NCBI RefSeq assembly: GCF_024171955.1
Contig: NZ_JAMTCS010000015.1
Coordinates: forward strand, 62,001-126,000
Length of the DNA: 64,000 nucleotides
Source of the DNA: Promicromonospora thailandica
GTDB taxonomy: Bacteria; Actinomycetota; Actinomycetes; Actinomycetales; Cellulomonadaceae
Direction of reading: 5' to 3'
Part shown: positions 1 through 64,000 of the stretch, one piece after another
Layout: each line of letters starts with the position of its first letter
How positions within the stretch are numbered: position 1 is the stretch's first letter
Translations under genes and position numbers: made by a program
Notes under the pieces: model-generated
The model's database searches: none
The model's input: only the letters and a program-made list of their open reading frames with translations
Told to the model about the DNA's origin: nothing

Positions 1-558
1 CGGCATGAGCCCGAGGTGCCGCCGCCCGGAGAGGACCACGGCGACGACGTCGGACAGCGCGCTGAAGAGCTCGTTGCCGCTGTGCCGCAGCAGGAGCTCG
101 TGCAGGCGGACGTCGAGCGCGAGGAACGGGTCGCCGTCTCCCTGGCCGGCCTCGCCGAGCTCGCGCAGGCGCCGTGCGGTGGCGACGAGCTCGTCGCGGA
201 CCGCGGCGGGGGCGGCCCGGGCGGCCCCGGCCGCGGCGAGCGGCTCGACGGCCTGGCGCAGCTCGGTGAGCGAGCGCAGCTGGGCCGCACGGCCGGGGCC
301 GTCCAGCCGCCACGCGATGACCCGGGGGTCGAGCACGTTCCACGCGTCGTGGGGCAGCACGACGATGCCGACCCGCGGGCCGGACCGGACCAGGCCGAGG
401 CCTTCGAGCAGGCGCATCGCCTCGCGCGCGACGGTGCGGGAGACACCGAACTCGGCGCCGATGCCGTCGAGCGTGAGCGCGGTCCCCGGGGGCAGCTCGC
501 CGCCGGTGACGCGCCGGCCCAGCGTGTCGAGGACGGGACTGTGCAGCACCGGAGGCAT
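1..558 (-). CDS. GntR/FadR-family transcriptional regulator, 3' end cut by window
   Basis: Probable repressor of the gluconate genes beside it. The visible 186 residues begin at an ATG with the leader GGGAGG directly upstream. An N-terminal winged helix-turn-helix (about residues 10-70; the stretch IGAEFGVSRTVAREAMRLLE is typical of GntR proteins) is followed by an all-helical FCD-type ligand domain containing TELRQAVEPLAA and RLHELLLRHSGNELF, which places it in the FadR subfamily. The C-terminus lies outside the window. It faces gntK across about 75 bp holding two palindromes, so it most likely controls gntK-gntP and itself. The effector (gluconate or a phosphorylated derivative) is inferred only from the neighbours. 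Confidence 0.9.
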   Translation of the reverse strand, partial: MPPVLHSPVLDTLGRRVTGGELPPGTALTLDGIGAEFGVSRTVAREAMRLLEGLGLVRSGPRVGIVVLPHDAWNVLDPRVIAWRLDGPGRAAQLRSLTELRQAVEPLAAAGAARAAPAAVRDELVATARRLRELGEAGQGDGDPFLALDVRLHELLLRHSGNELFSALSDVVAVVLSGRRHLGLMP

Positions 559-583
559 CCTCCCACTCTAGTTGAGCCGATTG

Positions 584-615
584 GTGATATGAATCACGTC
601 GTTATGGTGTCACCA
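584..615. promoter_or_regulatory. paired operator palindromes between gntR-like gene and gntK
   Basis: Two palindromes lie in the divergent gap. GTGAT-N4-ATCAC is at 584-597. TGGTGTCACCA at 605-615 fits the FadR-subfamily consensus TnGTnnnACnA exactly. They are likely binding sites of the adjacent regulator, and the second lies about 20 bases before the gntK start. Confidence 0.6.
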
Positions 616-633
616 ATGGGTGAGGATGGGGGG

Positions 634-1167
634 ATGGACACAGACGTCACCGCACCCCGGGCCCTCGTCGTGATGGGGGTGGCCGGTTCGGGCAAGACCA
701 CGGTCGCCGCCCTGCTGGCCGGCCGCCTGGGGGCGTCGTTCGCCGAGGGCGACGACTTCCACTCCCCCGAGAACGTGGCGAAGATGGCCGCCGGGCACGC
801 CCTCGACGACGCCGACCGCCTCCCCTGGCTGCGCGGCATCCGCGACTGGTTCGCCGCCGAGCTGGCCGCCGGGCGCAGCGCGGTGGTGCCGTGCAGCGCC
901 CTGCGCCGCGACTACCGGGAGCTCCTGGAGACCGCGGGCCCGCCCGGCACCGTCCGGTTCGTGCACCTCACGGGCTCCTACGACCTGCTCCGCACCCGGA
1001 TCCAGGGCCGCGCCGGCCACTTCATGAAGCCCGAGATGCTCGACGGCCAGCTCGCCACGCTGGAGCCCCTGGCGGACGACGAGCCCGGCTTCGCCGTCGA
1101 CGTCGCGCCCCGGCCCGACCAGATCGTCGACGAGATCCTCCGCCTGCTCGACCCGGAGGACCACTGA
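634..1167 (+). CDS. gntK: gluconokinase
   Basis: Cytoplasmic kinase that phosphorylates D-gluconate to 6-phosphogluconate, feeding the pentose phosphate pathway. The 177-residue protein has the usual length of the family. A Walker A motif GVAGSGKT spans residues 15-22, GDDFHSPENVAKM follows as the substrate-binding region, and HFMKPEMLDGQLATLE is the family signature near the C-terminus. The ATG at 634 is preceded by a G-rich ribosome-binding tract; in-frame ATGs at 604 and 616 are possible but fall in or next to the operator. The stop overlaps the start of the permease gene by one base, so the two are translationally coupled. Confidence 0.93.
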   Translation: MDTDVTAPRALVVMGVAGSGKTTVAALLAGRLGASFAEGDDFHSPENVAKMAAGHALDDADRLPWLRGIRDWFAAELAAGRSAVVPCSALRRDYRELLETAGPPGTVRFVHLTGSYDLLRTRIQGRAGHFMKPEMLDGQLATLEPLADDEPGFAVDVAPRPDQIVDEILRLLDPEDH

Positions 1168-2585
1168 TGCCGCTCTCCCCCACCCTCGTCCCGGCGGCCG
1201 CCGACGCCGCCGCGCCCGCCGCCTCGACCCCGCAGCTCGTCGTGGCCGCCGTGGCCGGCATCGCCGTCATCGTCGCGCTCATCGTGTGGCTCAAGATGCA
1301 CCCGTTCCTGGCCCTGGTGCTCGGGTCCGGCGTGCTCGCGCTCGCGGCCGGCATCGGCCTGGGCGACACGTTCACCAGCTTCACCGCGGGGCTCGGCAGC
1401 ACCGTGGCCGGCGTCGGCGTGCTCATCGCGCTCGGCGCGATCATCGGCAAGCTGCTCATCGACTCCGGCGGCGCCGACCGGATCGTCGACACGATCCTCG
1501 ACCGCACCCCGGCCCAGCGCCTGCCGTGGGCCATGGCCCTCATCGCCTTCGTGGTCGGCATCCCGCTGTTCTTCGAGGTCGGCGTGGTGCTGCTCATCCC
1601 GGTCGTGATGATCGTGGCGCGCCGGCTGCGGTCCAACCCGGTGCTGGTCGGCATCCCCGCCCTCGCCGGGCTCTCCGCGCTGCACGGCCTGGTGCCGCCG
1701 CACCCCGGCCCCCTGCTCGCGATCGACGCGCTCGGCGCGAACCTGGGCCTCACCCTCGGGCTCGGGCTGCTGGTCGCCGTACCGACCGTGGTGGTCGCCG
1801 GTCCGCTGCTCGCGATCCCGCTGACCCGCTGGGTGCGGCTGGCACCGCCCGACACCGTGCTGGGCGTGCCCGAAGCACCCGTGGCCGGCGACGCGCCCGA
1901 CGGCGCCACCCCGGCGCGCACGCCGTCGTTCGGCGTGTCGGTGCTGGTGGTCCTGCTGCCCGTCGTCCTCATGCTGGCCCGCTCCGTGACCGAGATCGCC
2001 GGCGCCGAGGACACCGGCTACGGCACGGTGCTGACCTTCCTCGGCGAGCCGCTCGTGGCGCTGCTCCTGACCTCGCTCGTGGCGCTGGTCGCCTTCGGCA
2101 CCGGCACGGGCCGCACGCGGGCCCAGCTCGGCGACCTCGTCGGGTCGTCGTTCGCGCCGATCGCGGGGATCCTGCTCATCGTGGGCGCGGGCGGCGGCTT
2201 CAAGCAGACGCTGGTGGACTCCGGCGTCGGCGACGTCATCGCCTCCGGCATCGCCGAGGCCGGGATCACGCCGCTGCTGGCGGGCTGGCTCGTGGCGGCG
2301 CTCATCCGCGTGGCCACCGGATCGGCCACCGTCGCGACGATCACCGCCGCCGGCATCATGGCGCCGCTGGCCGCGGGGCTCGACCCCACGCAGGCGGCGC
2401 TCCTGGTCCTCGCCGTCGGTGCCGGCTCCGTGTTCCTCTCGCACGTCAACGACGCCGGCTTCTGGCTCGTCAAGGAGTACTTCGGCATGACCGTCGGCCA
2501 GACCTTCAAGACCTGGACCCTCATGGAGTCGGTGCTCTCGGTGGTCGCGCTGGTCGTGGTCCTGGCGCTGGGCGCCGTCCTCTGA
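1167..2585 (+). CDS. gntP: GntP-family gluconate:H+ symporter
   Basis: Inner-membrane gluconate importer, 472 residues with roughly twelve hydrophobic segments. Features typical of GntP proteins include the early VALIVWLKMHPFLALVLGSG segment, IGKLLIDSGGADRI, the loop GLVPPHPGPLLA and the C-terminal SHVNDAGFWLVKEYFGM. The start ATG shares its A with the TGA of gntK. About 25 Ala/Pro-rich residues precede the first membrane helix, slightly longer than usual. With gntK it forms a two-gene uptake and phosphorylation unit, controlled by the divergent GntR-family gene. Confidence 0.92.
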   Translation: MPLSPTLVPAAADAAAPAASTPQLVVAAVAGIAVIVALIVWLKMHPFLALVLGSGVLALAAGIGLGDTFTSFTAGLGSTVAGVGVLIALGAIIGKLLIDSGGADRIVDTILDRTPAQRLPWAMALIAFVVGIPLFFEVGVVLLIPVVMIVARRLRSNPVLVGIPALAGLSALHGLVPPHPGPLLAIDALGANLGLTLGLGLLVAVPTVVVAGPLLAIPLTRWVRLAPPDTVLGVPEAPVAGDAPDGATPARTPSFGVSVLVVLLPVVLMLARSVTEIAGAEDTGYGTVLTFLGEPLVALLLTSLVALVAFGTGTGRTRAQLGDLVGSSFAPIAGILLIVGAGGGFKQTLVDSGVGDVIASGIAEAGITPLLAGWLVAALIRVATGSATVATITAAGIMAPLAAGLDPTQAALLVLAVGAGSVFLSHVNDAGFWLVKEYFGMTVGQTFKTWTLMESVLSVVALVVVLALGAVL

Positions 2586-2598
2586 CGCCCCGCGGGTC

Positions 2599-3195
2599 CT
2601 AGCGGGACGCGTCGCCGGCGGGCGACGCGTCCCCGCTCGCCAGGTCCTCCAGGAAGCGGGTCACGATCTCGCGCTCCGCGGGGGTGAGGCGGGCCGCGGC
2701 GTCGAACCGCCGGGCGTGGCTGCGGCCGACCGTCTCCCGGGCCACGCGGCGCGTCTCGTCGCTGACCTCGATCGCGAGGCTGCGGCGGTCGGACGGGTGC
2801 GGGAACCGGCGGACGTGCCCTCCGGCGACGAGGCGGTCGAGCAGCTTGGTGGTCGAGGCCGTGGTGATGCCCAGGTGCGCGGCGATCGCCCCGGGCGTGG
2901 CGACCCGCCCCTGGTTGCGCAGCGCGATCACGAAGCGGACGGCCTTCATGTCGGTCTCGCCGAGGTTCATGTAGCGGCGGGAGGCCTCGCTCGCTCGCCG
3001 TTCGGTCTCCCGCCAGTGGCGCAGCGCCTCCAGGACGCGCACCACCTGGTCGACGTCGCCGTCGTCCAGCCCGGACCGCCGCACGAGCTCCTCGTGCGGG
3101 TCCATCACGCGCGGGTCCATGATGGACGGTTCGGTGACGGGCGGTTCGGTGTGCGGATCCACGCTGGGATCGTAGCGCGTCGCTTGTTGCTTCAT
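2599..3195 (-). CDS. MarR-family transcriptional regulator
   Basis: A 198-residue MarR-type repressor. Residues 1-35 are a low-complexity Pro/Asp/Met-rich leader with an approximate TEP/MDP repeat. The winged helix-turn-helix follows, with TPGAIAAHLGITTASTTKLL as recognition region and the wing FPHPSDRRSLAIEVSDETRR. It faces a DNA-glycosylase-like gene and an MMPL exporter across a 75-bp gap that carries two tandem palindromes. MarR-MMPL neighbourhoods usually mean ligand-relieved repression of efflux; the ligand is unknown. Convergent with the gluconate genes, with only 13 bp between. Confidence 0.85.
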   Translation of the reverse strand: MKQQATRYDPSVDPHTEPPVTEPSIMDPRVMDPHEELVRRSGLDDGDVDQVVRVLEALRHWRETERRASEASRRYMNLGETDMKAVRFVIALRNQGRVATPGAIAAHLGITTASTTKLLDRLVAGGHVRRFPHPSDRRSLAIEVSDETRRVARETVGRSHARRFDAAARLTPAEREIVTRFLEDLASGDASPAGDASR

Positions 3196-3206
3196 ATGCT
3201 TGAATA

Positions 3207-3230
3207 TAGCCCGGCTAACTAGCCTGGCTA
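3207..3230. promoter_or_regulatory. tandem MarR operator palindromes
   Basis: Two perfect 11-bp palindromes, TAGCCCGGCTA at 3207-3217 and TAGCCTGGCTA at 3220-3230, lie 13 bp apart centre to centre, and an additional ATAGCC half-site follows at 3234. They occupy the divergent gap and are the obvious binding sites for the adjacent MarR protein, able to control both directions. Confidence 0.7.
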
Positions 3231-3269
3231 GTGATAGCCCTGAACGCTTCTAGGAGAGGAGAGCTGCGG

Positions 3270-3719
3270 ATGCGGCTCTGGTCGCTGGACCCCGCCCTGC
3301 TCGACCGGCAGGGACTCACCGCGTGCTGGCGCGAGGCACTCCTCGCGCAGGCCGTGCTGCTCGGCCGCACGAAGGGCTACACCGCCCATCCGCAGCTCGA
3401 CCGGTTCCGGGCGCACCCGGAACCCGTGACCGCCGTCGGCGCCTACCTGCACGCCGTGCGGGCCGCCGCGGCCGAGCACGGGTACCGGTTCGACGCCGAC
3501 CGCGTGCACCGGCCCGCGGACGAGCGCACGCTGTCGACGGAGCGGATCCCCGTGACCTCGGGGCAGCTCGACCACGAGTGGCAGCACCTGCTGCGCAAGC
3601 TCGCCGTCCGCTCCCCCGAGCACCACGCCGCCCTGGTCGCGGCGGGGACGACGCCGGCCGCGCACCCGCTGTTCGTCGTCGTGCCCGGTGCCGTCGCCGC
3701 CTGGGAGCGTGCCACGTGA
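3270..3719 (+). CDS. pyrimidine-dimer DNA glycosylase-like protein
   Basis: A 149-residue protein whose start MRLWSLDPALLDRQGL and the following CWREALLAQAVLLGRT-KGY-HPQLDRF match my recollection of the bacterial branch of the pyrimidine-dimer glycosylase family (Pyr_excise). Such proteins are related to phage endonuclease V, which removes UV photoproducts. The ATG at 3270 was chosen because GGAGAGGAGAG lies just upstream and it removes 13 poor residues. Its TGA overlaps the GTG of the exporter gene by three bases, so it is the first gene of a two-gene operon under the MarR palindromes. Pairing of repair glycosylase and exporter is odd; the activity has not been shown for this branch. Confidence 0.7.
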   Translation: MRLWSLDPALLDRQGLTACWREALLAQAVLLGRTKGYTAHPQLDRFRAHPEPVTAVGAYLHAVRAAAAEHGYRFDADRVHRPADERTLSTERIPVTSGQLDHEWQHLLRKLAVRSPEHHAALVAAGTTPAAHPLFVVVPGAVAAWERAT

Positions 3720-5866
3720 GCGCCGCACCGCGCGTCCCGCGCTGGCTCCGGGTCACCATCCCGGCCGTCCTCATCCTCGTCTGGCTCGTCGGCGCCGGGA
3801 TCGGCGGGCCCTACTTCGGCCGCGTCGACGAGGTGTCGTCCAACGACCGCACGGCCTACCTGCCCTCCACGGCCGAGGCCACGGAGGTGCAGAACCGGCT
3901 CACGGACTTCACCGACGGCGACGCGATCCCCGCGGTCGTCGTCTTCACCGACGCCGACGGCGAGCTCGACCGGGACGACCTGGAGGCCCTCGCCGACCGG
4001 ATGACCGCCGTCGGCGACCTGGACGTCGTCACGGGCGGCGCGTCGCCCGCCATCCCGTCCGAGGACGGCGCGGCTGCGCAGGCGTTCGTGCCCCTCTCGT
4101 CCGACGCCGACCTGGGCGACGCCACCGCCGAGCTGCGCGAGACCCTGCGCGCCGACCTGCCCGACGGCGTGGACGTGTACATCACCGGCCCCGCCGGCTT
4201 CTCCAGCGACCTCGTGTCCGCCTTCGCGGGCATCGACGGCCTGCTGCTCGGCGTGGCCCTGCTCGCGGTGCTGGTCATCCTGGTCATCGTCTACCGCTCG
4301 CTGCTGCTGCCGCTGGCCGTGCTCGCGACCAGCATGTTCGCCCTCTGCCTCGCCCTGCTGACGGTCTGGCACCTGGCCCGGGCGGGCGTGCTGCTGCTGA
4401 GCGGGCAGACCCAGGGCATCCTCTTCATCCTCGTCATCGGCGCCGCGACCGACTACGCCCTGCTGTACGTCGCCCGGTTCCGCGAGGAGCTGGTCCGCAC
4501 CCCCGACCGCTGGACCGCCACCTGGCGCGCGCTGCGCGGCTCGGTCGAGCCCATCCTCGCCTCCGGCGGCACCGTCATCGCGGGCCTGCTGTGCCTGCTG
4601 CTCAGCGAGCTGCGGTCCAACAGCACGCTCGGCCCGGTGGCCGCCGTCGGCATCGCGTTCGCCATGCTCGCCGCCCTCACCCTGCTGCCCGCCGTGCTGC
4701 TCGCGCTCGGCCGCGCCGCGTTCTGGCCGCGCCGGCCCGTCTACGACCCGGAGGGCCCGGTCGCGTCAGACGCGCGGACCGGGCTCTGGGGCCGGGTCTC
4801 CCGCCTGGTCAGCTCCCGGCCGCGCGTCGTCTGGGTGACCACGGTCGCGGTCCTCGCGCTGGGCTGCCTGGGTGTCACCCAGCTCCAGGCGTCCGGCGTG
4901 CCGCAGTCCGACCTCGTGCTCGGCAGCTCCGAGGCCCGCACCGGGCAGGAACGGCTCGCCGAGCACTTCCCGGCCGGGTCCGGCAGCCCCGTGTACGTGG
5001 TCGCGCCCGAGGCCGAGCTGGAGGCCGCGGCCGGCGTGCTGCTCGACGAGGACGGGATCGACGGGGTGGCCGTCACGGCCGACACCCCCAGCGGCACCGC
5101 GCCCGTGACCGCCGACGGCGTCCAGCCCGCCGGACCGCCCGGTACCCCGGCGCCCGAGCCCACGGTGTCCGACGGCGACGTGCTGCTGCAGGGCACCCTG
5201 ACCGACGCCGCGGACTCCCTGGCCGCGGAGCAGACCGTGCGCGACCTGCGCGCCGCGTACGCCGACGCGCTGCCCGGCGCGCTGGTGGGCGGCGAGTCCG
5301 CGACCGACCTCGACACGAACGACGCGTCCATCCGGGACCGCACCCTCATCGTGCCGATCGTGCTCGTCGTCATCCTGCTGATCCTCATGCTGCTGCTGCG
5401 CGCCGTGCTCGCGCCCGTGCTGCTGATCCTCACCACCGTGCTGTCCTTCGGCACGGCGATGGGCGTCGCGGCCCTGGTGTTCAACGACGTGCTCGGCTTC
5501 CCGGGCGCCGACCCGGCGGTGCCGCTGTTCGGGTTCGTGTTCCTGGTCGCGCTCGGCATCGACTACAACATCTTCCTGATGACGCGCGTGCGCGAGGAGT
5601 CGATCGCGCACGGCACCCGGGAGGGCGTGCTGCGGGGGCTGCGGCTGACCGGCGGCATCATCACGTCCGCCGGGCTGGTGCTGGCCGCGACGTTCACGGC
5701 CCTGGCCGTGATCCCGGTGCTGTTCCTCGCCCAGCTCGCCTTCATCGTCGCGTTCGGCGTGCTGCTGGACACGTTCGCCGTGCGGTCGCTGCTGGTGCCC
5801 GCCCTGTCGTACGACATCGGCAGGGCGATCTGGTGGCCGTCACGGCTCGCCCGCGGGCGGGAGTGA
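3716..5866 (+). CDS. MMPL-family RND transporter
   Basis: Inner-membrane transporter of 716 residues with the duplicated RND layout: an N-terminal helix, a large extracytoplasmic domain, six helices, then a repeat of the same. The proton-relay signatures GAATDYALLYVARFREEL in the first half and ALGIDYNIFLMTRVREES in the second are diagnostic. These proteins export lipids or drugs using the proton gradient. The GTG start sits inside the stop of the upstream gene. Control by the divergent MarR protein suggests efflux of a toxic compound. The end overlaps the convergent TetR gene by 27 bp. Confidence 0.9.
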   Translation: MSAAPRVPRWLRVTIPAVLILVWLVGAGIGGPYFGRVDEVSSNDRTAYLPSTAEATEVQNRLTDFTDGDAIPAVVVFTDADGELDRDDLEALADRMTAVGDLDVVTGGASPAIPSEDGAAAQAFVPLSSDADLGDATAELRETLRADLPDGVDVYITGPAGFSSDLVSAFAGIDGLLLGVALLAVLVILVIVYRSLLLPLAVLATSMFALCLALLTVWHLARAGVLLLSGQTQGILFILVIGAATDYALLYVARFREELVRTPDRWTATWRALRGSVEPILASGGTVIAGLLCLLLSELRSNSTLGPVAAVGIAFAMLAALTLLPAVLLALGRAAFWPRRPVYDPEGPVASDARTGLWGRVSRLVSSRPRVVWVTTVAVLALGCLGVTQLQASGVPQSDLVLGSSEARTGQERLAEHFPAGSGSPVYVVAPEAELEAAAGVLLDEDGIDGVAVTADTPSGTAPVTADGVQPAGPPGTPAPEPTVSDGDVLLQGTLTDAADSLAAEQTVRDLRAAYADALPGALVGGESATDLDTNDASIRDRTLIVPIVLVVILLILMLLLRAVLAPVLLILTTVLSFGTAMGVAALVFNDVLGFPGADPAVPLFGFVFLVALGIDYNIFLMTRVREESIAHGTREGVLRGLRLTGGIITSAGLVLAATFTALAVIPVLFLAQLAFIVAFGVLLDTFAVRSLLVPALSYDIGRAIWWPSRLARGRE

Positions 5867-6715
5867 CACCAGCCCGGCCAGCACCCGGTCCAGGCCGTCC
5901 CTGAACCAGGTCTCGACGTCGCTGCCGAACGCGCCGGGCGGCGCGCCCCCGGTGGCGGCGTCGAGCCATCCGTGCCGTCTGCGCGCCCCGGTGCGCTCCA
6001 GGCGGTCCAGCTCCCGCACCCACCACGCCGGGTACGACGTGGCCGACCGGGCCTCGTCGTGCTCGGCGAGCAGCAGCAGGGCCATGCCCTGCACGTAGCC
6101 GCTCAGGGCCACGTACCGGCCCAGGGCCGACGGCGGGCCGACGCCCAGCGCGACGAACGCCTCCACGCCGGTCCGGGCCGCGTCGAGCACGGCGGGCACG
6201 AGGGGCGGCCGGCTGCTGGCCAGGACCTGCACGAGCCAGGGATGGCGCCGGTAGGCCGCCCACTCGGCCTGCGCGAGCGCTCGGAGGGTAGCTGCGGGAT
6301 CGCCGCCGTCCGGTCGTGCCGGACCGGCTCGTGGCCCCGCCATCAGGTGCTGCACCATCGCCTCGACGAGCCGGTCCCGCCCGCCGAGCAGCCGGCGCAC
6401 CTCCGTCAGCGGCACCCCGGCACGGTCCGCGACCGTCCGGAGGGTCACCGCGCGCACGCCCGCGGCGTCCGCCAGCCCGACGGCGACCTCGACGAGGTGG
6501 TGGCGCTCCGTTGCCGCCGGGCCCGGCGGAGGTCCGAGACGGCGCGCTCCGCCCGTGCGACCCTGTTCCCGGCGCCGCTGTTCCCGGCGCCCCTCGTCCC
6601 GGCGCCGGCGGTAGGCGCGCGACCGGCAGGCTCGGGAGCAGTACCGCCGTGGGCGCCCCGTGCCCGCCGCCGGGCCGAGCCCGCGCCCGCACTCCACGCA
6701 CTCGCTCGCCGGCAC
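5840..6715 (-). CDS. TetR-family regulator with N-terminal Cys cluster
   Basis: A 291-residue regulator. Residues 1-40 hold CVECGRGL and GRPRRYCSRACRSRAYRRR, a Cys4 arrangement resembling a small zinc ribbon and common as an N-terminal add-on in some actinobacterial regulators. A basic linker follows, then a TetR helix-turn-helix (VRAVTLRTVADRAGVPLTEV) at about residues 80-125 and a long helical ligand domain. The GTG at 6715 is preceded by GGGGAGG; an upstream reading into the neighbour is possible but lacks family similarity. It faces a GNAT gene across 84 bp and overlaps the exporter gene tail to tail. Confidence 0.82.
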   Translation of the reverse strand: MPASECVECGRGLGPAAGTGRPRRYCSRACRSRAYRRRRDEGRREQRRREQGRTGGARRLGPPPGPAATERHHLVEVAVGLADAAGVRAVTLRTVADRAGVPLTEVRRLLGGRDRLVEAMVQHLMAGPRAGPARPDGGDPAATLRALAQAEWAAYRRHPWLVQVLASSRPPLVPAVLDAARTGVEAFVALGVGPPSALGRYVALSGYVQGMALLLLAEHDEARSATSYPAWWVRELDRLERTGARRRHGWLDAATGGAPPGAFGSDVETWFRDGLDRVLAGLVSLPPAGEP

Positions 6716-6728
6716 GGCGCCTCCCCGG

Positions 6729-6760
6729 GTTTCGTGACGCGCCCCCTTGTGCGTCGAAAC
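6729..6760. promoter_or_regulatory. possible TetR operator, imperfect inverted repeat
   Basis: GTTTCG at 6729-6734 and CGAAAC at 6755-6760 form matching arms, extended by GACGC and GCGTC inside with a two-base offset. The site is in the gap between the TetR gene and the GNAT gene. Assignment as an operator is inference. Confidence 0.35.
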
Positions 6761-6799
6761 TACTCCACACCGCGCAGACGGCGCCCGGAGGCTGGACGC

Positions 6800-7534
6800 A
6801 TGAGCACCGACCCCACGCAGCCCGACCCCACACAGCCCGGCCTCACGCAGCCCGGCCCCGCCGAACCTGACCGCGCGGTCACCATGCCGGGCGCGCGGAC
6901 CGCCGTGCGTCCCGCCCGTCCCGAGGAGGTCGGCCGTCTGCTGCCGGTGTGCGTCGAGGCGTTCGCCGACGAGGCGGTGTCCGCCTGGGTCGAGCCCGAC
7001 CCGAACCGGCGCGTCCGGCGCACCCGGGAGCTGCTCGCGGGCACGCTCCGGGACGCCGCCGCGGCCGGCGAGCTGCTGGTCGCGCACGTCGGTGACGAGG
7101 CCGTGGGCGCCTCGCTCTGGCACGGTCCGCGGTCGGGAGCCGAGACCGCCCCGGCGCTCCCCGGCAGCTCGGCCGCGGACCGCCGCATCGCCGCCGTCCT
7201 CGCCGCGACGGCGGCACGCCACCCGGCGGCGCCGCACCTCTACCTGTCAGCGATGGGCACGCTGCCCCGCCGTCGGGGGCTGGGCGCGGGGTCGGCGATG
7301 CTGCGCGCGGGCCTGCGCCGCGCACGATCTCTCGACCTTCCCGTGTACCTGGAGGCGTCGACGCCGCGCAACCGCGCGCTGTACGCGCGGCACGGCTTCC
7401 GCGACCTCGGCACACCGGTCCCGCTGCCGGACGGCGGCCCCGTCCTGCAGCCCATGTGGTGCGACCTGCCGGACGGGGACGGTCAGCCGCCCGCGGGCCC
7501 GAACCGTTCGGTCCGCACCCGCGACGGGTCGTGA
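6800..7534 (+). CDS. GNAT-family N-acetyltransferase
   Basis: A 244-residue acyl-CoA-dependent acetyltransferase. The first 30 residues are a Thr-Gln-Pro rich repeat (DPTQP, DPTQP, LTQP, PAEP), probably disordered. The GNAT fold follows: the acetyl-CoA loop PRRRGLGAGSAML in motif A and the terminal YLEASTPRNRALYARHGF in motif B are clear. The substrate cannot be read from sequence; such proteins modify amines, antibiotics or protein termini. Its end runs 52 bp into the convergent flavin reductase gene. It may be controlled by the facing TetR protein. Confidence 0.83.
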   Translation: MSTDPTQPDPTQPGLTQPGPAEPDRAVTMPGARTAVRPARPEEVGRLLPVCVEAFADEAVSAWVEPDPNRRVRRTRELLAGTLRDAAAAGELLVAHVGDEAVGASLWHGPRSGAETAPALPGSSAADRRIAAVLAATAARHPAAPHLYLSAMGTLPRRRGLGAGSAMLRAGLRRARSLDLPVYLEASTPRNRALYARHGFRDLGTPVPLPDGGPVLQPMWCDLPDGDGQPPAGPNRSVRTRDGS

Positions 7535-8283
7535 CCCTGCGCCACGAGCATGCGCGACACCGTCTCGACGAAGCCGGTCGGCCCGCACACGTACACGCGC
7601 GGCTCCAGCTCGGGCGGCCAGCCCCACGCGGCGAGCTCGGAGTCGGTCAGGCGCCGCGGCCCGCGCAGCGCCGTGAGCGACACGGCGCGCGTGAAGATCG
7701 TCCGCGCCTCGAAGCCGTCGCCGCGCGCCGCGAGCCCGGCCACCTCGTCGGCGTAGAGCTGGTCCTGGTCGGTGCGCACGGAGCAGATCAGCCGGAACGG
7801 CGTCCGGTCGCCGGCGTCGCGCCGGGCGCGGGCCATCGCCATGAGCGGCACCAGCCCCGAGCCGCCCGCGAGCAGCAGCACGGGGGTCCCGGCGTCGCGC
7901 GCCGGGTCCCACACGAACCAGCCGCCCACGGGGCCGCGCACCTCGACGGCGGAGCCGACCGGGAAGGAGTCCACGAGGTACGGGGACACCTCGCCGTCGA
8001 CGACGCGCTGCACCGTGACCTCGATCCGGCCCGAACCGTCCGGGGCGCTCGCCAGGGAGTAGGACCGCTCGGCGGTGTACCCGTCGCCCGCCGTGAGCCG
8101 CAGGTCCACGTGCTGGCCCGGCTGGTGCCCCGGCCAGCCCGGCACGTCCAGCACGAGCGTCGCCGCCGAGGGGCTCTCGGCGCGCCGGCCCACCAGGGTC
8201 GCGACCTGCCACCCGGAGCGGACCGCGTACCGGCTGCCCAGCCGCCCGGTCGCCGTCGGCTCAGCGCCCACCTGATCAGTCAC
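7483..8283 (-). CDS. FAD/NAD(P)-binding ferredoxin-reductase-type oxidoreductase
   Basis: A 266-residue reductase with the FNR layout: a flavin-binding barrel with the FAD motif RSYSLAS at about residue 93, and a pyridine-nucleotide domain with LLLAGGSGLVPLMAMAR and the terminal VYVCGPTGFVETV. There is no iron-sulfur domain. The GTG start overlaps the upstream molybdoenzyme gene by eight bases, so the pair is coupled and this protein probably passes NAD(P)H electrons to that enzyme. The downstream end overlaps the convergent GNAT gene. Confidence 0.85.
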   Translation of the reverse strand: MTDQVGAEPTATGRLGSRYAVRSGWQVATLVGRRAESPSAATLVLDVPGWPGHQPGQHVDLRLTAGDGYTAERSYSLASAPDGSGRIEVTVQRVVDGEVSPYLVDSFPVGSAVEVRGPVGGWFVWDPARDAGTPVLLLAGGSGLVPLMAMARARRDAGDRTPFRLICSVRTDQDQLYADEVAGLAARGDGFEARTIFTRAVSLTALRGPRRLTDSELAAWGWPPELEPRVYVCGPTGFVETVSRMLVAQGHDPSRVRTERFGPAGG

Positions 8284-8896
8284 CCTGGTACCTCTGCTCG
8301 CGCCACGGGTCGCCGAGGTCGTGGTAGCCGAGCCGTTCCCAGAAGCCGGGCTTGTCCGTCGGCATGAGCGTGAGCGAACGCACCCACTTGGCCGACTTCC
8401 AGAAGTACAGGTGCGGCACCAGCAGCCGGGCGGGGCCGCCGTGCTCGGGGTGCAGCGGTTTGCCGTCGAAGGTGTGCGCGATCCACGCCTTGCCGCCGAG
8501 CAGGTCGGCCACCGGAAGGTTGGTCGTGTAGCCGCCGTAGGAGCCGACCATGGCGAAGTCCGCGGTGGACTCCACGTCGGCGAGCAGCACGTCGAGGGAC
8601 ACGCCCTTCCACCGCGTGCCGAACTTCGACCAGCGGGTGACGCAGTGGATGTCGACGGTGGGCGTCTCCTGCGGCAGGGCCATGAGGTCGGCCCAGGTCC
8701 ACGACGTCGACGCGCCCGCCTCGGTCGTGACGGTCAGGCTCCAGGTCGCGGCGCCGACGTTCGGCGTCGGCCCCGCGGACAGGACGGGGAACCCGTCCTC
8801 GACGTACTGCCCCGGCGGGAGGGCGACGCCGTCGGGACGGGGGCGGCCGTGGAAGCCCGGTGTGAGTGCGGGCGGCACCTCGCTCGGCTCGGTCAT
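8276..8896 (-). CDS. sulfite-oxidase-like molybdopterin oxidoreductase
   Basis: A 206-residue protein made almost entirely of the oxidoreductase molybdopterin-binding domain. The conserved molybdenum ligand is Cys85 in VDIHCVTRWSKFGTRWKG, and GGYTTNLPVADL, HPEHGGPARLLVPHLYFWKSAKWV and FWERLGYH are all family signatures. No Tat signal or dimer domain is present, so it is a short cytoplasmic member of the sulfite oxidase/YedY group. Its own reductase is encoded immediately downstream with an eight-base overlap. The substrate is not known. Confidence 0.85.
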   Translation of the reverse strand: MTEPSEVPPALTPGFHGRPRPDGVALPPGQYVEDGFPVLSAGPTPNVGAATWSLTVTTEAGASTSWTWADLMALPQETPTVDIHCVTRWSKFGTRWKGVSLDVLLADVESTADFAMVGSYGGYTTNLPVADLLGGKAWIAHTFDGKPLHPEHGGPARLLVPHLYFWKSAKWVRSLTLMPTDKPGFWERLGYHDLGDPWREQRYQGD

Positions 8897-9004
8897 GGCC
8901 TCACGGTAGCGGCGCGACTACGTGGGAGCCCTCATTGCCGGGCCCGCGGCGCGCTCCTAGCATCCAGGTGGCCTGTCTTTCACCCGCTGCCCGGAGGGTC
9001 AGTC

Positions 9005-9787
9005 ATGGACCGATCGCTGCTCACCCTGCCGCTCACCCTGCTGCTGACCCTGCTGCTGACCCTGGGCGCGCTCGTCGTCGGCGCCCCCGCGCACGCCGAC
9101 CCGCCGCCCAACCTGCCGCAGAACGCGACCGGGCTGGAGCAGTCCTTCTCCCCCGCCTACGACTACGACGGCGACGGCTGCTACGCCACGTCCGCCATCG
9201 GCCCCGACGGGACGATCGCTCCCGGGCTCGGCATCGGCGGCGCCGTCAACGGGCAGTGCCGCGACCAGTGGGACCTGGACGCCTCGCAGACGTACTCGCG
9301 CGAGAAGTGCAACAACGGCTGGTGCGCCGTCATGTACGCGAGCTACTTCGAGAAGGACCAGACGATGGACGGCCCCGTCGCGATCGGCAGCCACCGGCAC
9401 GACTGGGAGCACGTCGTCGTGTGGGTGGACCGGTCCTCGAACCAGGTCGAGCACGTGTCGCTCACCGAGCACAGCGGGTCGGCCACCTACCCGCGCTCGC
9501 AGGTGCGGTTCGACGGCACGCACCCCAAGGTCGTCTACCACAAGGACGGGGTGAGCACGCACCTCTTCCGGCTCGCGAACGGCAACGACGAGCCGCCGGA
9601 GAACCACTACGGCACGTGGCGCTACCCGCCGCTGGTGGGCTGGGACGGCTGGCCGAGCACAGCGCTGCGCGACCGGCTGACGGCGGCCGACTTCGGCTCC
9701 GCGAGCCTCAAGATCGACGACGGCGACTTCACCTGGTGGCTGGAGCGGATGAAGCCCGCCGGGATCCCGTTCGACCCGGGAGCCTGA
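9005..9787 (+). CDS. secreted necrosis-inducing NPP1/NLP-family protein
   Basis: A 260-residue exported protein. A signal peptide made of repeated Leu-Thr-Leu units ends near Ala31 (PAHA). The mature part has the NLP hallmark SHRHDWEHVVVW at residues 129-140, matching the family heptapeptide GHRHDWE except for its first residue. Four cysteines (59, 85, 102, 107) and a DYDGDG stretch before Cys59 resemble type II NLPs, which carry a second disulfide and a calcium-binding region. NLPs from oomycetes, fungi and some bacteria bind plant sphingolipids and can lyse membranes; many members are not toxic. The gene stands alone with GGAGGG before the ATG. Confidence 0.9.
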   Translation: MDRSLLTLPLTLLLTLLLTLGALVVGAPAHADPPPNLPQNATGLEQSFSPAYDYDGDGCYATSAIGPDGTIAPGLGIGGAVNGQCRDQWDLDASQTYSREKCNNGWCAVMYASYFEKDQTMDGPVAIGSHRHDWEHVVVWVDRSSNQVEHVSLTEHSGSATYPRSQVRFDGTHPKVVYHKDGVSTHLFRLANGNDEPPENHYGTWRYPPLVGWDGWPSTALRDRLTAADFGSASLKIDDGDFTWWLERMKPAGIPFDPGA

Positions 9788-9868
9788 CGCCCCGGGCGCT
9801 GTGACCACTGCCACGTCACATCGGCCTCCTCCACCTGGTCGAAGGGGTAAGACCACATGGAGGCAGCG

Positions 9869-11230
9869 ATGGAAAAGATCCTGATCGTCGGGGGCGGCTA
9901 CGCCGGCTTCTACACCGCGTGGGGGCTGGAGAAGAAGCTGCGCCGGGGCGAGGCCGAGGTCACCCTCGTGGACCCGCACGGCTACATGACCTACCAGCCG
10001 TTCCTGCCGGAGGTCACGGCCGGTTCGATCGAGGCGCGGCACGTCATGGTGTCGCTGCGCCGCCACCTGCACCGCACCACGCTCGTGGCCGGGCACACCA
10101 CCGCCATCGACCACGCGCACCGCACGGCCACCGTCCGGACCAACGACGGCGCCCTGCGCGAGATCCGCTACGACACGATCGTCGTCACCGCGGGCGCTGT
10201 GACCCGCACGTTCCCGGTGCCGGGGATCGAGCAGGAGGCGATCGGCCTCAAGCACGTCGAGGAGGCGGTCGCGATCCGCGACCAGCTGCTGACGGCGTTC
10301 GACCGGGCCGCCCTGCTGCCGCCGGGGCCCGCGCGGCGCCGGCTGCTCACGGTCACGGTCGTCGGCGGCGGGTTCACGGGGGTCGAGGTGTTCGGCGAGC
10401 TGCTGTCGCTGGCCACGAGCCTGCTGCGGCGGTACCCGGAGCTCGGCCGGGACGACCTGTCGTTCCACCTGGTCGACTCCAACGACCGCATCCTGCCGGA
10501 GGTCACCGACGAGCCGGGCCGCTGGGTGGTCCGCCACCTGCAGGGCCGCGGCGGCTCCGTCCACCTCGGCACGCAGGTGGTGTCCGCGGCGGACGGCGAG
10601 ATCCTGCTCTCGAGCGGCGAGTCGTGGGGCAACGGCCTGCTGGTGTGGGCCGCGGGCAACGGCAGCAACCCCGTCGTCGCCCGGAACACGGACCTGCCGG
10701 TGGACGAGCGCGGCCTGGTGCGCGTGCGCGCCGACCTGCGCGTCGGCACCGACGAGGCGGCGGTCCCGGACGCCTGGGCCGCGGGTGACAACGCCGCGGT
10801 GCCCGACCTCGCCTCCCCCGTGCCCGGCGCCCGGACGGTGCCCAACGCGCAGCACGCCGTCCGGCAGGGCCGGCTGCTGGCCCGCAACCTCGTCGCCGAC
10901 CTGCGCGGCCGCCGCGTGCGGCCGTACGTGCACCACAGCCTCGGCACGGTCGCGACCCTCGGCATCGGGCGCGGCATCTTCCAGTACCGGCGGATCGTGA
11001 TCACCGGGTTCCTGGCCTGGCTCATGCACCGCGGGTACCACGTGCTGGCCGTGCCGACGTGGGAGCGCAAGGTGCGGGTGCTGCTGGTCTGGGCCTCGGC
11101 GGTGCTCTTCGGCCGCGACATCGTGCCGCTGTCCACGGTCCAGCAGCCGCGGGCGGCGTTCCTCGCGGGCGGGGACCCGTTCGCCGACGCGTCGGCCGCC
11201 AGGGTGCCGGTGGTGCGCGATGCCCGCTGA
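9869..11230 (+). CDS. ndh: type II NADH dehydrogenase (NDH-2)
   Basis: Membrane-associated flavoprotein of 453 residues that oxidises NADH and reduces quinone without pumping protons. The FAD-binding GGGYAGFYTAWGLEKK lies at the N-terminus. VTVVGGGFTGVEVFGELL binds the nucleotide, and WAAGDNAAVPD is the second FAD motif. The C-terminal stretch with YRRIVITGFLAWLMHRGYHV resembles the membrane-contact region of actinobacterial NDH-2. ATG 9869 was chosen over ATG 9857 because GGAGG sits at the proper distance before it. It overlaps the following cytochrome b gene by 11 bp, implying a shared electron path. Confidence 0.88.
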   Translation: MEKILIVGGGYAGFYTAWGLEKKLRRGEAEVTLVDPHGYMTYQPFLPEVTAGSIEARHVMVSLRRHLHRTTLVAGHTTAIDHAHRTATVRTNDGALREIRYDTIVVTAGAVTRTFPVPGIEQEAIGLKHVEEAVAIRDQLLTAFDRAALLPPGPARRRLLTVTVVGGGFTGVEVFGELLSLATSLLRRYPELGRDDLSFHLVDSNDRILPEVTDEPGRWVVRHLQGRGGSVHLGTQVVSAADGEILLSSGESWGNGLLVWAAGNGSNPVVARNTDLPVDERGLVRVRADLRVGTDEAAVPDAWAAGDNAAVPDLASPVPGARTVPNAQHAVRQGRLLARNLVADLRGRRVRPYVHHSLGTVATLGIGRGIFQYRRIVITGFLAWLMHRGYHVLAVPTWERKVRVLLVWASAVLFGRDIVPLSTVQQPRAAFLAGGDPFADASAARVPVVRDAR

Positions 11231-13058
11231 CCCCGGCCGGCTGCGCGCCCTGACCGCGCGGCTCGCGGCCCGGCGGGTGCACCTGCGCTGGTCCGAGCTG
11301 TTCGGCGTCGTCACGGTCGCCTGCCTGCTGGTGCTCGCGGTGACGGGCGTGCTGCTGGCGACCTGGTACACGCCGTCGAACGACCTGGTCGCCTACGACG
11401 GCCCCTACGGGCCGCTGCAGGGCGCGACCGTGACCGAGGCGTTCGCCTCCACGATGCGCATCTCCTTCGAGGTGACCGGCGGGCTGCTGCTGCGCCAGAC
11501 GCACCACTGGGCCGCGCTCGTGCTGCCCGCCTCGATGATCATGCAGCTGCTGGTCACCTTCTTCACCGGCGGGTTCCGCCGGCCGCGCCGCGTCTCCTGG
11601 GTGCTGCTGGTCGGGGCGTTCGTCCTCGCGCTGCTCGCCGGCTGGAGCGGCTACGCACTGCCCGACGACATGCTCTCGGGCACCGGCCTGCGGATCGTCG
11701 AGGGCGTGGTGCTCAGCATCCCGTTCATCGGCACGTGGCTCACCGGGCTCATGTTCGGCGGCCCCTTCCCCGGCCAGATCATCGAGAACCTCTACCCCGT
11801 GCACGCCGTGGTCGCGCCCGTGCTGCTCGCCCTGGTGCTGGTCGCGCGCGCGGCGCTCGCCGTCCGGCACGGTCAGGCCGAGCAGCCGCCGTCGCTGCGC
11901 GCCACCCTCGGCATGCGCCTGTGGCCGGACGCGGCGCTGCGCGCCGCCGGGATGACCGGCATCACGACGGCGGTGCTGGTGCTGCTCGGCGCGACCTCCA
12001 CGATCAGCCCGGTCTGGTCCTACGGGCCGGCGTCGGGGGGCGAGGTCGGGGCCGGGAGCCAGCCCGACTGGTACATGGGCTTCCTGGACGGCGCGCTGCG
12101 CCTCGTGCCCGTGGGCTGGGAGACCGAGTGGGCCGGCTGGACCGTGACCTTCGCGACGCTCGTACCGCTGGCGGTCGTCGGCGGTTACTTCGTGCTGCTG
12201 GTGGTCTACCCGTGGCTGGAGGCGTGGATCGACCAGGACCGCCTGCCGCACGACGTGCTCGACCGGCCCCGCAACGTCCCGGCCCGCACCGGCATCGGGG
12301 TGGCCGGCGCGCTGTTCTACGGGATCCTGTGGGGCGCGGCGAGCGCCGACATCGTGGCCACCGAGTTCAGCGTGAGCTTCGAGGCGATCATCACGACGCT
12401 GCAGGTGGCGCTCGTCGTCGGACCACCGCTGGCGTTCGAGGTGACCCGGCGGATCTGCGTGGGGCTGCAGCGCAAGGACCGCGAGGTGCTGCTGCACGGG
12501 CACGAGACCGGCCGGATCGTGCGGCTGCCGAACGGCGGCTACGTCGAGGTCCACCAGCCCGCCTCGGGCGTAGAGCGCGCCCGCCTGGGCGTCGAGGTGG
12601 CGCCGACGGGCCGGGAGGCGCGAGCCGGGGTGGCGCGGGTTGTGGGGGCGACGCCGGTCGGGGCGGCGCCGGTCGAAGCCGCGCCCGTCGCGGCGACGCC
12701 GGTCGGGGTCGGCCTGGCCCGGGACACGTCGGCACGGGAGACGCCCGAGTCCGTGCCGGAGGCGCACCGGAGCAGCCGCCGCGCCGGCCGTGTGACCGCC
12801 CGGGACCGGGTACGCGGGTCGCTGGGGCGCGGGTTCGGCGTGGGACACGTGGTGCCGCGGACGACTACCGAGGAGCAGACGGAACCGCAGCCGGCGGACG
12901 GGCCGGCGAGGCCGGACGGGGCCGCAACGCTGGACGGGGCCTCAAGGTCGGACCGGCCTGCGGAGCCGGACTGGACCGCGAGGCCGGCCCCGCCGGCCCC
13001 GGCAGGACCGCCTGACCGCCGCACCCCGACGGAAGCGGCCGGACGGGACGTGGCCTGA
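11220..13058 (+). CDS. solitary cytochrome b (QcrB-like) with incomplete heme ligation
   Basis: A 612-residue relative of the cytochrome b subunit of actinobacterial bc1 complexes. Helix B contains RQTHHWAAL (His95), helix D contains LYPVHAVVAP (His195), and the quinol-site motif appears as QPDWYMGF at 281-288. The partner ligands 14-15 residues further on are replaced: Gln109 in SMIMQLL and Arg210 in LVLVARAAL, where standard QcrB has His. One heme (bL type) could still bind but the other should be lost. No Rieske or cytochrome c gene is nearby. The last 140 residues are Ala/Pro/Asp-rich and low-complexity. It is coupled to ndh by an 11-bp overlap. Role unknown; a quinone-reactive partner of NDH-2 is inference. 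Confidence 0.85.
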   Translation: MPADPGRLRALTARLAARRVHLRWSELFGVVTVACLLVLAVTGVLLATWYTPSNDLVAYDGPYGPLQGATVTEAFASTMRISFEVTGGLLLRQTHHWAALVLPASMIMQLLVTFFTGGFRRPRRVSWVLLVGAFVLALLAGWSGYALPDDMLSGTGLRIVEGVVLSIPFIGTWLTGLMFGGPFPGQIIENLYPVHAVVAPVLLALVLVARAALAVRHGQAEQPPSLRATLGMRLWPDAALRAAGMTGITTAVLVLLGATSTISPVWSYGPASGGEVGAGSQPDWYMGFLDGALRLVPVGWETEWAGWTVTFATLVPLAVVGGYFVLLVVYPWLEAWIDQDRLPHDVLDRPRNVPARTGIGVAGALFYGILWGAASADIVATEFSVSFEAIITTLQVALVVGPPLAFEVTRRICVGLQRKDREVLLHGHETGRIVRLPNGGYVEVHQPASGVERARLGVEVAPTGREARAGVARVVGATPVGAAPVEAAPVAATPVGVGLARDTSARETPESVPEAHRSSRRAGRVTARDRVRGSLGRGFGVGHVVPRTTTEEQTEPQPADGPARPDGAATLDGASRSDRPAEPDWTARPAPPAPAGPPDRRTPTEAAGRDVA

Positions 13059-13107
13059 CGGCCGACAGCGCCCGGGGCTGACCGTCGTCCTCCCGCCCCG
13101 GCTGATT

Positions 13108-13175
13108 CACCTTCGAGACCGAGGTTGCTTCGCTTTCGAGCCCGTCAAAGCGAAGCAACCTCGGTCTCGAAGGTG
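13108..13175. terminator. 29-bp perfect inverted repeat after ndh-cytochrome b
   Basis: Arms at 13108-13136 and 13147-13175 are perfectly complementary over 29 bases, with a ten-base loop. The arms read CACCTTCGAGACCG at the outer end. It lies 50 bp after the cytochrome b stop and before a same-strand gene, so a terminator role fits, although it is far longer than usual. Confidence 0.7.
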
Positions 13176-13296
13176 CCGGGGCGGGGGCGACCGGCGACAC
13201 CGGGTGGGTGGGGTCTGGTTCGTCGGGAGAGGATGGGGGCGTGCGCATCGACATGCTCTCCGGCCGTGTCAGGGCTCCGCGCGGGACGGTGGCCCC

Positions 13297-13665
13297 GTGA
13301 CGGCCCCGGAGCGCCGGTTCCCCCGGTCGGTGTTCGGGGTCGGCGCCGAGCCCGACGCCCGGTTCACCCTCGCCAACGAGCGGACCTTCCTGGCGTGGAT
13401 CCGCACCGCGCTGGCGCTGGTGGCCGGTGGCGTCGCCCTGGAGACGCTGGGGCTGGACCTGCAGCCCGGTCTGCGGCTGGCGGCGTCGCTCGTGCTCATC
13501 GTCGCGGGGACCGTGGTGCCCGTCATCGCCTGGTCCGGCTGGATGCGCGTCGAGCGGGCGCTGCGCCGCGGGGCACCGCTGCCGTCGACGATCGTCGGGG
13601 TGTGCCTCGCCGTCGTCGTCGGTGTGGTGGGGGTGCTGGTGCTGCTCGGCGTGCTGCTGCGATGA
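13297..13665 (+). CDS. DUF202 (YidH-like) membrane protein, first copy
   Basis: A 122-residue membrane protein. The signature ANERTFLAWIRTALALVAGG starts near residue 28 and is followed by two more hydrophobic segments, giving three transmembrane helices as in YidH. The GTG start was chosen because the protein should begin shortly before the conserved motif; the longer upstream reading is not family-like. The stop overlaps the ATG of the second DUF202 gene (ATGA). Function of the family is not established. Confidence 0.82.
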   Translation: MTAPERRFPRSVFGVGAEPDARFTLANERTFLAWIRTALALVAGGVALETLGLDLQPGLRLAASLVLIVAGTVVPVIAWSGWMRVERALRRGAPLPSTIVGVCLAVVVGVVGVLVLLGVLLR

Positions 13666-14054
13666 CCGGGGACCCGCGAGCCGCCGCGCCCCGGAAGCCC
13701 GCCCCTGACGGGCTCCAGCCGGAACGCACCGAGCTGGCCTGGCGACGCACGGCCCTGTCGATGGCCGCTTTCTCGCTGGTGGGCGCACGGTTGCTGCCCG
13801 CTCTCTTCGGCGATGCGCGGTGGCTCCTGCCCGGCGCCGCGGGTGCGGTGCTCGCGGGCTGGCTGTGGCTGGCCTCGCGCGGGCGGCACCTGCGCTATCC
13901 GCGCACCTCCGGGCCGAGCCCCGCACCCGCGCCGCCAGGATCACCGCCGTTCGGGCCGGCCTCGACGGGCGCCGGCCTGCTCGCCCTCGCGGGCGGGATG
14001 GTGGTCGCGCTGGGGCTGGGCGGCCTCGCCGTCGTGGTGCACCTTCTGCGCTGA
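13662..14054 (+). CDS. DUF202 membrane protein, second copy
   Basis: A 130-residue second DUF202-type protein, with PERTELAWRRTALSMAAFSL as the family motif and two further helices separated by a Pro-rich loop. It starts inside the stop of the first copy, so the two are probably made together and may pair in the membrane. Two adjacent DUF202 genes of unequal sequence are a common arrangement. Role unknown. Confidence 0.8.
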   Translation: MTGDPRAAAPRKPAPDGLQPERTELAWRRTALSMAAFSLVGARLLPALFGDARWLLPGAAGAVLAGWLWLASRGRHLRYPRTSGPSPAPAPPGSPPFGPASTGAGLLALAGGMVVALGLGGLAVVVHLLR

Positions 14055-14128
14055 CCGCGGCACCGGACGGGCGTCCGCCGCGCGCGTCCGCCTGGACACC
14101 GCCGTGGCCGTCGGCGAGGGTGTGCCCC

Positions 14129-15100
14129 ATGCCGTTCACGCTCTCCCACCCCGCGGCCGTGCTGCCGTTGCTGCGTCACCCGTTCAGCACCGTCGCGCTC
14201 GTCGCCGGGGCCATGGCCCCCGACCTCCCGTACTTCGCGCGCAGGACGCCGGTGCCCGTGTCGGCCCAGTCCTGGTACGAGCCGTTCATGAACGCGACCA
14301 CGTCGCACGGCCTCGTCGGGGCCCTCACCGTGAGCCTGCCGTACGCGCTGGCGCTGTGCGGCCTGTACTGGGTGGCGCGACGTCCGGTCGAGGCGCTGCT
14401 GCCCGTGCGGTCGGGACGGCCCGGGCGCGGCATGGCGGGCGGCGGGCCCGGCGCGGCCAACGGCGAGCGCACGGCGGACGGCGGGCACCCGGCGGGCGAC
14501 GGGAGCCCGCCGAGCGGCGCCGTGCGCGCGCCGGGTGCCGGTGCGATCGGGCGGCGGGCGGGGTGGGTGCTGTTGTCGCTGCTCATCGGCATCGCGACGC
14601 ACCTGGTGTGGGACTCGTTCACGCACAGCGACGGCTACGTCGTGCTGCACGTGCCCGCCCTGAGCGAACCCCTGGCGGGCGGCCTGACCTGGGCCCGGGC
14701 GCTGCAGCACGCCAGCACGGTGGGCGGGTTGGCCCTCGTCGCGTGGTACCTCTGGCGGCGGCGGGAACGTCTGTCGGCCCGGACGGTGCCGGCCCGGGTG
14801 GTGTGGCCGACCGTCGGGGTGGCCGCCGTCGGTGCCGTCGCCGGGACCCTCGACCTGTGGGGCGACACCGGGCTCACGACCGGTCAGACGATCGAGGCCG
14901 TGCTCGCCGGAGCGGCCACCGGTGCGGGTGCCGCCCTGATCGTGGGCCTGTTCGTGTACGTGGTGGCGTGGTGGGCCGTGCGCGGCCGCGCCGGACGCCG
15001 CGACGAGCCCTCCGGATCCGAGGCGAACCGAGGCGGCTCAGAACGGCGGCCTGCCGTCGGTCGAGAGGGCCGAGCCGGCCGAGACCGTCGCATCCGTTGA
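14129..15100 (+). CDS. DUF4184-family membrane protein
   Basis: A 323-residue integral membrane protein beginning MPFTLSHPAAVLPL and containing GAMAPDLPYFARR, both typical of DUF4184, a family distantly reminiscent of membrane-bound metal-dependent hydrolases with LSH-PA and APD motifs. His and Asp residues recur at THLVWDSFTHSDGYV. A Gly/Ala-rich cytoplasmic insert separates the first and second halves. The 3' end overlaps the convergent DUF222 gene by 63 bp. No function is established. Confidence 0.75.
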   Translation: MPFTLSHPAAVLPLLRHPFSTVALVAGAMAPDLPYFARRTPVPVSAQSWYEPFMNATTSHGLVGALTVSLPYALALCGLYWVARRPVEALLPVRSGRPGRGMAGGGPGAANGERTADGGHPAGDGSPPSGAVRAPGAGAIGRRAGWVLLSLLIGIATHLVWDSFTHSDGYVVLHVPALSEPLAGGLTWARALQHASTVGGLALVAWYLWRRRERLSARTVPARVVWPTVGVAAVGAVAGTLDLWGDTGLTTGQTIEAVLAGAATGAGAALIVGLFVYVVAWWAVRGRAGRRDEPSGSEANRGGSERRPAVGREGRAGRDRRIR

Positions 15101-16759
15101 CGGCCCGCCCGGAGCGGCCGCGGGGATGCGCCCGTTCGCGGACCGGCGGCGACCGGTCAGCGTCTGGAGGGTCAGGTCGTAGCTCGTGTCGGGATCGACC
15201 TCCGCGATCTCGACGTGGGTGTCCAGCACCGTCGGCGGACGGCGGTGGGTGCGGCCGGTCGGCGCCGTCCAGGTCGTGACGCCCGTGCCGGGGTCGCGCA
15301 CGACGGCCCAGCCCGCGTGGGTCTTCAGGAGGTGGTGGCGCCGGCAGAGCGGTTGGAGGTTGGCGGCCCGCGTCTGGCCGGGCGTTCCCGGCGGAAGGCC
15401 GGCCGGGTCGAGACCGTGGTCGAACGGCACGATGTGGTCGAGGTCGCTCCGCTCCGCGGGATGCTCGCAGTGCGGGAACACGCACGTCTCGTCCCTCGCC
15501 TGGACCGCATGCCGGAGCACGCTGCCCGGCTGGTACGTGGTAGTGGAGCAGTCGGTGAGCGTCCCGGTGACCGGGTCGGTCAGCAGCCGCTGCCACGTCG
15601 CGTCGACGGCGATCGCCCGGGCGGTCTCGGCGGGCACCGGGCCGAAGCCGGCGAGGTCTCCCGGCGCGTCGTCCAGGCCGAGCAGCGCCGTGGCCGGGAC
15701 GGTGACCCGCACCGTGGGGCGGGTCGGCGTCACCCGCACCACCGGCGCCCGGCCGCCGCACGTGCACACCGGGCCCGCGTCCGCGGTGAGTCGACCTGGC
15801 ATGACGCCCGACTCCTCAGTGGGCGAAGCGAACCGGCCCGCGGGCACCAGGCGGCCCGCGAGGATGCCGGTCAGGCTGTCGGCGCGCAGCTGACCCAGGG
15901 TCCGCTCCTCGCCTGGCACGCGCCGCAGCTGGTGCGCCAGGTCGTCCACGACGCCCCACACCGCGGCCGCGTCCACCGCCGGGAGGTAGGCCGTCAGCCA
16001 GGCCATGTCGTTGTCCGCCCGGTCGACCTGGACGCCGCGCCGCTCGGCCGCCGCGCGCGCGGCACCGTCCGCCCCGTGCCGCGACTTCGCGAACGCGATC
16101 AGCTTCCGCTGCAGCCACCGCCACGTGCGGTGCGGCGCCTGCGGCAGGTACCGGGCGATGGCCTCGGCACGCTCCTCGGTGGTGAGCTGTGCCGCCGAGC
16201 GCAGCAGCGTGTGCGCCTTGCGCGTGTCGATCCGGCCGTCGCACAGCGCGACGACGACGTCCGGGTGGTCCGCGCCCGACTCGGCGCGGACCACCATCTC
16301 GGACGCCTCCCCCGCCGTGACCGCCAGCTCCACCGTCACCTGCGCCACCAGCGAGTCGTGGGCCAACGGGTGCGACTCGCGCGCGGCGCGTTCGGCGACC
16401 ACGCGTGCCTGCACGCCCGCGGCCCACGACTGGAGGCGGGCCGACGCGGTCGCGAGGTCGGTCAGCACGTCGTCCGACAGCTCCTCGAGCACGCCGGGAC
16501 CGTCGCCGGCGCCGCCGTCCGCGGCGTGCTCGAGGTCGACGGCGTCGGCCACCAGCCGCGCCAGGCCGGCTCCGCGGGCACCCGCGAGCGCTTGCCGCAG
16601 CATGGCGGCAGGCCAGAGCACGACGGGCAGGTCGGCCGGCGGAAGGTCGAGCATCCAGCCCGGACCGGGCTCCTGGAGCGCCTGCGGCACCGACCCTTCC
16701 CACCAGTCGGGCAGCTGACCGAACGGCGCCACGGTGCCGTTGTCCACAGTCTCGGCCAT
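15038..16759 (-). CDS. DUF222 domain protein with C-terminal HNH endonuclease
   Basis: A 573-residue protein of the actinobacterial 13E12-repeat type. A helical DUF222 region covers about residues 40-340. The HNH nuclease is at about 440-500: CVFPHCEHP supplies part of a zinc-binding frame, DLDHIVPFDHG the metal-binding His, and NLQPLCRRHHLLKTHAGW the closing residues. These proteins occur in many copies in actinobacterial genomes; some sit in mobile contexts, but no transposase or repeat ends are seen here. DNA cleavage is expected from the fold but the biological role is unknown. Confidence 0.85.
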   Translation of the reverse strand: MAETVDNGTVAPFGQLPDWWEGSVPQALQEPGPGWMLDLPPADLPVVLWPAAMLRQALAGARGAGLARLVADAVDLEHAADGGAGDGPGVLEELSDDVLTDLATASARLQSWAAGVQARVVAERAARESHPLAHDSLVAQVTVELAVTAGEASEMVVRAESGADHPDVVVALCDGRIDTRKAHTLLRSAAQLTTEERAEAIARYLPQAPHRTWRWLQRKLIAFAKSRHGADGAARAAAERRGVQVDRADNDMAWLTAYLPAVDAAAVWGVVDDLAHQLRRVPGEERTLGQLRADSLTGILAGRLVPAGRFASPTEESGVMPGRLTADAGPVCTCGGRAPVVRVTPTRPTVRVTVPATALLGLDDAPGDLAGFGPVPAETARAIAVDATWQRLLTDPVTGTLTDCSTTTYQPGSVLRHAVQARDETCVFPHCEHPAERSDLDHIVPFDHGLDPAGLPPGTPGQTRAANLQPLCRRHHLLKTHAGWAVVRDPGTGVTTWTAPTGRTHRRPPTVLDTHVEIAEVDPDTSYDLTLQTLTGRRRSANGRIPAAAPGGPSTDATVSAGSALSTDGRPPF

Positions 16760-16898
16760 GTCACCACCCCTCCCCGTCCAACCCCCGCCACGCTATAGCA
16801 GCGCCCGCTGTGAGTTCCATCTCGTAGTACGCGTGTTCCACAGTACAGCCTCCCACCGACACCCGCACCTCGAGCGCGTGCATCAGAGAAGGGACCGA

Positions 16899-18173
16899 TC
16901 ACACCGCGAACAACAGGAACAGCCCCGCCCACGTGTAGCCCACCATCAGCAGCACCGCGGGCAGCTCGTCGGCGACGACGAGCGTGTGCTCGCGGCCCGG
17001 GGCCGCGCGCAGCGCGCGGTCGTGTGCCGCGAGAACGCCCACCAGGTGGCCGAGGATGATGCACACGACCTGGACCACGGCGACCACCGTCGGGTCGGGC
17101 ACCACGCGCACCTCCGCGCCCGGCGCCACGCCCCACTGCTGCACGAGCAGCAGCAGGCCGCGCGGCCCCTCGACCACCAGCAGGGAGGCGTAGTGCGCCA
17201 GCGTGTAGCCGGCGGCGATCGGTACGAGGGGAAGGGCGATGTCGGCCCGGCGCGTCGTCCACCGCAGGCTCGCCGCCACCAGGGCGCACACACCCACCAG
17301 CGCGACGGTCGCCACCGGCACGGGGGCGCCGGTCGTCTGCACGAAACCCGCCCAGACCGGCGACCCGGACGCGCTGTCGAAGATCGTGGAACCCCACCAG
17401 ACCGCGACGAACGCGGTGCTCCCGCGCGGGTGGTCCACGGCGGTCAGGCCCGCCAGCGGAGACCTCAGCACGTGGCGGCCGTCGTCGTCCCGGCCGAGCA
17501 CGCTCAGGCGCCCGGCGAGCTCCGAGTACACCTCGAACCCGTCGCCGCGCGCGAACCAGCTCGCACCACGCACCAGCGCGCACCCCAGCTGGACGACGGC
17601 GTAGCCGGTGAGCCAGGTACCGATCAGGCGCGGGTCGGTGCGGTCGGGGGCGACCAGCTCCAGCCACACGAAGGCCAGCAGCGCGGCGACGGCCGGCCAG
17701 TGACCGGTGCGGCCACCGGGCGCGGCCGCCGGCCGGAGCCCCGACACCGGGACGCGCAGGACCAGGCACAGCCCCGCGTGCAGGGTCCGCAACGGGTTCA
17801 GCCCGCGCCACACGGGCCCCAGCAGCACGCTGACCGGCACCAGCCCGACCCACAGCCAGACGAAGAGCGCGTGCGCCGCAGGGTTGGTCGCGTCGCGTGG
17901 CCCGAGCAGCGCGTCACCGACGACGTAGCCGGCCACCGCCAGCACCACGAGGCGGAGCGGCACGCGCCACGCCCGCGAGCGCAGGACGGCGTCCCACACC
18001 GCGGGCAGGCGCCGGGCCCCGCCCGCACGCGGCGTGCGCCACAGCACCGTGACCGCGAGGAACGACAGGACCACGGCCACCGTGCCGGCCTGCAGCACGA
18101 GGTCGAACGGCAGCGGGAGGTCCTGCGAGCTGCCGACGCCGTGGGCCGCGAGCGGCGCGTGGCGCGGCGTCAC
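16899..18173 (-). CDS. multi-pass membrane protein, last gene of the four-gene cupredoxin operon
   Basis: A 424-residue protein with about ten hydrophobic segments. The N-terminus carries His5 and His11 in LAAHGVGSSQDLPLP, a form I associate with a widespread bacterial membrane family that some records label fenitrothion hydrolase (from memory, unverified). Other landmarks are PVWRGLNPLRTLHAG, WFARGDGFEVYSEL and GYTLAHYASLLVVEG, where further His residues lie within or next to helices. The GTG start sits within the stop of the cupredoxin lipoprotein gene, so it is translationally coupled to it. Enzymatic function cannot be assigned; see the finding on the operon. Confidence 0.6.
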   Translation of the reverse strand: MTPRHAPLAAHGVGSSQDLPLPFDLVLQAGTVAVVLSFLAVTVLWRTPRAGGARRLPAVWDAVLRSRAWRVPLRLVVLAVAGYVVGDALLGPRDATNPAAHALFVWLWVGLVPVSVLLGPVWRGLNPLRTLHAGLCLVLRVPVSGLRPAAAPGGRTGHWPAVAALLAFVWLELVAPDRTDPRLIGTWLTGYAVVQLGCALVRGASWFARGDGFEVYSELAGRLSVLGRDDDGRHVLRSPLAGLTAVDHPRGSTAFVAVWWGSTIFDSASGSPVWAGFVQTTGAPVPVATVALVGVCALVAASLRWTTRRADIALPLVPIAAGYTLAHYASLLVVEGPRGLLLLVQQWGVAPGAEVRVVPDPTVVAVVQVVCIILGHLVGVLAAHDRALRAAPGREHTLVVADELPAVLLMVGYTWAGLFLLFAV

Positions 18174-18655
18174 CGGACCACGAGCTGGAGCAGCAGGGTC
18201 TCGGGGTGGGCCTCGACGTCGTAGACACCGGGGACGTCGGCAAGCACCTCGAGGCACGCCGGGTGCCCGGGCCCGGCCTCGCCCGCGACGTCGTAGCCGT
18301 GCACGTGGATCTCCGCCGGGACGTCCGCCTCGGCCCGGAGCACCACGGTGGCGCCGAGGGGCACCTCGACCCGGTCCGGGGCAGGTTCGACGCGGCCGTC
18401 CTTGACCGCCACCTCGACCTGGACCGCCGTCACGTCGCTGCTCAGCGGACCCGAGCAGCCCTCGTCAGGCACCTCCGCCGGCGGCGCCGCGGCATTCTCC
18501 CCGGCGGACGACGACGGCTCCTGCGCGGGGCCCGCCGCCGCACACCCGGTCAGCACGACGACCGTCACGGCACCCGCCGCCGCGCCGCGGGTCACGTCAC
18601 GCACCAGGGCACGGGCACGGGCACGGGTACTACGAACGGCAACATCTCGGAACAT
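18170..18655 (-). CDS. cupredoxin-like lipoprotein
   Basis: A 161-residue exported lipoprotein: a basic N-terminus, a hydrophobic segment and the lipobox LTGC at Cys38. An acidic linker leads to a beta-rich cupredoxin-type domain (about 75-161). EIHVHGYDV places His117 and His119 close together, and HPAC and VEAHPE supply His131, Cys134 and His150, candidates for copper ligands. It would be anchored outside the cell membrane. Its ATG shares its A with the stop of the upstream gene, and its stop overlaps the start of the next gene, so it is an integral part of the operon. Copper binding is inferred from the fold and residues. Confidence 0.75.
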   Translation of the reverse strand: MFRDVAVRSTRARARALVRDVTRGAAAGAVTVVVLTGCAAAGPAQEPSSSAGENAAAPPAEVPDEGCSGPLSSDVTAVQVEVAVKDGRVEPAPDRVEVPLGATVVLRAEADVPAEIHVHGYDVAGEAGPGHPACLEVLADVPGVYDVEAHPETLLLQLVVR

Positions 18656-19620
18656 CAGCTCTCGCTCTCTGTGAAGTCAGGGGAAGGTGCAGGGTGGGCG
18701 GACGGCGCCGCGCGGCCGGCGAGCACGCGCAGCGCGCCTGCGCCGGCCACGGCGGTGGCGAGCCCGGCGCCGAGCACCAGCGCGACGAGGAACCGTTCGA
18801 GCGCGGGCGGCCCGGCGACGGGCAGCACGGCGAAGTGGAAGACGGTCAGGTCGGGCAGCACGAAGACGACGCTCAGGCCCGCGCCGGCGCAGACGCCCAG
18901 CACGCCCCCCGCGCGGCCGCGCAGCGCGGCGACAGCCGCGGCCACGACGAGGGGCCAGACGAGCAGCCCGATGCCGGTCGCGTCGAGGAACGTGCCCCAC
19001 AGGGGCGCCGAGCGGACGGCGAGGGTCGCGCCGACGACGTGCGCCACCGACGCGGCGACCACCAGCAGGCCGGACACGGCCAGCAGCACGTGCGGCCGGG
19101 GCGAGCGCCGGGCCAGCACGAGGAGCACCGCGGCGATCCCCGCCGCGAGCGCCCACCAGGACGCCGCGCGAGGCGGCTGCCCGGCGACGAGCTCGCCGGT
19201 GACGGTCACGCGCGTGGGTCCGACGGTCAGCGGCACCTCCCAGGTGCCCCTCGACGCTGCGCCGAGATCCCGGTCCAGCGTCGTGGCGCGGGCGTCGATC
19301 CAGGTGGCGGACCCGCCGTCCGGCACGGTCACCGGGACGGTCTGCCCGTCGCCTGCCGGGACCTCGACACGCATCCCGGTGTCGTTGCGCACCCGCAGGC
19401 GGGCGCCGTCCTCGATGGTGGTGACGCTCAGCCCGGGCACCTGCGGGGTGACGGCGACGACAGCGCCGCGCGCCCGTGTCGGGCTGAGCCCGCCGGCGTG
19501 CGCCGACGCCGGGGGGATCTGGGCCACGACCTGGGCGAGCGCCAGCAGCAGGACCACCGCGAGGCGCGGCAGGACCCGGCCGCGGACGGGTGTCCGGCCC
19601 GCACGCAGGCCGGCGCTCAC
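18655..19620 (-). CDS. membrane protein with secreted N-terminal beta domain starting at His
   Basis: A 321-residue protein. A signal-like segment ends in PPASA at residue 40, which would leave His41 (HAGG) as the mature N-terminus. An extracytoplasmic beta-rich domain of about 110 residues follows, then six or seven membrane helices; two His residues are near helices (VAHVVGATL and DLTVFHFAVLP). An N-terminal His after signal removal is a copper-binding device in CopC proteins and in PmoB. The layout also recalls CopC-CopD fusions, so copper transport is an alternative. GTG start overlaps the preceding stop by four bases. No confident family match. Confidence 0.6.
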   Translation of the reverse strand: MSAGLRAGRTPVRGRVLPRLAVVLLLALAQVVAQIPPASAHAGGLSPTRARGAVVAVTPQVPGLSVTTIEDGARLRVRNDTGMRVEVPAGDGQTVPVTVPDGGSATWIDARATTLDRDLGAASRGTWEVPLTVGPTRVTVTGELVAGQPPRAASWWALAAGIAAVLLVLARRSPRPHVLLAVSGLLVVAASVAHVVGATLAVRSAPLWGTFLDATGIGLLVWPLVVAAAVAALRGRAGGVLGVCAGAGLSVVFVLPDLTVFHFAVLPVAGPPALERFLVALVLGAGLATAVAGAGALRVLAGRAAPSAHPAPSPDFTESES

Positions 19621-20705
19621 GACGCCACGGCCGCCTGGCCGGCGGGAGGCCGGCCGGCGCGAGACCCGGCGTCGCCACCCACACCGATCCGCCGCACCAC
19701 GTACGCCGTCCCGGCGCCCGTGAGGCCCACCAGCGCCAGCAGCCCGCTGATCATGTGCAGGTTCCAGGTCGGCGCGTCGGCCACGACCGCCGCGGCCCCG
19801 AGCACGACGGCCCACACCACGACGGGTGCGAGGAAGGCGAGCGCGACCCACCGGGTGTCCTCGTGCAGGCGCCGGGCGGCGGGTGCCAGGAGGCGTGCGC
19901 CCAGCTCGGTGACCGCGGCAGCGGCGGCGACGGCGACGGGGAGCCAGGGTCCGGCCCCCTCGCCGAACACGAGGTTCATCACGAAGGCGGGCACCGCGAC
20001 CAGCACCGTCGGCGCGCCGGCCGGCAGGCGCCAGCGGCGGGTGAGCACGAGCAGCGGGACCAGCAGCACGACGGTGCTGCCCACGTAGGCGTGGAACGTC
20101 TGGGCGTCGAAGGAGAAGGTGTTCGGCTCGGGCTCGCCGGACCCGAGCAGCGGGCTCGCCAGGGCCGAGGCGTGCAGGGTGTAGATGTGCACGGGCAGGG
20201 CGGCGAGCACCGCGGAGGCGATCGTGACGACGGCGTCGGCCCCGCGCAGCCGCGGCGGCGCGCCGGACGACGCCACCATGAGCGCCGGCCCGGAGGCCAC
20301 CAGGACCATGCCCGCGATGATGAGGTAGTGGCTCGGGCTGAAGAAGATCTCGAGACCCCGCTCGATGCCGAACAGGTTGTGCCACAGGGTGTCGATGCCG
20401 CCGCCGACCAGCAGCAGCCCCATGCCGATGCCGGGCAGCCGCAGGGCGGCGGGCGTCTCCCGCAGGAGGCGGCGGTAGGTCACCTGCTCGGGCAGCCGGG
20501 AGCGCAGCAGCCACAGCAGCGTGAGGCCGCACGCGGCGATGCCGGAGTACATCACGGCGTGCCACGGCGTCCAGAACGTCTCCAGGTCGGGGATGGTCGC
20601 GTGGGCGAAGGCGTCGAGCTGCAGCCCGGCCACGAGCCAGAGGCTCGCTCCGAGCAGCGTCCAGCGCTCGCGGGCGGTGAACGTGGCGGGCGGTGATGCG
20701 GACAT
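19617..20705 (-). CDS. multi-pass membrane protein with duplicated D-x3-H...P-x-H motif
   Basis: First gene of the operon: a 362-residue protein with about nine membrane segments. Residues 31-49 hold Asp31, His35 and His49 with FWTPWHAVMYSG after the second His. Residues 105-126 repeat the pattern with Asp105, His109 and His126 and FFSPSHYLIIAG. PmoC of particulate methane monooxygenase binds copper through Asp156, His160 and His173 in a D-x3-H...P-S-H arrangement, so the resemblance is notable. Homology is not shown. Further His residues occur in LPVHIYTLHAS and FDAQTFHAYVG. A 13-bp tandem repeat lies just upstream. Confidence 0.6.
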   Translation of the reverse strand: MSASPPATFTARERWTLLGASLWLVAGLQLDAFAHATIPDLETFWTPWHAVMYSGIAACGLTLLWLLRSRLPEQVTYRRLLRETPAALRLPGIGMGLLLVGGGIDTLWHNLFGIERGLEIFFSPSHYLIIAGMVLVASGPALMVASSGAPPRLRGADAVVTIASAVLAALPVHIYTLHASALASPLLGSGEPEPNTFSFDAQTFHAYVGSTVVLLVPLLVLTRRWRLPAGAPTVLVAVPAFVMNLVFGEGAGPWLPVAVAAAAAVTELGARLLAPAARRLHEDTRWVALAFLAPVVVWAVVLGAAAVVADAPTWNLHMISGLLALVGLTGAGTAYVVRRIGVGGDAGSRAGRPPAGQAAVAS

Positions 20706-20734
20706 CGGGGATGGTCCCTCTCAGGTCGTCCTGG

Positions 20735-20760
20735 TGGTCGGTCGCGATGGTCGGTCGCGA
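20735..20760. repeat. 13-bp tandem duplication upstream of the cupredoxin operon
   Basis: TGGTCGGTCGCGA occurs twice in direct succession (20735-20747 and 20748-20760), 30-55 bp before the first gene of the leftward operon. It may be a regulator-binding direct repeat or a recent slippage duplication. Confidence 0.6.
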
Positions 20761-20782
20761 ACACCAGCAACGTAGGAGGAGG

Positions 20783-20812
20783 GGCTCTGCCCCCACCTCC
20801 CCCGGCAGAGCC
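20783..20812 (-). terminator. hairpin after the two-component operon
   Basis: GGCTCTGCC at 20783-20791 pairs perfectly with GGCAGAGCC at 20804-20812 around a 12-base C-rich loop. It lies downstream of the response regulator stop and upstream of the cupredoxin operon, on the same strand, and probably separates the two transcripts. Confidence 0.5.
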
Positions 20813-20855
20813 ATCCGACCCCTACCGCAGGACCATCTTCACCCGCGGGCCGTGG

Positions 20856-21524
20856 TCACCGGCCCGGTACCACCAGCCCGTTCTCGTAGCCGAAGACGAC
20901 GGCCTGCACCCGGTCGCGCAGGCCGAGCTTCTGCAGGATCTTGCTGACGTGCGACTTGACCGTCTGCTCGCTGATGACGAGCCCCTGCGCGATCTCGCCG
21001 TTGGACAGGCCGCGCGTCATCAGGGTCAGCACCTCCCGCTCGCGCTCGGTCAGGGTGCGCAGCACGGGGTGCGCGGCCGGGTCGCGCGGGGCGGCCTCGA
21101 CGAACCGTTCGATGAGGCGCTGCGTGATCGCGGGCGCGAGCAGCGCGTCGCCGGAGGCGACCACGCGGACGGCGGCCGCGAGCTCGTCGGGGCTGGAGTC
21201 CTTGAGCAGGAAGCCGCTGGCCCCCGCCCGCAGCGCCTCGTACACGTAGTGGTCGGCGTCGAACGTGGTCAGCATGAGCACCCGCGGCCGGTCGGGGCGG
21301 GTCGCCGCCGGGCCGAGCAGCTCGCGGGTCGCGGCCAGGCCGTCGAGCTCCGGCATGCGCACGTCCATGAGCACGACGTCGGGCCGCAGCCTGCGCGCCT
21401 GGTCCACCCCCGCGCGCCCGTCGGCGGCCTCGCCCGCGACGGTGATGTCGTCGTGGGAGTCCAGGATGGCGCGGATGCCCACCCGGATCATCGGCTGGTC
21501 GTCCACCACGAGCACGTCGATCAT
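20856..21524 (-). CDS. NarL/LuxR-family response regulator
   Basis: A 222-residue response regulator. The receiver domain has the acidic pair Asp8-Asp9, phosphoacceptor Asp54 in VVLMDVRMPE and the conserved Lys in GFLLKDSS. A LuxR-type helix-turn-helix closes the protein (LTEREREVLTLMTRGLSN and ISEQTVKSHVSKILQKL). It overlaps its sensor kinase gene by four bases. Targets are unknown; the operon just downstream on the same strand is a candidate only because of position. Confidence 0.93.
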   Translation of the reverse strand: MIDVLVVDDQPMIRVGIRAILDSHDDITVAGEAADGRAGVDQARRLRPDVVLMDVRMPELDGLAATRELLGPAATRPDRPRVLMLTTFDADHYVYEALRAGASGFLLKDSSPDELAAAVRVVASGDALLAPAITQRLIERFVEAAPRDPAAHPVLRTLTEREREVLTLMTRGLSNGEIAQGLVISEQTVKSHVSKILQKLGLRDRVQAVVFGYENGLVVPGR

Positions 21525-22723
21525 CTGCCACCTTCCTCGTCGGGCCCCGCGGGCAGCGGGAGCCGTGCCGTGACCGCGTAGCCGCCGTCGGGCCGGGGGC
21601 CGTGGACGAGCTCGCCGCCCAGGCGGGCCGCCCGCTCTCGCATGCCCGTGACCCCGAGGCGCGGGCGGTGCGCGCCGTCGTGCGGCTCGACGCGTGCGGG
21701 CACCCCGCGTGTGTTGACGACGCTCACCGTCAGCCCCGCACCCGCTCGGTCCACCCGCACGGTCGCCGAGGAGCCGTGGGCGTGCCGGACGACGTTGCTC
21801 AGCGCCTCCTGCACGATGCGGTACACGGTGGTGCCCACGATGTCGGGCACCTGCCCCACCTCCGGGGCGACGCTCAGCGTGACGGGTCCGCCGTACCGGC
21901 CGGTGGCCTGGACGAGCTCGGGCAGGCGGGAGAACCCGGGCGCGGGGCCGGTCTCCGACTCGGTGTCGGTGGCGCGCAGCACGCCCAGGAGCTGGCGCAT
22001 CTCGCCGAGGGCGCCGCGGGCGGCCGCGGCGATGGCCGTGAACTCGTCGCGCGTGCCCGGGTCCGCGTCCGGGAGGCGGTACGGCGCCGACGTCGCCTGC
22101 ATGTGGATCACGGACATGCTGTGCGCCACGACGTCGTGCAGCTCGCGCGCGATCCGGGTGCGCTCCTCGACGAGGGTGCGTCGCTCGTGCTCCACCTCGG
22201 CGTCCCGCCGGGCCGCGGCGAGCTCGCCGCGGATCCGCTGCCGGTACCGGTAGGCGGTGCCTGCGATCAGCGCGACGAGGGAGCCCGCGCCGAGCACCAC
22301 CAGGGCGAGCGTCTCGTCGTACGGCGTCAGCTTGTCATCGGTGCCGGACAGCGCGACCAGCAGCACGGACAGCCCGGCGAGCGTCCACCAGGCGCCGACC
22401 GCGACCTGCCACGCGTGCCGCAGGGCGACCAGCCCGATGTGGGCCACCAGCACGCAGATGGTCACGGTCGGGAACGGCTCGGACGCGGCCGGGCCGGACG
22501 CCGCGAGGTTCAGCGTCACGGTCGCGGCACCCTGGGCGAGCGTGGCCGGCACGGGGTGGCGCAGCGCCACCGGCAGCGCCGCGCACGACACCGAGCTCAC
22601 CACGTACGCCACGAACGGATCCGCCCCCGCGCGGTTGGCCTCCAGGGCCAGCGCGATCATCCCGAACGCCGCCGCCACCGAGACCACGGCGGTCCACAGG
22701 AGGTCGGGGCGGCCGGTCGTCAC
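21521..22723 (-). CDS. two-component sensor histidine kinase (HisKA_3 type)
   Basis: A 400-residue membrane kinase. The first 160 residues hold four or five membrane helices with little extracytoplasmic sequence. The dimerisation box IARELHDVVAHSMSVI places the phosphorylated His at 196. The ATP-binding domain follows with YRIVQEALSNVVRHAHG and GVTGMRERAARLGGEL. This is the common NarX/DesK-type kinase of actinobacteria and it precedes the response regulator with an ATGA overlap. The lack of a large sensor domain suggests a membrane or cell-envelope signal. Confidence 0.92.
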   Translation of the reverse strand: MTTGRPDLLWTAVVSVAAAFGMIALALEANRAGADPFVAYVVSSVSCAALPVALRHPVPATLAQGAATVTLNLAASGPAASEPFPTVTICVLVAHIGLVALRHAWQVAVGAWWTLAGLSVLLVALSGTDDKLTPYDETLALVVLGAGSLVALIAGTAYRYRQRIRGELAAARRDAEVEHERRTLVEERTRIARELHDVVAHSMSVIHMQATSAPYRLPDADPGTRDEFTAIAAAARGALGEMRQLLGVLRATDTESETGPAPGFSRLPELVQATGRYGGPVTLSVAPEVGQVPDIVGTTVYRIVQEALSNVVRHAHGSSATVRVDRAGAGLTVSVVNTRGVPARVEPHDGAHRPRLGVTGMRERAARLGGELVHGPRPDGGYAVTARLPLPAGPDEEGGR

Positions 22724-22752
22724 CCGGGCATCCTAGGCGCCGCCGCGGTACC

Positions 22753-23670
22753 TCAGTGCGCCCGGTGGTCCACCAGCGGGGTGCGCGGCCCGCGCGCCGG
22801 CGCACGGTGCCGGCCGGACAGCGTCAGGAGGCGCACCACCCGGTGCCGGTGCGGCGCGTAGGGTGCCAGCAGCCGGAGCATCCCGGCGTCGTCCGTCCGT
22901 TCGCCGGACAGCGCCCACCCGACGGCCGCCGGCAGGTGGAAGTCGCCCACCGAGACCGCGTCGGCGTCACCGAACGCGCGCTGGGCCACCTCGGCGGAGG
23001 TCCAGACGCCCACGCCCTGCACCTTCTCCAGGCGTGGCCGGGCCTCGGCGCGCGGCATCGCGGCGGCCTCCTCGAGCCGCGGCGCGACCAGCGCGCAGCG
23101 GGTCACGGTCCGGGCGCGCCCCGGGTCGACGCCGGCCCGGTGCCAGTCCCAGACCGGCACGCGCGCCCACGTGCGCGCGTCGGGCACGACGAACAGCCCG
23201 CCCGGCACGCCCGCGGGCGCCGGTCCGGGCGCCCGCGTGCCGTACCGGCGCACGAGCCACCGCCAGGCGCGGTGCGCCGTGACCGTCTGCACCCGCTGCT
23301 CCAGCACCGCGGGCACGAGGGCCTCCAGCACCCGACCGCTGCGCGGGATGCGCATCCCGGCGGCACGCCGGTGCGCGTCACGCACCTGCGGCGGCGGGGC
23401 GAACCCGGCCGCGTCGTCGTCCTCGCCGAGCAGCACGGGCAGCGCCTCCGCGGCCTCGCGTGCGCCGTCACCCCACAGGTGCACGACGACGGCGTGCGGC
23501 CCCGCCGGGACGAACCGCTGCGTGACCGGCCCGCTGCGCAGGAGCGACGTGCGCCACAGGGTGCCGTCGGCGGCCCGGTGGAACGTCGGGTCGGCGGGTC
23601 CGTGCCCGAGCGGCCCGAGAGTCAGGCCGACGTCGAGCCGGCGCGGCGACGTGTGGCGGACGGTGAGCAC
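22753..23670 (-). CDS. AlkA-like DNA-3-methyladenine glycosylase
   Basis: A 305-residue HhH-GPD glycosylase that removes damaged bases in base-excision repair. The helix-hairpin-helix LEKVQGVGVWTSAEVAQ is at about 215-230 and the catalytic Asp is probably Asp243 in AVSVGDFHLP. LVPAVLEQRVQTVTAHRAWR is the usual entry to the HhH domain. The N-terminal 100 residues are the AlkA-type beta domain. No adaptive-response domain is attached. It is close to the kinase gene but separated by 29 bp, and could be a separate unit. Confidence 0.83.
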   Translation of the reverse strand: MLTVRHTSPRRLDVGLTLGPLGHGPADPTFHRAADGTLWRTSLLRSGPVTQRFVPAGPHAVVVHLWGDGAREAAEALPVLLGEDDDAAGFAPPPQVRDAHRRAAGMRIPRSGRVLEALVPAVLEQRVQTVTAHRAWRWLVRRYGTRAPGPAPAGVPGGLFVVPDARTWARVPVWDWHRAGVDPGRARTVTRCALVAPRLEEAAAMPRAEARPRLEKVQGVGVWTSAEVAQRAFGDADAVSVGDFHLPAAVGWALSGERTDDAGMLRLLAPYAPHRHRVVRLLTLSGRHRAPARGPRTPLVDHRAH

Positions 23671-23697
23671 ACCCCCAGTGGACCACGCCGCGGCGCC

Positions 23698-24408
23698 TCA
23701 GTCGGAACCGGCGGCCAGCGCGGCCACCTCACGGACCACCGTGGCGACCAGCAGGGGGTGCCCCAGCGGCCGGAAGTGTCCCGACAGCGGCAGCTCCACG
23801 TTGCGCGCCCCCGCCAGGTGGCCGGTCTCGGGGATGTGCGGGTCGAACGTGGGGTACACCGCGGTGATCCGGTCGTTGACCAGCAGCTCCCCGGCGAGGG
23901 CCAGCAGCACCGGGTCGCGCGGGTCGAACGACCGCAACGACCGGGAGAGCATGTACCGCGCCCAGCGCGACCCGGCGAAGGGCGTCGCGACGGCGACCAT
24001 GCCGCGCACCCGGCCGCCCGCCGGCGAGAGCATCACGTGCTTGCCGATGAGACCGCCCTTGCTGTGCGCGACGAGGACCACGTCCTCCAGCCCCGACCGT
24101 TCGAGGTGCTCGGCCACGACGTCGGCCGACTCGGGCACGGGCCGCGCGTTGTGCCGCAGGGCCTCCACGGCGTGCACCGGGTGCCCGGCCCGGGCCAGGG
24201 CGGTGGCGACCGGCCCCAGGAACTCCCAGGTCTCGTAGATGCCGGGCAGCAGCAGCACCGGAGCCACGCCACGCCCCGCGGCCACGACCGGGAGCGCCGG
24301 ACGACGCACGAGGTGGCGCAGCTGCCGGTCCACGGCCCAGGCGTAGTCGGCCGCCCAGGCACCGAGCCGCGCGATCGAGCCGCCGGCCGAGCGGCGCCGC
24401 GCCGTCAC
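23698..24408 (-). CDS. alpha/beta-hydrolase, lipase-like
   Basis: A 236-residue hydrolase. The nucleophile Ser116 is in LVAHSKGGLIGKH, the oxyanion region is LLLPGIYETWEF, and a C-terminal His is present in LSGHFRPLGHP. The Ser-Lys-Gly-Gly elbow is typical of triacylglycerol lipase and PGAP1-like proteins. A predicted amphipathic N-terminus and no clear signal peptide suggest cytoplasmic or membrane-associated action. It is the second gene of a pair, overlapping the preceding hydrolase by four bases. Substrate unknown. Confidence 0.8.
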   Translation of the reverse strand: MTARRRSAGGSIARLGAWAADYAWAVDRQLRHLVRRPALPVVAAGRGVAPVLLLPGIYETWEFLGPVATALARAGHPVHAVEALRHNARPVPESADVVAEHLERSGLEDVVLVAHSKGGLIGKHVMLSPAGGRVRGMVAVATPFAGSRWARYMLSRSLRSFDPRDPVLLALAGELLVNDRITAVYPTFDPHIPETGHLAGARNVELPLSGHFRPLGHPLLVATVVREVAALAAGSD

Positions 24409-25175
24409 GGCGTCCCCCGGCCCGCGGTACGCCCGGCGTCGAGGACGATCCCCGCGACCCCGGCGGGGTCGCTGTCCATGGCGTGGTGCCGGCCGCGCAC
24501 CGTGCGGTACCGGCCGTCGGGTGCACAGGCCGCGAGCGCCGCGACCCAGTCGGGCGGCGCGACGGGATCGTGCTCACCGCGCACCACGACCACGGGCACG
24601 CGAGCCCGGGGCAGCACCCGCTCGAGGCGGTGGTCGACGACGTGGCGGAGCTGGCCGAGGTAGTAGGGCACGCTGCAGCGCACGAAGGCGTCCACGAGCA
24701 GCACCCCGACGGTGGCGGGCGGCTCGCCTGCGGCGTCGGCGGCGAGGCGCAGCGCCTGGCGGGCGATGGTCCGGGTGCCGGGCTCCGCCGTCGGGCCGAC
24801 GAGGACGGCGGCACCGGCCGCGTCCGGGTGGTCGGCGAGGAGCTGGCCCACGACCTGCGCGCCCATGGAGTGGCCGACCACGACGGGGGCGGGCAGTCCG
24901 GCGTCCGCCACGTGGTCGGAGATGTAGCGCGCCAGTGCGGCGGCGTGGGCGGCGATGTCGACGTCGTGCCGCGGGCGCGGGGACGCGCCGTAGCCCGGCA
25001 GGTCGACGGCGTGCACCGCCGCACGGGTGGCGAGGTGCTCGCCGAGCCGCCGGTAGGCGCGGGCCGAGGAGCCGACCCCGTGCACGAGCACGACTGCCCT
25101 GTCCGGTGCGGCGGGTCCGCGCACGTGGCCGACGACGGTCAGGTCACCGAGCCGCGTGCGCGTCATGCGGTGCAC
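24405..25175 (-). CDS. alpha/beta-fold hydrolase
   Basis: A 256-residue hydrolase with the oxyanion loop VLVHGVGSSARAYRRLGEHL, the nucleophile Ser103 in VVGHSMGAQVVGQL and a terminal catalytic His in RGRHHAMDSDP. PGYGASPRP is the usual strand-4 motif. ATG at 25175 is used; a second ATG nine bases downstream is equally possible. Coupled to the next hydrolase by an ATGA overlap; two adjacent hydrolases of different types may act on one substrate, which cannot be named. Confidence 0.8.
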   Translation of the reverse strand: MHRMTRTRLGDLTVVGHVRGPAAPDRAVVLVHGVGSSARAYRRLGEHLATRAAVHAVDLPGYGASPRPRHDVDIAAHAAALARYISDHVADAGLPAPVVVGHSMGAQVVGQLLADHPDAAGAAVLVGPTAEPGTRTIARQALRLAADAAGEPPATVGVLLVDAFVRCSVPYYLGQLRHVVDHRLERVLPRARVPVVVVRGEHDPVAPPDWVAALAACAPDGRYRTVRGRHHAMDSDPAGVAGIVLDAGRTAGRGTP

Positions 25176-25202
25176 GGTACCGGCCCGGGACGGGGGCGCG
25201 CC

Positions 25203-26420
25203 TCACCGTCGGTCCGCGCGTGCGGCCGGCCCGCCGGGGCGCTGCTCGCGTACGTGCTGCTCGCGCTCCTGCCCGTGCTCGCTGTGCTCGTGCTCCTGCT
25301 CGTGCTCCTGCTCGGCGGGACCCGGCTCGGCCTCCTGCTCCCGGCCCGCCGCCTCCCGCAGGTGCCGCCCGCGTTCGATCTCCTCCTGCCGCTTGGCCTC
25401 GCGCTTCTCGCTCGCGCGGGCGTCCTTGGGCGGCAGCCGCAGCGTCTCCTCGGCGGCGATCCCGCCCTGGAGCTCGCGCCCGCGCTCCAGCTCCGCGTCC
25501 AGCTCGGCGCCCAGCAGCAGCGCCAGGTTGGTGATCCAGAGCCACAGCAGGAAGACGATCAGGCCGGCCAGCGACCCGTAGGTGGCGTCGTAGCTCGCGA
25601 AGGTGGCCACGTAGAGGCCGAAGGCGGCGGACGCCACCAGCCAGCCGAGGATGGCGACGACGGCGCCCACGCTGACCCAGCGCATCTTCGGCTGCCGCAC
25701 GTTCGGCGTGACGTGGTACAGGATCGCGACCAGCACGATCACGAGCAGCAGCACGACGGGCCACTTGGCGATGTTCCAGATGGTCACGGTGGTCGAGCCC
25801 AGCCCCACGGCGTCGCCGACGGCCCGGGCGAGCGAGCCGCTGAGCGCGAGCGCCGCGACGACGAGGGCCGCGATGACCACCGCCACCACCGTGACCAGCA
25901 GCATCACGGGGCGCAGCTTCCAGACGGGGCGCCCCTCGTCGATGCCGTACACCCGGTTCATCGCGCGCCCGAAGGCGCCGACGTAGCCGGATGCGGACCA
26001 CAGGGCGAGCACGACACCGAGGACGAGGGCGAAGCCTGCCCTGCCCCCGCCCCCGGCGGCGTTCTCGACCAGCGGTTCCACGACGTTCAGCGCGTCGGGA
26101 GGCACCACGCCCTCCAGCGTGCCGACGACGCGCTCGACCGCCTGGCCGCCGTTGCCCACCAGCCCGAGCACGGACACCAGCGCCAGCAGCGCGGGCGCCG
26201 CGGCCAGCACGGCGTAGTAGGTCAGGGCGGCGGCCAGGTCCAGGCACTGGTCCCGGGAGAACTGGCGCACCGTGGCCCGCAGCACGTACCCCCACGTCCG
26301 GCCTCTCAGGTCCGGCGGCGAGCCCGGCTTGCGCCGGTCGTCCGGCGCCGGGTCGCCCGTGCGGGCCGACGCGTCGCCGACGTGCCGGTCGTCGACGTGC
26401 GTGTCGTCGAGGTGGGCCAT
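25203..26420 (-). CDS. YihY/virulence factor BrkB family membrane protein
   Basis: A 405-residue integral membrane protein. Six hydrophobic segments span residues 70-330; LAAALTYYAVLAAAPALLAL, FGRAMNRVYGIDEGRPVW and FLLWLWITNLALLLGAELDAELER are family signatures. The last 90 residues are strongly charged, Glu/Arg/Gln/His-rich and probably coiled or disordered. These proteins were once called RNase BN; that activity was later assigned elsewhere, and the role remains uncertain. GGGAGGC precedes the ATG. Same strand as the DUF3618/holin-family genes. Confidence 0.9.
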   Translation of the reverse strand: MAHLDDTHVDDRHVGDASARTGDPAPDDRRKPGSPPDLRGRTWGYVLRATVRQFSRDQCLDLAAALTYYAVLAAAPALLALVSVLGLVGNGGQAVERVVGTLEGVVPPDALNVVEPLVENAAGGGGRAGFALVLGVVLALWSASGYVGAFGRAMNRVYGIDEGRPVWKLRPVMLLVTVVAVVIAALVVAALALSGSLARAVGDAVGLGSTTVTIWNIAKWPVVLLLVIVLVAILYHVTPNVRQPKMRWVSVGAVVAILGWLVASAAFGLYVATFASYDATYGSLAGLIVFLLWLWITNLALLLGAELDAELERGRELQGGIAAEETLRLPPKDARASEKREAKRQEEIERGRHLREAAGREQEAEPGPAEQEHEQEHEHSEHGQEREQHVREQRPGGPAARADRR

Positions 26421-26451
26421 GGTGCCTCCCAGGTCAGGTCCGGTCAGTGGG

Positions 26452-27045
26452 TCATGCGGTGCCGCTGCTGCCCGGCCGGAGGTCGGAGACGGTCTCGCGA
26501 CCGTGCTCGCCCACCTGCTGGGCAGCGTCCTTCGCGGCGTCGCGGACGGCCTCCGCGCCCTCCCGGGCGGGCTCCTTCAAGCCCTCCGCCACCTCGCTCG
26601 CCGTCGACTTCAGGTCGTCGACCAGCGGGGCCGCCTTCTCCTCGACCGCCGCGACGGCGCGCCGCTCGGTCCGGCTCGCCGGCAGCAGCGAGGCGAGGGC
26701 CAGACCCGCGCCGAAGGCGACCAGGCCCACGGCCAGGGGGTTGCCCTGCGTCTGCTCGCGCACCTTCTGCGGGGCCGCGCCCACGCCGTGGGCGACGGAC
26801 GACGCCGCCTCCCGGCCGCGGTCCGCCAGGTCGTGCGAGGTGCCGTGTGCGGAGTCCATGGTGTCGTGCGCCGTGCCCATGACCCGGTCCTTGACCCGGC
26901 CCATGCCGGAGCGCACCTTGTCGGTCTGCCGCCGCACGGCGTGGCCCGGGTGCACCTTGTCGCCGAGCGTGTCCACGTCGTGGCTCAGCTCGGCGCGCGT
27001 GCGCTCGATGTCGGCCCGGATCTCGTCAGGATCGTTGGTGCTCAT
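26452..27045 (-). CDS. DUF3618-domain protein
   Basis: A 197-residue protein. The N-terminal DPDEIRADIERTRAELSHDV is the DUF3618 motif. One hydrophobic segment (PLAVGLVAFGAGLALASLLP) is centred near residue 115 and the rest is charged helix with Ala/Glu/Lys repeats (DAAKDAAQQVGEHGRE) reminiscent of LEA-like proteins. It starts within the stop of the preceding holin-family gene, AAGGAGA being the ribosome site. This gene trio is common in actinobacteria and is thought to act at the envelope under stress; function is not shown. Confidence 0.8.
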   Translation of the reverse strand: MSTNDPDEIRADIERTRAELSHDVDTLGDKVHPGHAVRRQTDKVRSGMGRVKDRVMGTAHDTMDSAHGTSHDLADRGREAASSVAHGVGAAPQKVREQTQGNPLAVGLVAFGAGLALASLLPASRTERRAVAAVEEKAAPLVDDLKSTASEVAEGLKEPAREGAEAVRDAAKDAAQQVGEHGRETVSDLRPGSSGTA

Positions 27046-27548
27046 GCGTTCATCTCCTTGCTCTGGTCCACGCTGTGGCTCTGCTCGTCGTGCCCGCGCA
27101 GGGCGCCGGGGATCTTCTTGACCGACTCCGCGGTCTGCGGCATGCCCTGCACCTCGCGCAGCTCGTTGCGCCCGCGCAGGGCGAGGATCGCCGCCACCAC
27201 GGCCCAGACCGCCGCGACCACCAGGGCCGCCCAGCCGCCGCCCATCACGGTGCCGAGCGCCGACCAGAGGGCCAGCGACAGGAACAGCAGCACCATGTGG
27301 CCGGCCACACCGGCGCCGCCGAACATCCCGGCACCCTTCCCGGCGCGCTTGGCGGACTGCGCCGCCTCCGCCTTGGCGAGCTCGACCTCCTGACGCACCA
27401 GCGTCGACAGGTCGCGCGTCACCTCACCGACGAGCTCACCGAGGCTCGGCTGCCCGCCGGAGGCCGGCTGGGGCGTCGTCGCGGTCCGGGCGGCGGCCGC
27501 CTGCTCGGCCGCGGCGGACGCGGCGAACGGGTCACGGTCGACCGACAT
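27042..27548 (-). CDS. phage-holin-family (Phage_holin_3_6 type) membrane protein
   Basis: A 168-residue protein with an amphipathic stretch SLGELVGEVTRDLSTLVRQE leading to VELAKAEAAQSAKRAGKGAG, then two membrane helices. This is the layout of the actinobacterial putative superfamily III holin family, which is chromosomal and not a sign of a prophage. The ATG at 27548 is preferred because GGGGGGTGAC lies upstream; a GTG nine bases earlier is in frame. It overlaps the upstream gene's end by 17 bp and the DUF3618 start by four. Confidence 0.75.
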   Translation of the reverse strand: MSVDRDPFAASAAAEQAAAARTATTPQPASGGQPSLGELVGEVTRDLSTLVRQEVELAKAEAAQSAKRAGKGAGMFGGAGVAGHMVLLFLSLALWSALGTVMGGGWAALVVAAVWAVVAAILALRGRNELREVQGMPQTAESVKKIPGALRGHDEQSHSVDQSKEMNA

Positions 27549-28269
27549 AGGTGTCACCCCCCGGGGCGTACGACGCCGGGCGCGCGGCCGCGTCGTCCTG
27601 CGCCGTGCCGCCGTACTGCGCCGGGTTCCCGGGCGTCACCGACGCGGAGCCCGACGTCGTGCCGGCCGTCGAACCGGTCGTCGAACCCGGACCCGATCCC
27701 TCCTTCGAGACCTCCTTGGCGCCCCGCAGGAACCGGCCGACGAGCAGGCCCGCGCCCGCGGCGACCAGCAGGAACGTGCCCGGACGGCGGCGTGCGAAGC
27801 TCTCCACCTCGTGCAGCACGTCGGCCGGCTCGCGGTCCTCGAACCACTGGGCCACCTTGCCGCTGACGTCGCCGGCGCGGTTCACCAGGTCGGTCGCGTA
27901 GCCCGGATCCTGCGACCCGTTCGCCATCTGGCCCAGCTCGTTGCCGAGCGACCGCAGGCCGCCCGCGAGGTGCTGCTGCTGGGCGCCCATCTGGGAGCGC
28001 AGCTCGCTGCGCGCCTTGTCGGCCAGGCCCCGTGCCTGGTCACCGGCCTCGTGCGCGACGTCGCGGGCCTTCTCCCGCACGTCGCGGGCTGTCTCCCGGC
28101 CGGCGTCGCCCACCTGCGACGCGGCCTCGCCCACCTTCTCCTTCATGCCGCCGCCGGTGTCCCCGCCGCTGTGCGTGGTCCCGGAGGTGCTTCCCGAGTC
28201 GGGTGGCCCGGACGCCCACTGCTGCTGCGTACCGGTCCCCGTACCGTACGGAACGTTGGTCTCGCTCAT
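27532..28269 (-). CDS. single-pass helical stress/envelope protein
   Basis: A 245-residue protein. A Gly/Thr/Ser-rich head (about 45 residues) is followed by repeated amphipathic 11-residue helices rich in Ala, Glu, Arg and Asp (residues 45-135), similar to LEA or apolipoprotein repeats. One membrane segment (GTFLLVAAGAGLLVGRFLRG) comes next, then a disordered Ser/Gly/Thr tail. It is the first gene of the leftward trio with the holin-family and DUF3618 genes. No enzymatic motif is visible. Desiccation or envelope protection is inference. Confidence 0.65.
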   Translation of the reverse strand: MSETNVPYGTGTGTQQQWASGPPDSGSTSGTTHSGGDTGGGMKEKVGEAASQVGDAGRETARDVREKARDVAHEAGDQARGLADKARSELRSQMGAQQQHLAGGLRSLGNELGQMANGSQDPGYATDLVNRAGDVSGKVAQWFEDREPADVLHEVESFARRRPGTFLLVAAGAGLLVGRFLRGAKEVSKEGSGPGSTTGSTAGTTSGSASVTPGNPAQYGGTAQDDAAARPASYAPGGDTYVGRP

Positions 28270-28355
28270 GGTCCGACTCCCGTCGTCGTCCCCGCCGGAA
28301 CCGGTCCGGGCGGGGTCGCGGAGTGCGCCGCGGCAGACGGCACTCCGCCGATGCG

Positions 28356-28481
28356 GCCGCTTCCTGACCACAACCCAACGTAGGACGACGGGAGCCACTC
28401 GCAACTTCACCTCGTCCCGACCGTTTTCCCGGCCGCTGCCGGGAGCGGCCTATACTCGGTGCAACGGAGTCAGGAAGCGGC
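28356..28481. repeat. 13-bp inverted motif shared by two divergent leaders
   Basis: GTCAGGAAGCGGC occurs at 28469-28481 on the plus strand and in inverted orientation at 28356-28368, i.e. once in the leader of each divergent gene. It could be a shared operator or RNA element. The two copies point towards their own genes. Confidence 0.55.
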
Positions 28482-28511
28482 TCCCGGTCCACGTGGATCT
28501 GGGAGATCTTC
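28451..28511 (+). promoter_or_regulatory. promoter and structured leader of the PAS-ANTAR gene
   Basis: TATACT at 28451-28456 is a good -10 box, directly preceded by a hairpin GGCCGCT/AGCGGCC (28431-28450) where a -35 box would be expected; no good -35 is seen. The leader ends in GATCT-GGG-AGATC just before the ATG, so the ribosome site GGGAG lies in a small hairpin. Confidence 0.45.
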
Positions 28512-29285
28512 ATGTCATCCTTCAAGGAGCCCCGCTCGCTGGTCCCCGACGACGCCACCGGCGACTCCGCGACAGTCACCACCGGCTTCTCCGCCGCGGA
28601 CCTGTCGCTCTCGCTCGGTCTCGGCACCAGCCTGCTCGTCGGCCGCTACAGCGTCGACCTGGCCACGGGCACCTGGTGGTGGTCGGACGAGGTCTACACC
28701 ATGCACGGCTGGCGGCCCGACGAGGTCGAGCCCGGTCTGGACGCCCTGCGCTCCCGCAAGCACCCCGACGACCGCGGCCGCGTGGTGCGCGCCGCCGGTG
28801 ACGCGCTGCGGCTGGGCCGGCCGTTCGCGTGCGGGCACCGGATCGTCGACCGCTCGGGCCGTACGCGGTCGGTGGTCGTGACCGGCCAGGGCACGCTCAA
28901 CCCGCGCCAGGGGACGCCGGAGCTGGTCGGCTTCGTCGTCGACATCACCCCGGTGCAGAAGGAGGCGCTCGAGCGCCGGTCGGACCAGGTGGTCAGCCGC
29001 GCGTTCGTCAGCCAGGCCACCATCGAGCAGGCCAAGGGCGTGATCGTGGCCGTCCGCGGCGTGGACGAGGCCACCGCGACCGCGGTGCTGGTCGGCGTCG
29101 CCCGGGAGGTGGGCATCTCGCTGCGGCTCGCGGCGGAGCAGCTCATGGCCGCCGTGCACGACCGGGCGACCGGCACGCCGATGACGGAGCAGACGCTCAC
29201 CGACGCGCTGGCGGCCGTGCGGCCCGTGAGCCGCCCCCGCGGGCGCGAGCCGCTGCTGACCCGGCGGCCGCGCGCGGCCGCGTGA
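28512..29285 (+). CDS. PAS and ANTAR domain regulator
   Basis: A 257-residue signalling protein. A PAS domain of the PAS_3 type spans about residues 45-155 (YSVDLATGTWWWSDEVYTMHG, RKHPDDRGRVV, GFVVDITPVQ). The C-terminal ANTAR domain (about 165-225; RAFVSQATIEQAKGVIVA) binds structured RNA and acts as an antiterminator in characterised members. There is no kinase or receiver domain, so the PAS module may sense its own ligand. A related protein is encoded at 52274-52987. It faces the envelope-stress trio and may share control with it. Confidence 0.88.
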   Translation: MSSFKEPRSLVPDDATGDSATVTTGFSAADLSLSLGLGTSLLVGRYSVDLATGTWWWSDEVYTMHGWRPDEVEPGLDALRSRKHPDDRGRVVRAAGDALRLGRPFACGHRIVDRSGRTRSVVVTGQGTLNPRQGTPELVGFVVDITPVQKEALERRSDQVVSRAFVSQATIEQAKGVIVAVRGVDEATATAVLVGVAREVGISLRLAAEQLMAAVHDRATGTPMTEQTLTDALAAVRPVSRPRGREPLLTRRPRAAA

Positions 29286-29406
29286 CAGCGGCGAGCGCAC
29301 GAGAGTGAGAGCGCGAGGAGGAGAGGAGGTGATGACGCGCCTCACGCCGGTGTGAGGTGCGCCACCCCCGACTCTGCCCTGGATCGCCCGCCCAGGCAAG
29401 CGGTCT

Positions 29407-30339
29407 TCAACGACCCGATCGAGCGGGCCCTCGACGACCGGGCGGACGAGGACCGGCCTCCTCGTCGAGCTCCTGCGTGCCGAGGACGACGGCCAGCGCG
29501 AGCCGGTCGGCGTCCTCGGTACCCGGCTCGGCGGTGTAGACCATGATCCGCAGGTCGTCGGCGGCCACCACCAGCACGTCGCAGTCGACCGCGACCAGGC
29601 CCACGGTCGGGTGGTCGACCACCTTGTGCCGCGACGGGTCACGAGCCGGCTCCGGCGCGCCGGATCCCCAGAGCTCGACGAAGCGCGGGCTCAGCGCCGT
29701 CAGCTCCCGCACCAGCCGGGCCACGCGCGGGTCGCCGGGATACCGCACCGTCGCCAGGCGCAGGTCGGCGGTCAGCCGCGCCACGACGTCGTCCTCCTCC
29801 TCGGGCGTGTGGACCACCCGGGTGCCCGGACCGACCAGGTGCCGCCACAGCGCGTTGCGCTCGATGCCCCGCCAGCCGGACGTCGGCCCCATGAGCGCCT
29901 CGTACGGCGCGTTGGCCACGACCAGGGTCTGCGTGGCGTCGTACACCGCGACGGGCGTGCCCGCGAGCCGGTCCAGCAGCCGGTGCACGCTGGGCGGGAT
30001 GTACGTGGGCACCTCGGAGCGGCAGGGCGGGGCGTGCCCGGCGAGCCGGTAGAGGATGTCGCGCTCGGCGTCGGGCAGGCGCAGCGCACGGGCGAGCGCC
30101 TCCGTGACCTGGGCCGACGGCGAGACCGCGCGGCCCTGCTCCAGCCGCGTCAGGTAGTCGGCGGAGATCCCCGCCAGCCCGGCCAGCTCCTCCCGGCGCA
30201 GCCCCGCGGCCCGGCGCCGCGGCCCCACCGGCAGGCCGACGGCCTCCGGTGCGACGGCGTCCCGCCACCGCCGCACCATGCGCCCGAACTCCCAGCCGGC
30301 CGTACCGCTGTCCGTACCCGTGGCCACAGCCCTGTCCAT
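29407..30339 (-). CDS. XRE-family regulator with MmyB-like ligand domain
   Basis: A 310-residue regulator. The helix-turn-helix LRREELAGLAGISADYLTRL is followed by EQGRAVSPSAQVTEALARAL. The C-terminal domain (about 110-290) is the MmyB-like PAS-type ligand domain, with VAVYDATQTLVVANAPYEAL and LWRHLVGP. This family usually faces and regulates an SDR gene in actinobacteria, as here. The ATG at 30339 gives the normal length; longer readings extend into the SDR gene. The last residues are Pro/Arg-rich. Confidence 0.87.
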   Translation of the reverse strand: MDRAVATGTDSGTAGWEFGRMVRRWRDAVAPEAVGLPVGPRRRAAGLRREELAGLAGISADYLTRLEQGRAVSPSAQVTEALARALRLPDAERDILYRLAGHAPPCRSEVPTYIPPSVHRLLDRLAGTPVAVYDATQTLVVANAPYEALMGPTSGWRGIERNALWRHLVGPGTRVVHTPEEEDDVVARLTADLRLATVRYPGDPRVARLVRELTALSPRFVELWGSGAPEPARDPSRHKVVDHPTVGLVAVDCDVLVVAADDLRIMVYTAEPGTEDADRLALAVVLGTQELDEEAGPRPPGRRGPARSGR

Positions 30340-30441
30340 ACCCCCAGTGTGCGCGTCGCCCGCAGCCGCTGTCCTGGCCCTGGCAGTCCTACGACAACCG
30401 GACGGCTCCCTGCCGTCCCGCGCCCGGCGCACGCTGGCCGC

Positions 30442-31125
30442 ATGACAACGACACTCGTCACCGGGGCCACTCGCGGCCTCGGCAAGGAGACCGCCCGCCA
30501 GCTCGTCGCCGCGGGGCACACCGTCTGGATCGGCGCCCGCGACGAGGCCGCCGGCCGCGCCGCCGCCGCGGAGACCGGCGCCCGCTGGGTGCTGCTCGAC
30601 GTCACGGACGACGCGTCCGTGACCGCCGCCCTCGCCCGCATCGAGGCCGAGGGCGGGCTGGACGTGCTGGTCAACAACGCCGGCATCGCGACGTTCTCCG
30701 TGGACCCGGCCGAGGCCCTCGCGGTGCTCGACACCAACGTCGTGGGCGTCCTGCGGGTCACCGAGGCGGCCCTGCCCCTGCTGCGCCGCTCGGCGGACCC
30801 GGTGATCGTGAACCTGTCGAGCGCGCTCGGCTCGTTCTGGGCGAACCACCAGCCCGACCGCCCGGCGTCGCAGGTGCCCGCGATCGTCTACGGCGCGAGC
30901 AAGGCCGCCGTCTCGATGCTGACCGTGCAGTACGCGCGGGCGGTGCCGGAGGTGCGGGTCAACGCCGTCGAGCCGGGCTACACCGCCACGGAGCTGGGCG
31001 GGCAGCCCAACCCGCACGGCCGTCCGGTCGAGGTCAGCGCACGGACGGTCGTGCGGGTCGCCACCCTCGGCCCGGACGGGCCCACGGGCACCTTCCAGGA
31101 GGACGACGGCGAGCTGGGCTGGTAG
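30442..31125 (+). CDS. short-chain dehydrogenase/reductase
   Basis: A 227-residue classical SDR. The nucleotide-binding glycine motif is TGATRGLG at residues 8-15, the structural NNAG is in VLVNNAGIATF, and the catalytic set includes Ser in NLSSALGSFW and YGASKAAV (Tyr and Lys). It is the target-type partner of the divergent MmyB-like regulator, with about 100 bp between. Redox substrate unknown. Its stop is three bases from the stop of the convergent GH5 gene. Confidence 0.9.
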   Translation: MTTTLVTGATRGLGKETARQLVAAGHTVWIGARDEAAGRAAAAETGARWVLLDVTDDASVTAALARIEAEGGLDVLVNNAGIATFSVDPAEALAVLDTNVVGVLRVTEAALPLLRRSADPVIVNLSSALGSFWANHQPDRPASQVPAIVYGASKAAVSMLTVQYARAVPEVRVNAVEPGYTATELGGQPNPHGRPVEVSARTVVRVATLGPDGPTGTFQEDDGELGW

Positions 31126-31128
31126 CCG

Positions 31129-32685
31129 CTACGGCGTGCGCACCGCCACCTCGAAGACGCGGGCCACGTCCGGCGTGTAGTCGGACGGGTCCGTGACCAC
31201 GAGCCGCACCTGGTCGACGGCGGCGGCCGGGCCCGGCGCGCTGACCAGTCCGCGCGTGTTGTCCTGGAAGGACGCCGCCTGCTGCCACCCGGCCGCGGTG
31301 TGCACCTCGACGGCGAAGTCGCGCAGCACGTTGACCGCTCCCCCGCCGACGTACCCGCTGTACACGTCCACCTGGTCGACGACGGTGGGCGCGTCGAGCG
31401 TGATCGTCAGCGTCGGGGTGGTGTCGCCCTCCGCCGAGAGCCAGCGGCCGGCGTTCGTGCAGTCGCCGTCCACCGCCTTGGCCGCCCCGCTCGTGCCGCC
31501 GGCCGACGACGCGACCGCCGTCGCGCCCACCGCCGCGTGGGAGGCGCACGGGGAGGCGTACGGCTGGTCGGCGAGCCAGGCCTTGATCATCGCGCCCTGG
31601 TGCTCACCGCCGAGCAGGTTCCAGTCGTGGTCGAACATCTGCGGCTTCCAGTAGTTGTCGAAGATCCACGCCGTCCAGCTGATGTGCGGGCGGGCGTCGA
31701 GGTACTGGCGCAGCGGGATGCCCCAGCCCGACGTCGTGCCCACCGTGACCGTGGGGTCGGAGAACTCGCCCGGCGGGTTCCAGCCGAACTCTGTGAGGAT
31801 CACCGGGATCTGCCGGGCCGCGTTCCCGAACCGGGCGTCCAGGTTGGCCGCGGTCGCGTCCCCCTGGTTCGGGTACAGGTGGTAGACGTAGGCGATGTCG
31901 TTCCCGGCGACCGGGTCGGCGGCCGCCTGGTTGACGTAGGTGCTCCACTGCGGGCTGCCCACGAGCAGCAGCGTCTGCGGCGCGACCGCCCTGATGTCGT
32001 CCACCACGGGCTGGATGTACGACTTCCACGTCGACCAGCTCGCGGGCGCGACCGGCTCGTTGAACACCTCGTAGATCACGTTCGGCACGTCGGCGTACAG
32101 CGGCGCCACGTAGTCCCAGAACTCCGAGACGGCCGACCGCGGCACACCCGTGCTGCCGTAGTCGGACACGTGGTGCAGGTCCACGATGATGTAGATGCCC
32201 AGGTCGACGGCCTGCTGCACGTACGGGTCGACGTAGCGCTCGACGTTCTCCTGCACGGACAGCGAACCCCAGACCGTGACGGGCAGGCGCACGACGTCGG
32301 ACTGCCAGCCGTCGGACACGGTCATGTCGATCACGTCGGAGATGGGCCTCGGGTGGCACTCGGGGCACTCGGCGTTGTGCCGGGGCGCGAGCACGGACAC
32401 GCCGCGCAGCTGCACCGGGGTGCCGGCGGCGTCCACGATCTGGTTGCCGGAGGTGCCGAGACGCGACACGGCGGCGGGGGCGGCGTCCGGCGCGGCGTCG
32501 GGGGCGCCCGACGCCGTGGCGGGGACCGCGAGCCCTAGACCGGCCATGACGAGGGCGAGCGCCGACGCCGCGACCGCGTGCCGGGCCGGCTCGCGCCTCG
32601 GGGGCCGGGCGGCGGGACGGGAGACGGGCGGAGCGGGGGTGGTGGGCTGGGGCGCGCGCCCCCTGAGCAGGATGTTTCGCAGCAC
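31129..32685 (-). CDS. secreted GH5-family glycosidase with C-terminal F5/8-type C carbohydrate-binding module
   Basis: A 518-residue exported enzyme, probably a beta-glucanase or cellulase. A long basic N-terminus (about 38 residues, possible extended signal peptide) precedes a hydrophobic core ending near PATASG. The TIM-barrel covers about 75-380: VVRLPVTVWG, IVDLHHVSDYG, the acid/base Glu210 in YEVFNEPV and the nucleophile Glu299 in ILTEFGWNP. Residues 380-518 form a beta-sandwich of the CBM32/F5-8C kind (AVDGDCTNAGRWLSAEG, VDQVRLVVTD). GTG start with GGAG upstream. It stands alone. Confidence 0.88.
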   Translation of the reverse strand: MLRNILLRGRAPQPTTPAPPVSRPAARPPRREPARHAVAASALALVMAGLGLAVPATASGAPDAAPDAAPAAVSRLGTSGNQIVDAAGTPVQLRGVSVLAPRHNAECPECHPRPISDVIDMTVSDGWQSDVVRLPVTVWGSLSVQENVERYVDPYVQQAVDLGIYIIVDLHHVSDYGSTGVPRSAVSEFWDYVAPLYADVPNVIYEVFNEPVAPASWSTWKSYIQPVVDDIRAVAPQTLLLVGSPQWSTYVNQAAADPVAGNDIAYVYHLYPNQGDATAANLDARFGNAARQIPVILTEFGWNPPGEFSDPTVTVGTTSGWGIPLRQYLDARPHISWTAWIFDNYWKPQMFDHDWNLLGGEHQGAMIKAWLADQPYASPCASHAAVGATAVASSAGGTSGAAKAVDGDCTNAGRWLSAEGDTTPTLTITLDAPTVVDQVDVYSGYVGGGAVNVLRDFAVEVHTAAGWQQAASFQDNTRGLVSAPGPAAAVDQVRLVVTDPSDYTPDVARVFEVAVRTP

Positions 32686-32768
32686 GATGGTTCTCCGTTC
32701 TTCGTCGAACGAGGCGGTGCGTGCAGGGCAAGAACGAGATCGGTCAGGTGCGTCTGGTCAGTTCCCCC

Positions 32769-34376
32769 TCACTCGCGATGGGTCCGGATCTCCTCGGGCC
32801 ACGCGAGCGTGACCCCGAGGGTGTCGGTCAGCAGCCGTTGGTAGTCGGCCAGGCGGGTGGGGTCGTTGCGCACCTTGCGCGGCGGCAGGCCGCGGTCGAG
32901 GCAGAACGCGGCCAGCGCGCCGACCGCCTCGCCGATGCCCCACTCGACGGGGTGCAGCCGGTAGCAGCCGTTGGTGATGTGGGTGGTGCCGATGTTCTTG
33001 CCCGCGGGGAGCAGGTTCTCGACGCGTACCGGCACGAGCGCGCCCAGGGGAACCTGGAAGGGGTACGCCTCGATGTCCACGTAGGTACGGCCGGCGGTGC
33101 TGGGGTGCAGGTCGATCCGGTACCGGCCGAGGCCCACGGCGTCGGGGAACACCTCGCTGCCGGCGCCCTCCGGTCGGGCCTGCACGCCCACGTGCCGCTC
33201 GGTCACGGTCAGCTCCGCGCGGATGCGCCGGGCCTCCCGGATGTACGGGGTCATGGCCAGGCCGTCGGGCGTGCCGGTCACGTCGGGCCGCAGGCGCAGG
33301 CCCGGGTAGCCGGTGCCGCCGTCGGGGCGGGGCGCCTCCGTCTGGAGCCAGTGCAGGAACGAGAACGACAGGTCTCGCGCGCCGGCCAGCGCCGCCGTCC
33401 GGGCGGCGTCGTCGACGCCGGGGCCGAGCAGGGGCGCCTCCCAGTAGTCGATCTGGGGCCAGTTGACCATGGTGACGTCACCCACGGCGCCGTCGGTGAA
33501 GTTCTCGCGGGCCAGCACCCGCCGGAACGTCCACAGCGGGAAGTGGGCGCCGCGGGCGTGGTCGGCCTCGAACAGCTTCCAGGTGCGGCGCTGCAGGGTG
33601 ATGGGGACGACGTCGTCGAACGAGAGCTGCGGTCCGGGCCAGAACGGGGCCACGGCGCTGCGCCAGTGCGCGTAGCCCGCCGGCCGGTCGACCGTGTGGT
33701 CCTCCCCGGGGCGGTGCTCCAGGGCGAAGCACCAGGAGATCGCCTGCTGGTCGAGCGGGTCGGCGACGTCGGGGGCGTGCGGCTCGCCGGTCTCGTCCCG
33801 CCCCTCGGCGCCGATCACGTGCTCGACGCCCGCGAGCTCCAGCAGGTCGCCGAGCTCGGTGGCGTCGACGACGTAGTCGGCCTGGACGGTGGTCTCGTGG
33901 CCGCGGGGGTCTCGCAGGGTGACGGCGTCGACCTCGTCGCCGGAGGTGTGCGCCGCGACCGGTTCGTGCCCCAGGAGCAGCTCGATCTGTCCGCCGGCCC
34001 GCCAGGGCGCGACCATCTCCTCCAGCACGGCGGCCGCGACGCGCGGCTCGTGGCACAGGTGGCTGACGATGCCGAGCCCGGGGTCCAGCAGCGGGTCCGC
34101 GGCGGCGCGCGCCGTCAGGGGGTAGTTGCGGCGGTAGTAGTCGCGCACGCGGCGCCGCAGCTCGGCGTACCCGGGCGGGGCATAGCGCTCCTCGATCCAG
34201 GTGTGCTCGTCGGGCGGCACGGCCTGCGCGGTGAGCTGGCCGCCGAGCCAGCCGGTCGGCTCGGTCAGCACCACGCGCCGCCCCAGCCGGGCCGCGGTCA
34301 GCGCCGCGGCCACCCCGCCCAGCCCGCCGCCCACGACCAGCACCTCGGTCTTGCGCTCGCTCGTGCCCTCGTTCAC
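32769..34376 (-). CDS. FAD-dependent oxidoreductase of the FAD_oxidored type
   Basis: A 535-residue flavoprotein. The FAD-binding VLVVGGGLGGVAAALTAARLG is at the N-terminus, TGWLGGQLTAQAVPPDEHTW follows, and VDATELGDLLELAGV and LLPAGKNIGTTHITNGCYRL are typical of this family of sugar- or uronate-linked oxidoreductases. It is the last gene of the seven-gene transporter operon and starts within the stop of the LacI gene (GTGA). It probably oxidises the imported compound; substrate unknown. Confidence 0.8.
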   Translation of the reverse strand: MNEGTSERKTEVLVVGGGLGGVAAALTAARLGRRVVLTEPTGWLGGQLTAQAVPPDEHTWIEERYAPPGYAELRRRVRDYYRRNYPLTARAAADPLLDPGLGIVSHLCHEPRVAAAVLEEMVAPWRAGGQIELLLGHEPVAAHTSGDEVDAVTLRDPRGHETTVQADYVVDATELGDLLELAGVEHVIGAEGRDETGEPHAPDVADPLDQQAISWCFALEHRPGEDHTVDRPAGYAHWRSAVAPFWPGPQLSFDDVVPITLQRRTWKLFEADHARGAHFPLWTFRRVLARENFTDGAVGDVTMVNWPQIDYWEAPLLGPGVDDAARTAALAGARDLSFSFLHWLQTEAPRPDGGTGYPGLRLRPDVTGTPDGLAMTPYIREARRIRAELTVTERHVGVQARPEGAGSEVFPDAVGLGRYRIDLHPSTAGRTYVDIEAYPFQVPLGALVPVRVENLLPAGKNIGTTHITNGCYRLHPVEWGIGEAVGALAAFCLDRGLPPRKVRNDPTRLADYQRLLTDTLGVTLAWPEEIRTHRE

Positions 34377-35449
34377 TCGGTCCTCCCCTGTGTCCCGGCC
34401 GGTGCGGTCACGGTCTCGCCCTCCACCACGACGCACTCCACAAGCACGTCCGCGACCGGTGTCCCGGGCTCGTCGAGCAGGCCCACGAGCGTGTCGATGG
34501 CGAGGCGGCCCACCTCGCGGCGCGGGATCTGCAGGCAGTCCCAGCGCACGGCGGCGTCCGGGGCCACGCCCTCCAGGACGGCGACCGACACGTCGCGCGG
34601 CACGGCGAGGCCGCGTGCGGCCAGGGCCTCGGCGAACGGGTGCGCCAGCCACTCGGCGTCCGCGACGACGGCGGTGAGCCGGTCCGCCGTACCGCCCAGG
34701 ACGGTGTCGAGCCAGGCCGGGTCGGGTGCGCCACCCGGTCCGGGCGGGCCCGCGGGCGACACGTCGTGCAGGCCGCGGCGCGCGACGGCGGACTCGTAGC
34801 CGCGCCGCCGGTCCGCGTAGGACTCCTCGTCGATGCCCGCGCTCAGGTAGCCGATCCGCGTGTGCCCCAGGTCGGCCAGGCGGTCGACGATCGCGGCGGC
34901 CGCCGACTCGTAGTCGGGCACCACGCACGTGATGCGCGTGCCCGGCACCTCGCGGCGCCCGATGTGCACGAACGGGTACCCGTCGGCCTCCAGCCGGGCC
35001 AGCTCGGCGCGGTCGGCGGCGACGCCGAGCAGCACCGCGCCGTCGGCCACGTTGAGCCGGTTGACGCCGTCGCGGTAGACCCGCCGCCGCCCGTCGGTGC
35101 CGCCCGTGGAGGTGAACAGCACCAGGTCGTGGTCGATCTCCTCGGCACGCTCCTCGATCCCCAGCAGGAACTCGAGGTAGAAGTCCTCGCGCGCCCGCGG
35201 GAACACCGCCTCGAAGGTGTGCACGCCCAGCAGCCGGTTGCGGCCCGTGCGCAGCTTGCGGGCCGTCGGGTTGGGCACGTAGCCCAGCTCCTTGATCGCC
35301 TCCTGGATGCGGCGCACGGTCGCCTCCGGGATGCGGGCGGCGTCGGTGTCACCGCCGATCACGCGGGACACCGCGGACTGCGAGACGCCGGCCAGCCGCG
35401 CGACGTCGGACTGGCGGGGCGCACGGGCACGGCGCGGGGTCGTGGTCAC
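34373..35449 (-). CDS. LacI-family transcriptional regulator
   Basis: A 358-residue repressor. The DNA-binding SDVARLAGVSQSAVSRVIGG and the hinge GYVPNPTARKLRTGRNRLLG are followed by a periplasmic-binding-protein-like effector domain. Unusually it is encoded inside the operon it most likely controls, between the transporter ATPase and the oxidoreductase gene, with four-base overlaps on both sides. The operators are probably the two palindromes upstream of the solute-binding protein gene at 41129-41186. Confidence 0.9.
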   Translation of the reverse strand: MTTTPRRARAPRQSDVARLAGVSQSAVSRVIGGDTDAARIPEATVRRIQEAIKELGYVPNPTARKLRTGRNRLLGVHTFEAVFPRAREDFYLEFLLGIEERAEEIDHDLVLFTSTGGTDGRRRVYRDGVNRLNVADGAVLLGVAADRAELARLEADGYPFVHIGRREVPGTRITCVVPDYESAAAAIVDRLADLGHTRIGYLSAGIDEESYADRRRGYESAVARRGLHDVSPAGPPGPGGAPDPAWLDTVLGGTADRLTAVVADAEWLAHPFAEALAARGLAVPRDVSVAVLEGVAPDAAVRWDCLQIPRREVGRLAIDTLVGLLDEPGTPVADVLVECVVVEGETVTAPAGTQGRTE

Positions 35450-36459
35450 TCGGTCTCCTGGGTCGGGTGGTGCAGCCAGCAGCGGGTCCAGCGGCCGTCG
35501 GCGAGGTCCGTCCGGGGCGGCGCCTGCGTGCGGCACACGTCCATGGCGAACGGGCAGCGCGGGTGGAACCGGCAGCCGGACGGCGGGTCGATGAGGCTGG
35601 GCGGCTCGCCCAGCCCGTCGGCGTCCGCGTCGAACAGGCGCTCCCGGTCGCGCGCGCCCCGGCCCGGGTCGGGCGAGGAGTCCACGAGCAGGCGCGTGTA
35701 CGGGTGCAGCGGGTCGGCGATGACCTGTTCCTTGGGCCCGCCCTCGACCATCTCCCCTGCGTACATGACCACCACCTCGTCGCACAGGTAGCGCGCGCCC
35801 GCGATGTCGTGCGTGATGTAGAGCAGGGCCAGGCCGTCCTCGGCGCGCAGCCGGTCCAGGAGGTTCAGCATCTCGAGCCGGATGGACACGTCCAGCATCG
35901 AGACCGGCTCGTCGCCGAGCAGCACCTTGGGCTCCACGGCCAGGGCCCGGGCGATGACGACGCGCTGGCGCTGCCCGCCCGAGAGCTCGTGCGGGAACTT
36001 GTCGGCGTACTGCTCGGCGGGCGTCAGGGCCACGCGCTCCAGCAGCTCCCGCACGCGCCGGTCCAGCTCCGCCCGGCCGCGCACGCCGTGGTGCAGCCGC
36101 AGGGGCCGCTCCAGGTTGTGCCGCACGCGGTGCAGCGGGTTCAGGGAGCCGAACGGGTCCTGGAAGACGATCTGGACGTCCTTGTGGTAACCCCGCTCGA
36201 CCCGGCCGCGACGCTGCCGCACCGGGACGCCCTCCAGGGCGACCTCGCCGCTCGTGGGCGCGTAGAACCCGGCGAGCACCCGGGCGAGCGTCGTCTTGCC
36301 GCTGCCCGACTCCCCCACCAGCGCGACCACCCGGCCGCGGTGCAGGTCCAGGGAGGCACCCTCCACGGCGCGCACCACCGAGCGTGCGCCGACGGCCGAG
36401 CGCACCGTGAAGTGCTTGGTCACGTCGACGGCGGACAGCACGGGCGTGGTCGCGGTCAT
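35446..36459 (-). CDS. peptide/oligosaccharide ABC transporter ATPase (DppF/OppF type)
   Basis: A 337-residue ATPase. Walker A is GESGSGKTT at about residues 49-57, the signature LSGGQRQRVVIARAL lies at about 163, and Walker B LLGDEPVSMLD follows. The C-terminal oligopeptide/dipeptide domain contains GCRFHPRCPFAMDVC, where the Cys residues match the iron-sulfur or zinc site seen in some DppF-type proteins. It pairs with the next gene as the two-ATPase engine of the transporter. Confidence 0.92.
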   Translation of the reverse strand: MTATTPVLSAVDVTKHFTVRSAVGARSVVRAVEGASLDLHRGRVVALVGESGSGKTTLARVLAGFYAPTSGEVALEGVPVRQRRGRVERGYHKDVQIVFQDPFGSLNPLHRVRHNLERPLRLHHGVRGRAELDRRVRELLERVALTPAEQYADKFPHELSGGQRQRVVIARALAVEPKVLLGDEPVSMLDVSIRLEMLNLLDRLRAEDGLALLYITHDIAGARYLCDEVVVMYAGEMVEGGPKEQVIADPLHPYTRLLVDSSPDPGRGARDRERLFDADADGLGEPPSLIDPPSGCRFHPRCPFAMDVCRTQAPPRTDLADGRWTRCWLHHPTQETE

Positions 36460-37532
36460 CGGTCTCCTCCGTCGGTGGTGCGCTCGGTGCCGGTTGCGGC
36501 GGCATCGCCGTCGTCCAGGCGGCACGCGACCAGGTGCGCGCCGCCGGCCTCCCCGAGCACCGGCAGGTGCGTGTCGCACCCGGCGAACCGCTGCGGGCAC
36601 CGCGGGTGGAACGGGCAGCCGGACGGCGGACGCCGCAGGTCGGGCGGTGTGCCCGGGATGCCGGTCAGCCGCCACAGGGGTGCCCGCAGCGGCGGGAAGG
36701 AGTCGCGCAGCCCGCGGGTGTACGGGTGGCGCGGCGCGTCGTAGAGCTCCTGCGCGGTGCCGAGCTCGACGATCCGGCCGGCGTACATGATGGCGATCCG
36801 GTCGGCGAGCTCCAGCAGCAGGGACAGGTCGTGCGTCACGAAGACGACGGCGAACCCGAGCGTCCGGCGCAGCCGCAGCACCTGGGCGAGGATCTGGCGC
36901 TGCATGACGACGTCGACCGCCGTCGTCGGCTCGTCCATGACCACCAGCTCCGGACCGCACGCCAGCGCGAGCGCGATGCCGGCGCGCTGCCGCATGCCGC
37001 CCGAGAGCTCGTGCGGGTAGCTGCGGACGCGGTCGCCGGAGATGCCCACCGTGGTGAGCAGCTCCGCAGCGCGCGCCCACGCCGCCTTCCGGTCGAGGGT
37101 GCGGTCGTGGGTGCGCAGCACGTCGGCGAACTGCGCGCCGAGCCGCATCACGGGGTTGAGCGCGTCCATGGCGCTCTGCAGCACGATCGACAGGGAGGTC
37201 CAGCGCAGCGCCCGCAGCGTCCTCGGGCTCGCGGTCACCAGGTCGACGGCGGGACCGCCGTCGCGCGGGTGGAACACGATGCTGCCCGCCGTGGTGGCGG
37301 CGGGCGGCCGCTGCAGCCGGGTCAGCGCCGTGATCAGGGTGGACTTGCCGGAGCCGGACTCGCCGGCCACACCGAGGATCTCGCCGCGGCGCAGCGTGAA
37401 GGTGACGTCGGTGCAGGCGCGCACCGGGTCGCCGTCGGTCCCGTACTCCACGGTCAGGCCCGTGACGTGCAGCACGTCGCCGGACGCGGCCCGCGCGGCG
37501 GGCCGGGTGTCGTGGGCGGTCTGGGTGCTCAT
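36456..37532 (-). CDS. peptide/oligosaccharide ABC transporter ATPase (DppD/OppD type)
   Basis: A 358-residue ATPase with Walker A GESGSGKST, signature LSGGMRQRAGIALALA and Walker B VVMDEPTTAVD. The C-terminal domain carries GCPFHPRCPQRFAGC. It overlaps both neighbours by four bases. Its order, permease C then ATPase D then ATPase F, is the standard dpp layout. Confidence 0.92.
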   Translation of the reverse strand: MSTQTAHDTRPAARAASGDVLHVTGLTVEYGTDGDPVRACTDVTFTLRRGEILGVAGESGSGKSTLITALTRLQRPPAATTAGSIVFHPRDGGPAVDLVTASPRTLRALRWTSLSIVLQSAMDALNPVMRLGAQFADVLRTHDRTLDRKAAWARAAELLTTVGISGDRVRSYPHELSGGMRQRAGIALALACGPELVVMDEPTTAVDVVMQRQILAQVLRLRRTLGFAVVFVTHDLSLLLELADRIAIMYAGRIVELGTAQELYDAPRHPYTRGLRDSFPPLRAPLWRLTGIPGTPPDLRRPPSGCPFHPRCPQRFAGCDTHLPVLGEAGGAHLVACRLDDGDAAATGTERTTDGGDR

Positions 37533-38422
37533 CGGGCCTCGCTCCCTCGGGGACGGCGGGTGCGCTGCCGGACGGTGCGCAGCTTGGGGTTGGCCAGCTC
37601 GTCGACGCCGAAGTTGACGAGGGTGGCCGCGGTCGCGACGAGGGCGATGCACAGGCCCGGCGGCACGAACCACCACCACATGCCGCGCAGCACCGCGCTC
37701 TGCTGCTGGGCGGCCTGGATCATGGTGCCCCAGCTGATGGCGCCGGAGTCGGAGATGCCGAGGAACGCCAGGCCCGCCTCGGCCATGACGCCGCCGATCA
37801 CGCCCTGGAGGAACATCGCGGCGATCCAGCCGGTCAGGTGTGGCAGCACCTCGTGGAACAGGAGCCTGCGGTGCGGCTCGCCGAGGGTGCGCATCGCGAG
37901 CACGAAGTCCCGGTTGCTCACGCTCATGGCCTGGGCCCGGATGGTGCGCGCCCCGCCCGACCAGCCGAAGAACCCGATGATGAGCGCGATGACCCACAGC
38001 CCCGTGCCCTGCATGTACCCGGCGACGATCAGGATGAGCGGCAGCACCGGCATGACGATGAACAGGTTGGACAGGAAGTTGAGCCAGGCGTCGGTGCGCC
38101 CGCCGAAGTACCCGGCGGGCAGCCCGACCAGGATCGCGAGCGCCGTGCCGATCACGGCCGAGAGGAACCCGACGAACAGCGACCCGCGGGCGCCCTCGAT
38201 GGTCTGGGCCAGCACGTCCTGGCCGAACTGGGTGGTGCCGAGCCAGTGCTCCGCGCTGGGCGGCAGGCCGATCGCGGTCAGGTCGTTGGCGCGCGGGTCG
38301 AGGCCCGGGACGCTCGCGGTGAGCCAGGGGCCGGCCAGCGCGAGGAGCACGAAGAAGCCGATGACGCCCAGGCCCGTGCGGACCTTCCACCCCTGCAGCA
38401 GCGAGGTTCGCATCGCGCTCAC
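37529..38422 (-). CDS. ABC transporter permease (DppC type)
   Basis: A 297-residue permease with the N-terminal OppC_N segment, six membrane helices and the ATPase-contact EAA loop near residue 200 (RTLGEPHRRLLFHEVLPH). GTG at 38422 is chosen because it overlaps the upstream stop by four bases like every other junction here; an ATG nine bases downstream is the alternative. TTQFGQDVLAQTIEGAR is a typical DppC sequence. Confidence 0.9.
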   Translation of the reverse strand: MSAMRTSLLQGWKVRTGLGVIGFFVLLALAGPWLTASVPGLDPRANDLTAIGLPPSAEHWLGTTQFGQDVLAQTIEGARGSLFVGFLSAVIGTALAILVGLPAGYFGGRTDAWLNFLSNLFIVMPVLPLILIVAGYMQGTGLWVIALIIGFFGWSGGARTIRAQAMSVSNRDFVLAMRTLGEPHRRLLFHEVLPHLTGWIAAMFLQGVIGGVMAEAGLAFLGISDSGAISWGTMIQAAQQQSAVLRGMWWWFVPPGLCIALVATAATLVNFGVDELANPKLRTVRQRTRRPRGSEAR

Positions 38423-39420
38423 CCCTGTTCCCGGATGCGGGGGTCGAGCACCACGTACAGGGAGTCGGCCAGGAGGTTGGCGAGCAGCGTCGCGAGCGTC
38501 ACGATGAGGAAGACCCCCTGCATCATCGGGTAGTCCCGCTTGTTGAGGGACTCGAACAGCAGGTACCCGATGCCGGGGTAGCTGAACACGGTCTCGGTCA
38601 GCAGGGCGCCGCCGATGACGCCGCCGAGCGCCATCGCGAAGCCGGTGAAGCTCGGCAGCATCGCGTTGCGGGCGGCGTAGCGCAGGATCACGCGGCCCCG
38701 CGAGAGGCCCTTGGCCTGGGCCAGCAGCACGTAGTCCTCCCGCACCGTGGTCACGGTCATGTTCCGCATGCCGAGCAGCCATCCGCCGAACGCCGAGAAC
38801 ACGATGGTCGCGGCGGGCAGCGCGCCGTAGTGCAGCACGGAGCCCAGGAACGGCAGGTTGAACCCCTCGGCGAGGTTGGCGTCGTACCCGCCCGACAGCG
38901 GGAACCAGCCGAGCACGAACCCGAAGACCCACAGGGCCAGCAGCGCGACCCAGAAGTACGGCACGGACGAGAGGAACGCGGTCAGCGGCGTCAGCACCGA
39001 GTCGAGCCGGCTGCCCGCCTTCCACCCGGCGACGACGCCGAGGCCGGTGCCGAGCACGAACGCGAGCACCGTCGTCGACCCGACCAGCAGCAGCGTCCAG
39101 GGCAGCGCCTGCAGCACGAGCTCGCTCACCGGCACGGGGAAGTTGACCACCGAGACGCCGAGGTCGAACCGCGCGAGCTGCCCCAGATAGCCCACGAACT
39201 GCTCGCCGAGGTTCTGGTCGGGGTCCCCGAAGATGGCCCGGATGCTCTCCAGCGTCTCCGGCGGCACCTGCTGGCCGCTGACCCGCTGCAGCTCCTCGAC
39301 GATCGCGGACGACGGGTCGCCCGGCATGAGGCGCGGCAGCAGGAAGTTGAGCACGACGGCGGCGGCCGCGGCCGCGGCGTAGAACCCCAGCCGGCGCAGC
39401 AGGAACCCCCAGCGACGCAC
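38419..39420 (-). CDS. ABC transporter permease (DppB type)
   Basis: A 333-residue permease with six helices. The first helix LGFYAAAAAAAVVLNFLLPR is followed by the extracytoplasmic region with PGDPSS, and the EAA loop is at AQAKGLSRGRVILRYAARNA. GTG start, three bases after the stop of the solute-binding protein gene. It forms the channel with the DppC-type subunit. Confidence 0.9.
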   Translation of the reverse strand: MRRWGFLLRRLGFYAAAAAAAVVLNFLLPRLMPGDPSSAIVEELQRVSGQQVPPETLESIRAIFGDPDQNLGEQFVGYLGQLARFDLGVSVVNFPVPVSELVLQALPWTLLLVGSTTVLAFVLGTGLGVVAGWKAGSRLDSVLTPLTAFLSSVPYFWVALLALWVFGFVLGWFPLSGGYDANLAEGFNLPFLGSVLHYGALPAATIVFSAFGGWLLGMRNMTVTTVREDYVLLAQAKGLSRGRVILRYAARNAMLPSFTGFAMALGGVIGGALLTETVFSYPGIGYLLFESLNKRDYPMMQGVFLIVTLATLLANLLADSLYVVLDPRIREQG

Positions 39421-39423
39421 GGG

Positions 39424-41082
39424 TCAGCCCTCCGCCGGCTCGAGGTCGAGCAGCGTGAGGATGAGGTCCGGCCCCAGCCCGACCATCGGGATGTGGTCGT
39501 AGCTCTCCGGCGTGGGCCAGCCCTGCCAGCGCTTCGCGTTGATCTGGACGAACCAGAAGTTGTCGTACAGCGGGCTGAACGGGACCTCGTCGACCACCAG
39601 GTGCTGCATCCGCAGGCCCAGCTCCTTGAGCTCGGCCTCGTCGTCCGTGCTCTCCATCGCGTCGATGATCTCGTCGGCCTCCGGGTGGGCCCAGCGGCCC
39701 TGGTTGAGCGTGGCCGACTCCCCCTCGGGCACGACGAAGTCGCTGTCCAGGAAGTTGTAGACGCCGTAGACGCCGGCCCCGCCCGTCGAGGCCGCCGTGA
39801 TGTCGAAGTCGCCGAGGTTCATCGCGTCGTAGTAGCCCGCGGTGGGCTGCCCCGCCGGCTCGACCTCGAGGCCGAGCGTGTCGCGCCAGCCGTTGATGAG
39901 GATGTCGGCGTAGCTGCCCCACGCCCAGTCGTTGTTGAACAGGATGGTGGGGCGGTAGCTCTCGCCGTCCTTGACCAGGGCGCCGTCCTCGACGGTCCAG
40001 CCGCCGGCGGCGAGCTCGGCCTGCGCGGCCTCGGCGTCCACGGGCCACGGCTCGGCGAGCTCGGGGTCCACCCAGTCGGCGTAGACGGTGCCGTTCAGCC
40101 CCGTGGGGCCGGCCTCGGTGCCGGTGCGCTGCAGCGTCGTGGTGATCGCCGACCGGTCCATGGTGAGGGCCAGCGCGCGGCGTACGTGGACGTCGTCGAA
40201 CGGGGGCCGGCCGGCGTTGAACATCGCCGACATCGCACCGCCGTTCGGGTAGAGCTGGTACAGGTTGTGCTCCGGGTCCTTGGCCGTGTACTCCTGCTCC
40301 CCGTTCGCCCAGGAGCCCTGCGCGATGTCGATGTCGCCGCGCAGGAGCTGTGCCTTGGCGGCGTCGGCGCTGGTCGGGATGATCTTGTAGGTCGACATGG
40401 GCAGGTCGCCGCCCCAGTAGTCGTCGCGGGCGGTCAGCGTGACCTGCTGCGGCTTGAACTCGGCGACGGTGAACGGCCCGGTGCCGACCGGCTCCGGGTT
40501 GGTCCACGTGTTCAGGTCCTGCTCGCGCCACACGTGCTCGGGCACCATCGGCAGCAGGATGTTGGCGAACTGCTTGACGGTGGCGAAGGCCGGCTCGGCG
40601 AACGTCACCGTCAGCGTCAGGTCGTCGACCTTCTCGGCCTTCTCGTAGGTGACGCCCGCGATCGAGAACTCCGGCTGCTCGACCGGCAGGTTGAGGGAGT
40701 ACACGGCGTCGTCGGCCGTGAAGGGCTCGCCGTCCGAGAAGGTGACGCCGTCGCGCAGGTGGATCGTGAGCGTCGTGCCCGCGTCGTCGAACTCCCAGCT
40801 CTCGGCCAGCCACGGCTCCACGACGGCGCCGTTGCCGTAGTCGACCCGCATGAGCGGCTCGTAGACGAGCTCCATGTTGGGCGCCTTGTCGACCGCGGGT
40901 CCGACCACGTTGTAGTTGTGGACGAACGTGGTGCCGCCGTCGGTCTTGCCGTAGACGATCGTGTCGGCGCGCCCGCCCGCGGTCCCGTCGCCGGACGACG
41001 AGCCGCCCGCGCAGGCCGAGGTGAGCAGGGCGAGCCCCACGGCCAGCGCCGCGACGCGGCGCCCCATGCGTGCGTGTCCCAT
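39424..41082 (-). CDS. extracellular solute-binding lipoprotein, family 5
   Basis: A 552-residue substrate receptor. A lipoprotein signal with LLTSAC (Cys at about 24) precedes a Gly/Ser linker and the family 5 fold (ELVYEPLMRVDYGNGAVVE, HLRDGVTFSDGEPFTADD, DVHVRRALALTMDRSAI). Family 5 receptors bind peptides, nickel or oligosaccharides; the LacI regulator and flavin oxidoreductase in the operon favour a carbohydrate-type ligand (inference). First gene of the operon, under two palindromic operators. Confidence 0.9.
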   Translation of the reverse strand: MGHARMGRRVAALAVGLALLTSACAGGSSSGDGTAGGRADTIVYGKTDGGTTFVHNYNVVGPAVDKAPNMELVYEPLMRVDYGNGAVVEPWLAESWEFDDAGTTLTIHLRDGVTFSDGEPFTADDAVYSLNLPVEQPEFSIAGVTYEKAEKVDDLTLTVTFAEPAFATVKQFANILLPMVPEHVWREQDLNTWTNPEPVGTGPFTVAEFKPQQVTLTARDDYWGGDLPMSTYKIIPTSADAAKAQLLRGDIDIAQGSWANGEQEYTAKDPEHNLYQLYPNGGAMSAMFNAGRPPFDDVHVRRALALTMDRSAITTTLQRTGTEAGPTGLNGTVYADWVDPELAEPWPVDAEAAQAELAAGGWTVEDGALVKDGESYRPTILFNNDWAWGSYADILINGWRDTLGLEVEPAGQPTAGYYDAMNLGDFDITAASTGGAGVYGVYNFLDSDFVVPEGESATLNQGRWAHPEADEIIDAMESTDDEAELKELGLRMQHLVVDEVPFSPLYDNFWFVQINAKRWQGWPTPESYDHIPMVGLGPDLILTLLDLEPAEG

Positions 41083-41128
41083 GCCAGATCCCTTCCGCTC
41101 CGTCGAGGTGGATCGATGCTTCCTGTCC

Positions 41129-41186
41129 GCTCATACGTATGAGCACGAACGTGCAGCGGCGCAGCGCGGTGCTCCTACGTATGAGC
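41129..41186. promoter_or_regulatory. two LacI-type operators spaced 42 bp
   Basis: GCTCATACGTATGAGC at 41129-41144 is a perfect 16-bp palindrome and GCTCCTACGTATGAGC at 41171-41186 matches it except one base. They lie 47-104 bp upstream of the solute-binding protein gene. The 42-bp centre distance equals four helical turns, suited to a tetrameric or looped LacI repressor. Confidence 0.8.
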
Positions 41187-41247
41187 GAGGACACTAGGGG
41201 CGACATTCGGAGCGTGTCAACCCTCTCGATCGCTAGGCTCGCCCGGC

Positions 41248-41607
41248 ATGGGAGAGTCCACGCACGAGAGCCCGCTGCCCCCGGCCGCGCTCGCGGTCGG
41301 CCTCGTCGTGGCCGCGGCGCTCGCGGCCTGGACGCTGGTGGAGATCTGGTGGCTCGCCCGTCCGGTCGAGCCGGGGACCGTGTGCACGCTGCAGTACCCG
41401 GGCCCGCCCGGGTGCGCCCCCGGGCTCCGGTTCACCGCGGCGTTCGTCTCGGCGGTGGTGGTGTCGCTGGCCTACGCCGCCGTGACCGCCGTCCTGCTGA
41501 CCGTGGCGCGGCGCCGGGTGCTCGCCGGGGTCTGGGCGCTCGGCGGGCTCGCGATCCTCGGGGCCCTCGCGGTCCAGCTCGTCAGGTGGGGCGGCCTGGC
41601 GGGATGA
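41248..41607 (+). CDS. small membrane protein, unknown
   Basis: A 119-residue protein with three predicted membrane helices and a short outside loop containing two cysteines (VCTLQYPGPPGCAPG) that could form a disulfide. A TAGGCT -10-like box at 41234 lies eight bases before the ATG, so the mRNA may be leaderless. It overlaps the convergent SRPBCC gene by 26 bp. No family recognised. Confidence 0.6.
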   Translation: MGESTHESPLPPAALAVGLVVAAALAAWTLVEIWWLARPVEPGTVCTLQYPGPPGCAPGLRFTAAFVSAVVVSLAYAAVTAVLLTVARRRVLAGVWALGGLAILGALAVQLVRWGGLAG

Positions 41608-42088
41608 GCTCCGCGTACTGCTCGCTCAGCGGCACGTAGTCGGCGTCGAAGTCGGCGAGCGAGGGCGGCTCGCCGCCCTCGACGGCGGCGACCAGGCGGT
41701 CCAGGTACCACTCCCAGCCCGGGCCGGTGTCCGGCAGGTCCTTCGGGTCGAGCTCGGTCTGCCGGAAGGTCAGCGTCGTGCCGCCGTCGGCCTCGGTGAG
41801 CTCGGCGCGCAGGCGCCACTGCCCGTACTCGTCGTCGGCGCTCACCGCGAGCAGGCGCGGCGGCTCGCAGGCGACCACGCGGAACAGGGCCGGCTCCCCC
41901 GCCTCCGCCTCGGCGTTCATGACCACCGACACCTGACCGCTCGCCGGGTCGCCCGTCCAGGTGCCGAACCAGCGGCCCAGCCGGTCGGAGTCGGTGAGGC
42001 TCGCCCACACGTCCTCGATCGGCACCCCGAACCGGCGCACCAGCACCAGGGTGCGCCCGTCGTCCTCCAGCTCTCCGGTCAGGTTCAT
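41582..42088 (-). CDS. SRPBCC/AHSA1-type START-like protein
   Basis: A 168-residue protein of the Aha1-like hydrophobic-ligand fold: VRRFGVPIEDVWASLTDSDR and LGRWFGTWTG at the start, then alternating strands and a long C-terminal helix. Such proteins are often paired with an ArsR regulator, as here, where the stop of the ArsR gene overlaps the start by four bases. Ligand unknown. Confidence 0.85.
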   Translation of the reverse strand: MNLTGELEDDGRTLVLVRRFGVPIEDVWASLTDSDRLGRWFGTWTGDPASGQVSVVMNAEAEAGEPALFRVVACEPPRLLAVSADDEYGQWRLRAELTEADGGTTLTFRQTELDPKDLPDTGPGWEWYLDRLVAAVEGGEPPSLADFDADYVPLSEQYAELIPPGRPT

Positions 42089-42474
42089 GCGCTCCGCTCC
42101 TTGGTGGCAGTTCCCGAGGCCGTCGTCGCCCCCGGTCCGGACGTGCCTCGGCGGCGGTCCCGCGCGGCCCGGCGCACCTCGGTACCGAGCGCGTCGAGGT
42201 TCGCGACGGAGACCGGCGCCCGGCGCGCGGTCAGCGCACCCAGGATCTCGCGCACCTCGGCGAGGGGCGCGGGATCGAGCACGTAGCGCCGCTCGCGACC
42301 CTCGTCGGTCCCCCGCACCAGCCCGGCGTCGCTGAGCACCCGCAGGTGCTTGCTGATCGCCGGGCGCGACACCGCGTGCTCCCCCGCGAGGTCCACCACG
42401 CGCGCCGGGCCGTCCGCGAGCCGCAGCAGCAGCTCGCGGCGGATCGGATCAGCGATGGCCCCGAAGACGTCCAT
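42085..42474 (-). CDS. ArsR-family transcriptional regulator
   Basis: A 129-residue winged-helix repressor: MDVFGAIADPIRRELLLRLA, then DLAGEHAVSRPAISKHLRVL as recognition helix and GRERRYVLDPAPL as wing. No metal-binding Cys motif is present, in line with the group paired to SRPBCC genes. ATG 42474 is used; a TTG two codons earlier is in frame. No ribosome site is visible and a 20-bp palindrome ends eight bases before the ATG, so the transcript may be leaderless and autorepressed. Confidence 0.87.
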   Translation of the reverse strand: MDVFGAIADPIRRELLLRLADGPARVVDLAGEHAVSRPAISKHLRVLSDAGLVRGTDEGRERRYVLDPAPLAEVREILGALTARRAPVSVANLDALGTEVRRAARDRRRGTSGPGATTASGTATKERSA

Positions 42475-42481
42475 GCACAAA

Positions 42482-42501
42482 TGGTAACCGATCGGTTACC
42501 A
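42482..42501. promoter_or_regulatory. ArsR autoregulatory palindrome
   Basis: TGGTAACCGATCGGTTACCA is a perfect 20-bp palindrome immediately upstream of the ArsR start codon. Its position over the promoter fits direct autorepression. Confidence 0.75.
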
Positions 42502-42526
42502 ATATCAAGCGTGCCGCGGCGGGTGC

Positions 42527-43052
42527 GTGTTCTCGTTCACGACGGTGCAGGCTCCGGCACTGGCGAACGGCCTGGCCGTGTACGGCGGCCGGGGGCGGCA
42601 ACCGCGTCGAGGACAACCTGGTGGCCGACACGGTGAACGCCGCGGCGGGCATCGCGGTCAGCACGCGGTTCGGGGTGCCGTTCACGGGCACCACCACGGT
42701 GGCCCGCAACACCCTGACCCGGACGGGCTCGCGCGAGCCCAACTGGCCGGCCGAGCTCGGCGCGCTGTGGGTGTACGCCGACGTGCACCCGATCGACGCG
42801 CCGATCGTGATCCGGGACCTGACCATCCAGGACAGCACCTACGCGGGGGTGCTCCTGTCGTGGCAGAAGTCGATCCAGCAGGTGAGCTTCGACCGGGTGG
42901 GCATCACCGGGTCGGGCACGTACGGCCTGGAGATCCACGCGACGGGCCGGGCGACGTTCGCGAGCACGACGGTGTCGGGCTCGGGCACGGCGCCCCTGCT
43001 CAACGACATGGGCTACACCCTCGACCGCCAGAACGGCAACACGGGCTTCTGA
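42527..43052 (+). pseudogene. truncated, frameshifted right-handed beta-helix glucanase-like gene
   Basis: The remnant encodes the C-terminal part of a secreted parallel beta-helix protein, resembling mycodextranase/alpha-1,3-glucanase (GH87-type) enzymes: VQAPALANGLAVYGG, then in a second frame NRVEDNLVADTVNAAAGIAV, PNWPAELGALWVYADVH and GSGTYGLEIHATGRATF. The two frames join at 42590-42600, where dropping one G of a five-G run restores a continuous reading. Signal peptide and catalytic parts are missing and the upstream side is the ArsR control region. It is likely a decayed gene; a sequencing error could explain only the frameshift, not the truncation. Confidence 0.7.
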
Positions 43053-43074
43053 CGACCCGAGGTCACCGTGTGGT

Positions 43075-43142
43075 CGCCGTCGAGAACGACCTGCGGGACC
43101 GGAACAGCACCTTCTCGGTCCCGCGGGTCGTTCTCGACGGCG
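43075..43142. terminator. 27-bp hairpin between convergent genes
   Basis: Arms at 43075-43101 and 43116-43142 are complementary over 27 bases with one G-T pair, around a 14-base loop. It sits between the beta-helix relic and the Gfo/Idh gene stop, so it can stop transcription from both sides. Outer arm sequence CGCCGTCGAGAACGACC resembles the arm of the hairpin at 13108. Confidence 0.65.
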
Positions 43143-43146
43143 GGTC

Positions 43147-44220
43147 TCAGGTCAGGGGGACCGGGGGTGGGAGCTGGGCGGTGCTTCTCACCGGGGTGGT
43201 CGTGTCCGTGGTCGCCGCGGTCAGCAGGGAGGTCATGACGTCCAGCACGTGGTAGGCCAGCTCGCCGCTCGCGCGCGGCTGCTCGCCGTCGGGCGTGGCC
43301 GCCAGGTCGGCGACGCCGAACCCGCGCCCCGCGTCCCGGTACCCCGCGCTCGGCTCCAGCACCCGCCAGTCCCCGCCCAGCTCGTGCAGGTGCACCTCGC
43401 CGTCGAACTGGTTCGGGTCGGGCACCACGAGCGAGCCCGACTGCCCGTGCACCTCGATGTTCGACGCGCGGGTCGCGACCGCGTCGAAGCTCATCACCAG
43501 CGTCGACAACGCGCCGGACGCGTGCCGCAGCACGCCCGTCACGTGCGTGTCGACGGCGACCGGCACGGTCTGGCCCGCGCGCGGCCCCGAGCCGATGGTG
43601 CGGGTGTCCCGGGTGTGGCTGGCGGCCCCGATCACCGACACCACCGGCCCCAGCAGCGTGACCAGCGCCGTCACGTAGTACGGCCCCATGTCCAGCAGGG
43701 GGCCGCCACCCGGCTGGTAGTAGAAGTCGGGGTCGGGGTGCCAGCGCTCGTGGCCGGGCGTCACCATGGTCGCCGTCGCCGCGACCGGCGTGCCCACCAG
43801 GCCGTCGTCGATCGCCCGGCGCGCCGTCTGCACGCCGGTGCCCAGCACGGTGTCGGGCGCGCACCCGACCCGCACGCCCGCGGCCCGCGCGGCGTCGAGG
43901 ACCGCACGGGCGTCGGCCAGGTTCGCCGCCAGCGGCTTCTCCCCGTACACGGACTTGCCCGCCGCGATCGCCCGCAGCGCGACGTCGGCGTGCGCCGCCG
44001 GGACGGTCAGGTTGAGCACGAGGTCCACCTCGGGGTCGGTCAGGAGCTCGTCGACGGTCAGGGCGCGCACGCCCTGCGCCGCGGCGACCGCCGCCGAGCG
44101 GGCGGCGTCGAGGTCCGCGACGGCGACGAGCCGCACGCCCTCCAGCCGCTCGAACGTGGTCAGGTACTGCCCCGAGATCGCGCCCGTGCCGACGATCCCG
44201 ACCCTCAGCGGCTGGCCCAC
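43147..44220 (-). CDS. Gfo/Idh/MocA-family oxidoreductase
   Basis: A 357-residue NAD(P)-dependent sugar or inositol-type dehydrogenase. The Rossmann motif is VGIVGTGAISGQYL near the N-terminus, the EKP motif is in SVYGEKPLAANL, and GGGPLLDMGPYYVTALV supplies the family's substrate-side residues. The GTG at 44220 overlaps the ThuA gene by 16 bp, with AGAGGGG upstream. ThuA plus Gfo/Idh under a LacI regulator is a recurrent set for oxidation of sugars or disaccharides. Confidence 0.88.
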   Translation of the reverse strand: MGQPLRVGIVGTGAISGQYLTTFERLEGVRLVAVADLDAARSAAVAAAQGVRALTVDELLTDPEVDLVLNLTVPAAHADVALRAIAAGKSVYGEKPLAANLADARAVLDAARAAGVRVGCAPDTVLGTGVQTARRAIDDGLVGTPVAATATMVTPGHERWHPDPDFYYQPGGGPLLDMGPYYVTALVTLLGPVVSVIGAASHTRDTRTIGSGPRAGQTVPVAVDTHVTGVLRHASGALSTLVMSFDAVATRASNIEVHGQSGSLVVPDPNQFDGEVHLHELGGDWRVLEPSAGYRDAGRGFGVADLAATPDGEQPRASGELAYHVLDVMTSLLTAATTDTTTPVRSTAQLPPPVPLT

Positions 44221-44909
44221 AGGATGCCCCTCTCGATGATGGTGCGGACGTTCGGGTCCTGGACGACGGCGAGCTCGTGGCCCGGCGTCGACACGAAGAC
44301 GCGGCCCTGCCCCCACTGCCGCGTCCAGACGGCCGGGCACGTGACCGGCCGGTGCCACGGGTCGAAGTCCCGCGCGGGCAGCGTGGTCGTGGCCAGCACG
44401 TCGTTGTACTCGTCGGACAGCACCCAGTACTGCTCCGTGGTCAGCTCGAAGCTGTCCAGGCCCGCGACGATCGGGTGGTCGGCGCGCTCGGGCACGATGT
44501 CGACCGTGTACCGCACGAAGTTGTCGCTCGCCTCGCCCGCCAGCTCCTCGCGGGGCGCCTTCGGCGGGTGCGCGGCGAACTGCCCGCCGATCAGCTGCAG
44601 GTAGTCCGAGCTGTTCCGGTAGGAGTCGGCGATGCCGCCGTGCCACCCCGCCAGCCCGGTGCCCGCCGCCACGGCCGCGATCAGGCCGCGCAGCTCGTCC
44701 GGCTCGATGGTGCTCATGGTGTTCGTCTGGACGATCACGTCCACGCCGGCGAGGTAGCCGGTGTCCGCGTACACCGCGGTCGACTCCTCGATCCGCACGT
44801 CGTACCCCTGCCCGGTCAGGTAGGGCACGAACGCGTCGGTGGTCTCGACGGGCTCGTGCCCCGTCCATCCCCCGCGCACCACCAGGGCCTGCTTCGACGT
44901 CGCTGTCAT
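44205..44909 (-). CDS. ThuA-family protein
   Basis: A 234-residue protein of the trehalose-utilisation (ThuA) type: VVRGGWTGHEPVETTDAFVP, GLAGWHGGIADSYRNSSDY, GGQFAAHPP and PVTCPAVWTRQWGQGRVFVSTPGHE. ThuA proteins have a class I glutamine-amidotransferase-like fold without that activity and act in disaccharide oxidation pathways. First gene of the pair, just after two TTGCGCAA palindromes and divergent from a LacI gene. Confidence 0.88.
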   Translation of the reverse strand: MTATSKQALVVRGGWTGHEPVETTDAFVPYLTGQGYDVRIEESTAVYADTGYLAGVDVIVQTNTMSTIEPDELRGLIAAVAAGTGLAGWHGGIADSYRNSSDYLQLIGGQFAAHPPKAPREELAGEASDNFVRYTVDIVPERADHPIVAGLDSFELTTEQYWVLSDEYNDVLATTTLPARDFDPWHRPVTCPAVWTRQWGQGRVFVSTPGHELAVVQDPNVRTIIERGILWASR

Positions 44910-44923
44910 GTACCACTCCCCAC

Positions 44924-45010
44924 GTTGCGCAACTTGCGGGCCGCCTTGCGCCGCCCGTCCTTGATACCCGAGCGACTTGCGCAGATCAACCCCCAGTTAG
45001 TTGCGCAACT
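44924..45010. promoter_or_regulatory. LacI-type operators in the thuA/lacI divergent gap
   Basis: GTTGCGCAAC at 44924-44933 and AGTTGCGCAACT at 44999-45010 are perfect palindromes sharing the core TTGCGCAA, with a weaker copy CTTGCGCAG around 44976-44984. One lies just before each divergent start, so the facing LacI protein probably controls both directions. Confidence 0.75.
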
Positions 45011-45036
45011 TCGCCGAGCGGCCGTACGGTCGTGGG

Positions 45037-46092
45037 ATGGACCAGGCACGGCGCACCACCCTGGCGGACGTCGCCCGCGCGGCTGGCACCACGGTGCCCA
45101 CCGTGTCCAAGGTGCTGAGCGGCCGCTCCGACGTGTCCGACGGCACGCGCGACCGCGTGATGCGCCTCGTCGCCGAGCTCGGGTACGAGGGCCGGGCCGG
45201 CCGGGCGGCGCCGCCCGCCCGCGGCGGCTCCTCGCGTGACGGGCGGCCACCCTTCGTGGACCTGGTGCTGGCCGGCGTCGAGGGAACGTGGGCGGGCCGC
45301 GCGCTGAGCGGCGTCGAGCGCGCCGCCACGGAGGCGGGCGTCGACGTCGTCGTCTCGGTCGCGCGGGCGGGCGACGACGCCTGGCTCACCCGGCTGCTCG
45401 CCCGCCGGCCGCGGGGCGCGGTCCTGGCCCTCGTCGACCCGTCGGCCGGGCAGCTCGCGACGCTCGCCGCGGCTCACGTCCCGGTGGTGCTGCTCGACCC
45501 CGTGCGCCAGCCGCCGGGCACCGCCGCGAGCGTCGGCGCGGCCAACTGGGCCGGGGGCCGTGCCGCCGCCGAGCACCTGCTCGGACTGGGGCACCGGCGG
45601 CTCGGTGTCGTCGCCGGACGCCGCAGCCACCTCTACAGCCAGGCCCGTGTGGACGGGTTCCGCTCCGCCGTCACGCAGGCGGGGGTGGGCCTCCCGGACG
45701 GGCGCGTGGTGCACACCGACTGGCACCGGGCCGGCGCCGGGGAGCAGGCGACCAGGCTCCTGACCGGCTCCGACGCCCCGACCGCGGTGTTCGCCTGCTC
45801 CGACACCATCGCACTGGGCGTGTACGACGCCGCCGCCGCGCTGGGTCTGCGCGTGCCCGACGACCTCAGCGTGGTCGGCTTCGACGACCTGCCCGAGGCG
45901 CAGTGGGCCGCCCCGCCGCTGACCACCGTGCACCAGCCGATCGCGGAGATGGGCGGCGCCGCGCTGCGGATGCTGCTGCGCGTCAGCGCCGACCCGCCGC
46001 GCCAGGCACCCAGCCAGACACCCCGCCAGGCCCCCCGCGAGGAGCTCGCGACGCACCTCGTGGTGCGCGGCTCCACGGCGCCCGCGCGCTGA
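45037..46092 (+). CDS. LacI-family transcriptional regulator
   Basis: A 351-residue repressor with TLADVARAAGTTVPTVSKVL at the N-terminus and a periplasmic-binding-like effector domain (VVLLDPVRQPPG, HRRLGVVAGRRSHLY, DDLSVVGFDDLPEA, PLTTVHQPIAEMG). A Pro/Gln/Arg repeat (PPRQAPSQTPRQAP) is inserted near the C-terminus. It faces the ThuA/Gfo-Idh pair across a gap with matching palindromes. Effector unknown, probably a sugar or disaccharide. Confidence 0.9.
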   Translation: MDQARRTTLADVARAAGTTVPTVSKVLSGRSDVSDGTRDRVMRLVAELGYEGRAGRAAPPARGGSSRDGRPPFVDLVLAGVEGTWAGRALSGVERAATEAGVDVVVSVARAGDDAWLTRLLARRPRGAVLALVDPSAGQLATLAAAHVPVVLLDPVRQPPGTAASVGAANWAGGRAAAEHLLGLGHRRLGVVAGRRSHLYSQARVDGFRSAVTQAGVGLPDGRVVHTDWHRAGAGEQATRLLTGSDAPTAVFACSDTIALGVYDAAAALGLRVPDDLSVVGFDDLPEAQWAAPPLTTVHQPIAEMGGAALRMLLRVSADPPRQAPSQTPRQAPREELATHLVVRGSTAPAR

Positions 46093-46110
46093 CCGCTGTC
46101 AGACCCGTTC

Positions 46111-47802
46111 TCAGCCGTGCAGCCGCAGCAGCGGGTCGGGGCTGTGCACGCCACGGGGCCGGTAGCCCAGGGCGTCGGCGAGGCCGAGGAGGTCGGCGAG
46201 GTACCAGACGATCGCGAGCCACATCTCGGTGCCCTGCAGACCGGGCACGCCGTCCGGGCCGGTGCTGTCCGGGGCGAAGGCGAGGCCCGCGCCGTCCGAC
46301 CAGCTCCCCAGCGCGCGCCGCAGCGCGTCCCGGGCCCACGCCTCGGCGTCGGAGCGGCGGTGCCCCGTCTGCCGGGCCGCGAGCCAGAGCGGGTGCACCA
46401 CGTCCAGCACGTTGCACGCCGTGTACCCGTCGGGCGCCGCCAGGTACGGGTCGGCGGCGTGCTCCAGCACGGTGTCGACCGCGGCGTGCGGGTACGGCAG
46501 CGGCAGGCCGAGCTGGGCGTAGGAGCCGCGGGTCAGCCGGTAGAAGCCGTTGACCGCCTGCAGCCACCGGGGCGCGGGCTGCGGCGCTCCCCACAGGCCG
46601 GTCGCGGGGTCGGCGCGCGCCGTGAGCCAGCCGAGCAGGGCGTACAGCGGGCCGGTGCCGCCGTCGTCGAACCGGTCGCCGAAGTCGGTCGCGTTCAGGG
46701 CGCACGCCGTGGCCAGCGCGTCGACGGCGGCACCGCTCCCCCAGGCACCCGCACCCCAGTCACGGGCCTCCAGGGCGCGCACCACCTCGCGGCCGGACAG
46801 CGCGTGCACCGCCCGCACCGGGTACGGAAGGCGGCCGCCGAGCAGGCGCACGGCGTACCCGACGCTCAGCACGTGGTAGCTCGCCGGGCCGTCGAAGGGG
46901 TCCGGCGGCCCGGCGGGCGCGAGGGGGGAGGCCAGGCCGGCGTCCGACAGGTCGCCCTCGGGCACCAGCCCGGTGGCCGGGTCCTGCCGGGCGGTGAGCC
47001 GGTGCACGAGGTCCGCGGCGTCGAACCCGGGCGGCGGGCCGCCGAGCAGCAGGTCGGCGATCTCCACGGCGTCGGCCCACGGCCGGACCGCGGGCGGGCG
47101 CGGGCCCGCCGCGGCGGCCGGGCGGTCCACGAACCGGCCGTCCTCGAAGCACCGCGCCAGCACGGCGGACGCCTGTGCGCGGGCCCGGTCGCCGAAGGCG
47201 CGCAGGTCGGCCGCGAGACCGGCCGAGCCCGCCCGGTCCGCCCGGCGGTCCCGGACCACGCGGGCCGGGTTGCCCGCCACGACCGCCCACGCGGGCACGT
47301 CCTTGGTGACCACGGCGCCCGCGCCGACGACCGCGTGGTCCCCGACCGTGACGCCGTCCAGGACCGTGACGTTCGAGCCCACCCACACGTCGTCGCCCAG
47401 CACGATGCCCTTGCTCCACGTGTCCTGCCGGTGCACGGGCAGGTGCGGCTCCATGGCGTGGTTGAAGCCGAGGATCGAGGTGTGGGCGCCGATCCGCACG
47501 CCGTCACCCGCCCGCACGTCGCCCCGCACGACCGCGTACGGGTTGACGGAGCAGTCCGCGCCGAGCGTCACCTCACCCGTGAGGTAGGCGTGCGCCGCCA
47601 CGTAGGTACGGTCGCCCAGGGCGAGCCGGTCGCAGAACACCGCGGCACCCGGCGCGACGAACACGCCCTCGCCCAGCTCCGCGCCCGCGGCCTCCAGCTC
47701 CGACCGCCGGGCCTCCTGCACCGCCCCCTCCGCGGACCCGGGGTCGTACTCCCAGGGCAGGTAGTCGATGCGTCGGACGCCGTCGGCCGGGGTGGGGTGC
47801 AC
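46111..47802 (-). CDS. hexapeptide-repeat acyltransferase fused to an alpha-toroid domain
   Basis: A 563-residue two-domain protein. Residues 40-185 form a left-handed beta-helix of hexapeptide repeats (GEGVFVAPGAAVFCDRL, GIVLGDDVWVGSNVTVLDGV, VVGAGAVVTKDVPAWAVVAG), like maltose or galactoside O-acetyltransferases. Residues 215-560 are helical with repeated Trp/Leu/Gly and W-x3-V/A-x-G elements (DPATGLWGAPQPAP, ACNVLDVVHPLWLAARQ) that look like an alpha/alpha-toroid of glycosidase or terpene-cyclase kind. The fusion is unusual; the toroid may hold the glycan being acylated. No partner gene is obvious. Confidence 0.75.
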   Translation of the reverse strand: MHPTPADGVRRIDYLPWEYDPGSAEGAVQEARRSELEAAGAELGEGVFVAPGAAVFCDRLALGDRTYVAAHAYLTGEVTLGADCSVNPYAVVRGDVRAGDGVRIGAHTSILGFNHAMEPHLPVHRQDTWSKGIVLGDDVWVGSNVTVLDGVTVGDHAVVGAGAVVTKDVPAWAVVAGNPARVVRDRRADRAGSAGLAADLRAFGDRARAQASAVLARCFEDGRFVDRPAAAAGPRPPAVRPWADAVEIADLLLGGPPPGFDAADLVHRLTARQDPATGLVPEGDLSDAGLASPLAPAGPPDPFDGPASYHVLSVGYAVRLLGGRLPYPVRAVHALSGREVVRALEARDWGAGAWGSGAAVDALATACALNATDFGDRFDDGGTGPLYALLGWLTARADPATGLWGAPQPAPRWLQAVNGFYRLTRGSYAQLGLPLPYPHAAVDTVLEHAADPYLAAPDGYTACNVLDVVHPLWLAARQTGHRRSDAEAWARDALRRALGSWSDGAGLAFAPDSTGPDGVPGLQGTEMWLAIVWYLADLLGLADALGYRPRGVHSPDPLLRLHG

Positions 47803-47833
47803 CCGGCAACCCTACGGCCTCAGCGGTCGGGCC

Positions 47834-48253
47834 TCAGCGGTTGGGCTCGGCGCGGGAGATGTCCGCGAGCGCGGACGTCGGGTCCCGCTCGATGGCGAGG
47901 TCGCCGATCGAGACGATGCCCACCAGGACGTTGCCGTCCAGGACGGGGGCGCGGCGTACGGCGGCGGCCCGCATCACCTCGACGGCGGTCTCCACGGGGT
48001 CGGTGATGCCGACGGTGGCGACCTGCTCGCTGGCCACCTGCCCCACTGTCGCGTCGGCGCCGAGCCCGGCGCCCAGGCCCCGCACCACGAGGTCGCGGTC
48101 CGTGACGACGCCGGTGGCCGTGGGCCCGGAGCGCACCACGAGCACGCCCACGTCCTCCTGGGCCATGAGCCGGGCGGCCTCCTGGATGGTCTCGGTCGAG
48201 TCGACGGTGGTGGGCGCCGGGGTCATGACGTCGGCGACGGTCTGCTGGGTCAT
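47834..48253 (-). CDS. tandem CBS-domain protein
   Basis: A 139-residue protein consisting of two CBS domains: VADVMTPAPTTVDSTETI and VGVLVVRSGPTATGVVTDRDLV in the first, ATVGITDPVETAVEVM and RRAPVLDGNVLVGIVSIGDL in the second. Such stand-alone modules bind adenosyl nucleotides and are often stress-associated (hypoxia-response-like) in actinobacteria. GGAGG lies upstream. Regulatory partner unknown. Confidence 0.9.
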   Translation of the reverse strand: MTQQTVADVMTPAPTTVDSTETIQEAARLMAQEDVGVLVVRSGPTATGVVTDRDLVVRGLGAGLGADATVGQVASEQVATVGITDPVETAVEVMRAAAVRRAPVLDGNVLVGIVSIGDLAIERDPTSALADISRAEPNR

Positions 48254-48334
48254 GGCGGTTACCTCCGGGGGTGTGGTGCCGACGGCGATCTGCTCGCCGA
48301 CCTCTCCACCGTGGCGCGGCCGCGGGGCACTCGC

Positions 48335-48386
48335 ACGCGCTCACACCACGCGCTCACTCCACGCGCTCACACCACGCACTCACTCC
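48335..48386. repeat. four tandem 13-bp repeats over a gene end
   Basis: Units ACGCGCTCACACC, ACGCGCTCACTCC, ACGCGCTCACACC and ACGCACTCACTCC follow without spacing. The last unit contains the stop codon of the FMN reductase gene. Alternating A/T at one position gives an apparent 26-bp higher-order unit. Confidence 0.8.
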
Positions 48387-48985
48387 TGGTGCGCCGGCAC
48401 CGGCGTCGCGGCCAGCGCCGTCGCGACGGCGTGCAGGTTGTGCGCCATGAGGCGGCCGGTGCTGTGCGACCACTCGTGCCCGTGGTCGGTCTGCGGGTAC
48501 TCGTCGCCGGGGCCGGGGCCCTGGTTCCAGTAGGTCCAGGCCTGGCCGGGGATCGTGTAGCCGATGTCGGCCAACGCACCGCTGATCTCGGAGATCACGT
48601 GGTGGGCGCCGTCCTCGTTGCCCGTCACGACCACCCCGGCCACCCGGTTGTAGGCCACGGGGGTGCCGTCCGGCGACGTCTCGGACAGCATGGCGTCCAT
48701 CCGCTCCAGCATCCGCTGGGCCACGGACGACGGCCGGCCCAGCCACGTGGGGCTGACGACCACGAGGATCTCGGCGTCCAGGAGCCGCTCGTGGACGTCG
48801 GGCCACTGGTCGTGACCGCCGAGATCGGTGACGACGCCGGGCGGCACGTCGAGGTCGGCGAGCCGCACGTGGTCCACGGTGACGCCGCGCGCCTGGAGCG
48901 CCTCGGCGACGACGGCCGCGAGCGCCTCGGTGTTGGAGGGTTCTGGCGAGGGCTTGAGCGTGCAGCTGATGAACAGGGCCTTCAT
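48380..48985 (-). CDS. NAD(P)H-dependent FMN reductase / flavodoxin-like protein
   Basis: A 201-residue flavodoxin-fold protein: MKALFISCTLKPSPEPSNTE is the flavin phosphate loop and VVVSPTWLGRPSSVAQRMLERMD the second flavin-binding region; GNEDGAHHVISEISGAL is typical of NADPH-dependent FMN reductases. Stands alone on the minus strand, its end inside a tandem repeat array. Physiological acceptor unknown. Confidence 0.87.
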   Translation of the reverse strand: MKALFISCTLKPSPEPSNTEALAAVVAEALQARGVTVDHVRLADLDVPPGVVTDLGGHDQWPDVHERLLDAEILVVVSPTWLGRPSSVAQRMLERMDAMLSETSPDGTPVAYNRVAGVVVTGNEDGAHHVISEISGALADIGYTIPGQAWTYWNQGPGPGDEYPQTDHGHEWSHSTGRLMAHNLHAVATALAATPVPAHQE

Positions 48986-49095
48986 GGGGACACCTCGGCA
49001 GGTCTCGACGCCGGCAGCCGCTTCTCGACCGTTGTCACGGTAACGCGGGGGTCCCGCACTCACGACCGGTGCTCTCGGCCGGTGCGCTGGGCCCA

Positions 49096-49527
49096 TCAGG
49101 TGCCGTCGGCGCCCGGTGCGAACGCCTGCGCGTAGAGCGTGCCCGCCTCCTCCACGGCGGCGGGGTCCACCGAGGCGACGGGGGTGATGCCCACCAGGAG
49201 CGGTTCGCAGTCGGGTCCGCGGGCGGAGATCTCGCCGGTCAGCAGCCAGGGGAACCGGTCGCCCACCATGAGGTGGGCGTACTGGCGCAGCTGCCGGGCG
49301 GCCCAGTGCTCGGCGGGCCGCGTCCACCACGGTTCGGGTGTCATGGGGTTCACGCTGAGCCCGGGCAGCATGCAGCCGCTCTCGTGGTCGCGGCTCACGG
49401 TGGTGCGGTCGACGTCCGGCCCGGCGCTGAACCGCACGTAGACGGGCGCCAGGACCTCGGTGAGCTCCACGACCTCGGCGAGGGAGCGCAGGTGCGGTAT
49501 CCCCTCCGGGAGCAGCACGCCGCTCAT
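49096..49527 (-). CDS. DUF6098-like conserved protein
   Basis: A 143-residue protein with the conserved phrases LAPVYVRFSAGPDVDR, GCMLPGLSVNPMTPEPWW and WAARQLRQYAHLM, which I recognise as an actinobacterial family of unknown function (DUF6098). The chosen ATG removes 24 non-conserved residues. Likely cytoplasmic. No functional clue from neighbours. Confidence 0.65.
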   Translation of the reverse strand: MSGVLLPEGIPHLRSLAEVVELTEVLAPVYVRFSAGPDVDRTTVSRDHESGCMLPGLSVNPMTPEPWWTRPAEHWAARQLRQYAHLMVGDRFPWLLTGEISARGPDCEPLLVGITPVASVDPAAVEEAGTLYAQAFAPGADGT

Positions 49528-49579
49528 CGACCCTCCGTCCGTCGGGGCGGCGTCGTGGTCCCGCCCTCCGTCCGCCACG

Positions 49580-50692
49580 CTAGCCCTGAGCCTCGGCACC
49601 GGCCAGCGCGGACACCCCGCGCCACAGCGTGACGACGACGGCGCCCGCGACGAAGTCGTCCAGCCCGGAGGTCCGCCGGTGCTCGCGCACCGCGGCGGCC
49701 AGCTCGCCGACCGCGGCGTCGCACCGGGCCGCCGCGGCGCGCGCGGCGGCGGCGTCCTCGTCGTCGGGGGTGCCGCTGCCGCCCGCGACGTCGGAGCGCA
49801 GGCCGTCGGCGTACGCGCGCAGCGCCGCGACCAGGACGGGGCGCAGCCGGGGTCCGAGGGCGACGTCCTGCCGGTCCTCGCGCTCCCACTCGGCCAGGAG
49901 CCGCACGATGTCGTCGACGACGTCGGCCGCGGTGCCGAGCCGGTCGGCGCGGCGCGCCTGCGCCGTCGTCCACGCGTCGTACCGGGGTGCGCGGACGTTG
50001 GCGCGCACGGCCTCGCGCGCGGAGCCGACGGCGTCCCGTGCCCGGTCGATCGTCGGGGTCACCTCGCGGCGCCGCTGCTGCCACTCCTGCGCCAGCAGCG
50101 GCCCCTCGCGCTCCAGGCGCAGGGCGAGCAGCGAGACCTGGTCCAGCAGGACGTCGCGGAGGCGGTCGAGCGCGAGCTCGGTGGGGGTCAGCGGCAGCGC
50201 GGGCAGCAGCAGGTTCACCGCCACGCCGATGGCGGCGCCGGTGACGACGAGGCCCGCGTAGACGGTGACGTACTCCAGCGGGTCGCTGCCCCCGATGACG
50301 AGCACGAACAGGGCGGACGTGACCACCCACGACCCCACCTCGCCGAACACGCGCCAGCCCGCGCACAGGAGCGCGAGGGCCACGACGAGCGCGACGGACA
50401 GCACGCTCGAGGCGACGACGGCGTCCACGCCGCGCGCGATGACGGCGCCGAGCAGCAGCGCGCCCACCACCTGCACGGACTCGCGCACCGACCGGACCGC
50501 CGTCGTCGACGTGGCCACCACGGCGCCCAGCGGCGCGTAGTACGGGTACTCCGAGAACGGGGCGGGCGCGACCAGCCCCACGAGCCAGGCGAGCGCCGCG
50601 GCCAGCGCGCCCTTGGCCGCGAGCGACCACCGCGGGTGGCGCACCCAGTGCTCGCGCAGCGCCGACACGGTACGGACGGCGAGGGAGCGCAC
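49580..50692 (-). CDS. FUSC-family aromatic-acid-exporter-like membrane protein
   Basis: A 370-residue protein. Six membrane helices occupy residues 20-175 (KGALAAALAWLVGLVAPAPF, YPYYAPLGAVVATSTTAVRS), followed by a long cytoplasmic helical region (residues 180-370). This is the half-size FUSC/aromatic acid exporter layout. The GTG at 50692 is preceded by AGGAGGT with an eight-base gap; upstream reading lacks similarity. Substrate not known. Confidence 0.82.
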   Translation of the reverse strand: MRSLAVRTVSALREHWVRHPRWSLAAKGALAAALAWLVGLVAPAPFSEYPYYAPLGAVVATSTTAVRSVRESVQVVGALLLGAVIARGVDAVVASSVLSVALVVALALLCAGWRVFGEVGSWVVTSALFVLVIGGSDPLEYVTVYAGLVVTGAAIGVAVNLLLPALPLTPTELALDRLRDVLLDQVSLLALRLEREGPLLAQEWQQRRREVTPTIDRARDAVGSAREAVRANVRAPRYDAWTTAQARRADRLGTAADVVDDIVRLLAEWEREDRQDVALGPRLRPVLVAALRAYADGLRSDVAGGSGTPDDEDAAAARAAAARCDAAVGELAAAVREHRRTSGLDDFVAGAVVVTLWRGVSALAGAEAQG

Positions 50693-50803
50693 GATGGTGG
50701 ACCTCCTGGGGGTGGCGCGCGCTCCCGAGGTGCGGGTGCGAGCGGCGACGGTCCGCTCCATCGTAGGAGTCGACAGGCCACCCGAGCCCGAGGAGTGACA
50801 TAC

Positions 50804-51061
50804 ATGAGCGAGAACGCGAACGATCCCGGAGCCGACGAGCGCGTCCGGACCCCGGACGTGGACCAGATCCCCGACAGCTCGGCGGACGACTCCGTCAGCT
50901 CCGTGGACTCGGCGGACTCCCCGGCCTCCCCCGGCGGTGAACCAGCGGTCGACGACTCGGTGGACGTCGACCAGGACCGGTCCGTCACGGGCGCGATCCC
51001 CGGCGACTACCCCGAGGACAACCCCGACAAGGAGGGCGAGGACCGGTTCGACGCGGGCTGA
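50804..51061 (+). CDS. small acidic disordered protein
   Basis: An 85-residue protein extremely rich in Asp, Glu, Ser and Pro with no hydrophobic core and no Cys, Trp or His (VDQIPDSSADDSVSSVDSAD, GDYPEDNPDKEGEDRFDAG). CGAGGAG precedes the ATG at a good distance. It lies seven bases before the topoisomerase IB gene and so probably forms an operon with it. No family recognised; a DNA-mimic or chaperone-like role would be speculation. Confidence 0.6.
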   Translation: MSENANDPGADERVRTPDVDQIPDSSADDSVSSVDSADSPASPGGEPAVDDSVDVDQDRSVTGAIPGDYPEDNPDKEGEDRFDAG

Positions 51062-51068
51062 GGGGCAC

Positions 51069-52112
51069 ATGGCGGACCAGGGCCTCGTCGCGGACGGGCT
51101 CAACCACAGCTGCGACACCGACCGGGGCATCCGCCGGCGGCGGCACGGCAAGGGCTTCAGCTACCTCGACCACGACGCGCAGCGGATCACCGACCCGGAG
51201 GTGCTCGCGCGGGTCAGGGCCCTGGTCGTGCCGCCGGCCTGGACGGACGTCTGGATCTGCGCCGACCCGGCGGGCCACCTCCAGGCCACGGGCCGCGACG
51301 TCAAGGGCCGCAAGCAGTACCTGTACCACCCGAGGTGGCGCACGTTCCGCGACGGCGTGAAGTTCGACGACCTGGTCGCGTTCGGTGAGGGGCTGGCCGA
51401 CCTGCGCAAGCGCGTGGACGCGGACATGCGCTCGTCCCGGCTGGGCCTCGACCGGGTGGTCGCCACGGTGGTGCGGCTGCTCGACGAGACGCTGGTGCGC
51501 GTCGGCAACGACGAGTACGTGCGGTCCGGCGAGTCGTACGGGCTGACGACGCTGCGCACCCGGCACGCCACCGTCACCGGATCGGAGGTGCACTTCCGGT
51601 TCCCGGGCAAGTCCGGGGTCACCAACGACGTCACGGTGCAGGACCGGCGGGTCGCCGCCATCGTGCGGCGCTGCCGGGAGCTGCCCGGCCAGCGGCTGCT
51701 GCAGTACGCCGACGGCGACGACACCCGCAGCGTCGGGTCGCGCGACGTCAACGAGTACCTGGCCCGCGTGACGGGCGCCGACCACACGGCCAAGACGTTC
51801 CGCACCTGGGGCGCCAGCACCATCGCCTTCGCCCACCTGCGCCGCCTGGAGCCGGCCGACGCCCGCGAGCACGACGCGCAGCGGGTCGAGGCGGTGCGGA
51901 TCGCCGCCGAGCGCCTGCACAACACCCCGGCGGTGTGCCGCAAGAGCTACGTGCACCCCGCGATCCTCGCGGACGACCGGGCTGACCTGGACCGCCTCAT
52001 CGACCGGTCGGGGGCGAACGGCTCCCGCACCTCGACATGGATGGACGCCGACGAGCGCGCCCTGCTGAAGTTCTTGCGGGCGGTCGCCGAGGAGGCTCCC
52101 GGAGGGCGCTGA
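51069..52112 (+). CDS. DNA topoisomerase IB
   Basis: A 347-residue poxvirus-type topoisomerase that relaxes supercoils by a 3'-phosphotyrosyl intermediate. Catalytic Tyr294 lies in PAVCRKSYVHPAIL. GRKQYLYHPRWR, GNDEYVRSGESYGLTTLRTRH, HFRFPGKSGV (Lys181) and TAKTFRTWGAST (Arg245) supply the other active-site residues. Such enzymes are scattered in actinobacteria beside the essential topoisomerases. The ATG is preceded by GAGGGG overlapping the upstream stop region. Confidence 0.92.
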   Translation: MADQGLVADGLNHSCDTDRGIRRRRHGKGFSYLDHDAQRITDPEVLARVRALVVPPAWTDVWICADPAGHLQATGRDVKGRKQYLYHPRWRTFRDGVKFDDLVAFGEGLADLRKRVDADMRSSRLGLDRVVATVVRLLDETLVRVGNDEYVRSGESYGLTTLRTRHATVTGSEVHFRFPGKSGVTNDVTVQDRRVAAIVRRCRELPGQRLLQYADGDDTRSVGSRDVNEYLARVTGADHTAKTFRTWGASTIAFAHLRRLEPADAREHDAQRVEAVRIAAERLHNTPAVCRKSYVHPAILADDRADLDRLIDRSGANGSRTSTWMDADERALLKFLRAVAEEAPGGR

Positions 52113-52138
52113 GCAGGCACTCCGTCGACCGTGCTGCC

Positions 52139-52156
52139 GGTAAGGGTCCCCTTGCC
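52139..52156 (+). terminator. short hairpin after topoisomerase IB
   Basis: GGTAAGG pairs with CCTTGCC around a four-base loop (one G-T pair), 27 bp after the stop. Weak but correctly placed terminator candidate. Confidence 0.35.
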
Positions 52157-52273
52157 GATTCCGGTCGCGATCTCGCGCTTCTCCGGGAACAGGTGCAGAG
52201 TGATGGGAGCGGTCCCCGGCGCGCGCCCACCCGGCGTCAGCCGATCGGGAGCCGTCCTGCCGTCTGGAGACCC

Positions 52274-52987
52274 GTGAAGCCGTCGCAGCACCCGTCCACG
52301 TCGCCCTCAGCACCGGACGCCGAGGCGGTCGAGGCCGCTCTCGCGACCGGCCGCCCCGCCCCCGTCGGGCGCTACGTCCTCGACCTGGCCACGGGGCGGT
52401 GGGCGTGGTCGGACGAGGTGTTCGCGATGCACGGGTTCCAGCCGGGCGAGATCGTCCCCACCACCGAGCTCATGCTGACCCACAAGCATCCCGAGGACCG
52501 CGACCGCGTGGACCACGTGCTGCGCGACGCCGCCACCACGGGCCGGCCGTTCAGCTCGGTGCACCGCATCCGCGACGCGCGCGGCCGGATCCGCACCCTC
52601 GCCGTGACCGGGCAGTCCCGGCGCGACCCGGGCACCGGCCGCGTCACCGAGCTGTACGGCTACTTCATCGACGTCACCGAGGCGCACCGCGAGGAGGCCC
52701 AGCGCGAGGCGACCGCCTCGATCCGCGCGGCGGCCGAGAACCGGGCCGCGATCGAGCAGGCCAAGGGCGTGCTCATGGTCACCTACGGCACGGACGACGC
52801 CGCGGCGTTCGAGCTGCTCCGCTCGGCGTCCAACCGGCTCAACGTCCCGGTCCGCGACCTGTCCCGGTGGCTGGTGCACTGGTTCTCCGGCCCCGGGATG
52901 ACCGAGTTCCCGACGCCCGACGAGGTGGCCGAGTTCCTGTCCTCACCTGTCCCGTCCGCCGACCCGGACGAGGGCCCGGAGGGCTGA
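52274..52987 (+). CDS. PAS and ANTAR-type regulator, second copy
   Basis: A 237-residue paralogue of the protein at 28512-29285. The PAS domain keeps the same core (VLDLATGRWAWSDEVFAMHG, HKHPEDRDRVDHVL, YGYFIDVTEAHREEAQREA), and the C-terminal helices AAIEQAKGVLMVTYGTDDAA and LRSASNRLNVPVRDLSRWLV form an ANTAR domain. Its GTG start follows GGAG. Gene position just before the Hsp20 gene and CIRCE site may only be incidental. Confidence 0.86.
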   Translation: MKPSQHPSTSPSAPDAEAVEAALATGRPAPVGRYVLDLATGRWAWSDEVFAMHGFQPGEIVPTTELMLTHKHPEDRDRVDHVLRDAATTGRPFSSVHRIRDARGRIRTLAVTGQSRRDPGTGRVTELYGYFIDVTEAHREEAQREATASIRAAAENRAAIEQAKGVLMVTYGTDDAAAFELLRSASNRLNVPVRDLSRWLVHWFSGPGMTEFPTPDEVAEFLSSPVPSADPDEGPEG

Positions 52988-53041
52988 CGACAGGCCGTTC
53001 GGCACCCGGCGAGACCGCCCTGATCGCGTCGGCCCGAGGTG

Positions 53042-53068
53042 TTGGCACTCCCAGGAGGAGAGTGCTAA
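53042..53068. promoter_or_regulatory. CIRCE element over the hsp20 promoter
   Basis: TTGGCACTC-N9-GAGTGCTAA matches the HrcA operator TTAGCACTC-N9-GAGTGCTAA except one base. The left arm includes a -35-like TTGGCA, and TAAAAA at the right end is a possible -10 box, so bound HrcA would cover the promoter. It is about 95 bp upstream of the Hsp20 start. Confidence 0.9.
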
Positions 53069-53161
53069 AAAAGTGCTGTAGCCCGACGGCGGACCGGTAC
53101 CGCCGTCAGCGCCGCGGTCCTGGAGGGGCCAGGACCGCACCAGCACGGGAGGTGATGCGCG

Positions 53162-53614
53162 ATGGCTACGTACTGGGACCCGTTCCAGGAGATGGACCGG
53201 CTGTTCAGCACGTTCGCGGGGAACGCACGGCAGTCCGGCACGTTGCCGATGGACCTGTTCCGCACCGGCGACCACTACGTCCTGTCCATGGACCTGCCGG
53301 GGGTCGACCCGGGCACCATCGACGTCTCGGTCGAGGACCGCACGCTGACCGTGCGCGCCGAGCGCACGCAGCGGTCGGGCGACGAGGCCCAGTGGCTGGT
53401 CCGGGAGCGCCCCACGGGCACCTTCGCCCGGCAGCTCACCATGGGCCGCGGGCTCGCCCTGGACAAGATCTCCGCGTCGTACACCGACGGCGTCCTGTCG
53501 CTGACCATCCCGGTGAGCGAGGACGCCCGCCCGCGCAAGATCGAGGTGGCCCACTCCGGCGGCACCACCGCGATCGGCCAGGGCGCGGGTGAGCGCCAGA
53601 CGATCGAGTCCTGA
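53162..53614 (+). CDS. small heat-shock protein Hsp20
   Basis: A 150-residue alpha-crystallin-type holdase chaperone. YWDPFQEMDRLFSTF opens the protein; the crystallin domain spans about 35-130 with YVLSMDLPGVDPGTIDVSVE, TGTFARQLTMGRGLALDKI and TDGVLSLTIPV, the last being the conserved G-V-L-x-L/I-x-I/V-type motif. CACGGGAGGTGATGCGCG precedes the ATG. A CIRCE element upstream predicts heat induction through HrcA. Confidence 0.93.
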   Translation: MATYWDPFQEMDRLFSTFAGNARQSGTLPMDLFRTGDHYVLSMDLPGVDPGTIDVSVEDRTLTVRAERTQRSGDEAQWLVRERPTGTFARQLTMGRGLALDKISASYTDGVLSLTIPVSEDARPRKIEVAHSGGTTAIGQGAGERQTIES

Positions 53615-53637
53615 CCCTCCGGCACCCACCGGACACC

Positions 53638-53669
53638 CACCGGCCCGGCGCCCCCGCGCCGGGCCGGTG
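53638..53669. terminator. bidirectional terminator between hsp20 and the CDGSH gene
   Basis: CACCGGCCCGGCG at 53638-53650 pairs perfectly with CGCCGGGCCGGTG at 53657-53669 around a six-base loop. It lies between two convergent genes. Confidence 0.75.
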
Positions 53670-53677
53670 CGGTGGTC

Positions 53678-53956
53678 TCAGCCGGCAGCACCAGCCGACG
53701 CCTCCGGCGACCGGAAGCCGTTGACCTTGTGCGTGCCGTCGCACCAGGGCGCGATCGCCGTGCCGCCGCAGCGGCACAGCGCGACCGTGGCGCGACGGCG
53801 CGGCACGGGCTCGCCGTCCGGCCCCAGGATCGTGGCGGGGCCGCGCACCAGCAGCGGCCCGTCGGGGCAGGCCGTGACGGTGACGTCGCCACGACGGGCG
53901 GGCTCGGGCGGTACGGGCTCGGGCACGGCTGCGCTCCCTCGTGGACGGGTCGACAT
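53678..53956 (-). CDS. CDGSH iron-sulfur domain protein
   Basis: A 92-residue protein with the three-Cys, one-His CDGSH motif: CRCGGTAIAPWCDGTH, which binds a 2Fe-2S cluster. The first 55 residues carry a MitoNEET-like N-terminal part (VTACPDGPLLVRGP, LGPDGEPVPRR). It is divergent from, and about 145 bp from, the diiron-protein gene; functional linkage through iron chemistry is possible. Confidence 0.88.
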   Translation of the reverse strand: MSTRPRGSAAVPEPVPPEPARRGDVTVTACPDGPLLVRGPATILGPDGEPVPRRRATVALCRCGGTAIAPWCDGTHKVNGFRSPEASAGAAG

Positions 53957-54102
53957 GATCGGTGCGACCGCCTCACCGTACGGCGCGGTCCGCCACTCGC
54001 AACCCGCGTCCGCGTTGCGAACCGGCCCGGTCCTACGCACGATGTGAACGGCGTCAAGCAGGGGCGCGAGCCCTCGCACGATTCGCAGGACCAGGAGCCG
54101 GC

Positions 54103-55233
54103 ATGACCTCCACCGCGATCCGGGACAGCGCCCCCACCTCCGACGACGCCCGCCCGGGCCCCGCCCGGCTGCCCCTGCCGCGGCCGCGCGGACCCGTGAG
54201 CACGGCACTGCTGGCCGCGCTCACCGCCGGCCCGCCCGACGGCGACCCGGCCCGCCTCGCCGCCCCGCGCGACGCCGTCGCCGAGGCGCTCGCCGCCGAA
54301 CCGGACCTGCTGGCAGACGCCGACCTGCAGCTCGCCCTCACGGTGCTCTACGAGCTGCACCACCGCGGCGTCGACCGGGTCGACGACGCGTGGGAGTGGG
54401 ACCCGGGCGCGCTCGCCGTGCGCCAGGCGCTGGAGGGACCGTTCGAGGCGGCGCTGCGCGCGCGGGCCGCCCAGGTGCGCGGCGCGCTGCCGGAGCCGGC
54501 CGCGACCGACGCCGCGGGGGTGGCCGCGTACCTGTTCGAGCTCGCCGCGGCGGACGGCGCCCCGAGCCTGGCCCGCTACGTCGCCAAGCGGGCCGACGCG
54601 GAGCAGGTACGGGAGCTGCTGGCGCTCCGCTCGCTGTACCAGCTCAAGGAGGCGGACCCGCACACCTGGGCGATCCCCCGCCTCAGCGGCGCGCCCAAGG
54701 CCGCGCTCGTCGAGATCCAGGCCGACGAGTACGGCGGCGGCCAGGTGGGCCGGATGCACGCCGAGCTCTTCGCCCGCACGATGCGCGGGGCGGGGCTCGA
54801 CGACACGTACGGGCGTTACGTCGACCTGGTGCCCGCGCCGGTGCTGGTGGCGCTCAACACCATGTCGCTGCTCGGGCTGCACCGGCGCCTGCGCGGGGCG
54901 ATCGCCGGGCACCTGGCCGCGTTCGAGATGACGTCGTCCATCCCCAGCCGGCTGGTCGGCGACGGCCTGCGGCGCCTGGGGCACGAGCCCGGCACCACCG
55001 AGTACTTCGACGAGCACGTCGAGGCCGACGCCGTGCACGAGCAGATCGCGGCGCGCGACCTGGCCGGCCGGCTCGCCGAGGACGACCCCGCGCTGCGCGA
55101 CGACGTGCTGTTCGGCGCCGCCGTCTGCCTGGCCGTGGAGGGCGACGTCGCCGCCCACGCGCTCGACCGCTGGCGCGCGGGCGCCTCGGCGCTGCTCGCG
55201 CCCCTGGACGGTCCGCTCGACGGCCGTGGCTGA
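54103..55233 (+). CDS. iron-containing redox protein of the heme-oxygenase-like diiron superfamily
   Basis: A 376-residue helical protein. YQLKEADPHTWAIPRL (Glu183, His187), LVEIQADEYGGGQVGRMHAE (Glu204, Glu209, His219) and DEHVEADAVHEQIAARDLAG (His305, Glu307, His312) are the metal-site segments of this superfamily, whose characterised members oxidise or cleave C-H, C-N or C-C bonds using a diiron centre. The protein is longer than the usual single domain, with an N-terminal 90-residue Ala/Pro-rich region. It overlaps a glycosyltransferase gene by eight bases. Confidence 0.8.
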   Translation: MTSTAIRDSAPTSDDARPGPARLPLPRPRGPVSTALLAALTAGPPDGDPARLAAPRDAVAEALAAEPDLLADADLQLALTVLYELHHRGVDRVDDAWEWDPGALAVRQALEGPFEAALRARAAQVRGALPEPAATDAAGVAAYLFELAAADGAPSLARYVAKRADAEQVRELLALRSLYQLKEADPHTWAIPRLSGAPKAALVEIQADEYGGGQVGRMHAELFARTMRGAGLDDTYGRYVDLVPAPVLVALNTMSLLGLHRRLRGAIAGHLAAFEMTSSIPSRLVGDGLRRLGHEPGTTEYFDEHVEADAVHEQIAARDLAGRLAEDDPALRDDVLFGAAVCLAVEGDVAAHALDRWRAGASALLAPLDGPLDGRG

Positions 55234-56239
55234 GGCGCTCTACCTGCTGCCGCTGCGGCGGTCGTCCGTCGACCCCGGCGAGCTGGCCGACCTGGCCGCC
55301 TACCTGCGCGACGTGTCCCGGAGCCTGCCCGTCGTGGTCGCGGACGGGTCCCCGGCCGAGGTCCGGGCGCGGCACGCCGCCGCGTGGGGCCCTGGGGTGC
55401 GCACCGTGGTCGTGGGGCACGCGCCGCCGGGCGCCAACGGCAAGGTGGTCGGCGTGCGGGCCGGGCTCGCCGCGACGACCCACCCCCTCGTGGTGGTCGC
55501 CGACGACGACGTGCGGTACGACCACGCGGCGCTCGACCGGGTCCTCGCCGCGCTGGACGGCGCCGACCTCGTGGTGCCGCAGAACGTCTTCGTGCCCCGC
55601 CCGTGGCACGCCCGCTGGGACACGGCGCGCACCCTGGTCAACCGCGCCTTCGGGCACGACTACGGCGGGACGGTCGCGTTCCGCCGCACCGCCCTCGGGC
55701 CGGCCGGGTACGACGCCGGGGTGCTGTTCGAGAACCTGGAGCTGGAGCGCACCGTCCGCGCGCGCGGCGGCCGGGTGGTGCACGTGCTCGACCTGGTCGT
55801 GGCCCGGCGTCCGCCCGACGTCGGCCGGTTCGCCGAGCAGCGGGTGCGTCAGGCGTACGACTCGTTCGCCCAGCCGCCCCGCCTGCTGACCGAGCTCGCG
55901 CTCGCACCCGTGCTGGCGGCGGCCGCCGTCGCGGCGCGGCGGGCCGCGCCGCGACCCCGGCGGCTCGGTCGCGCGGCCGCCGGCACGGTGCTCGCCGGGG
56001 CGGTGCTGGTCGCCGAGGCGGGCCGACGGCGCGGGGGCGGCGCCGGACACTTCCCGCCGACGGCGGCGCTCTGGGCGCCCGCCTGGGTGCTGGAACGCGC
56101 GGTCTGCGTCTGGCTCGCGGTCGCGCGGCGGCTCGGTGGCGGCATGCCGTACGCCGGCACCCGGCTGCGCTGCGCGGCCCACACCGTGGCCGAGCTCCGG
56201 GCGCGCGCCGGCGCGCCCACCGCGGGGACCGGGTGCTAG
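55226..56239 (+). CDS. GT-A glycosyltransferase coupled to the diiron protein
   Basis: A 337-residue glycosyltransferase with PGANGKVVGVRAGLAATTHP and the metal/nucleotide-sugar motif VVVADDDVRYD at 90-99. GGTVAFRRTAL and LFENLELERTVRARG are typical acceptor-side elements of family-2-like enzymes. The C-terminus has several hydrophobic segments, so membrane association is likely. GTG start within the stop of the diiron gene. The product is unknown; a small glycolipid or natural-product tailoring step would fit both partners. Confidence 0.75.
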   Translation: MAEALYLLPLRRSSVDPGELADLAAYLRDVSRSLPVVVADGSPAEVRARHAAAWGPGVRTVVVGHAPPGANGKVVGVRAGLAATTHPLVVVADDDVRYDHAALDRVLAALDGADLVVPQNVFVPRPWHARWDTARTLVNRAFGHDYGGTVAFRRTALGPAGYDAGVLFENLELERTVRARGGRVVHVLDLVVARRPPDVGRFAEQRVRQAYDSFAQPPRLLTELALAPVLAAAAVAARRAAPRPRRLGRAAAGTVLAGAVLVAEAGRRRGGGAGHFPPTAALWAPAWVLERAVCVWLAVARRLGGGMPYAGTRLRCAAHTVAELRARAGAPTAGTGC

Positions 56240-56251
56240 CCTGTCTCGCAT

Positions 56252-56476
56252 CGTGAGCACCTTCACCTGTCCCTGCTGTCGCCGCTGAGCGGTCGCCGTC
56301 CCGGCGACCCCCTGGCGCGATCCCTCGCGCCGCCGACAGCAGGTCCTCGCTCACGTGTCCTTCCGGGCACACCCGCACCCTGACCCCGGGCGCCCACGCG
56401 GCCGGGTTCCCGGGCGGTCCCCCCGGAGGCCGGGGCCGTGTCGTCGGCGCACCCGACCCCCGGAAGGACTTCTGCC
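56252..56476 (+). promoter_or_regulatory. attenuator-type leader RNA of the organosulfur locus
   Basis: CCTGCTGTCG (56272-56281, covering the Cys-Cys codons) can pair with CGACAGCAGG (56334-56343), and CGTGAGC (56252-56258) with GCTCACG (56349-56355), closing the leader ORF in a long-range stem. Between them are two perfect 7-bp hairpins: GGTCGCC/GGCGACC (56291-56309) and GGCGCGA/TCGCGCC (56314-56331). A further hairpin CCCCGG-AGG-CCGGGG lies before the dioxygenase ribosome site GGAAGGA. Ribosome stalling at Cys codons would change which pairs form. Confidence 0.6.
56253..56288 (+). CDS. cysteine-codon upstream ORF (leader peptide)
   Basis: An 11-codon reading frame, MSTFTCPCCRR, starts with GTG and contains three Cys codons, two adjacent (TGC TGT at 56274-56279). 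A TAGCCT -10-like box at 56237-56242 puts the transcription start within a few bases of the GTG, so it is probably near-leaderless. Cys-rich leaderless ORFs act as cysteine-responsive attenuators in mycobacteria. This one heads an organosulfur locus and overlaps an RNA structure (next entry). Expression is not shown; the positional fit is strong. Confidence 0.7.
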   Translation: MSTFTCPCCRR

Positions 56477-57511
56477 ATGCCCAGCACTGCCATGCCCAGA
56501 ACTGCCGTGCCCGGTATCCCCGTGCTCGACCTCTCGCTGCTCGACGGCGACCCCGCCGACCAGGCCCGCTTCCGCGACGAGCTGCGCCGCGCGACCCACG
56601 AGGTCGGCTTCTTCTCCCTGGTGGGCCACGGCGTTCCCCGTGACCTGATCGACCGCGCCTACACGACGGCGCGGGCCTTCTTCGCGCTCCCCGAGGAGCA
56701 GAAGCTCGCCATCGAGAACGTCCGCAGCCCGCACTTCCGCGGGTGGACGCGCATGGGCGGCGAGCGCACGCTCGGCCGCGTCGACCAGCGCGAGCAGATC
56801 GACATCGGGGCCGAACGGCCGGCCGTGCCCGCCGGCCCCGGCACCCCGGACTACTGGGCCCTGGAGGGCCCGAACCTCTGGCCCGCGGCGCTGCCCGGTC
56901 TGCGCGAGGTCGCGCAGGAGTGGCTGACGCGGCTCGACGGCGTGGCCACGCGGCTGCTGCGGGCGTGGGCCGAGGCGCTCGGCGCCTCGGCCGACCACTT
57001 CGACGCCGTGTTCGAGCGGCCCTCGCCGCACCTGAAGATCGCGCGCTACCCGGGCGTCGCGGCCGCCGCGCCCGCCCAGGGCGTCGGCGCGCACAAGGAC
57101 CTCGGCGTGCTCACGCTCCTGTCCGTCGAGGACGGCAAGGCGGGCCTGCAGGTCGAGAAGGACGGCGAGTGGCTCGACGTCGTACCGCCCGCCGGGGCGT
57201 TCGTCGTCAACATCGGCGAGCTGCTCGAGATCGCGACGGACGGCTACCTCAAGGCGACCCTGCACCGGGTGGTCTCCCCCGCACCTGGTACCGAGCGCAT
57301 CTCCGTCCCGTACTTCCACGGGCCCGCGCTCGACGCCCGCATCCCCGCGATCGAGCTGCCGGCCGAGCTGCGCGCGCAGGCACCCGGCGTCACGCGCGAC
57401 CCGGCCAACCCGCTGCACGCCGTGTTCGGCGAGAACTGGCTCAAGAGCCGCGTCCGGGCGCACCCGAACGTCGTCGAGGCGCAGCACCCGCACCTGCTCC
57501 AGGCGGTCTGA
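56477..57511 (+). CDS. isopenicillin-N-synthase-like 2-oxoglutarate/Fe(II) dioxygenase
   Basis: A 344-residue non-heme iron oxygenase. The metal triad is His206 and Asp208 in VGAHKDLGVL and His263 in ATLHRVVSP; Arg274 and Ser276 (ERISVPYF) bind 2-oxoglutarate. The N-terminal DIOX_N part has FFSLVGHGVPRDLI. MPSTAMPRTAVPGIP at the start reflects a small duplication. The gene follows the Cys-codon leader and ends in a hairpin, so it may be the attenuator's direct target. A desulfonation or sulfur-compound oxidation role is inferred from the neighbours. Confidence 0.85.
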   Translation: MPSTAMPRTAVPGIPVLDLSLLDGDPADQARFRDELRRATHEVGFFSLVGHGVPRDLIDRAYTTARAFFALPEEQKLAIENVRSPHFRGWTRMGGERTLGRVDQREQIDIGAERPAVPAGPGTPDYWALEGPNLWPAALPGLREVAQEWLTRLDGVATRLLRAWAEALGASADHFDAVFERPSPHLKIARYPGVAAAAPAQGVGAHKDLGVLTLLSVEDGKAGLQVEKDGEWLDVVPPAGAFVVNIGELLEIATDGYLKATLHRVVSPAPGTERISVPYFHGPALDARIPAIELPAELRAQAPGVTRDPANPLHAVFGENWLKSRVRAHPNVVEAQHPHLLQAV

Positions 57512-57516
57512 CGGCG

Positions 57517-57546
57517 CCGGGCCGCTGCCGAGAGGCGGCGGCCCGG
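57517..57546 (+). terminator. hairpin after the dioxygenase gene
   Basis: CCGGGCCGCTGCC (57517-57529) pairs with GGCGGCGGCCCGG (57534-57546), one T-G pair, around a GAGA loop. A strong stem five bases after the stop; it would end or reduce transcription before the next genes. Confidence 0.7.
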
Positions 57547-57584
57547 TGTGCGCCTGGCCTCGTGTCCACATGGTGAGAGCAATC

Positions 57585-57623
57585 GACCAGGGTCTGGTCA
57601 AGGGCGGATCTCGCGCCTATACC
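57585..57623 (+). promoter_or_regulatory. promoter with overlapping GACCAG palindrome
   Basis: GACCAG-GGT-CTGGTC at 57585-57599 overlaps a -35-like TGGTCA (57595-57600), 17 bases before TATACC (57618-57623). This looks like a second, repressible promoter for the flavin reductase/transporter genes. Confidence 0.55.
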
Positions 57624-57667
57624 TCCCCCTCGTCAGGCGAGACCGGCCCCGACGCGAGGAGCACACC

Positions 57668-58240
57668 ATGACCGCACAGCCCGCCGAGAACATCGACCTG
57701 TCCGCGCTGGAACGGCTCCTGGACCAGCAGGACGAACCCCAGCTGCGGCCCGAGGAGTTCAAGGCCGTCTTCCGCGGCCACCCCGCCGGCGTGGCCGTCG
57801 TCGCGCTCGTCCACGAGGGCCGCCCCGTCGGGTTCACCGCCACGTCGGTGATCTCCGTGTCGGCGGCGCCCCCGCTGCTGGCCTTCTCCCTCGCCTCGAC
57901 GTCCTCGTCCTGGCCCGCCGTGTCGGCCGCCGAGACCCTCGCGGTCAGCTTCCTGGCCGACCACCAGGGCGACCTCTCCGCCCGCTTCGCCACGAGCGGC
58001 ATCGACCGGTTCGCCGACGGCGGCTGGTCGCCCCTGCCCACCGGCGAACCGGTCATCGACGACGCCGTGTCCTGGTTCCGCGCCCGCATCGTGCAGCGCA
58101 CCCCGGTCGGCGACAGCTACCTCATCTCGCTGCGTGCCCTGGCCTCCAGCCGCACCGGCGACCGACCGGGGCCGGCCGCCTCCCCGCTGGTCTACCAGGA
58201 CCGCACCTACCACCGGATCGGCACCGACACGGCGCTCTGA
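57668..58240 (+). CDS. flavin reductase domain protein
   Basis: A 190-residue reductase of the DIM6/NTAB flavin-binding type: FRGHPAGVAVVALVHEGRPV, GFTATSVISVSAAPPLLAFS and ETLAVSFLADHQGDLSARFA. It likely supplies reduced FMN to the two monooxygenases at the end of the operon, the role SsuE has in sulfonate desulfonation although SsuE is of another fold. Own promoter upstream, 41 bp before the binding-protein gene. Confidence 0.88.
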   Translation: MTAQPAENIDLSALERLLDQQDEPQLRPEEFKAVFRGHPAGVAVVALVHEGRPVGFTATSVISVSAAPPLLAFSLASTSSSWPAVSAAETLAVSFLADHQGDLSARFATSGIDRFADGGWSPLPTGEPVIDDAVSWFRARIVQRTPVGDSYLISLRALASSRTGDRPGPAASPLVYQDRTYHRIGTDTAL

Positions 58241-58281
58241 ACCGCCGCCCCCACTCCGCACACCGACGATCGGACGCCGCC

Positions 58282-59379
58282 ATGACAGACGACATGACAG
58301 ACGACATGACCCACCGCACCCGACGCCTCCCGTTCCTCGCCGCGGCCGCGGCACTCGTGCTGCTCGCCTCCGGGTGCGCCGCCGGCGCCGAGGCGGACGA
58401 CGGCACCGGCGGCCTCGCACCCGACGCCGCCCTGCCCACCGAGGTCCCCGCGGGCACGACCCTGGCGATCGGCGACCCCACCACCCAGAAGGCGTTCGAG
58501 CTCGCCGGCGACGCCATCGACACCGACTTCGACTTCGAGATCGAGTGGGCCAACGTCTCCGGCGGCCCGCAGACCGTCGAGGCCTTCAACGCCGGGGTGC
58601 TCGACATCGGCGCCGTCGCGGAGATCCCGGCGGTCCACGCCGCCTGGACCGGCCTCGACGTGCAGATCTACGCGTCCCAGTACCGGGAGGACTGGCAGGA
58701 GCACCCGGTCTACGAGCTCGCGAGCGCCCCCGGCGTCGAGCTCGACGACCTGGCGGACCTGCGCGGCCGGCGGATCGCGTTCAGCCCCGGCCAGGCGCAG
58801 GGCGCCCTCGTGCTCAAGGTGCTGCGGGAGGCGGGCCTGGACCAGGACGACGTGGAGCTGGTCGAGCTGCCCTCGACCGGTGACGTGTACCCGACGGCGC
58901 TGGCCGCGGGCGAGATCGACGTGGCCCCTGTCGGCGGCACGGCGCTGCTGCGCTACCTCGACAGCTACGGGCCCGACGGCGCGACGTCGCTGCGGCACGG
59001 CCTGCGCGACGACCCCGGTCATCTCTACGGGCCCACCGCCGTGGTGCGCGACCCCGCCAAGGCGGCGGCGCTGCGCCAGTACGTCGCCGCGTGGGCGCAG
59101 GCCAGGGTGTGGATCTACGAGCACCCGGAGATCTGGAAGGAGAAGTACTACGTCGAGGACCAGGGACTGACCGAGGAGGACGCCCAGTACCTCGTCGACA
59201 CCGCGGCGCGGCCCGAGATCCCCGCAGACCTGACCGAGGGCATCGCCCGCACCCAGGACACCGTGGACCTGCTGGCCGCCGAGCTCGACCGGCCCGAGCT
59301 CGTCGCGGCCGACCTGTTCGACGAGCGGTTCGGACCCGTCGCGGGCGAGGCGGCCGAGCAGGCGTGGGGTGCGCGGTGA
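58282..59379 (+). CDS. ssuA: aliphatic-sulfonate-type ABC transporter binding lipoprotein
   Basis: A 365-residue receptor with a lipoprotein signal (LLASGC, Cys32). LAIGDPTTQKAFELAG, VEAFNAGVLDIGAVAEIPAV and GGTALLRYLDSYG are typical of the SsuA/TauA/NitT group (NMT1-like fold). ATGACAGACGAC is duplicated at the start, giving three possible ATGs (58282, 58294, 58306); the longest is listed. Followed by permease and ATPase genes with overlaps. Sulfonate specificity is inferred from the operon. Confidence 0.85.
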   Translation: MTDDMTDDMTHRTRRLPFLAAAAALVLLASGCAAGAEADDGTGGLAPDAALPTEVPAGTTLAIGDPTTQKAFELAGDAIDTDFDFEIEWANVSGGPQTVEAFNAGVLDIGAVAEIPAVHAAWTGLDVQIYASQYREDWQEHPVYELASAPGVELDDLADLRGRRIAFSPGQAQGALVLKVLREAGLDQDDVELVELPSTGDVYPTALAAGEIDVAPVGGTALLRYLDSYGPDGATSLRHGLRDDPGHLYGPTAVVRDPAKAAALRQYVAAWAQARVWIYEHPEIWKEKYYVEDQGLTEEDAQYLVDTAARPEIPADLTEGIARTQDTVDLLAAELDRPELVAADLFDERFGPVAGEAAEQAWGAR

Positions 59380-60233
59380 CCGCCGTCGTCCAGGCCGGCC
59401 GGGTGACCGCACCCGGCCGTGCGACGGCGCACCAGGCGGTCGACGTCCGCCCCCGGGTCCGCCGGCTGGGCCTGCGCAAGCCCGTCCCTCTCGCGGCCGG
59501 GTCGGGCGTGGTGCTCCTGCTGGCGGTCTGGACCGCCGGGTCGGCCACCGGGCTGATCGACCCCCGCGTGCTGTCGGCACCGTGGACGGTGGTCACCACG
59601 GGCGTCGACCTGGCCGTGGACGGCCGGCTCGTGGAGAACCTCGCGGTGTCCCTGGGCCGGGCCGCGCAGGGCCTGGCGTGGGGCGTGCTCGCGGGTGTCA
59701 CGCTCGCGCTGCTGTCCGGTCTCAGCCGCCTCGGCGAGGCGCTCCTGGACGGGCCGATCCAGGTCAAGCGCGCGGTGCCCAACCTGGCCCTGCTGCCGCT
59801 GCTCATCCTCTGGTTCGGCATCGGCGAGGAGATGAAGGTCGTCACCATCGCGCTGGGCGTGTTCATCCCGATCTACATCCACACGCACAACGGGCTGCGG
59901 TCGATCGACAAGCGGTACGTCGAGCTCGCGGAGACGCTCCGCCTGGACCGGCGCCGCTTCGTCACCCGTGTCGTGCTGCCCGGTGCGCTGCCCGGGTTCC
60001 TGCTCGGCCTGCGCTTCGCGGTCACCGGCTCGCTGCTCGCCCTCGTGGTCGTCGAGCAGGTCAACGGCACCGCGGGCATCGGCTACATGATGGAGCTCGC
60101 GCGCACCTACGGGCAGACGGAGGTCATCGTCGTGGGCCTGGTGGTCTACGGCGTCCTCGGCTACACCGCGGACCAGGCCGTCCGGCTGCTGCAGAGGAGG
60201 GCGCTCACATGGCGGCGCACGCTGGAGGACTGA
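59376..60233 (+). CDS. ssuC: sulfonate-type ABC transporter permease
   Basis: A 285-residue permease with six membrane helices. LDGPIQVKRAVPNLALLPLL and the EAA-like loop ELAETLRLDRRRFVTRVVLP are characteristic of the SsuC/TauC/NrtB family. GTG start within the TGA of the binding protein gene. An N-terminal cytoplasmic tail of about 35 residues is longer than average. Confidence 0.88.
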   Translation: MTAVVQAGRVTAPGRATAHQAVDVRPRVRRLGLRKPVPLAAGSGVVLLLAVWTAGSATGLIDPRVLSAPWTVVTTGVDLAVDGRLVENLAVSLGRAAQGLAWGVLAGVTLALLSGLSRLGEALLDGPIQVKRAVPNLALLPLLILWFGIGEEMKVVTIALGVFIPIYIHTHNGLRSIDKRYVELAETLRLDRRRFVTRVVLPGALPGFLLGLRFAVTGSLLALVVVEQVNGTAGIGYMMELARTYGQTEVIVVGLVVYGVLGYTADQAVRLLQRRALTWRRTLED

Positions 60234-60979
60234 GCACGACGGCCGCCGCCGTCGTCGTCCGCGACCTGGTGCGGTCGTACGGGACCGGGGCCGGGGTGCT
60301 CGACGGGCTCGACCTGGAGATCGCCGCGGGCGAGTTCGTCGCGATCCTCGGCCGCTCCGGGTCCGGCAAGAGCACCCTGCTGCGGGCCCTGGCGGGACTC
60401 GACCACGACGTGCGGGGCTCGGGGCGGGTCGAGGTACCGCGCAACGTGTCCGTCGTGTTCCAGGACTCCCGCCTGCTGCCGTGGGCGCGCGTGCTGGACA
60501 ACGTGGTGCTGGGGCACGAGGCGCCGCCCGCGCGCGCCCGGGAGGCCGGGCGTGCCGCGCTGGCCGAGGTGGGGCTCGCCGGGCGGGAGCGGGCGTGGCC
60601 CAACGAGCTGTCCGGCGGCGAGCAGCAGCGTGTCTCTCTGGCCCGCTCGCTGGCCCGCAGCCCGGAGCTGCTGCTGGCCGACGAGCCGTTCGGGGCGCTC
60701 GACGCCCTCACCCGGCTGCGCATGCACGACCTGCTGCGTGACCTGCTGCGGCGCCACCACCCGTCCGTGCTCATGGTGACCCACGACGTGGACGAGGCGA
60801 TCGTGCTGGCCGACCGGGTGGTCGTGCTGGACGCGGGACGCATCGCCCTGGAACGCCGCACCCCGGCCCGCGACGGCAGCCGTCCCACCGCGGACCCCGG
60901 ACCGCACCGCACGCTGCGGGCCGAGCTGCTGGAGGCGCTCGGCCCGGACACCGACCCCGCCAGGAAGGACACCCTGTGA
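60209..60979 (+). CDS. ssuB: sulfonate-type ABC transporter ATPase
   Basis: A 256-residue ATPase. Walker A is LGRSGSGKST, the Q-loop is SVVFQDSRLLPWARV, the signature is LSGGEQQRVSLARSL and Walker B is LLLADEPFGALD. The LLPW stretch after the Q-loop is usual in Ssu/Tau ATPases. It overlaps the permease gene by 25 bp with AGGAGG before its ATG. Confidence 0.9.
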   Translation: MAAHAGGLSTTAAAVVVRDLVRSYGTGAGVLDGLDLEIAAGEFVAILGRSGSGKSTLLRALAGLDHDVRGSGRVEVPRNVSVVFQDSRLLPWARVLDNVVLGHEAPPARAREAGRAALAEVGLAGRERAWPNELSGGEQQRVSLARSLARSPELLLADEPFGALDALTRLRMHDLLRDLLRRHHPSVLMVTHDVDEAIVLADRVVVLDAGRIALERRTPARDGSRPTADPGPHRTLRAELLEALGPDTDPARKDTL

Positions 60980-62331
60980 CCACGAACCACCGCCCCGGAC
61001 ACCTCAACCTCAACGCGTTCCTCATGAGCAGCGGCCACCACGAGGCCTCGTGGCGCCTGCCGCAGAGCGGACCCGACGCCACGGGCCACGACATCGCCCA
61101 CCTGCGCCGGCTCGCGCAGATCGCGGAGCGCGGCCGCTTCGACTCGATCTTCTTCGCGGACGGGCCGGGCCTGCAGGGCGACGTCGGGCGGCGGCCCTCC
61201 GGCACGCTCGACCCGCTCATCGTGCTCACCGCCATCGCGGCCGCGACCGAACGGATCGGGCTCGTCGCGACGGCGTCGACCACCTACAACTCGCCGTACA
61301 ACCTGGCGCGCCGGTTCGCGTCGATCGACCACGTGTCGGCGGGCCGCGCCGGGTGGAACGTGGTCACCACGGCGGGGCCGGACATCGCCCGCAACTTCGG
61401 CCTGGACGCACAGCCCGCGCACGCCGAGCGGTACGCCCGGGCGGCGGAGTTCCTCGAGGTCGCGTTCAAGCTCTGGGACTCGTGGGAGGACGACGCGGTC
61501 GTCGCCGACAAGGCAGCGGGCATCTGGGCCGACAGCGCCAAGATCCACCCGCCGGAGCACGTCGGGCGGTACTTCTCCGTGGCCGGAGCGCTCAACGTGC
61601 CGCGCTCGCCGCAGGGCCGCCCGCTCATCGTGCAGGCCGGCTCCTCGCAGGACGGCAAGGACCTCGCCGCCCGGTACGCCGAGGCCGTCTTCACCGCGCA
61701 CCAGACCCTCGGCGACGCGCAGGAGTTCTACCGCGACCTCAAGGCGCGGACCGTCGCGGCGGGACGGGACGCCGACGGGGTGCGCATCCTGCCCGGCATC
61801 GTGCCGGTCATCGGCTCCACCGAGGCCGAGGCCCGCGCCCAGGAGCGCGAGCTCGACGAGCTCATCCTGCCGCAGTACGCGCAGCGCCAGCTCGCCCGGA
61901 CCCTGCGGCTGGCGCCCGAGGACCTCCCGCTGGACCGCGAGCTGCCCGCCGACCTGCCCGACGAGGACGAGATCGAGGGCGCCAAGAGCCGCTACACGCT
62001 CGTCGTGCGGCTCGCGCGGCGCGAGCGGCTCACGGTGCGGGAGCTCATCGGGCGGCTCGGGGGCGGGCGCGGGCACCGCACGTTCGCGGGCACCCCGGAG
62101 CAGGTCGCCGACACGCTCCAGGAGTGGTACGACGCCGGGGCCGCCGACGGCTTCAACATCATGCCCGCGGCCCTGCCGTCCGGGCTGGAGCAGTTCACCG
62201 AGCACGTGCTGCCGGTGCTGCGGGAGCGCGGGCTGTTCCGCACGGAGTACGAGGGCACCACGCTGCGCGAGCACTACGGGCTGGCCCGCCCGGCCAACCG
62301 GTACGCGACCGCCGAGCAGGTCGGAGCCTGA
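60976..62331 (+). CDS. NtaA/SnaA/DszA-type flavin-dependent monooxygenase
   Basis: A 451-residue bacterial-luciferase-fold monooxygenase using reduced FMN. HLNLNAFLMSSGHHEASW, RFDSIFFADG, TTYNSPYNLARRFASIDHVS, GRAGWNVVTTAG and NFGLDAQPAHAERYARAAEF are family signatures; this group contains sulfone/sulfide and nitrilotriacetate oxygenases. In this operon a role in oxidising sulfones, sulfides or similar organosulfur compounds is likely. GTG start within the ATPase stop. Confidence 0.86.
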   Translation: MTTNHRPGHLNLNAFLMSSGHHEASWRLPQSGPDATGHDIAHLRRLAQIAERGRFDSIFFADGPGLQGDVGRRPSGTLDPLIVLTAIAAATERIGLVATASTTYNSPYNLARRFASIDHVSAGRAGWNVVTTAGPDIARNFGLDAQPAHAERYARAAEFLEVAFKLWDSWEDDAVVADKAAGIWADSAKIHPPEHVGRYFSVAGALNVPRSPQGRPLIVQAGSSQDGKDLAARYAEAVFTAHQTLGDAQEFYRDLKARTVAAGRDADGVRILPGIVPVIGSTEAEARAQERELDELILPQYAQRQLARTLRLAPEDLPLDRELPADLPDEDEIEGAKSRYTLVVRLARRERLTVRELIGRLGGGRGHRTFAGTPEQVADTLQEWYDAGAADGFNIMPAALPSGLEQFTEHVLPVLRERGLFRTEYEGTTLREHYGLARPANRYATAEQVGA

Positions 62332-62332
62332 C

Positions 62333-63484
62333 ATGGCCGACGACATCCTCTGGTACATCCCCAACCAGACGCACCCCGGCCACCGCGGGGACGACGCCGG
62401 CGCCGGGCACAACAGCCTGGACACGCTGACGGCGCACGCCACGGCTCTCGAGGAGCACGGCTGGGACGGCGCGCTGCTCGGCACGAGCTGGGGCCGGCCC
62501 GACACGTTCACCGTGGCCACCGCGCTGGCCGCGCGGACCACGACGTTCGAGCCGCTGATCGCCGTCCGCCCCGGGTACTGGCGGCCCGCGCACCTGGCGT
62601 CGGCGGCGGCCACGCTCGACCACCTGTCGGGCGGGCGCGTGCGGATCAACATCGTCTCGGGCCAGGACGACCTGGCCGCGTACGGCGACACCGAGGGCGA
62701 CCAGGCCCACCGGTACGCCCGCACGAAGGAGTTCCTGCAGGTCGTGCGGCGGCTGTGGACGCAGGAGTCGGTCACCTACGCGGGCGAGCACTTCCAGGTC
62801 ACGGACTCGACGCTGGACCTGCACCCCGTGGCCCGGCCGGGCCGGCCGCACCCCCGCCTGTACTTCGGCGGGGCGTCGGCGGCGGCCGAGCGCGTGGCCG
62901 CCACCGAGGCGGACGTGCAGCTCTTCTGGGGCGAGCCCCTGGACGGTGTCGCGGAGCGGATCGCGTGCCTGCGCGCCCTGGAGTCCTCGCTCGGGCGCGA
63001 CCTGCCGCCGCTGGAGTTCGGGCTGCGGATCACGACGTTCGTCCGCGACACGACCGAGCAGGCGTGGGCCGACGCCGAGGCGAAGGTCGCCGAGCTCGCC
63101 GCCCGCGCCGACCACGAGCACCCGGGGGTGCGCCGGTGGGGCCGGTCGTCCGCCGTCGGGCAGCAGCGCCTGCTGGAGCTCGCCGGACGGGGCGACGTGC
63201 TGGACGACATCCTCTACACCGCGCCCGGCCGCGCCGGGGGCGGGGGCGCGGGGACCACGTGGCTGGTCGGCACCGCGCGCGAGGTCGCGGCGGCGCTGCG
63301 CCGGTACGAGGCGCTGGGGGTGACCCACTTCGTGCTCTCCGACACGCCGTACCTGCCGGAGATCGAGCGTCAGGGCCGGGACCTGGTCCCGCTGCTGCGC
63401 GGCCCGTCCACCCGGGGTCGTCAGCCCGCGAGCTGGGCGCCGTCGGGGAAGTCGGTCGAGCGCGACAGCTCCGCCCAGGCCTGA
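62333..63484 (+). CDS. ssuD: SsuD-type alkanesulfonate monooxygenase-like protein
   Basis: A 383-residue luciferase-fold oxygenase: LEEHGWDGALLGTSWGRPDT, FEPLIAVRPGYWRPAHLASAA, DHLSGGRVRINIVSGQDD and EGDQAHRYARTKEFLQVVRR match alkanesulfonate monooxygenases that release sulfite from sulfonates using FMNH2. It starts two bases after the preceding stop. Its last 64 bp overlap the convergent SDR gene, and the C-terminal tail (about 20 residues) is not conserved-looking. Exact substrate is uncertain, so the symbol is by similarity. Confidence 0.82.
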   Translation: MADDILWYIPNQTHPGHRGDDAGAGHNSLDTLTAHATALEEHGWDGALLGTSWGRPDTFTVATALAARTTTFEPLIAVRPGYWRPAHLASAAATLDHLSGGRVRINIVSGQDDLAAYGDTEGDQAHRYARTKEFLQVVRRLWTQESVTYAGEHFQVTDSTLDLHPVARPGRPHPRLYFGGASAAAERVAATEADVQLFWGEPLDGVAERIACLRALESSLGRDLPPLEFGLRITTFVRDTTEQAWADAEAKVAELAARADHEHPGVRRWGRSSAVGQQRLLELAGRGDVLDDILYTAPGRAGGGGAGTTWLVGTAREVAAALRRYEALGVTHFVLSDTPYLPEIERQGRDLVPLLRGPSTRGRQPASWAPSGKSVERDSSAQA

Positions 63485-64000
63485 ATCTCCCGGTCGACGG
63501 CGGCGCGGCCGTTCGTGACCAGCCGCAGCGCGTCGGACCCGAGCACGAGGTGGGCGGGCGGGTCCGGCGTGCCGACGATCGTCAGGACGGCCTCCGCGGC
63601 CTTCTGCGGGTTGCCGAGCTGCCGCCCGTCGGCGGCCAGCCGGTGCTCCCGGACGGGTGTCATGACCTCGTCGTAGTCGGGGATCGAGCGCTCCGTCCGG
63701 ATCATCGAGCGGCCGGCCCAGTCCGTGCGGAACGATCCTGGCGCGACGGCGGTCACATGGACGCCGAAGGGGGCGACCTCCTTGCCCACCGTCTCCAGGA
63801 TGCCCTCCACCGCGTACTTGCTGCCCTGGTAGAACGACGTTCCCGGCACGGTGATGAGCCCCGCCATGGACGTGATGCCGAGGATGTGCCCGCGGCGTCG
63901 GCGGCGCATGTGCGGCAGCACGGCCTTGACCGTGGCGACCGTGCCGTACACGTTCACCTCGAACTGCCGCCGCAGGTCGGCCATCGAGGACTCCTCGAAC
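63421..64000 (-). CDS. short-chain dehydrogenase/reductase, 5' end cut by window
   Basis: Partial SDR. FEVNVYGTVATVKAVLPHMR, the catalytic Ser in GITSMAGLITVPG and YQGSKYAVEG (Tyr and Lys) are clear; the nucleotide-binding N-terminus is beyond the window edge, where FEESSMADLRRQF runs on. It is convergent with and overlaps the SsuD-like gene, so it belongs to the next, leftward transcribed unit. Substrate unknown. Confidence 0.88.
   Translation of the reverse strand, partial: FEESSMADLRRQFEVNVYGTVATVKAVLPHMRRRRRGHILGITSMAGLITVPGTSFYQGSKYAVEGILETVGKEVAPFGVHVTAVAPGSFRTDWAGRSMIRTERSIPDYDEVMTPVREHRLAADGRQLGNPQKAAEAVLTIVGTPDPPAHLVLGSDALRLVTNGRAAVDREIQAWAELSRSTDFPDGAQLAG

Follow-up and report, generated by a model that had tools for sequence, protein, structure and literature searches.

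A conserved four-gene operon of Actinomycetota encoding a putative remote relative of PmoC

The locus and its four genes

Four overlapping genes of Promicromonospora thailandica raise the question of whether a membrane protein with two metal-binding patterns like those of PmoC is related to the copper membrane monooxygenases (CuMMOs), and of what such a protein and its partners could do. The genes span 16899-20705 on the minus strand of the window, that is, the whole stretch of 64,000 nucleotides analysed. A sequence-only reading had described them as an operon with overlaps of 1-4 bp, which is real, as the reading frames overlap by 4, 1, and 4 bp at A/B, B/C, and C/D, respectively. The features discussed are the following:

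19617-20705, minus strand: gene A, 362 aa, ATG start; polytopic, putative remote PmoC/AmoC homologue over residues ~12-155
20559..20615, minus strand (codons 20613-20615, 20601-20603, and 20559-20561): CuC-like triad of A, D31, H35, and H49, assigned from the alignment and the PmoC CuC ligands
20328..20393, minus strand (codons 20391-20393, 20379-20381, and 20328-20330): CuD-like triad of A, D105, H109, and H126, assigned from the alignment and the PmoC CuD ligands
18655-19620, minus strand: gene B, 321 aa, GTG start; signal-like N-terminus, Ig-like beta domain, and ~six transmembrane helices
18170-18655, minus strand: gene C, 161 aa, ATG start; cupredoxin-like lipoprotein with an HVH motif
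16899-18173, minus strand: gene D, 424 aa, GTG start; polytopic, N-terminal AHG
20856-21524, minus strand: response regulator upstream of A (Pfam Response_reg and GerE), a possible regulator
21521-22723, minus strand: sensor histidine kinase upstream of A (Pfam HisKA_3), overlapping the response regulator

Genes A-D match no Pfam or NCBIfam model above cut-off, and none of the 18 largest clusters of neighbouring ORFs at the relatives' loci contains a gene like the response regulator. Elsewhere in the window (9857-13058, plus strand), Pfam identifies an NDH-2-like pyridine-nucleotide oxidoreductase whose gene overlaps that of a cytochrome b (Cytochrom_B_N_2), apparently a respiratory pair.

Recurrence and distribution

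A pattern scan of public genome contigs gave 29 loci; the A-B-C-D order is found again in 26 of these, which belong to Promicromonospora and Actinoplanes/Paractinoplanes/Amorphoplanes. By tblastn (E <= 1e-3), A is present in 26/26 of them, B in 25/26, C in 18/26, and D in 26/26, where the D of L046 is a tail only. Thus, the gene set is more than a chance arrangement, and its expected co-occurrence is upheld in related actinomycetes. In L046 itself (Actinoplanes subtropicus, 7977-9241), A and the D tail are kept, while B and C are undetectable by tblastn. Leaving aside A-D and shadow frames, a LexA-like ORF is the most frequent neighbour, found at varying distance in 14 of 27 loci; the neighbour clustering considered the 18 largest clusters, and its GC filter removed some frames, including those of B and C.

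Among named relatives, Promicromonospora sp. AC04 (locus L030) comes closest, with 76% identity in A. Among 13 Promicromonospora genomes searched, strong A matches occur in the genome itself and in three others, one of these matches containing a TGA within the matched stretch, and a fifth genome gives a weak match of 57 residues. More broadly, A-like proteins are found in 20 of 396 sampled Actinomycetota genomes, at least one of which (G190) holds a protein of the A2 family described below, and in single records of Chloroflexota (Dictyobacter) and Paenibacillus.

Two conserved triads in A

The two patterns first pointed out in A, D31-x3-H35...H49 and D105-x3-H109...H126, are present and strongly conserved. 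In an alignment of 42 sequences, down to ~22% identity, H35, H49, D105, H109, and H126 are each found in 42/42 rows, and D31 in all 41 rows covering its position, the remaining row being truncated. The invariant columns (n=42) are H35, W48, H49, Y53, G55, D105, W108, H109, G113, S123, and H126, and the CuC-like triad is accompanied by TPxH and Y53. The conservation of H173, H178, H205, and H317 is limited to roughly the operon group, with 17 or 18/42 rows.

In PmoC, the available text of PMC12576850 gives Asp156, His160, and His173 as the CuC ligands and Asn227, His231, and His245 as those of CuD, which it terms the putative active site of pMMO. The six positions follow the same order in both proteins (31-35-49-105-109-126 in A and 156-160-173-227-231-245 in PmoC), with the second triad beginning 74 residues after the first Asp in A and 71 in PmoC, and TPxH with an aromatic residue at +4 of the third ligand (Y53 and F177) is common to both. 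However, the Asn of CuD in PmoC is an Asp in all rows of A (42/42) and A2 (31/31), and both CuD-type His are kept in the same 42/42 and 31/31 rows.

The A2 family

The A2 family came to light through an ORF of L127 (3419-5200), a supposed decoy that scored 21.2 bits with the A-core HMM. Its proteins, of ~600 residues, have a PmoC-like core at ~60-200, more helices, and a C-terminal part resembling a beta domain; they occur in 45 of 396 genomes and match zero Pfam families at E <= 1. In an alignment built on the L162 protein as query, whose 31 rows represent 30 distinct proteins, D82, H86, R91, D92, H100, D158, H162, and H176 are all found in 31/31 rows and all six ligand-type residues are kept; R91 stands at +9 from the first Asp, matching R165 of PmoC. 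The possibility that A2 is a fusion of A and B is unsupported: the beta domains of A2 and B show no match (Prob 0.3), nor do A and A2 outside the core (Prob 3.2). A2, C, and D are contiguous in 6/6 same-class genomes retrieved, genomes that had been preselected as having A2 and D already known side by side.

Relationship of A to PmoC

The combined core profile of A and A2 matches the PmoC core with an HHalign Prob of 80.9 and an E of 1.3e-5 in one pairwise comparison. The controls remained flat, with Prob <= 2.1 for 41 ORF clusters, an easy control, given that they were ORFs flanking the near operons and some are probably shadow frames, and 0.3 and 0.1 for reversed profiles; for membrane families, PmoA and each half of D served as controls. 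The match reached significance only with the cores and the A2 family: the A core without A2 gives Prob 4.8, and full-length A is not significant (P 0.07), with the ligands in register but reversed controls scoring higher. The combined profile thus supports A as a distant PmoC relative, whereas A alone was not significant in these HHalign comparisons.

The A-core HMM, run against 10 PmoC, 5826 ORFs, and 4000 shuffles, recovers the PmoC of M. chubuense at E 8.8e-4 (17.2 bits), and ORFs from loci without A, barring A, A2, and PmoC proteins, all stay at or below 9.0 bits. In the reciprocal search with the PmoC profile, the best A protein appears at E 6.8e-4 and the first unrelated ORF, which is permease-like, at E 0.078. 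The structural match between the model of A and AmoC is only middling, and the A profile finds no CuMMO among its matches to PDB sequences; its sole match there, a GPCR (E 0.024), was taken as chance.

Taken at the level of profiles, the best reading of A is that of a remote PmoC/AmoC homologue, co-linear over residues ~12-155, and A and A2 appear to fall within a broad PmoC-containing superfamily by similarity in register with the copper ligands. A matches zero Pfam families at E <= 1 and is, therefore, outside PF04896 in the strict sense. Unlike PmoC, AmoC, and HmoC (PF04896), A lacks the N-terminal PmoC helices and has extra C-terminal ones, and both A and A2 go unrecognised by Pfam and have no recognisable PmoA/PmoB partner.

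Gene B and the search for other CuMMO subunits

The signal-like N-terminus of B ends at A40|H41, with H41 in 18/18 rows of one alignment and 28/29 of another, in keeping with the earlier view of His41 as the probable mature N-terminus. Likewise, the beta domain followed by 6-7 helices agrees with the structure model, which has a beta domain at ~50-146 and then about six helices (152-304). PmoB has two membrane helices, whereas B has ~six, and its beta domain lacks HxH. The N-terminal His is the only His within that domain, so the three-His CuB site is absent, and the PmoB profile yields no match to B or C (Prob 0.2 and 0.3); the proposal that B is a PmoB counterpart is therefore unsupported. 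Against PDB sequences, the B profile matches de novo designed Ig-like proteins. A single frame in which C follows on from the end of B occurs in two of the 26 loci, from two Actinoplanes species (L048, 9011-10309; L054, 9032-10249), with the lipoprotein-like signal of C inside the fusion.

CopC-CopD fusions combine an N-terminal-His beta domain with a membrane part, a layout to which that of B is alike. Nevertheless, CopC and CopD models, relevant to the CopC/CopD-like alternative raised at the outset, are missing from the Pfam hits of A-D at E <= 1.

PF02461 (PmoA) and PF04744 (PmoB) gave no match in the P. thailandica genome, nor in the control genomes; for PF04896 the outcome was the same, yet this model found two actinobacterial PmoC elsewhere. 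Parts of A, B, and D compared with a PmoA profile gave Prob <= 1.5, a profile of five sequences with which a remote relative could be missed, and the patterns applied to viral contigs revealed no PmoC. Divergent CuMMOs are described with A, B, and C subunits in the available text of PMC9038741 and PMC12533140. Three loci on Nitrosomonas and Methylocystis plasmids (L103, L105, and L106) carry amoC-type genes with no annotated amoA/amoB within ~4 kb, although annotation there is incomplete.

Genes C and D and their link to CuMMO operons

C has a lipobox-like G37-C38 in 22/22 rows, an HVH motif, and further Cys/His, as expected of the cupredoxin-like HVH lipoprotein initially described, but its match to Cupredoxin_1 (PF13473; E 0.0048, 17.3 bits) lies under the cut-off of 27. 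In D, the N-terminal AHG motif was correctly recognised as A10-H11-G12, invariant in 20 rows, and H327, H376, and H384 are conserved. The D profile has zero matches among PDB sequences; a likeness to 'fenitrothion hydrolase' was considered and dropped, as the literature search gave unrelated works only.

C and D lie within ~10 kb of a CuMMO on 4/4 actinobacterial plasmids with a PmoC match, those of M. chubuense NBB4, M. dioxanotrophicus PH-06, Rhodococcus WAY2, in which C was assigned by position only, and Rhodococcus ZPP. The WAY2 and ZPP clusters are alike and, thus, these plasmids amount to about three independent cases. The D family is common (52/296 genomes), which makes its genome-level co-occurrence with CuMMOs uninformative. 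On the plasmids and in the window alike, homologous D adjoins a C-like gene; the plasmid pair lies near pmoCAB and is annotated just as hypothetical proteins, whereas in the window C and D stand behind A-B. In a Pseudonocardia plasmid (L097, 5422-6579), the C and D pair is preceded by Ps_2, a protein with two B-like beta domains by eye, and in a Haloferax mediterranei plasmid (L100, 5153-10699), a D-family gene adjoins a heavy-metal P-type ATPase, with a DUF7350/Iron_transport protein nearby.

Copper genes around the relatives

Among the 30 distant A stretches, 7 have relatives of CsoR, CopZ, CopA, or multicopper oxidase close by; in one of the 30 (L131), A was not re-found by tblastn. Such relatives lie near none of 20 control stretches (nine of the same genomes) and none of the 26 near operons. 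All eight copper-gene queries originate from three of these seven loci, which leaves four independent positives. In the 20 A2 regions, no gene of the tested set was found, and the CopC query matched one control stretch; on a plasmid of M. vanbaalenii JOB5, A2 adjoins a gene annotated CopC.

A possible copper-handling system and its alternatives

We regard it as somewhat probable that A-B-C-D constitutes a copper-dependent membrane system for copper handling, in which A would be a diverged member of the PmoC superfamily keeping both metal sites. Copper is indicated as the metal by the conserved CuC- and CuD-type triads, and handling seems likelier than catalysis since PmoA, PmoB, and CuB are not recognisable and copper genes surround some relatives. 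The initial interpretation is partly supported, through the relation of A to PmoC; B as PmoB is unsupported. Extracytoplasmic copper would be collected by C, and possibly also by the N-terminal His of B, and handed on, assisted by D, to a pair of adjacent sites on the membrane face of A, where it could be held or relayed for cuproprotein loading or copper balance. A would work without recognisable PmoA and PmoB, and the same module of C and D would serve the CuMMO in true CuMMO clusters.

The main alternative, possible though rather unlikely, is that the genes encode a new O2-activating copper membrane enzyme with the CuD-like site of A active on a small molecule, B and C supplying electrons or copper and His41 of B perhaps forming a CuB-like site with the HVH of C. 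The invariance of both triads, the putative catalytic role of CuD in pMMO (PMC12576850, available text), the company that C and D keep with real CuMMOs, and the absence of the tested copper genes near operon-type loci would all suit such an enzyme. However, PmoA and PmoB relatives were not found and B has no three-His CuB site, the CuD Asn is replaced by Asp in A and A2, the largest neighbour clusters hold no catabolic gene set, and copper genes lie near several A and A2 relatives.

Convergence, with A as an unrelated polytopic metalloprotein whose two D-x3-H...H motifs arose independently, appears improbable in view of the E of 1.3e-5 reached by the combined profile while its controls stayed flat, the reciprocal HMM ranking linking A and PmoC, the identical ligand order with near-equal spacing, and the common second-shell positions (Y53/F177 and R91 of A2/R165). 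Finally, it is very improbable that copper is incidental and that the system transports or senses a different metal or a small molecule: the polytopic nature of A and D, the 23/30 distant and 26/26 near loci devoid of the tested copper genes, and an Iron_transport domain two genes upstream of the haloarchaeal D would fit it, but the HVH of cupredoxin-like C, the linkage of C and D to CuMMOs, and the copper genes near a subset of loci argue against it.

Beyond the copper-handling system that we favour, one might speculate, with considerable doubt, that A and A2 are the missing PmoC outgroup, widespread actinobacterial two-copper-site membrane enzymes that activate O2 without PmoA/PmoB, the methane/ammonia monooxygenase core having evolved out of them or alongside them. 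No PmoC relative outside CuMMOs is described in the literature searched, a scope that excluded most subscription papers and all preprints. The C and D pair would represent new candidate copper-loading factors for actinobacterial CuMMOs. Moreover, by keeping both triads without recognisable PmoA/PmoB, the family separates the metal sites of PmoC from the monooxygenase and, thus, which PmoC site does the chemistry, and how CuMMOs originated, may become testable in a simpler system.
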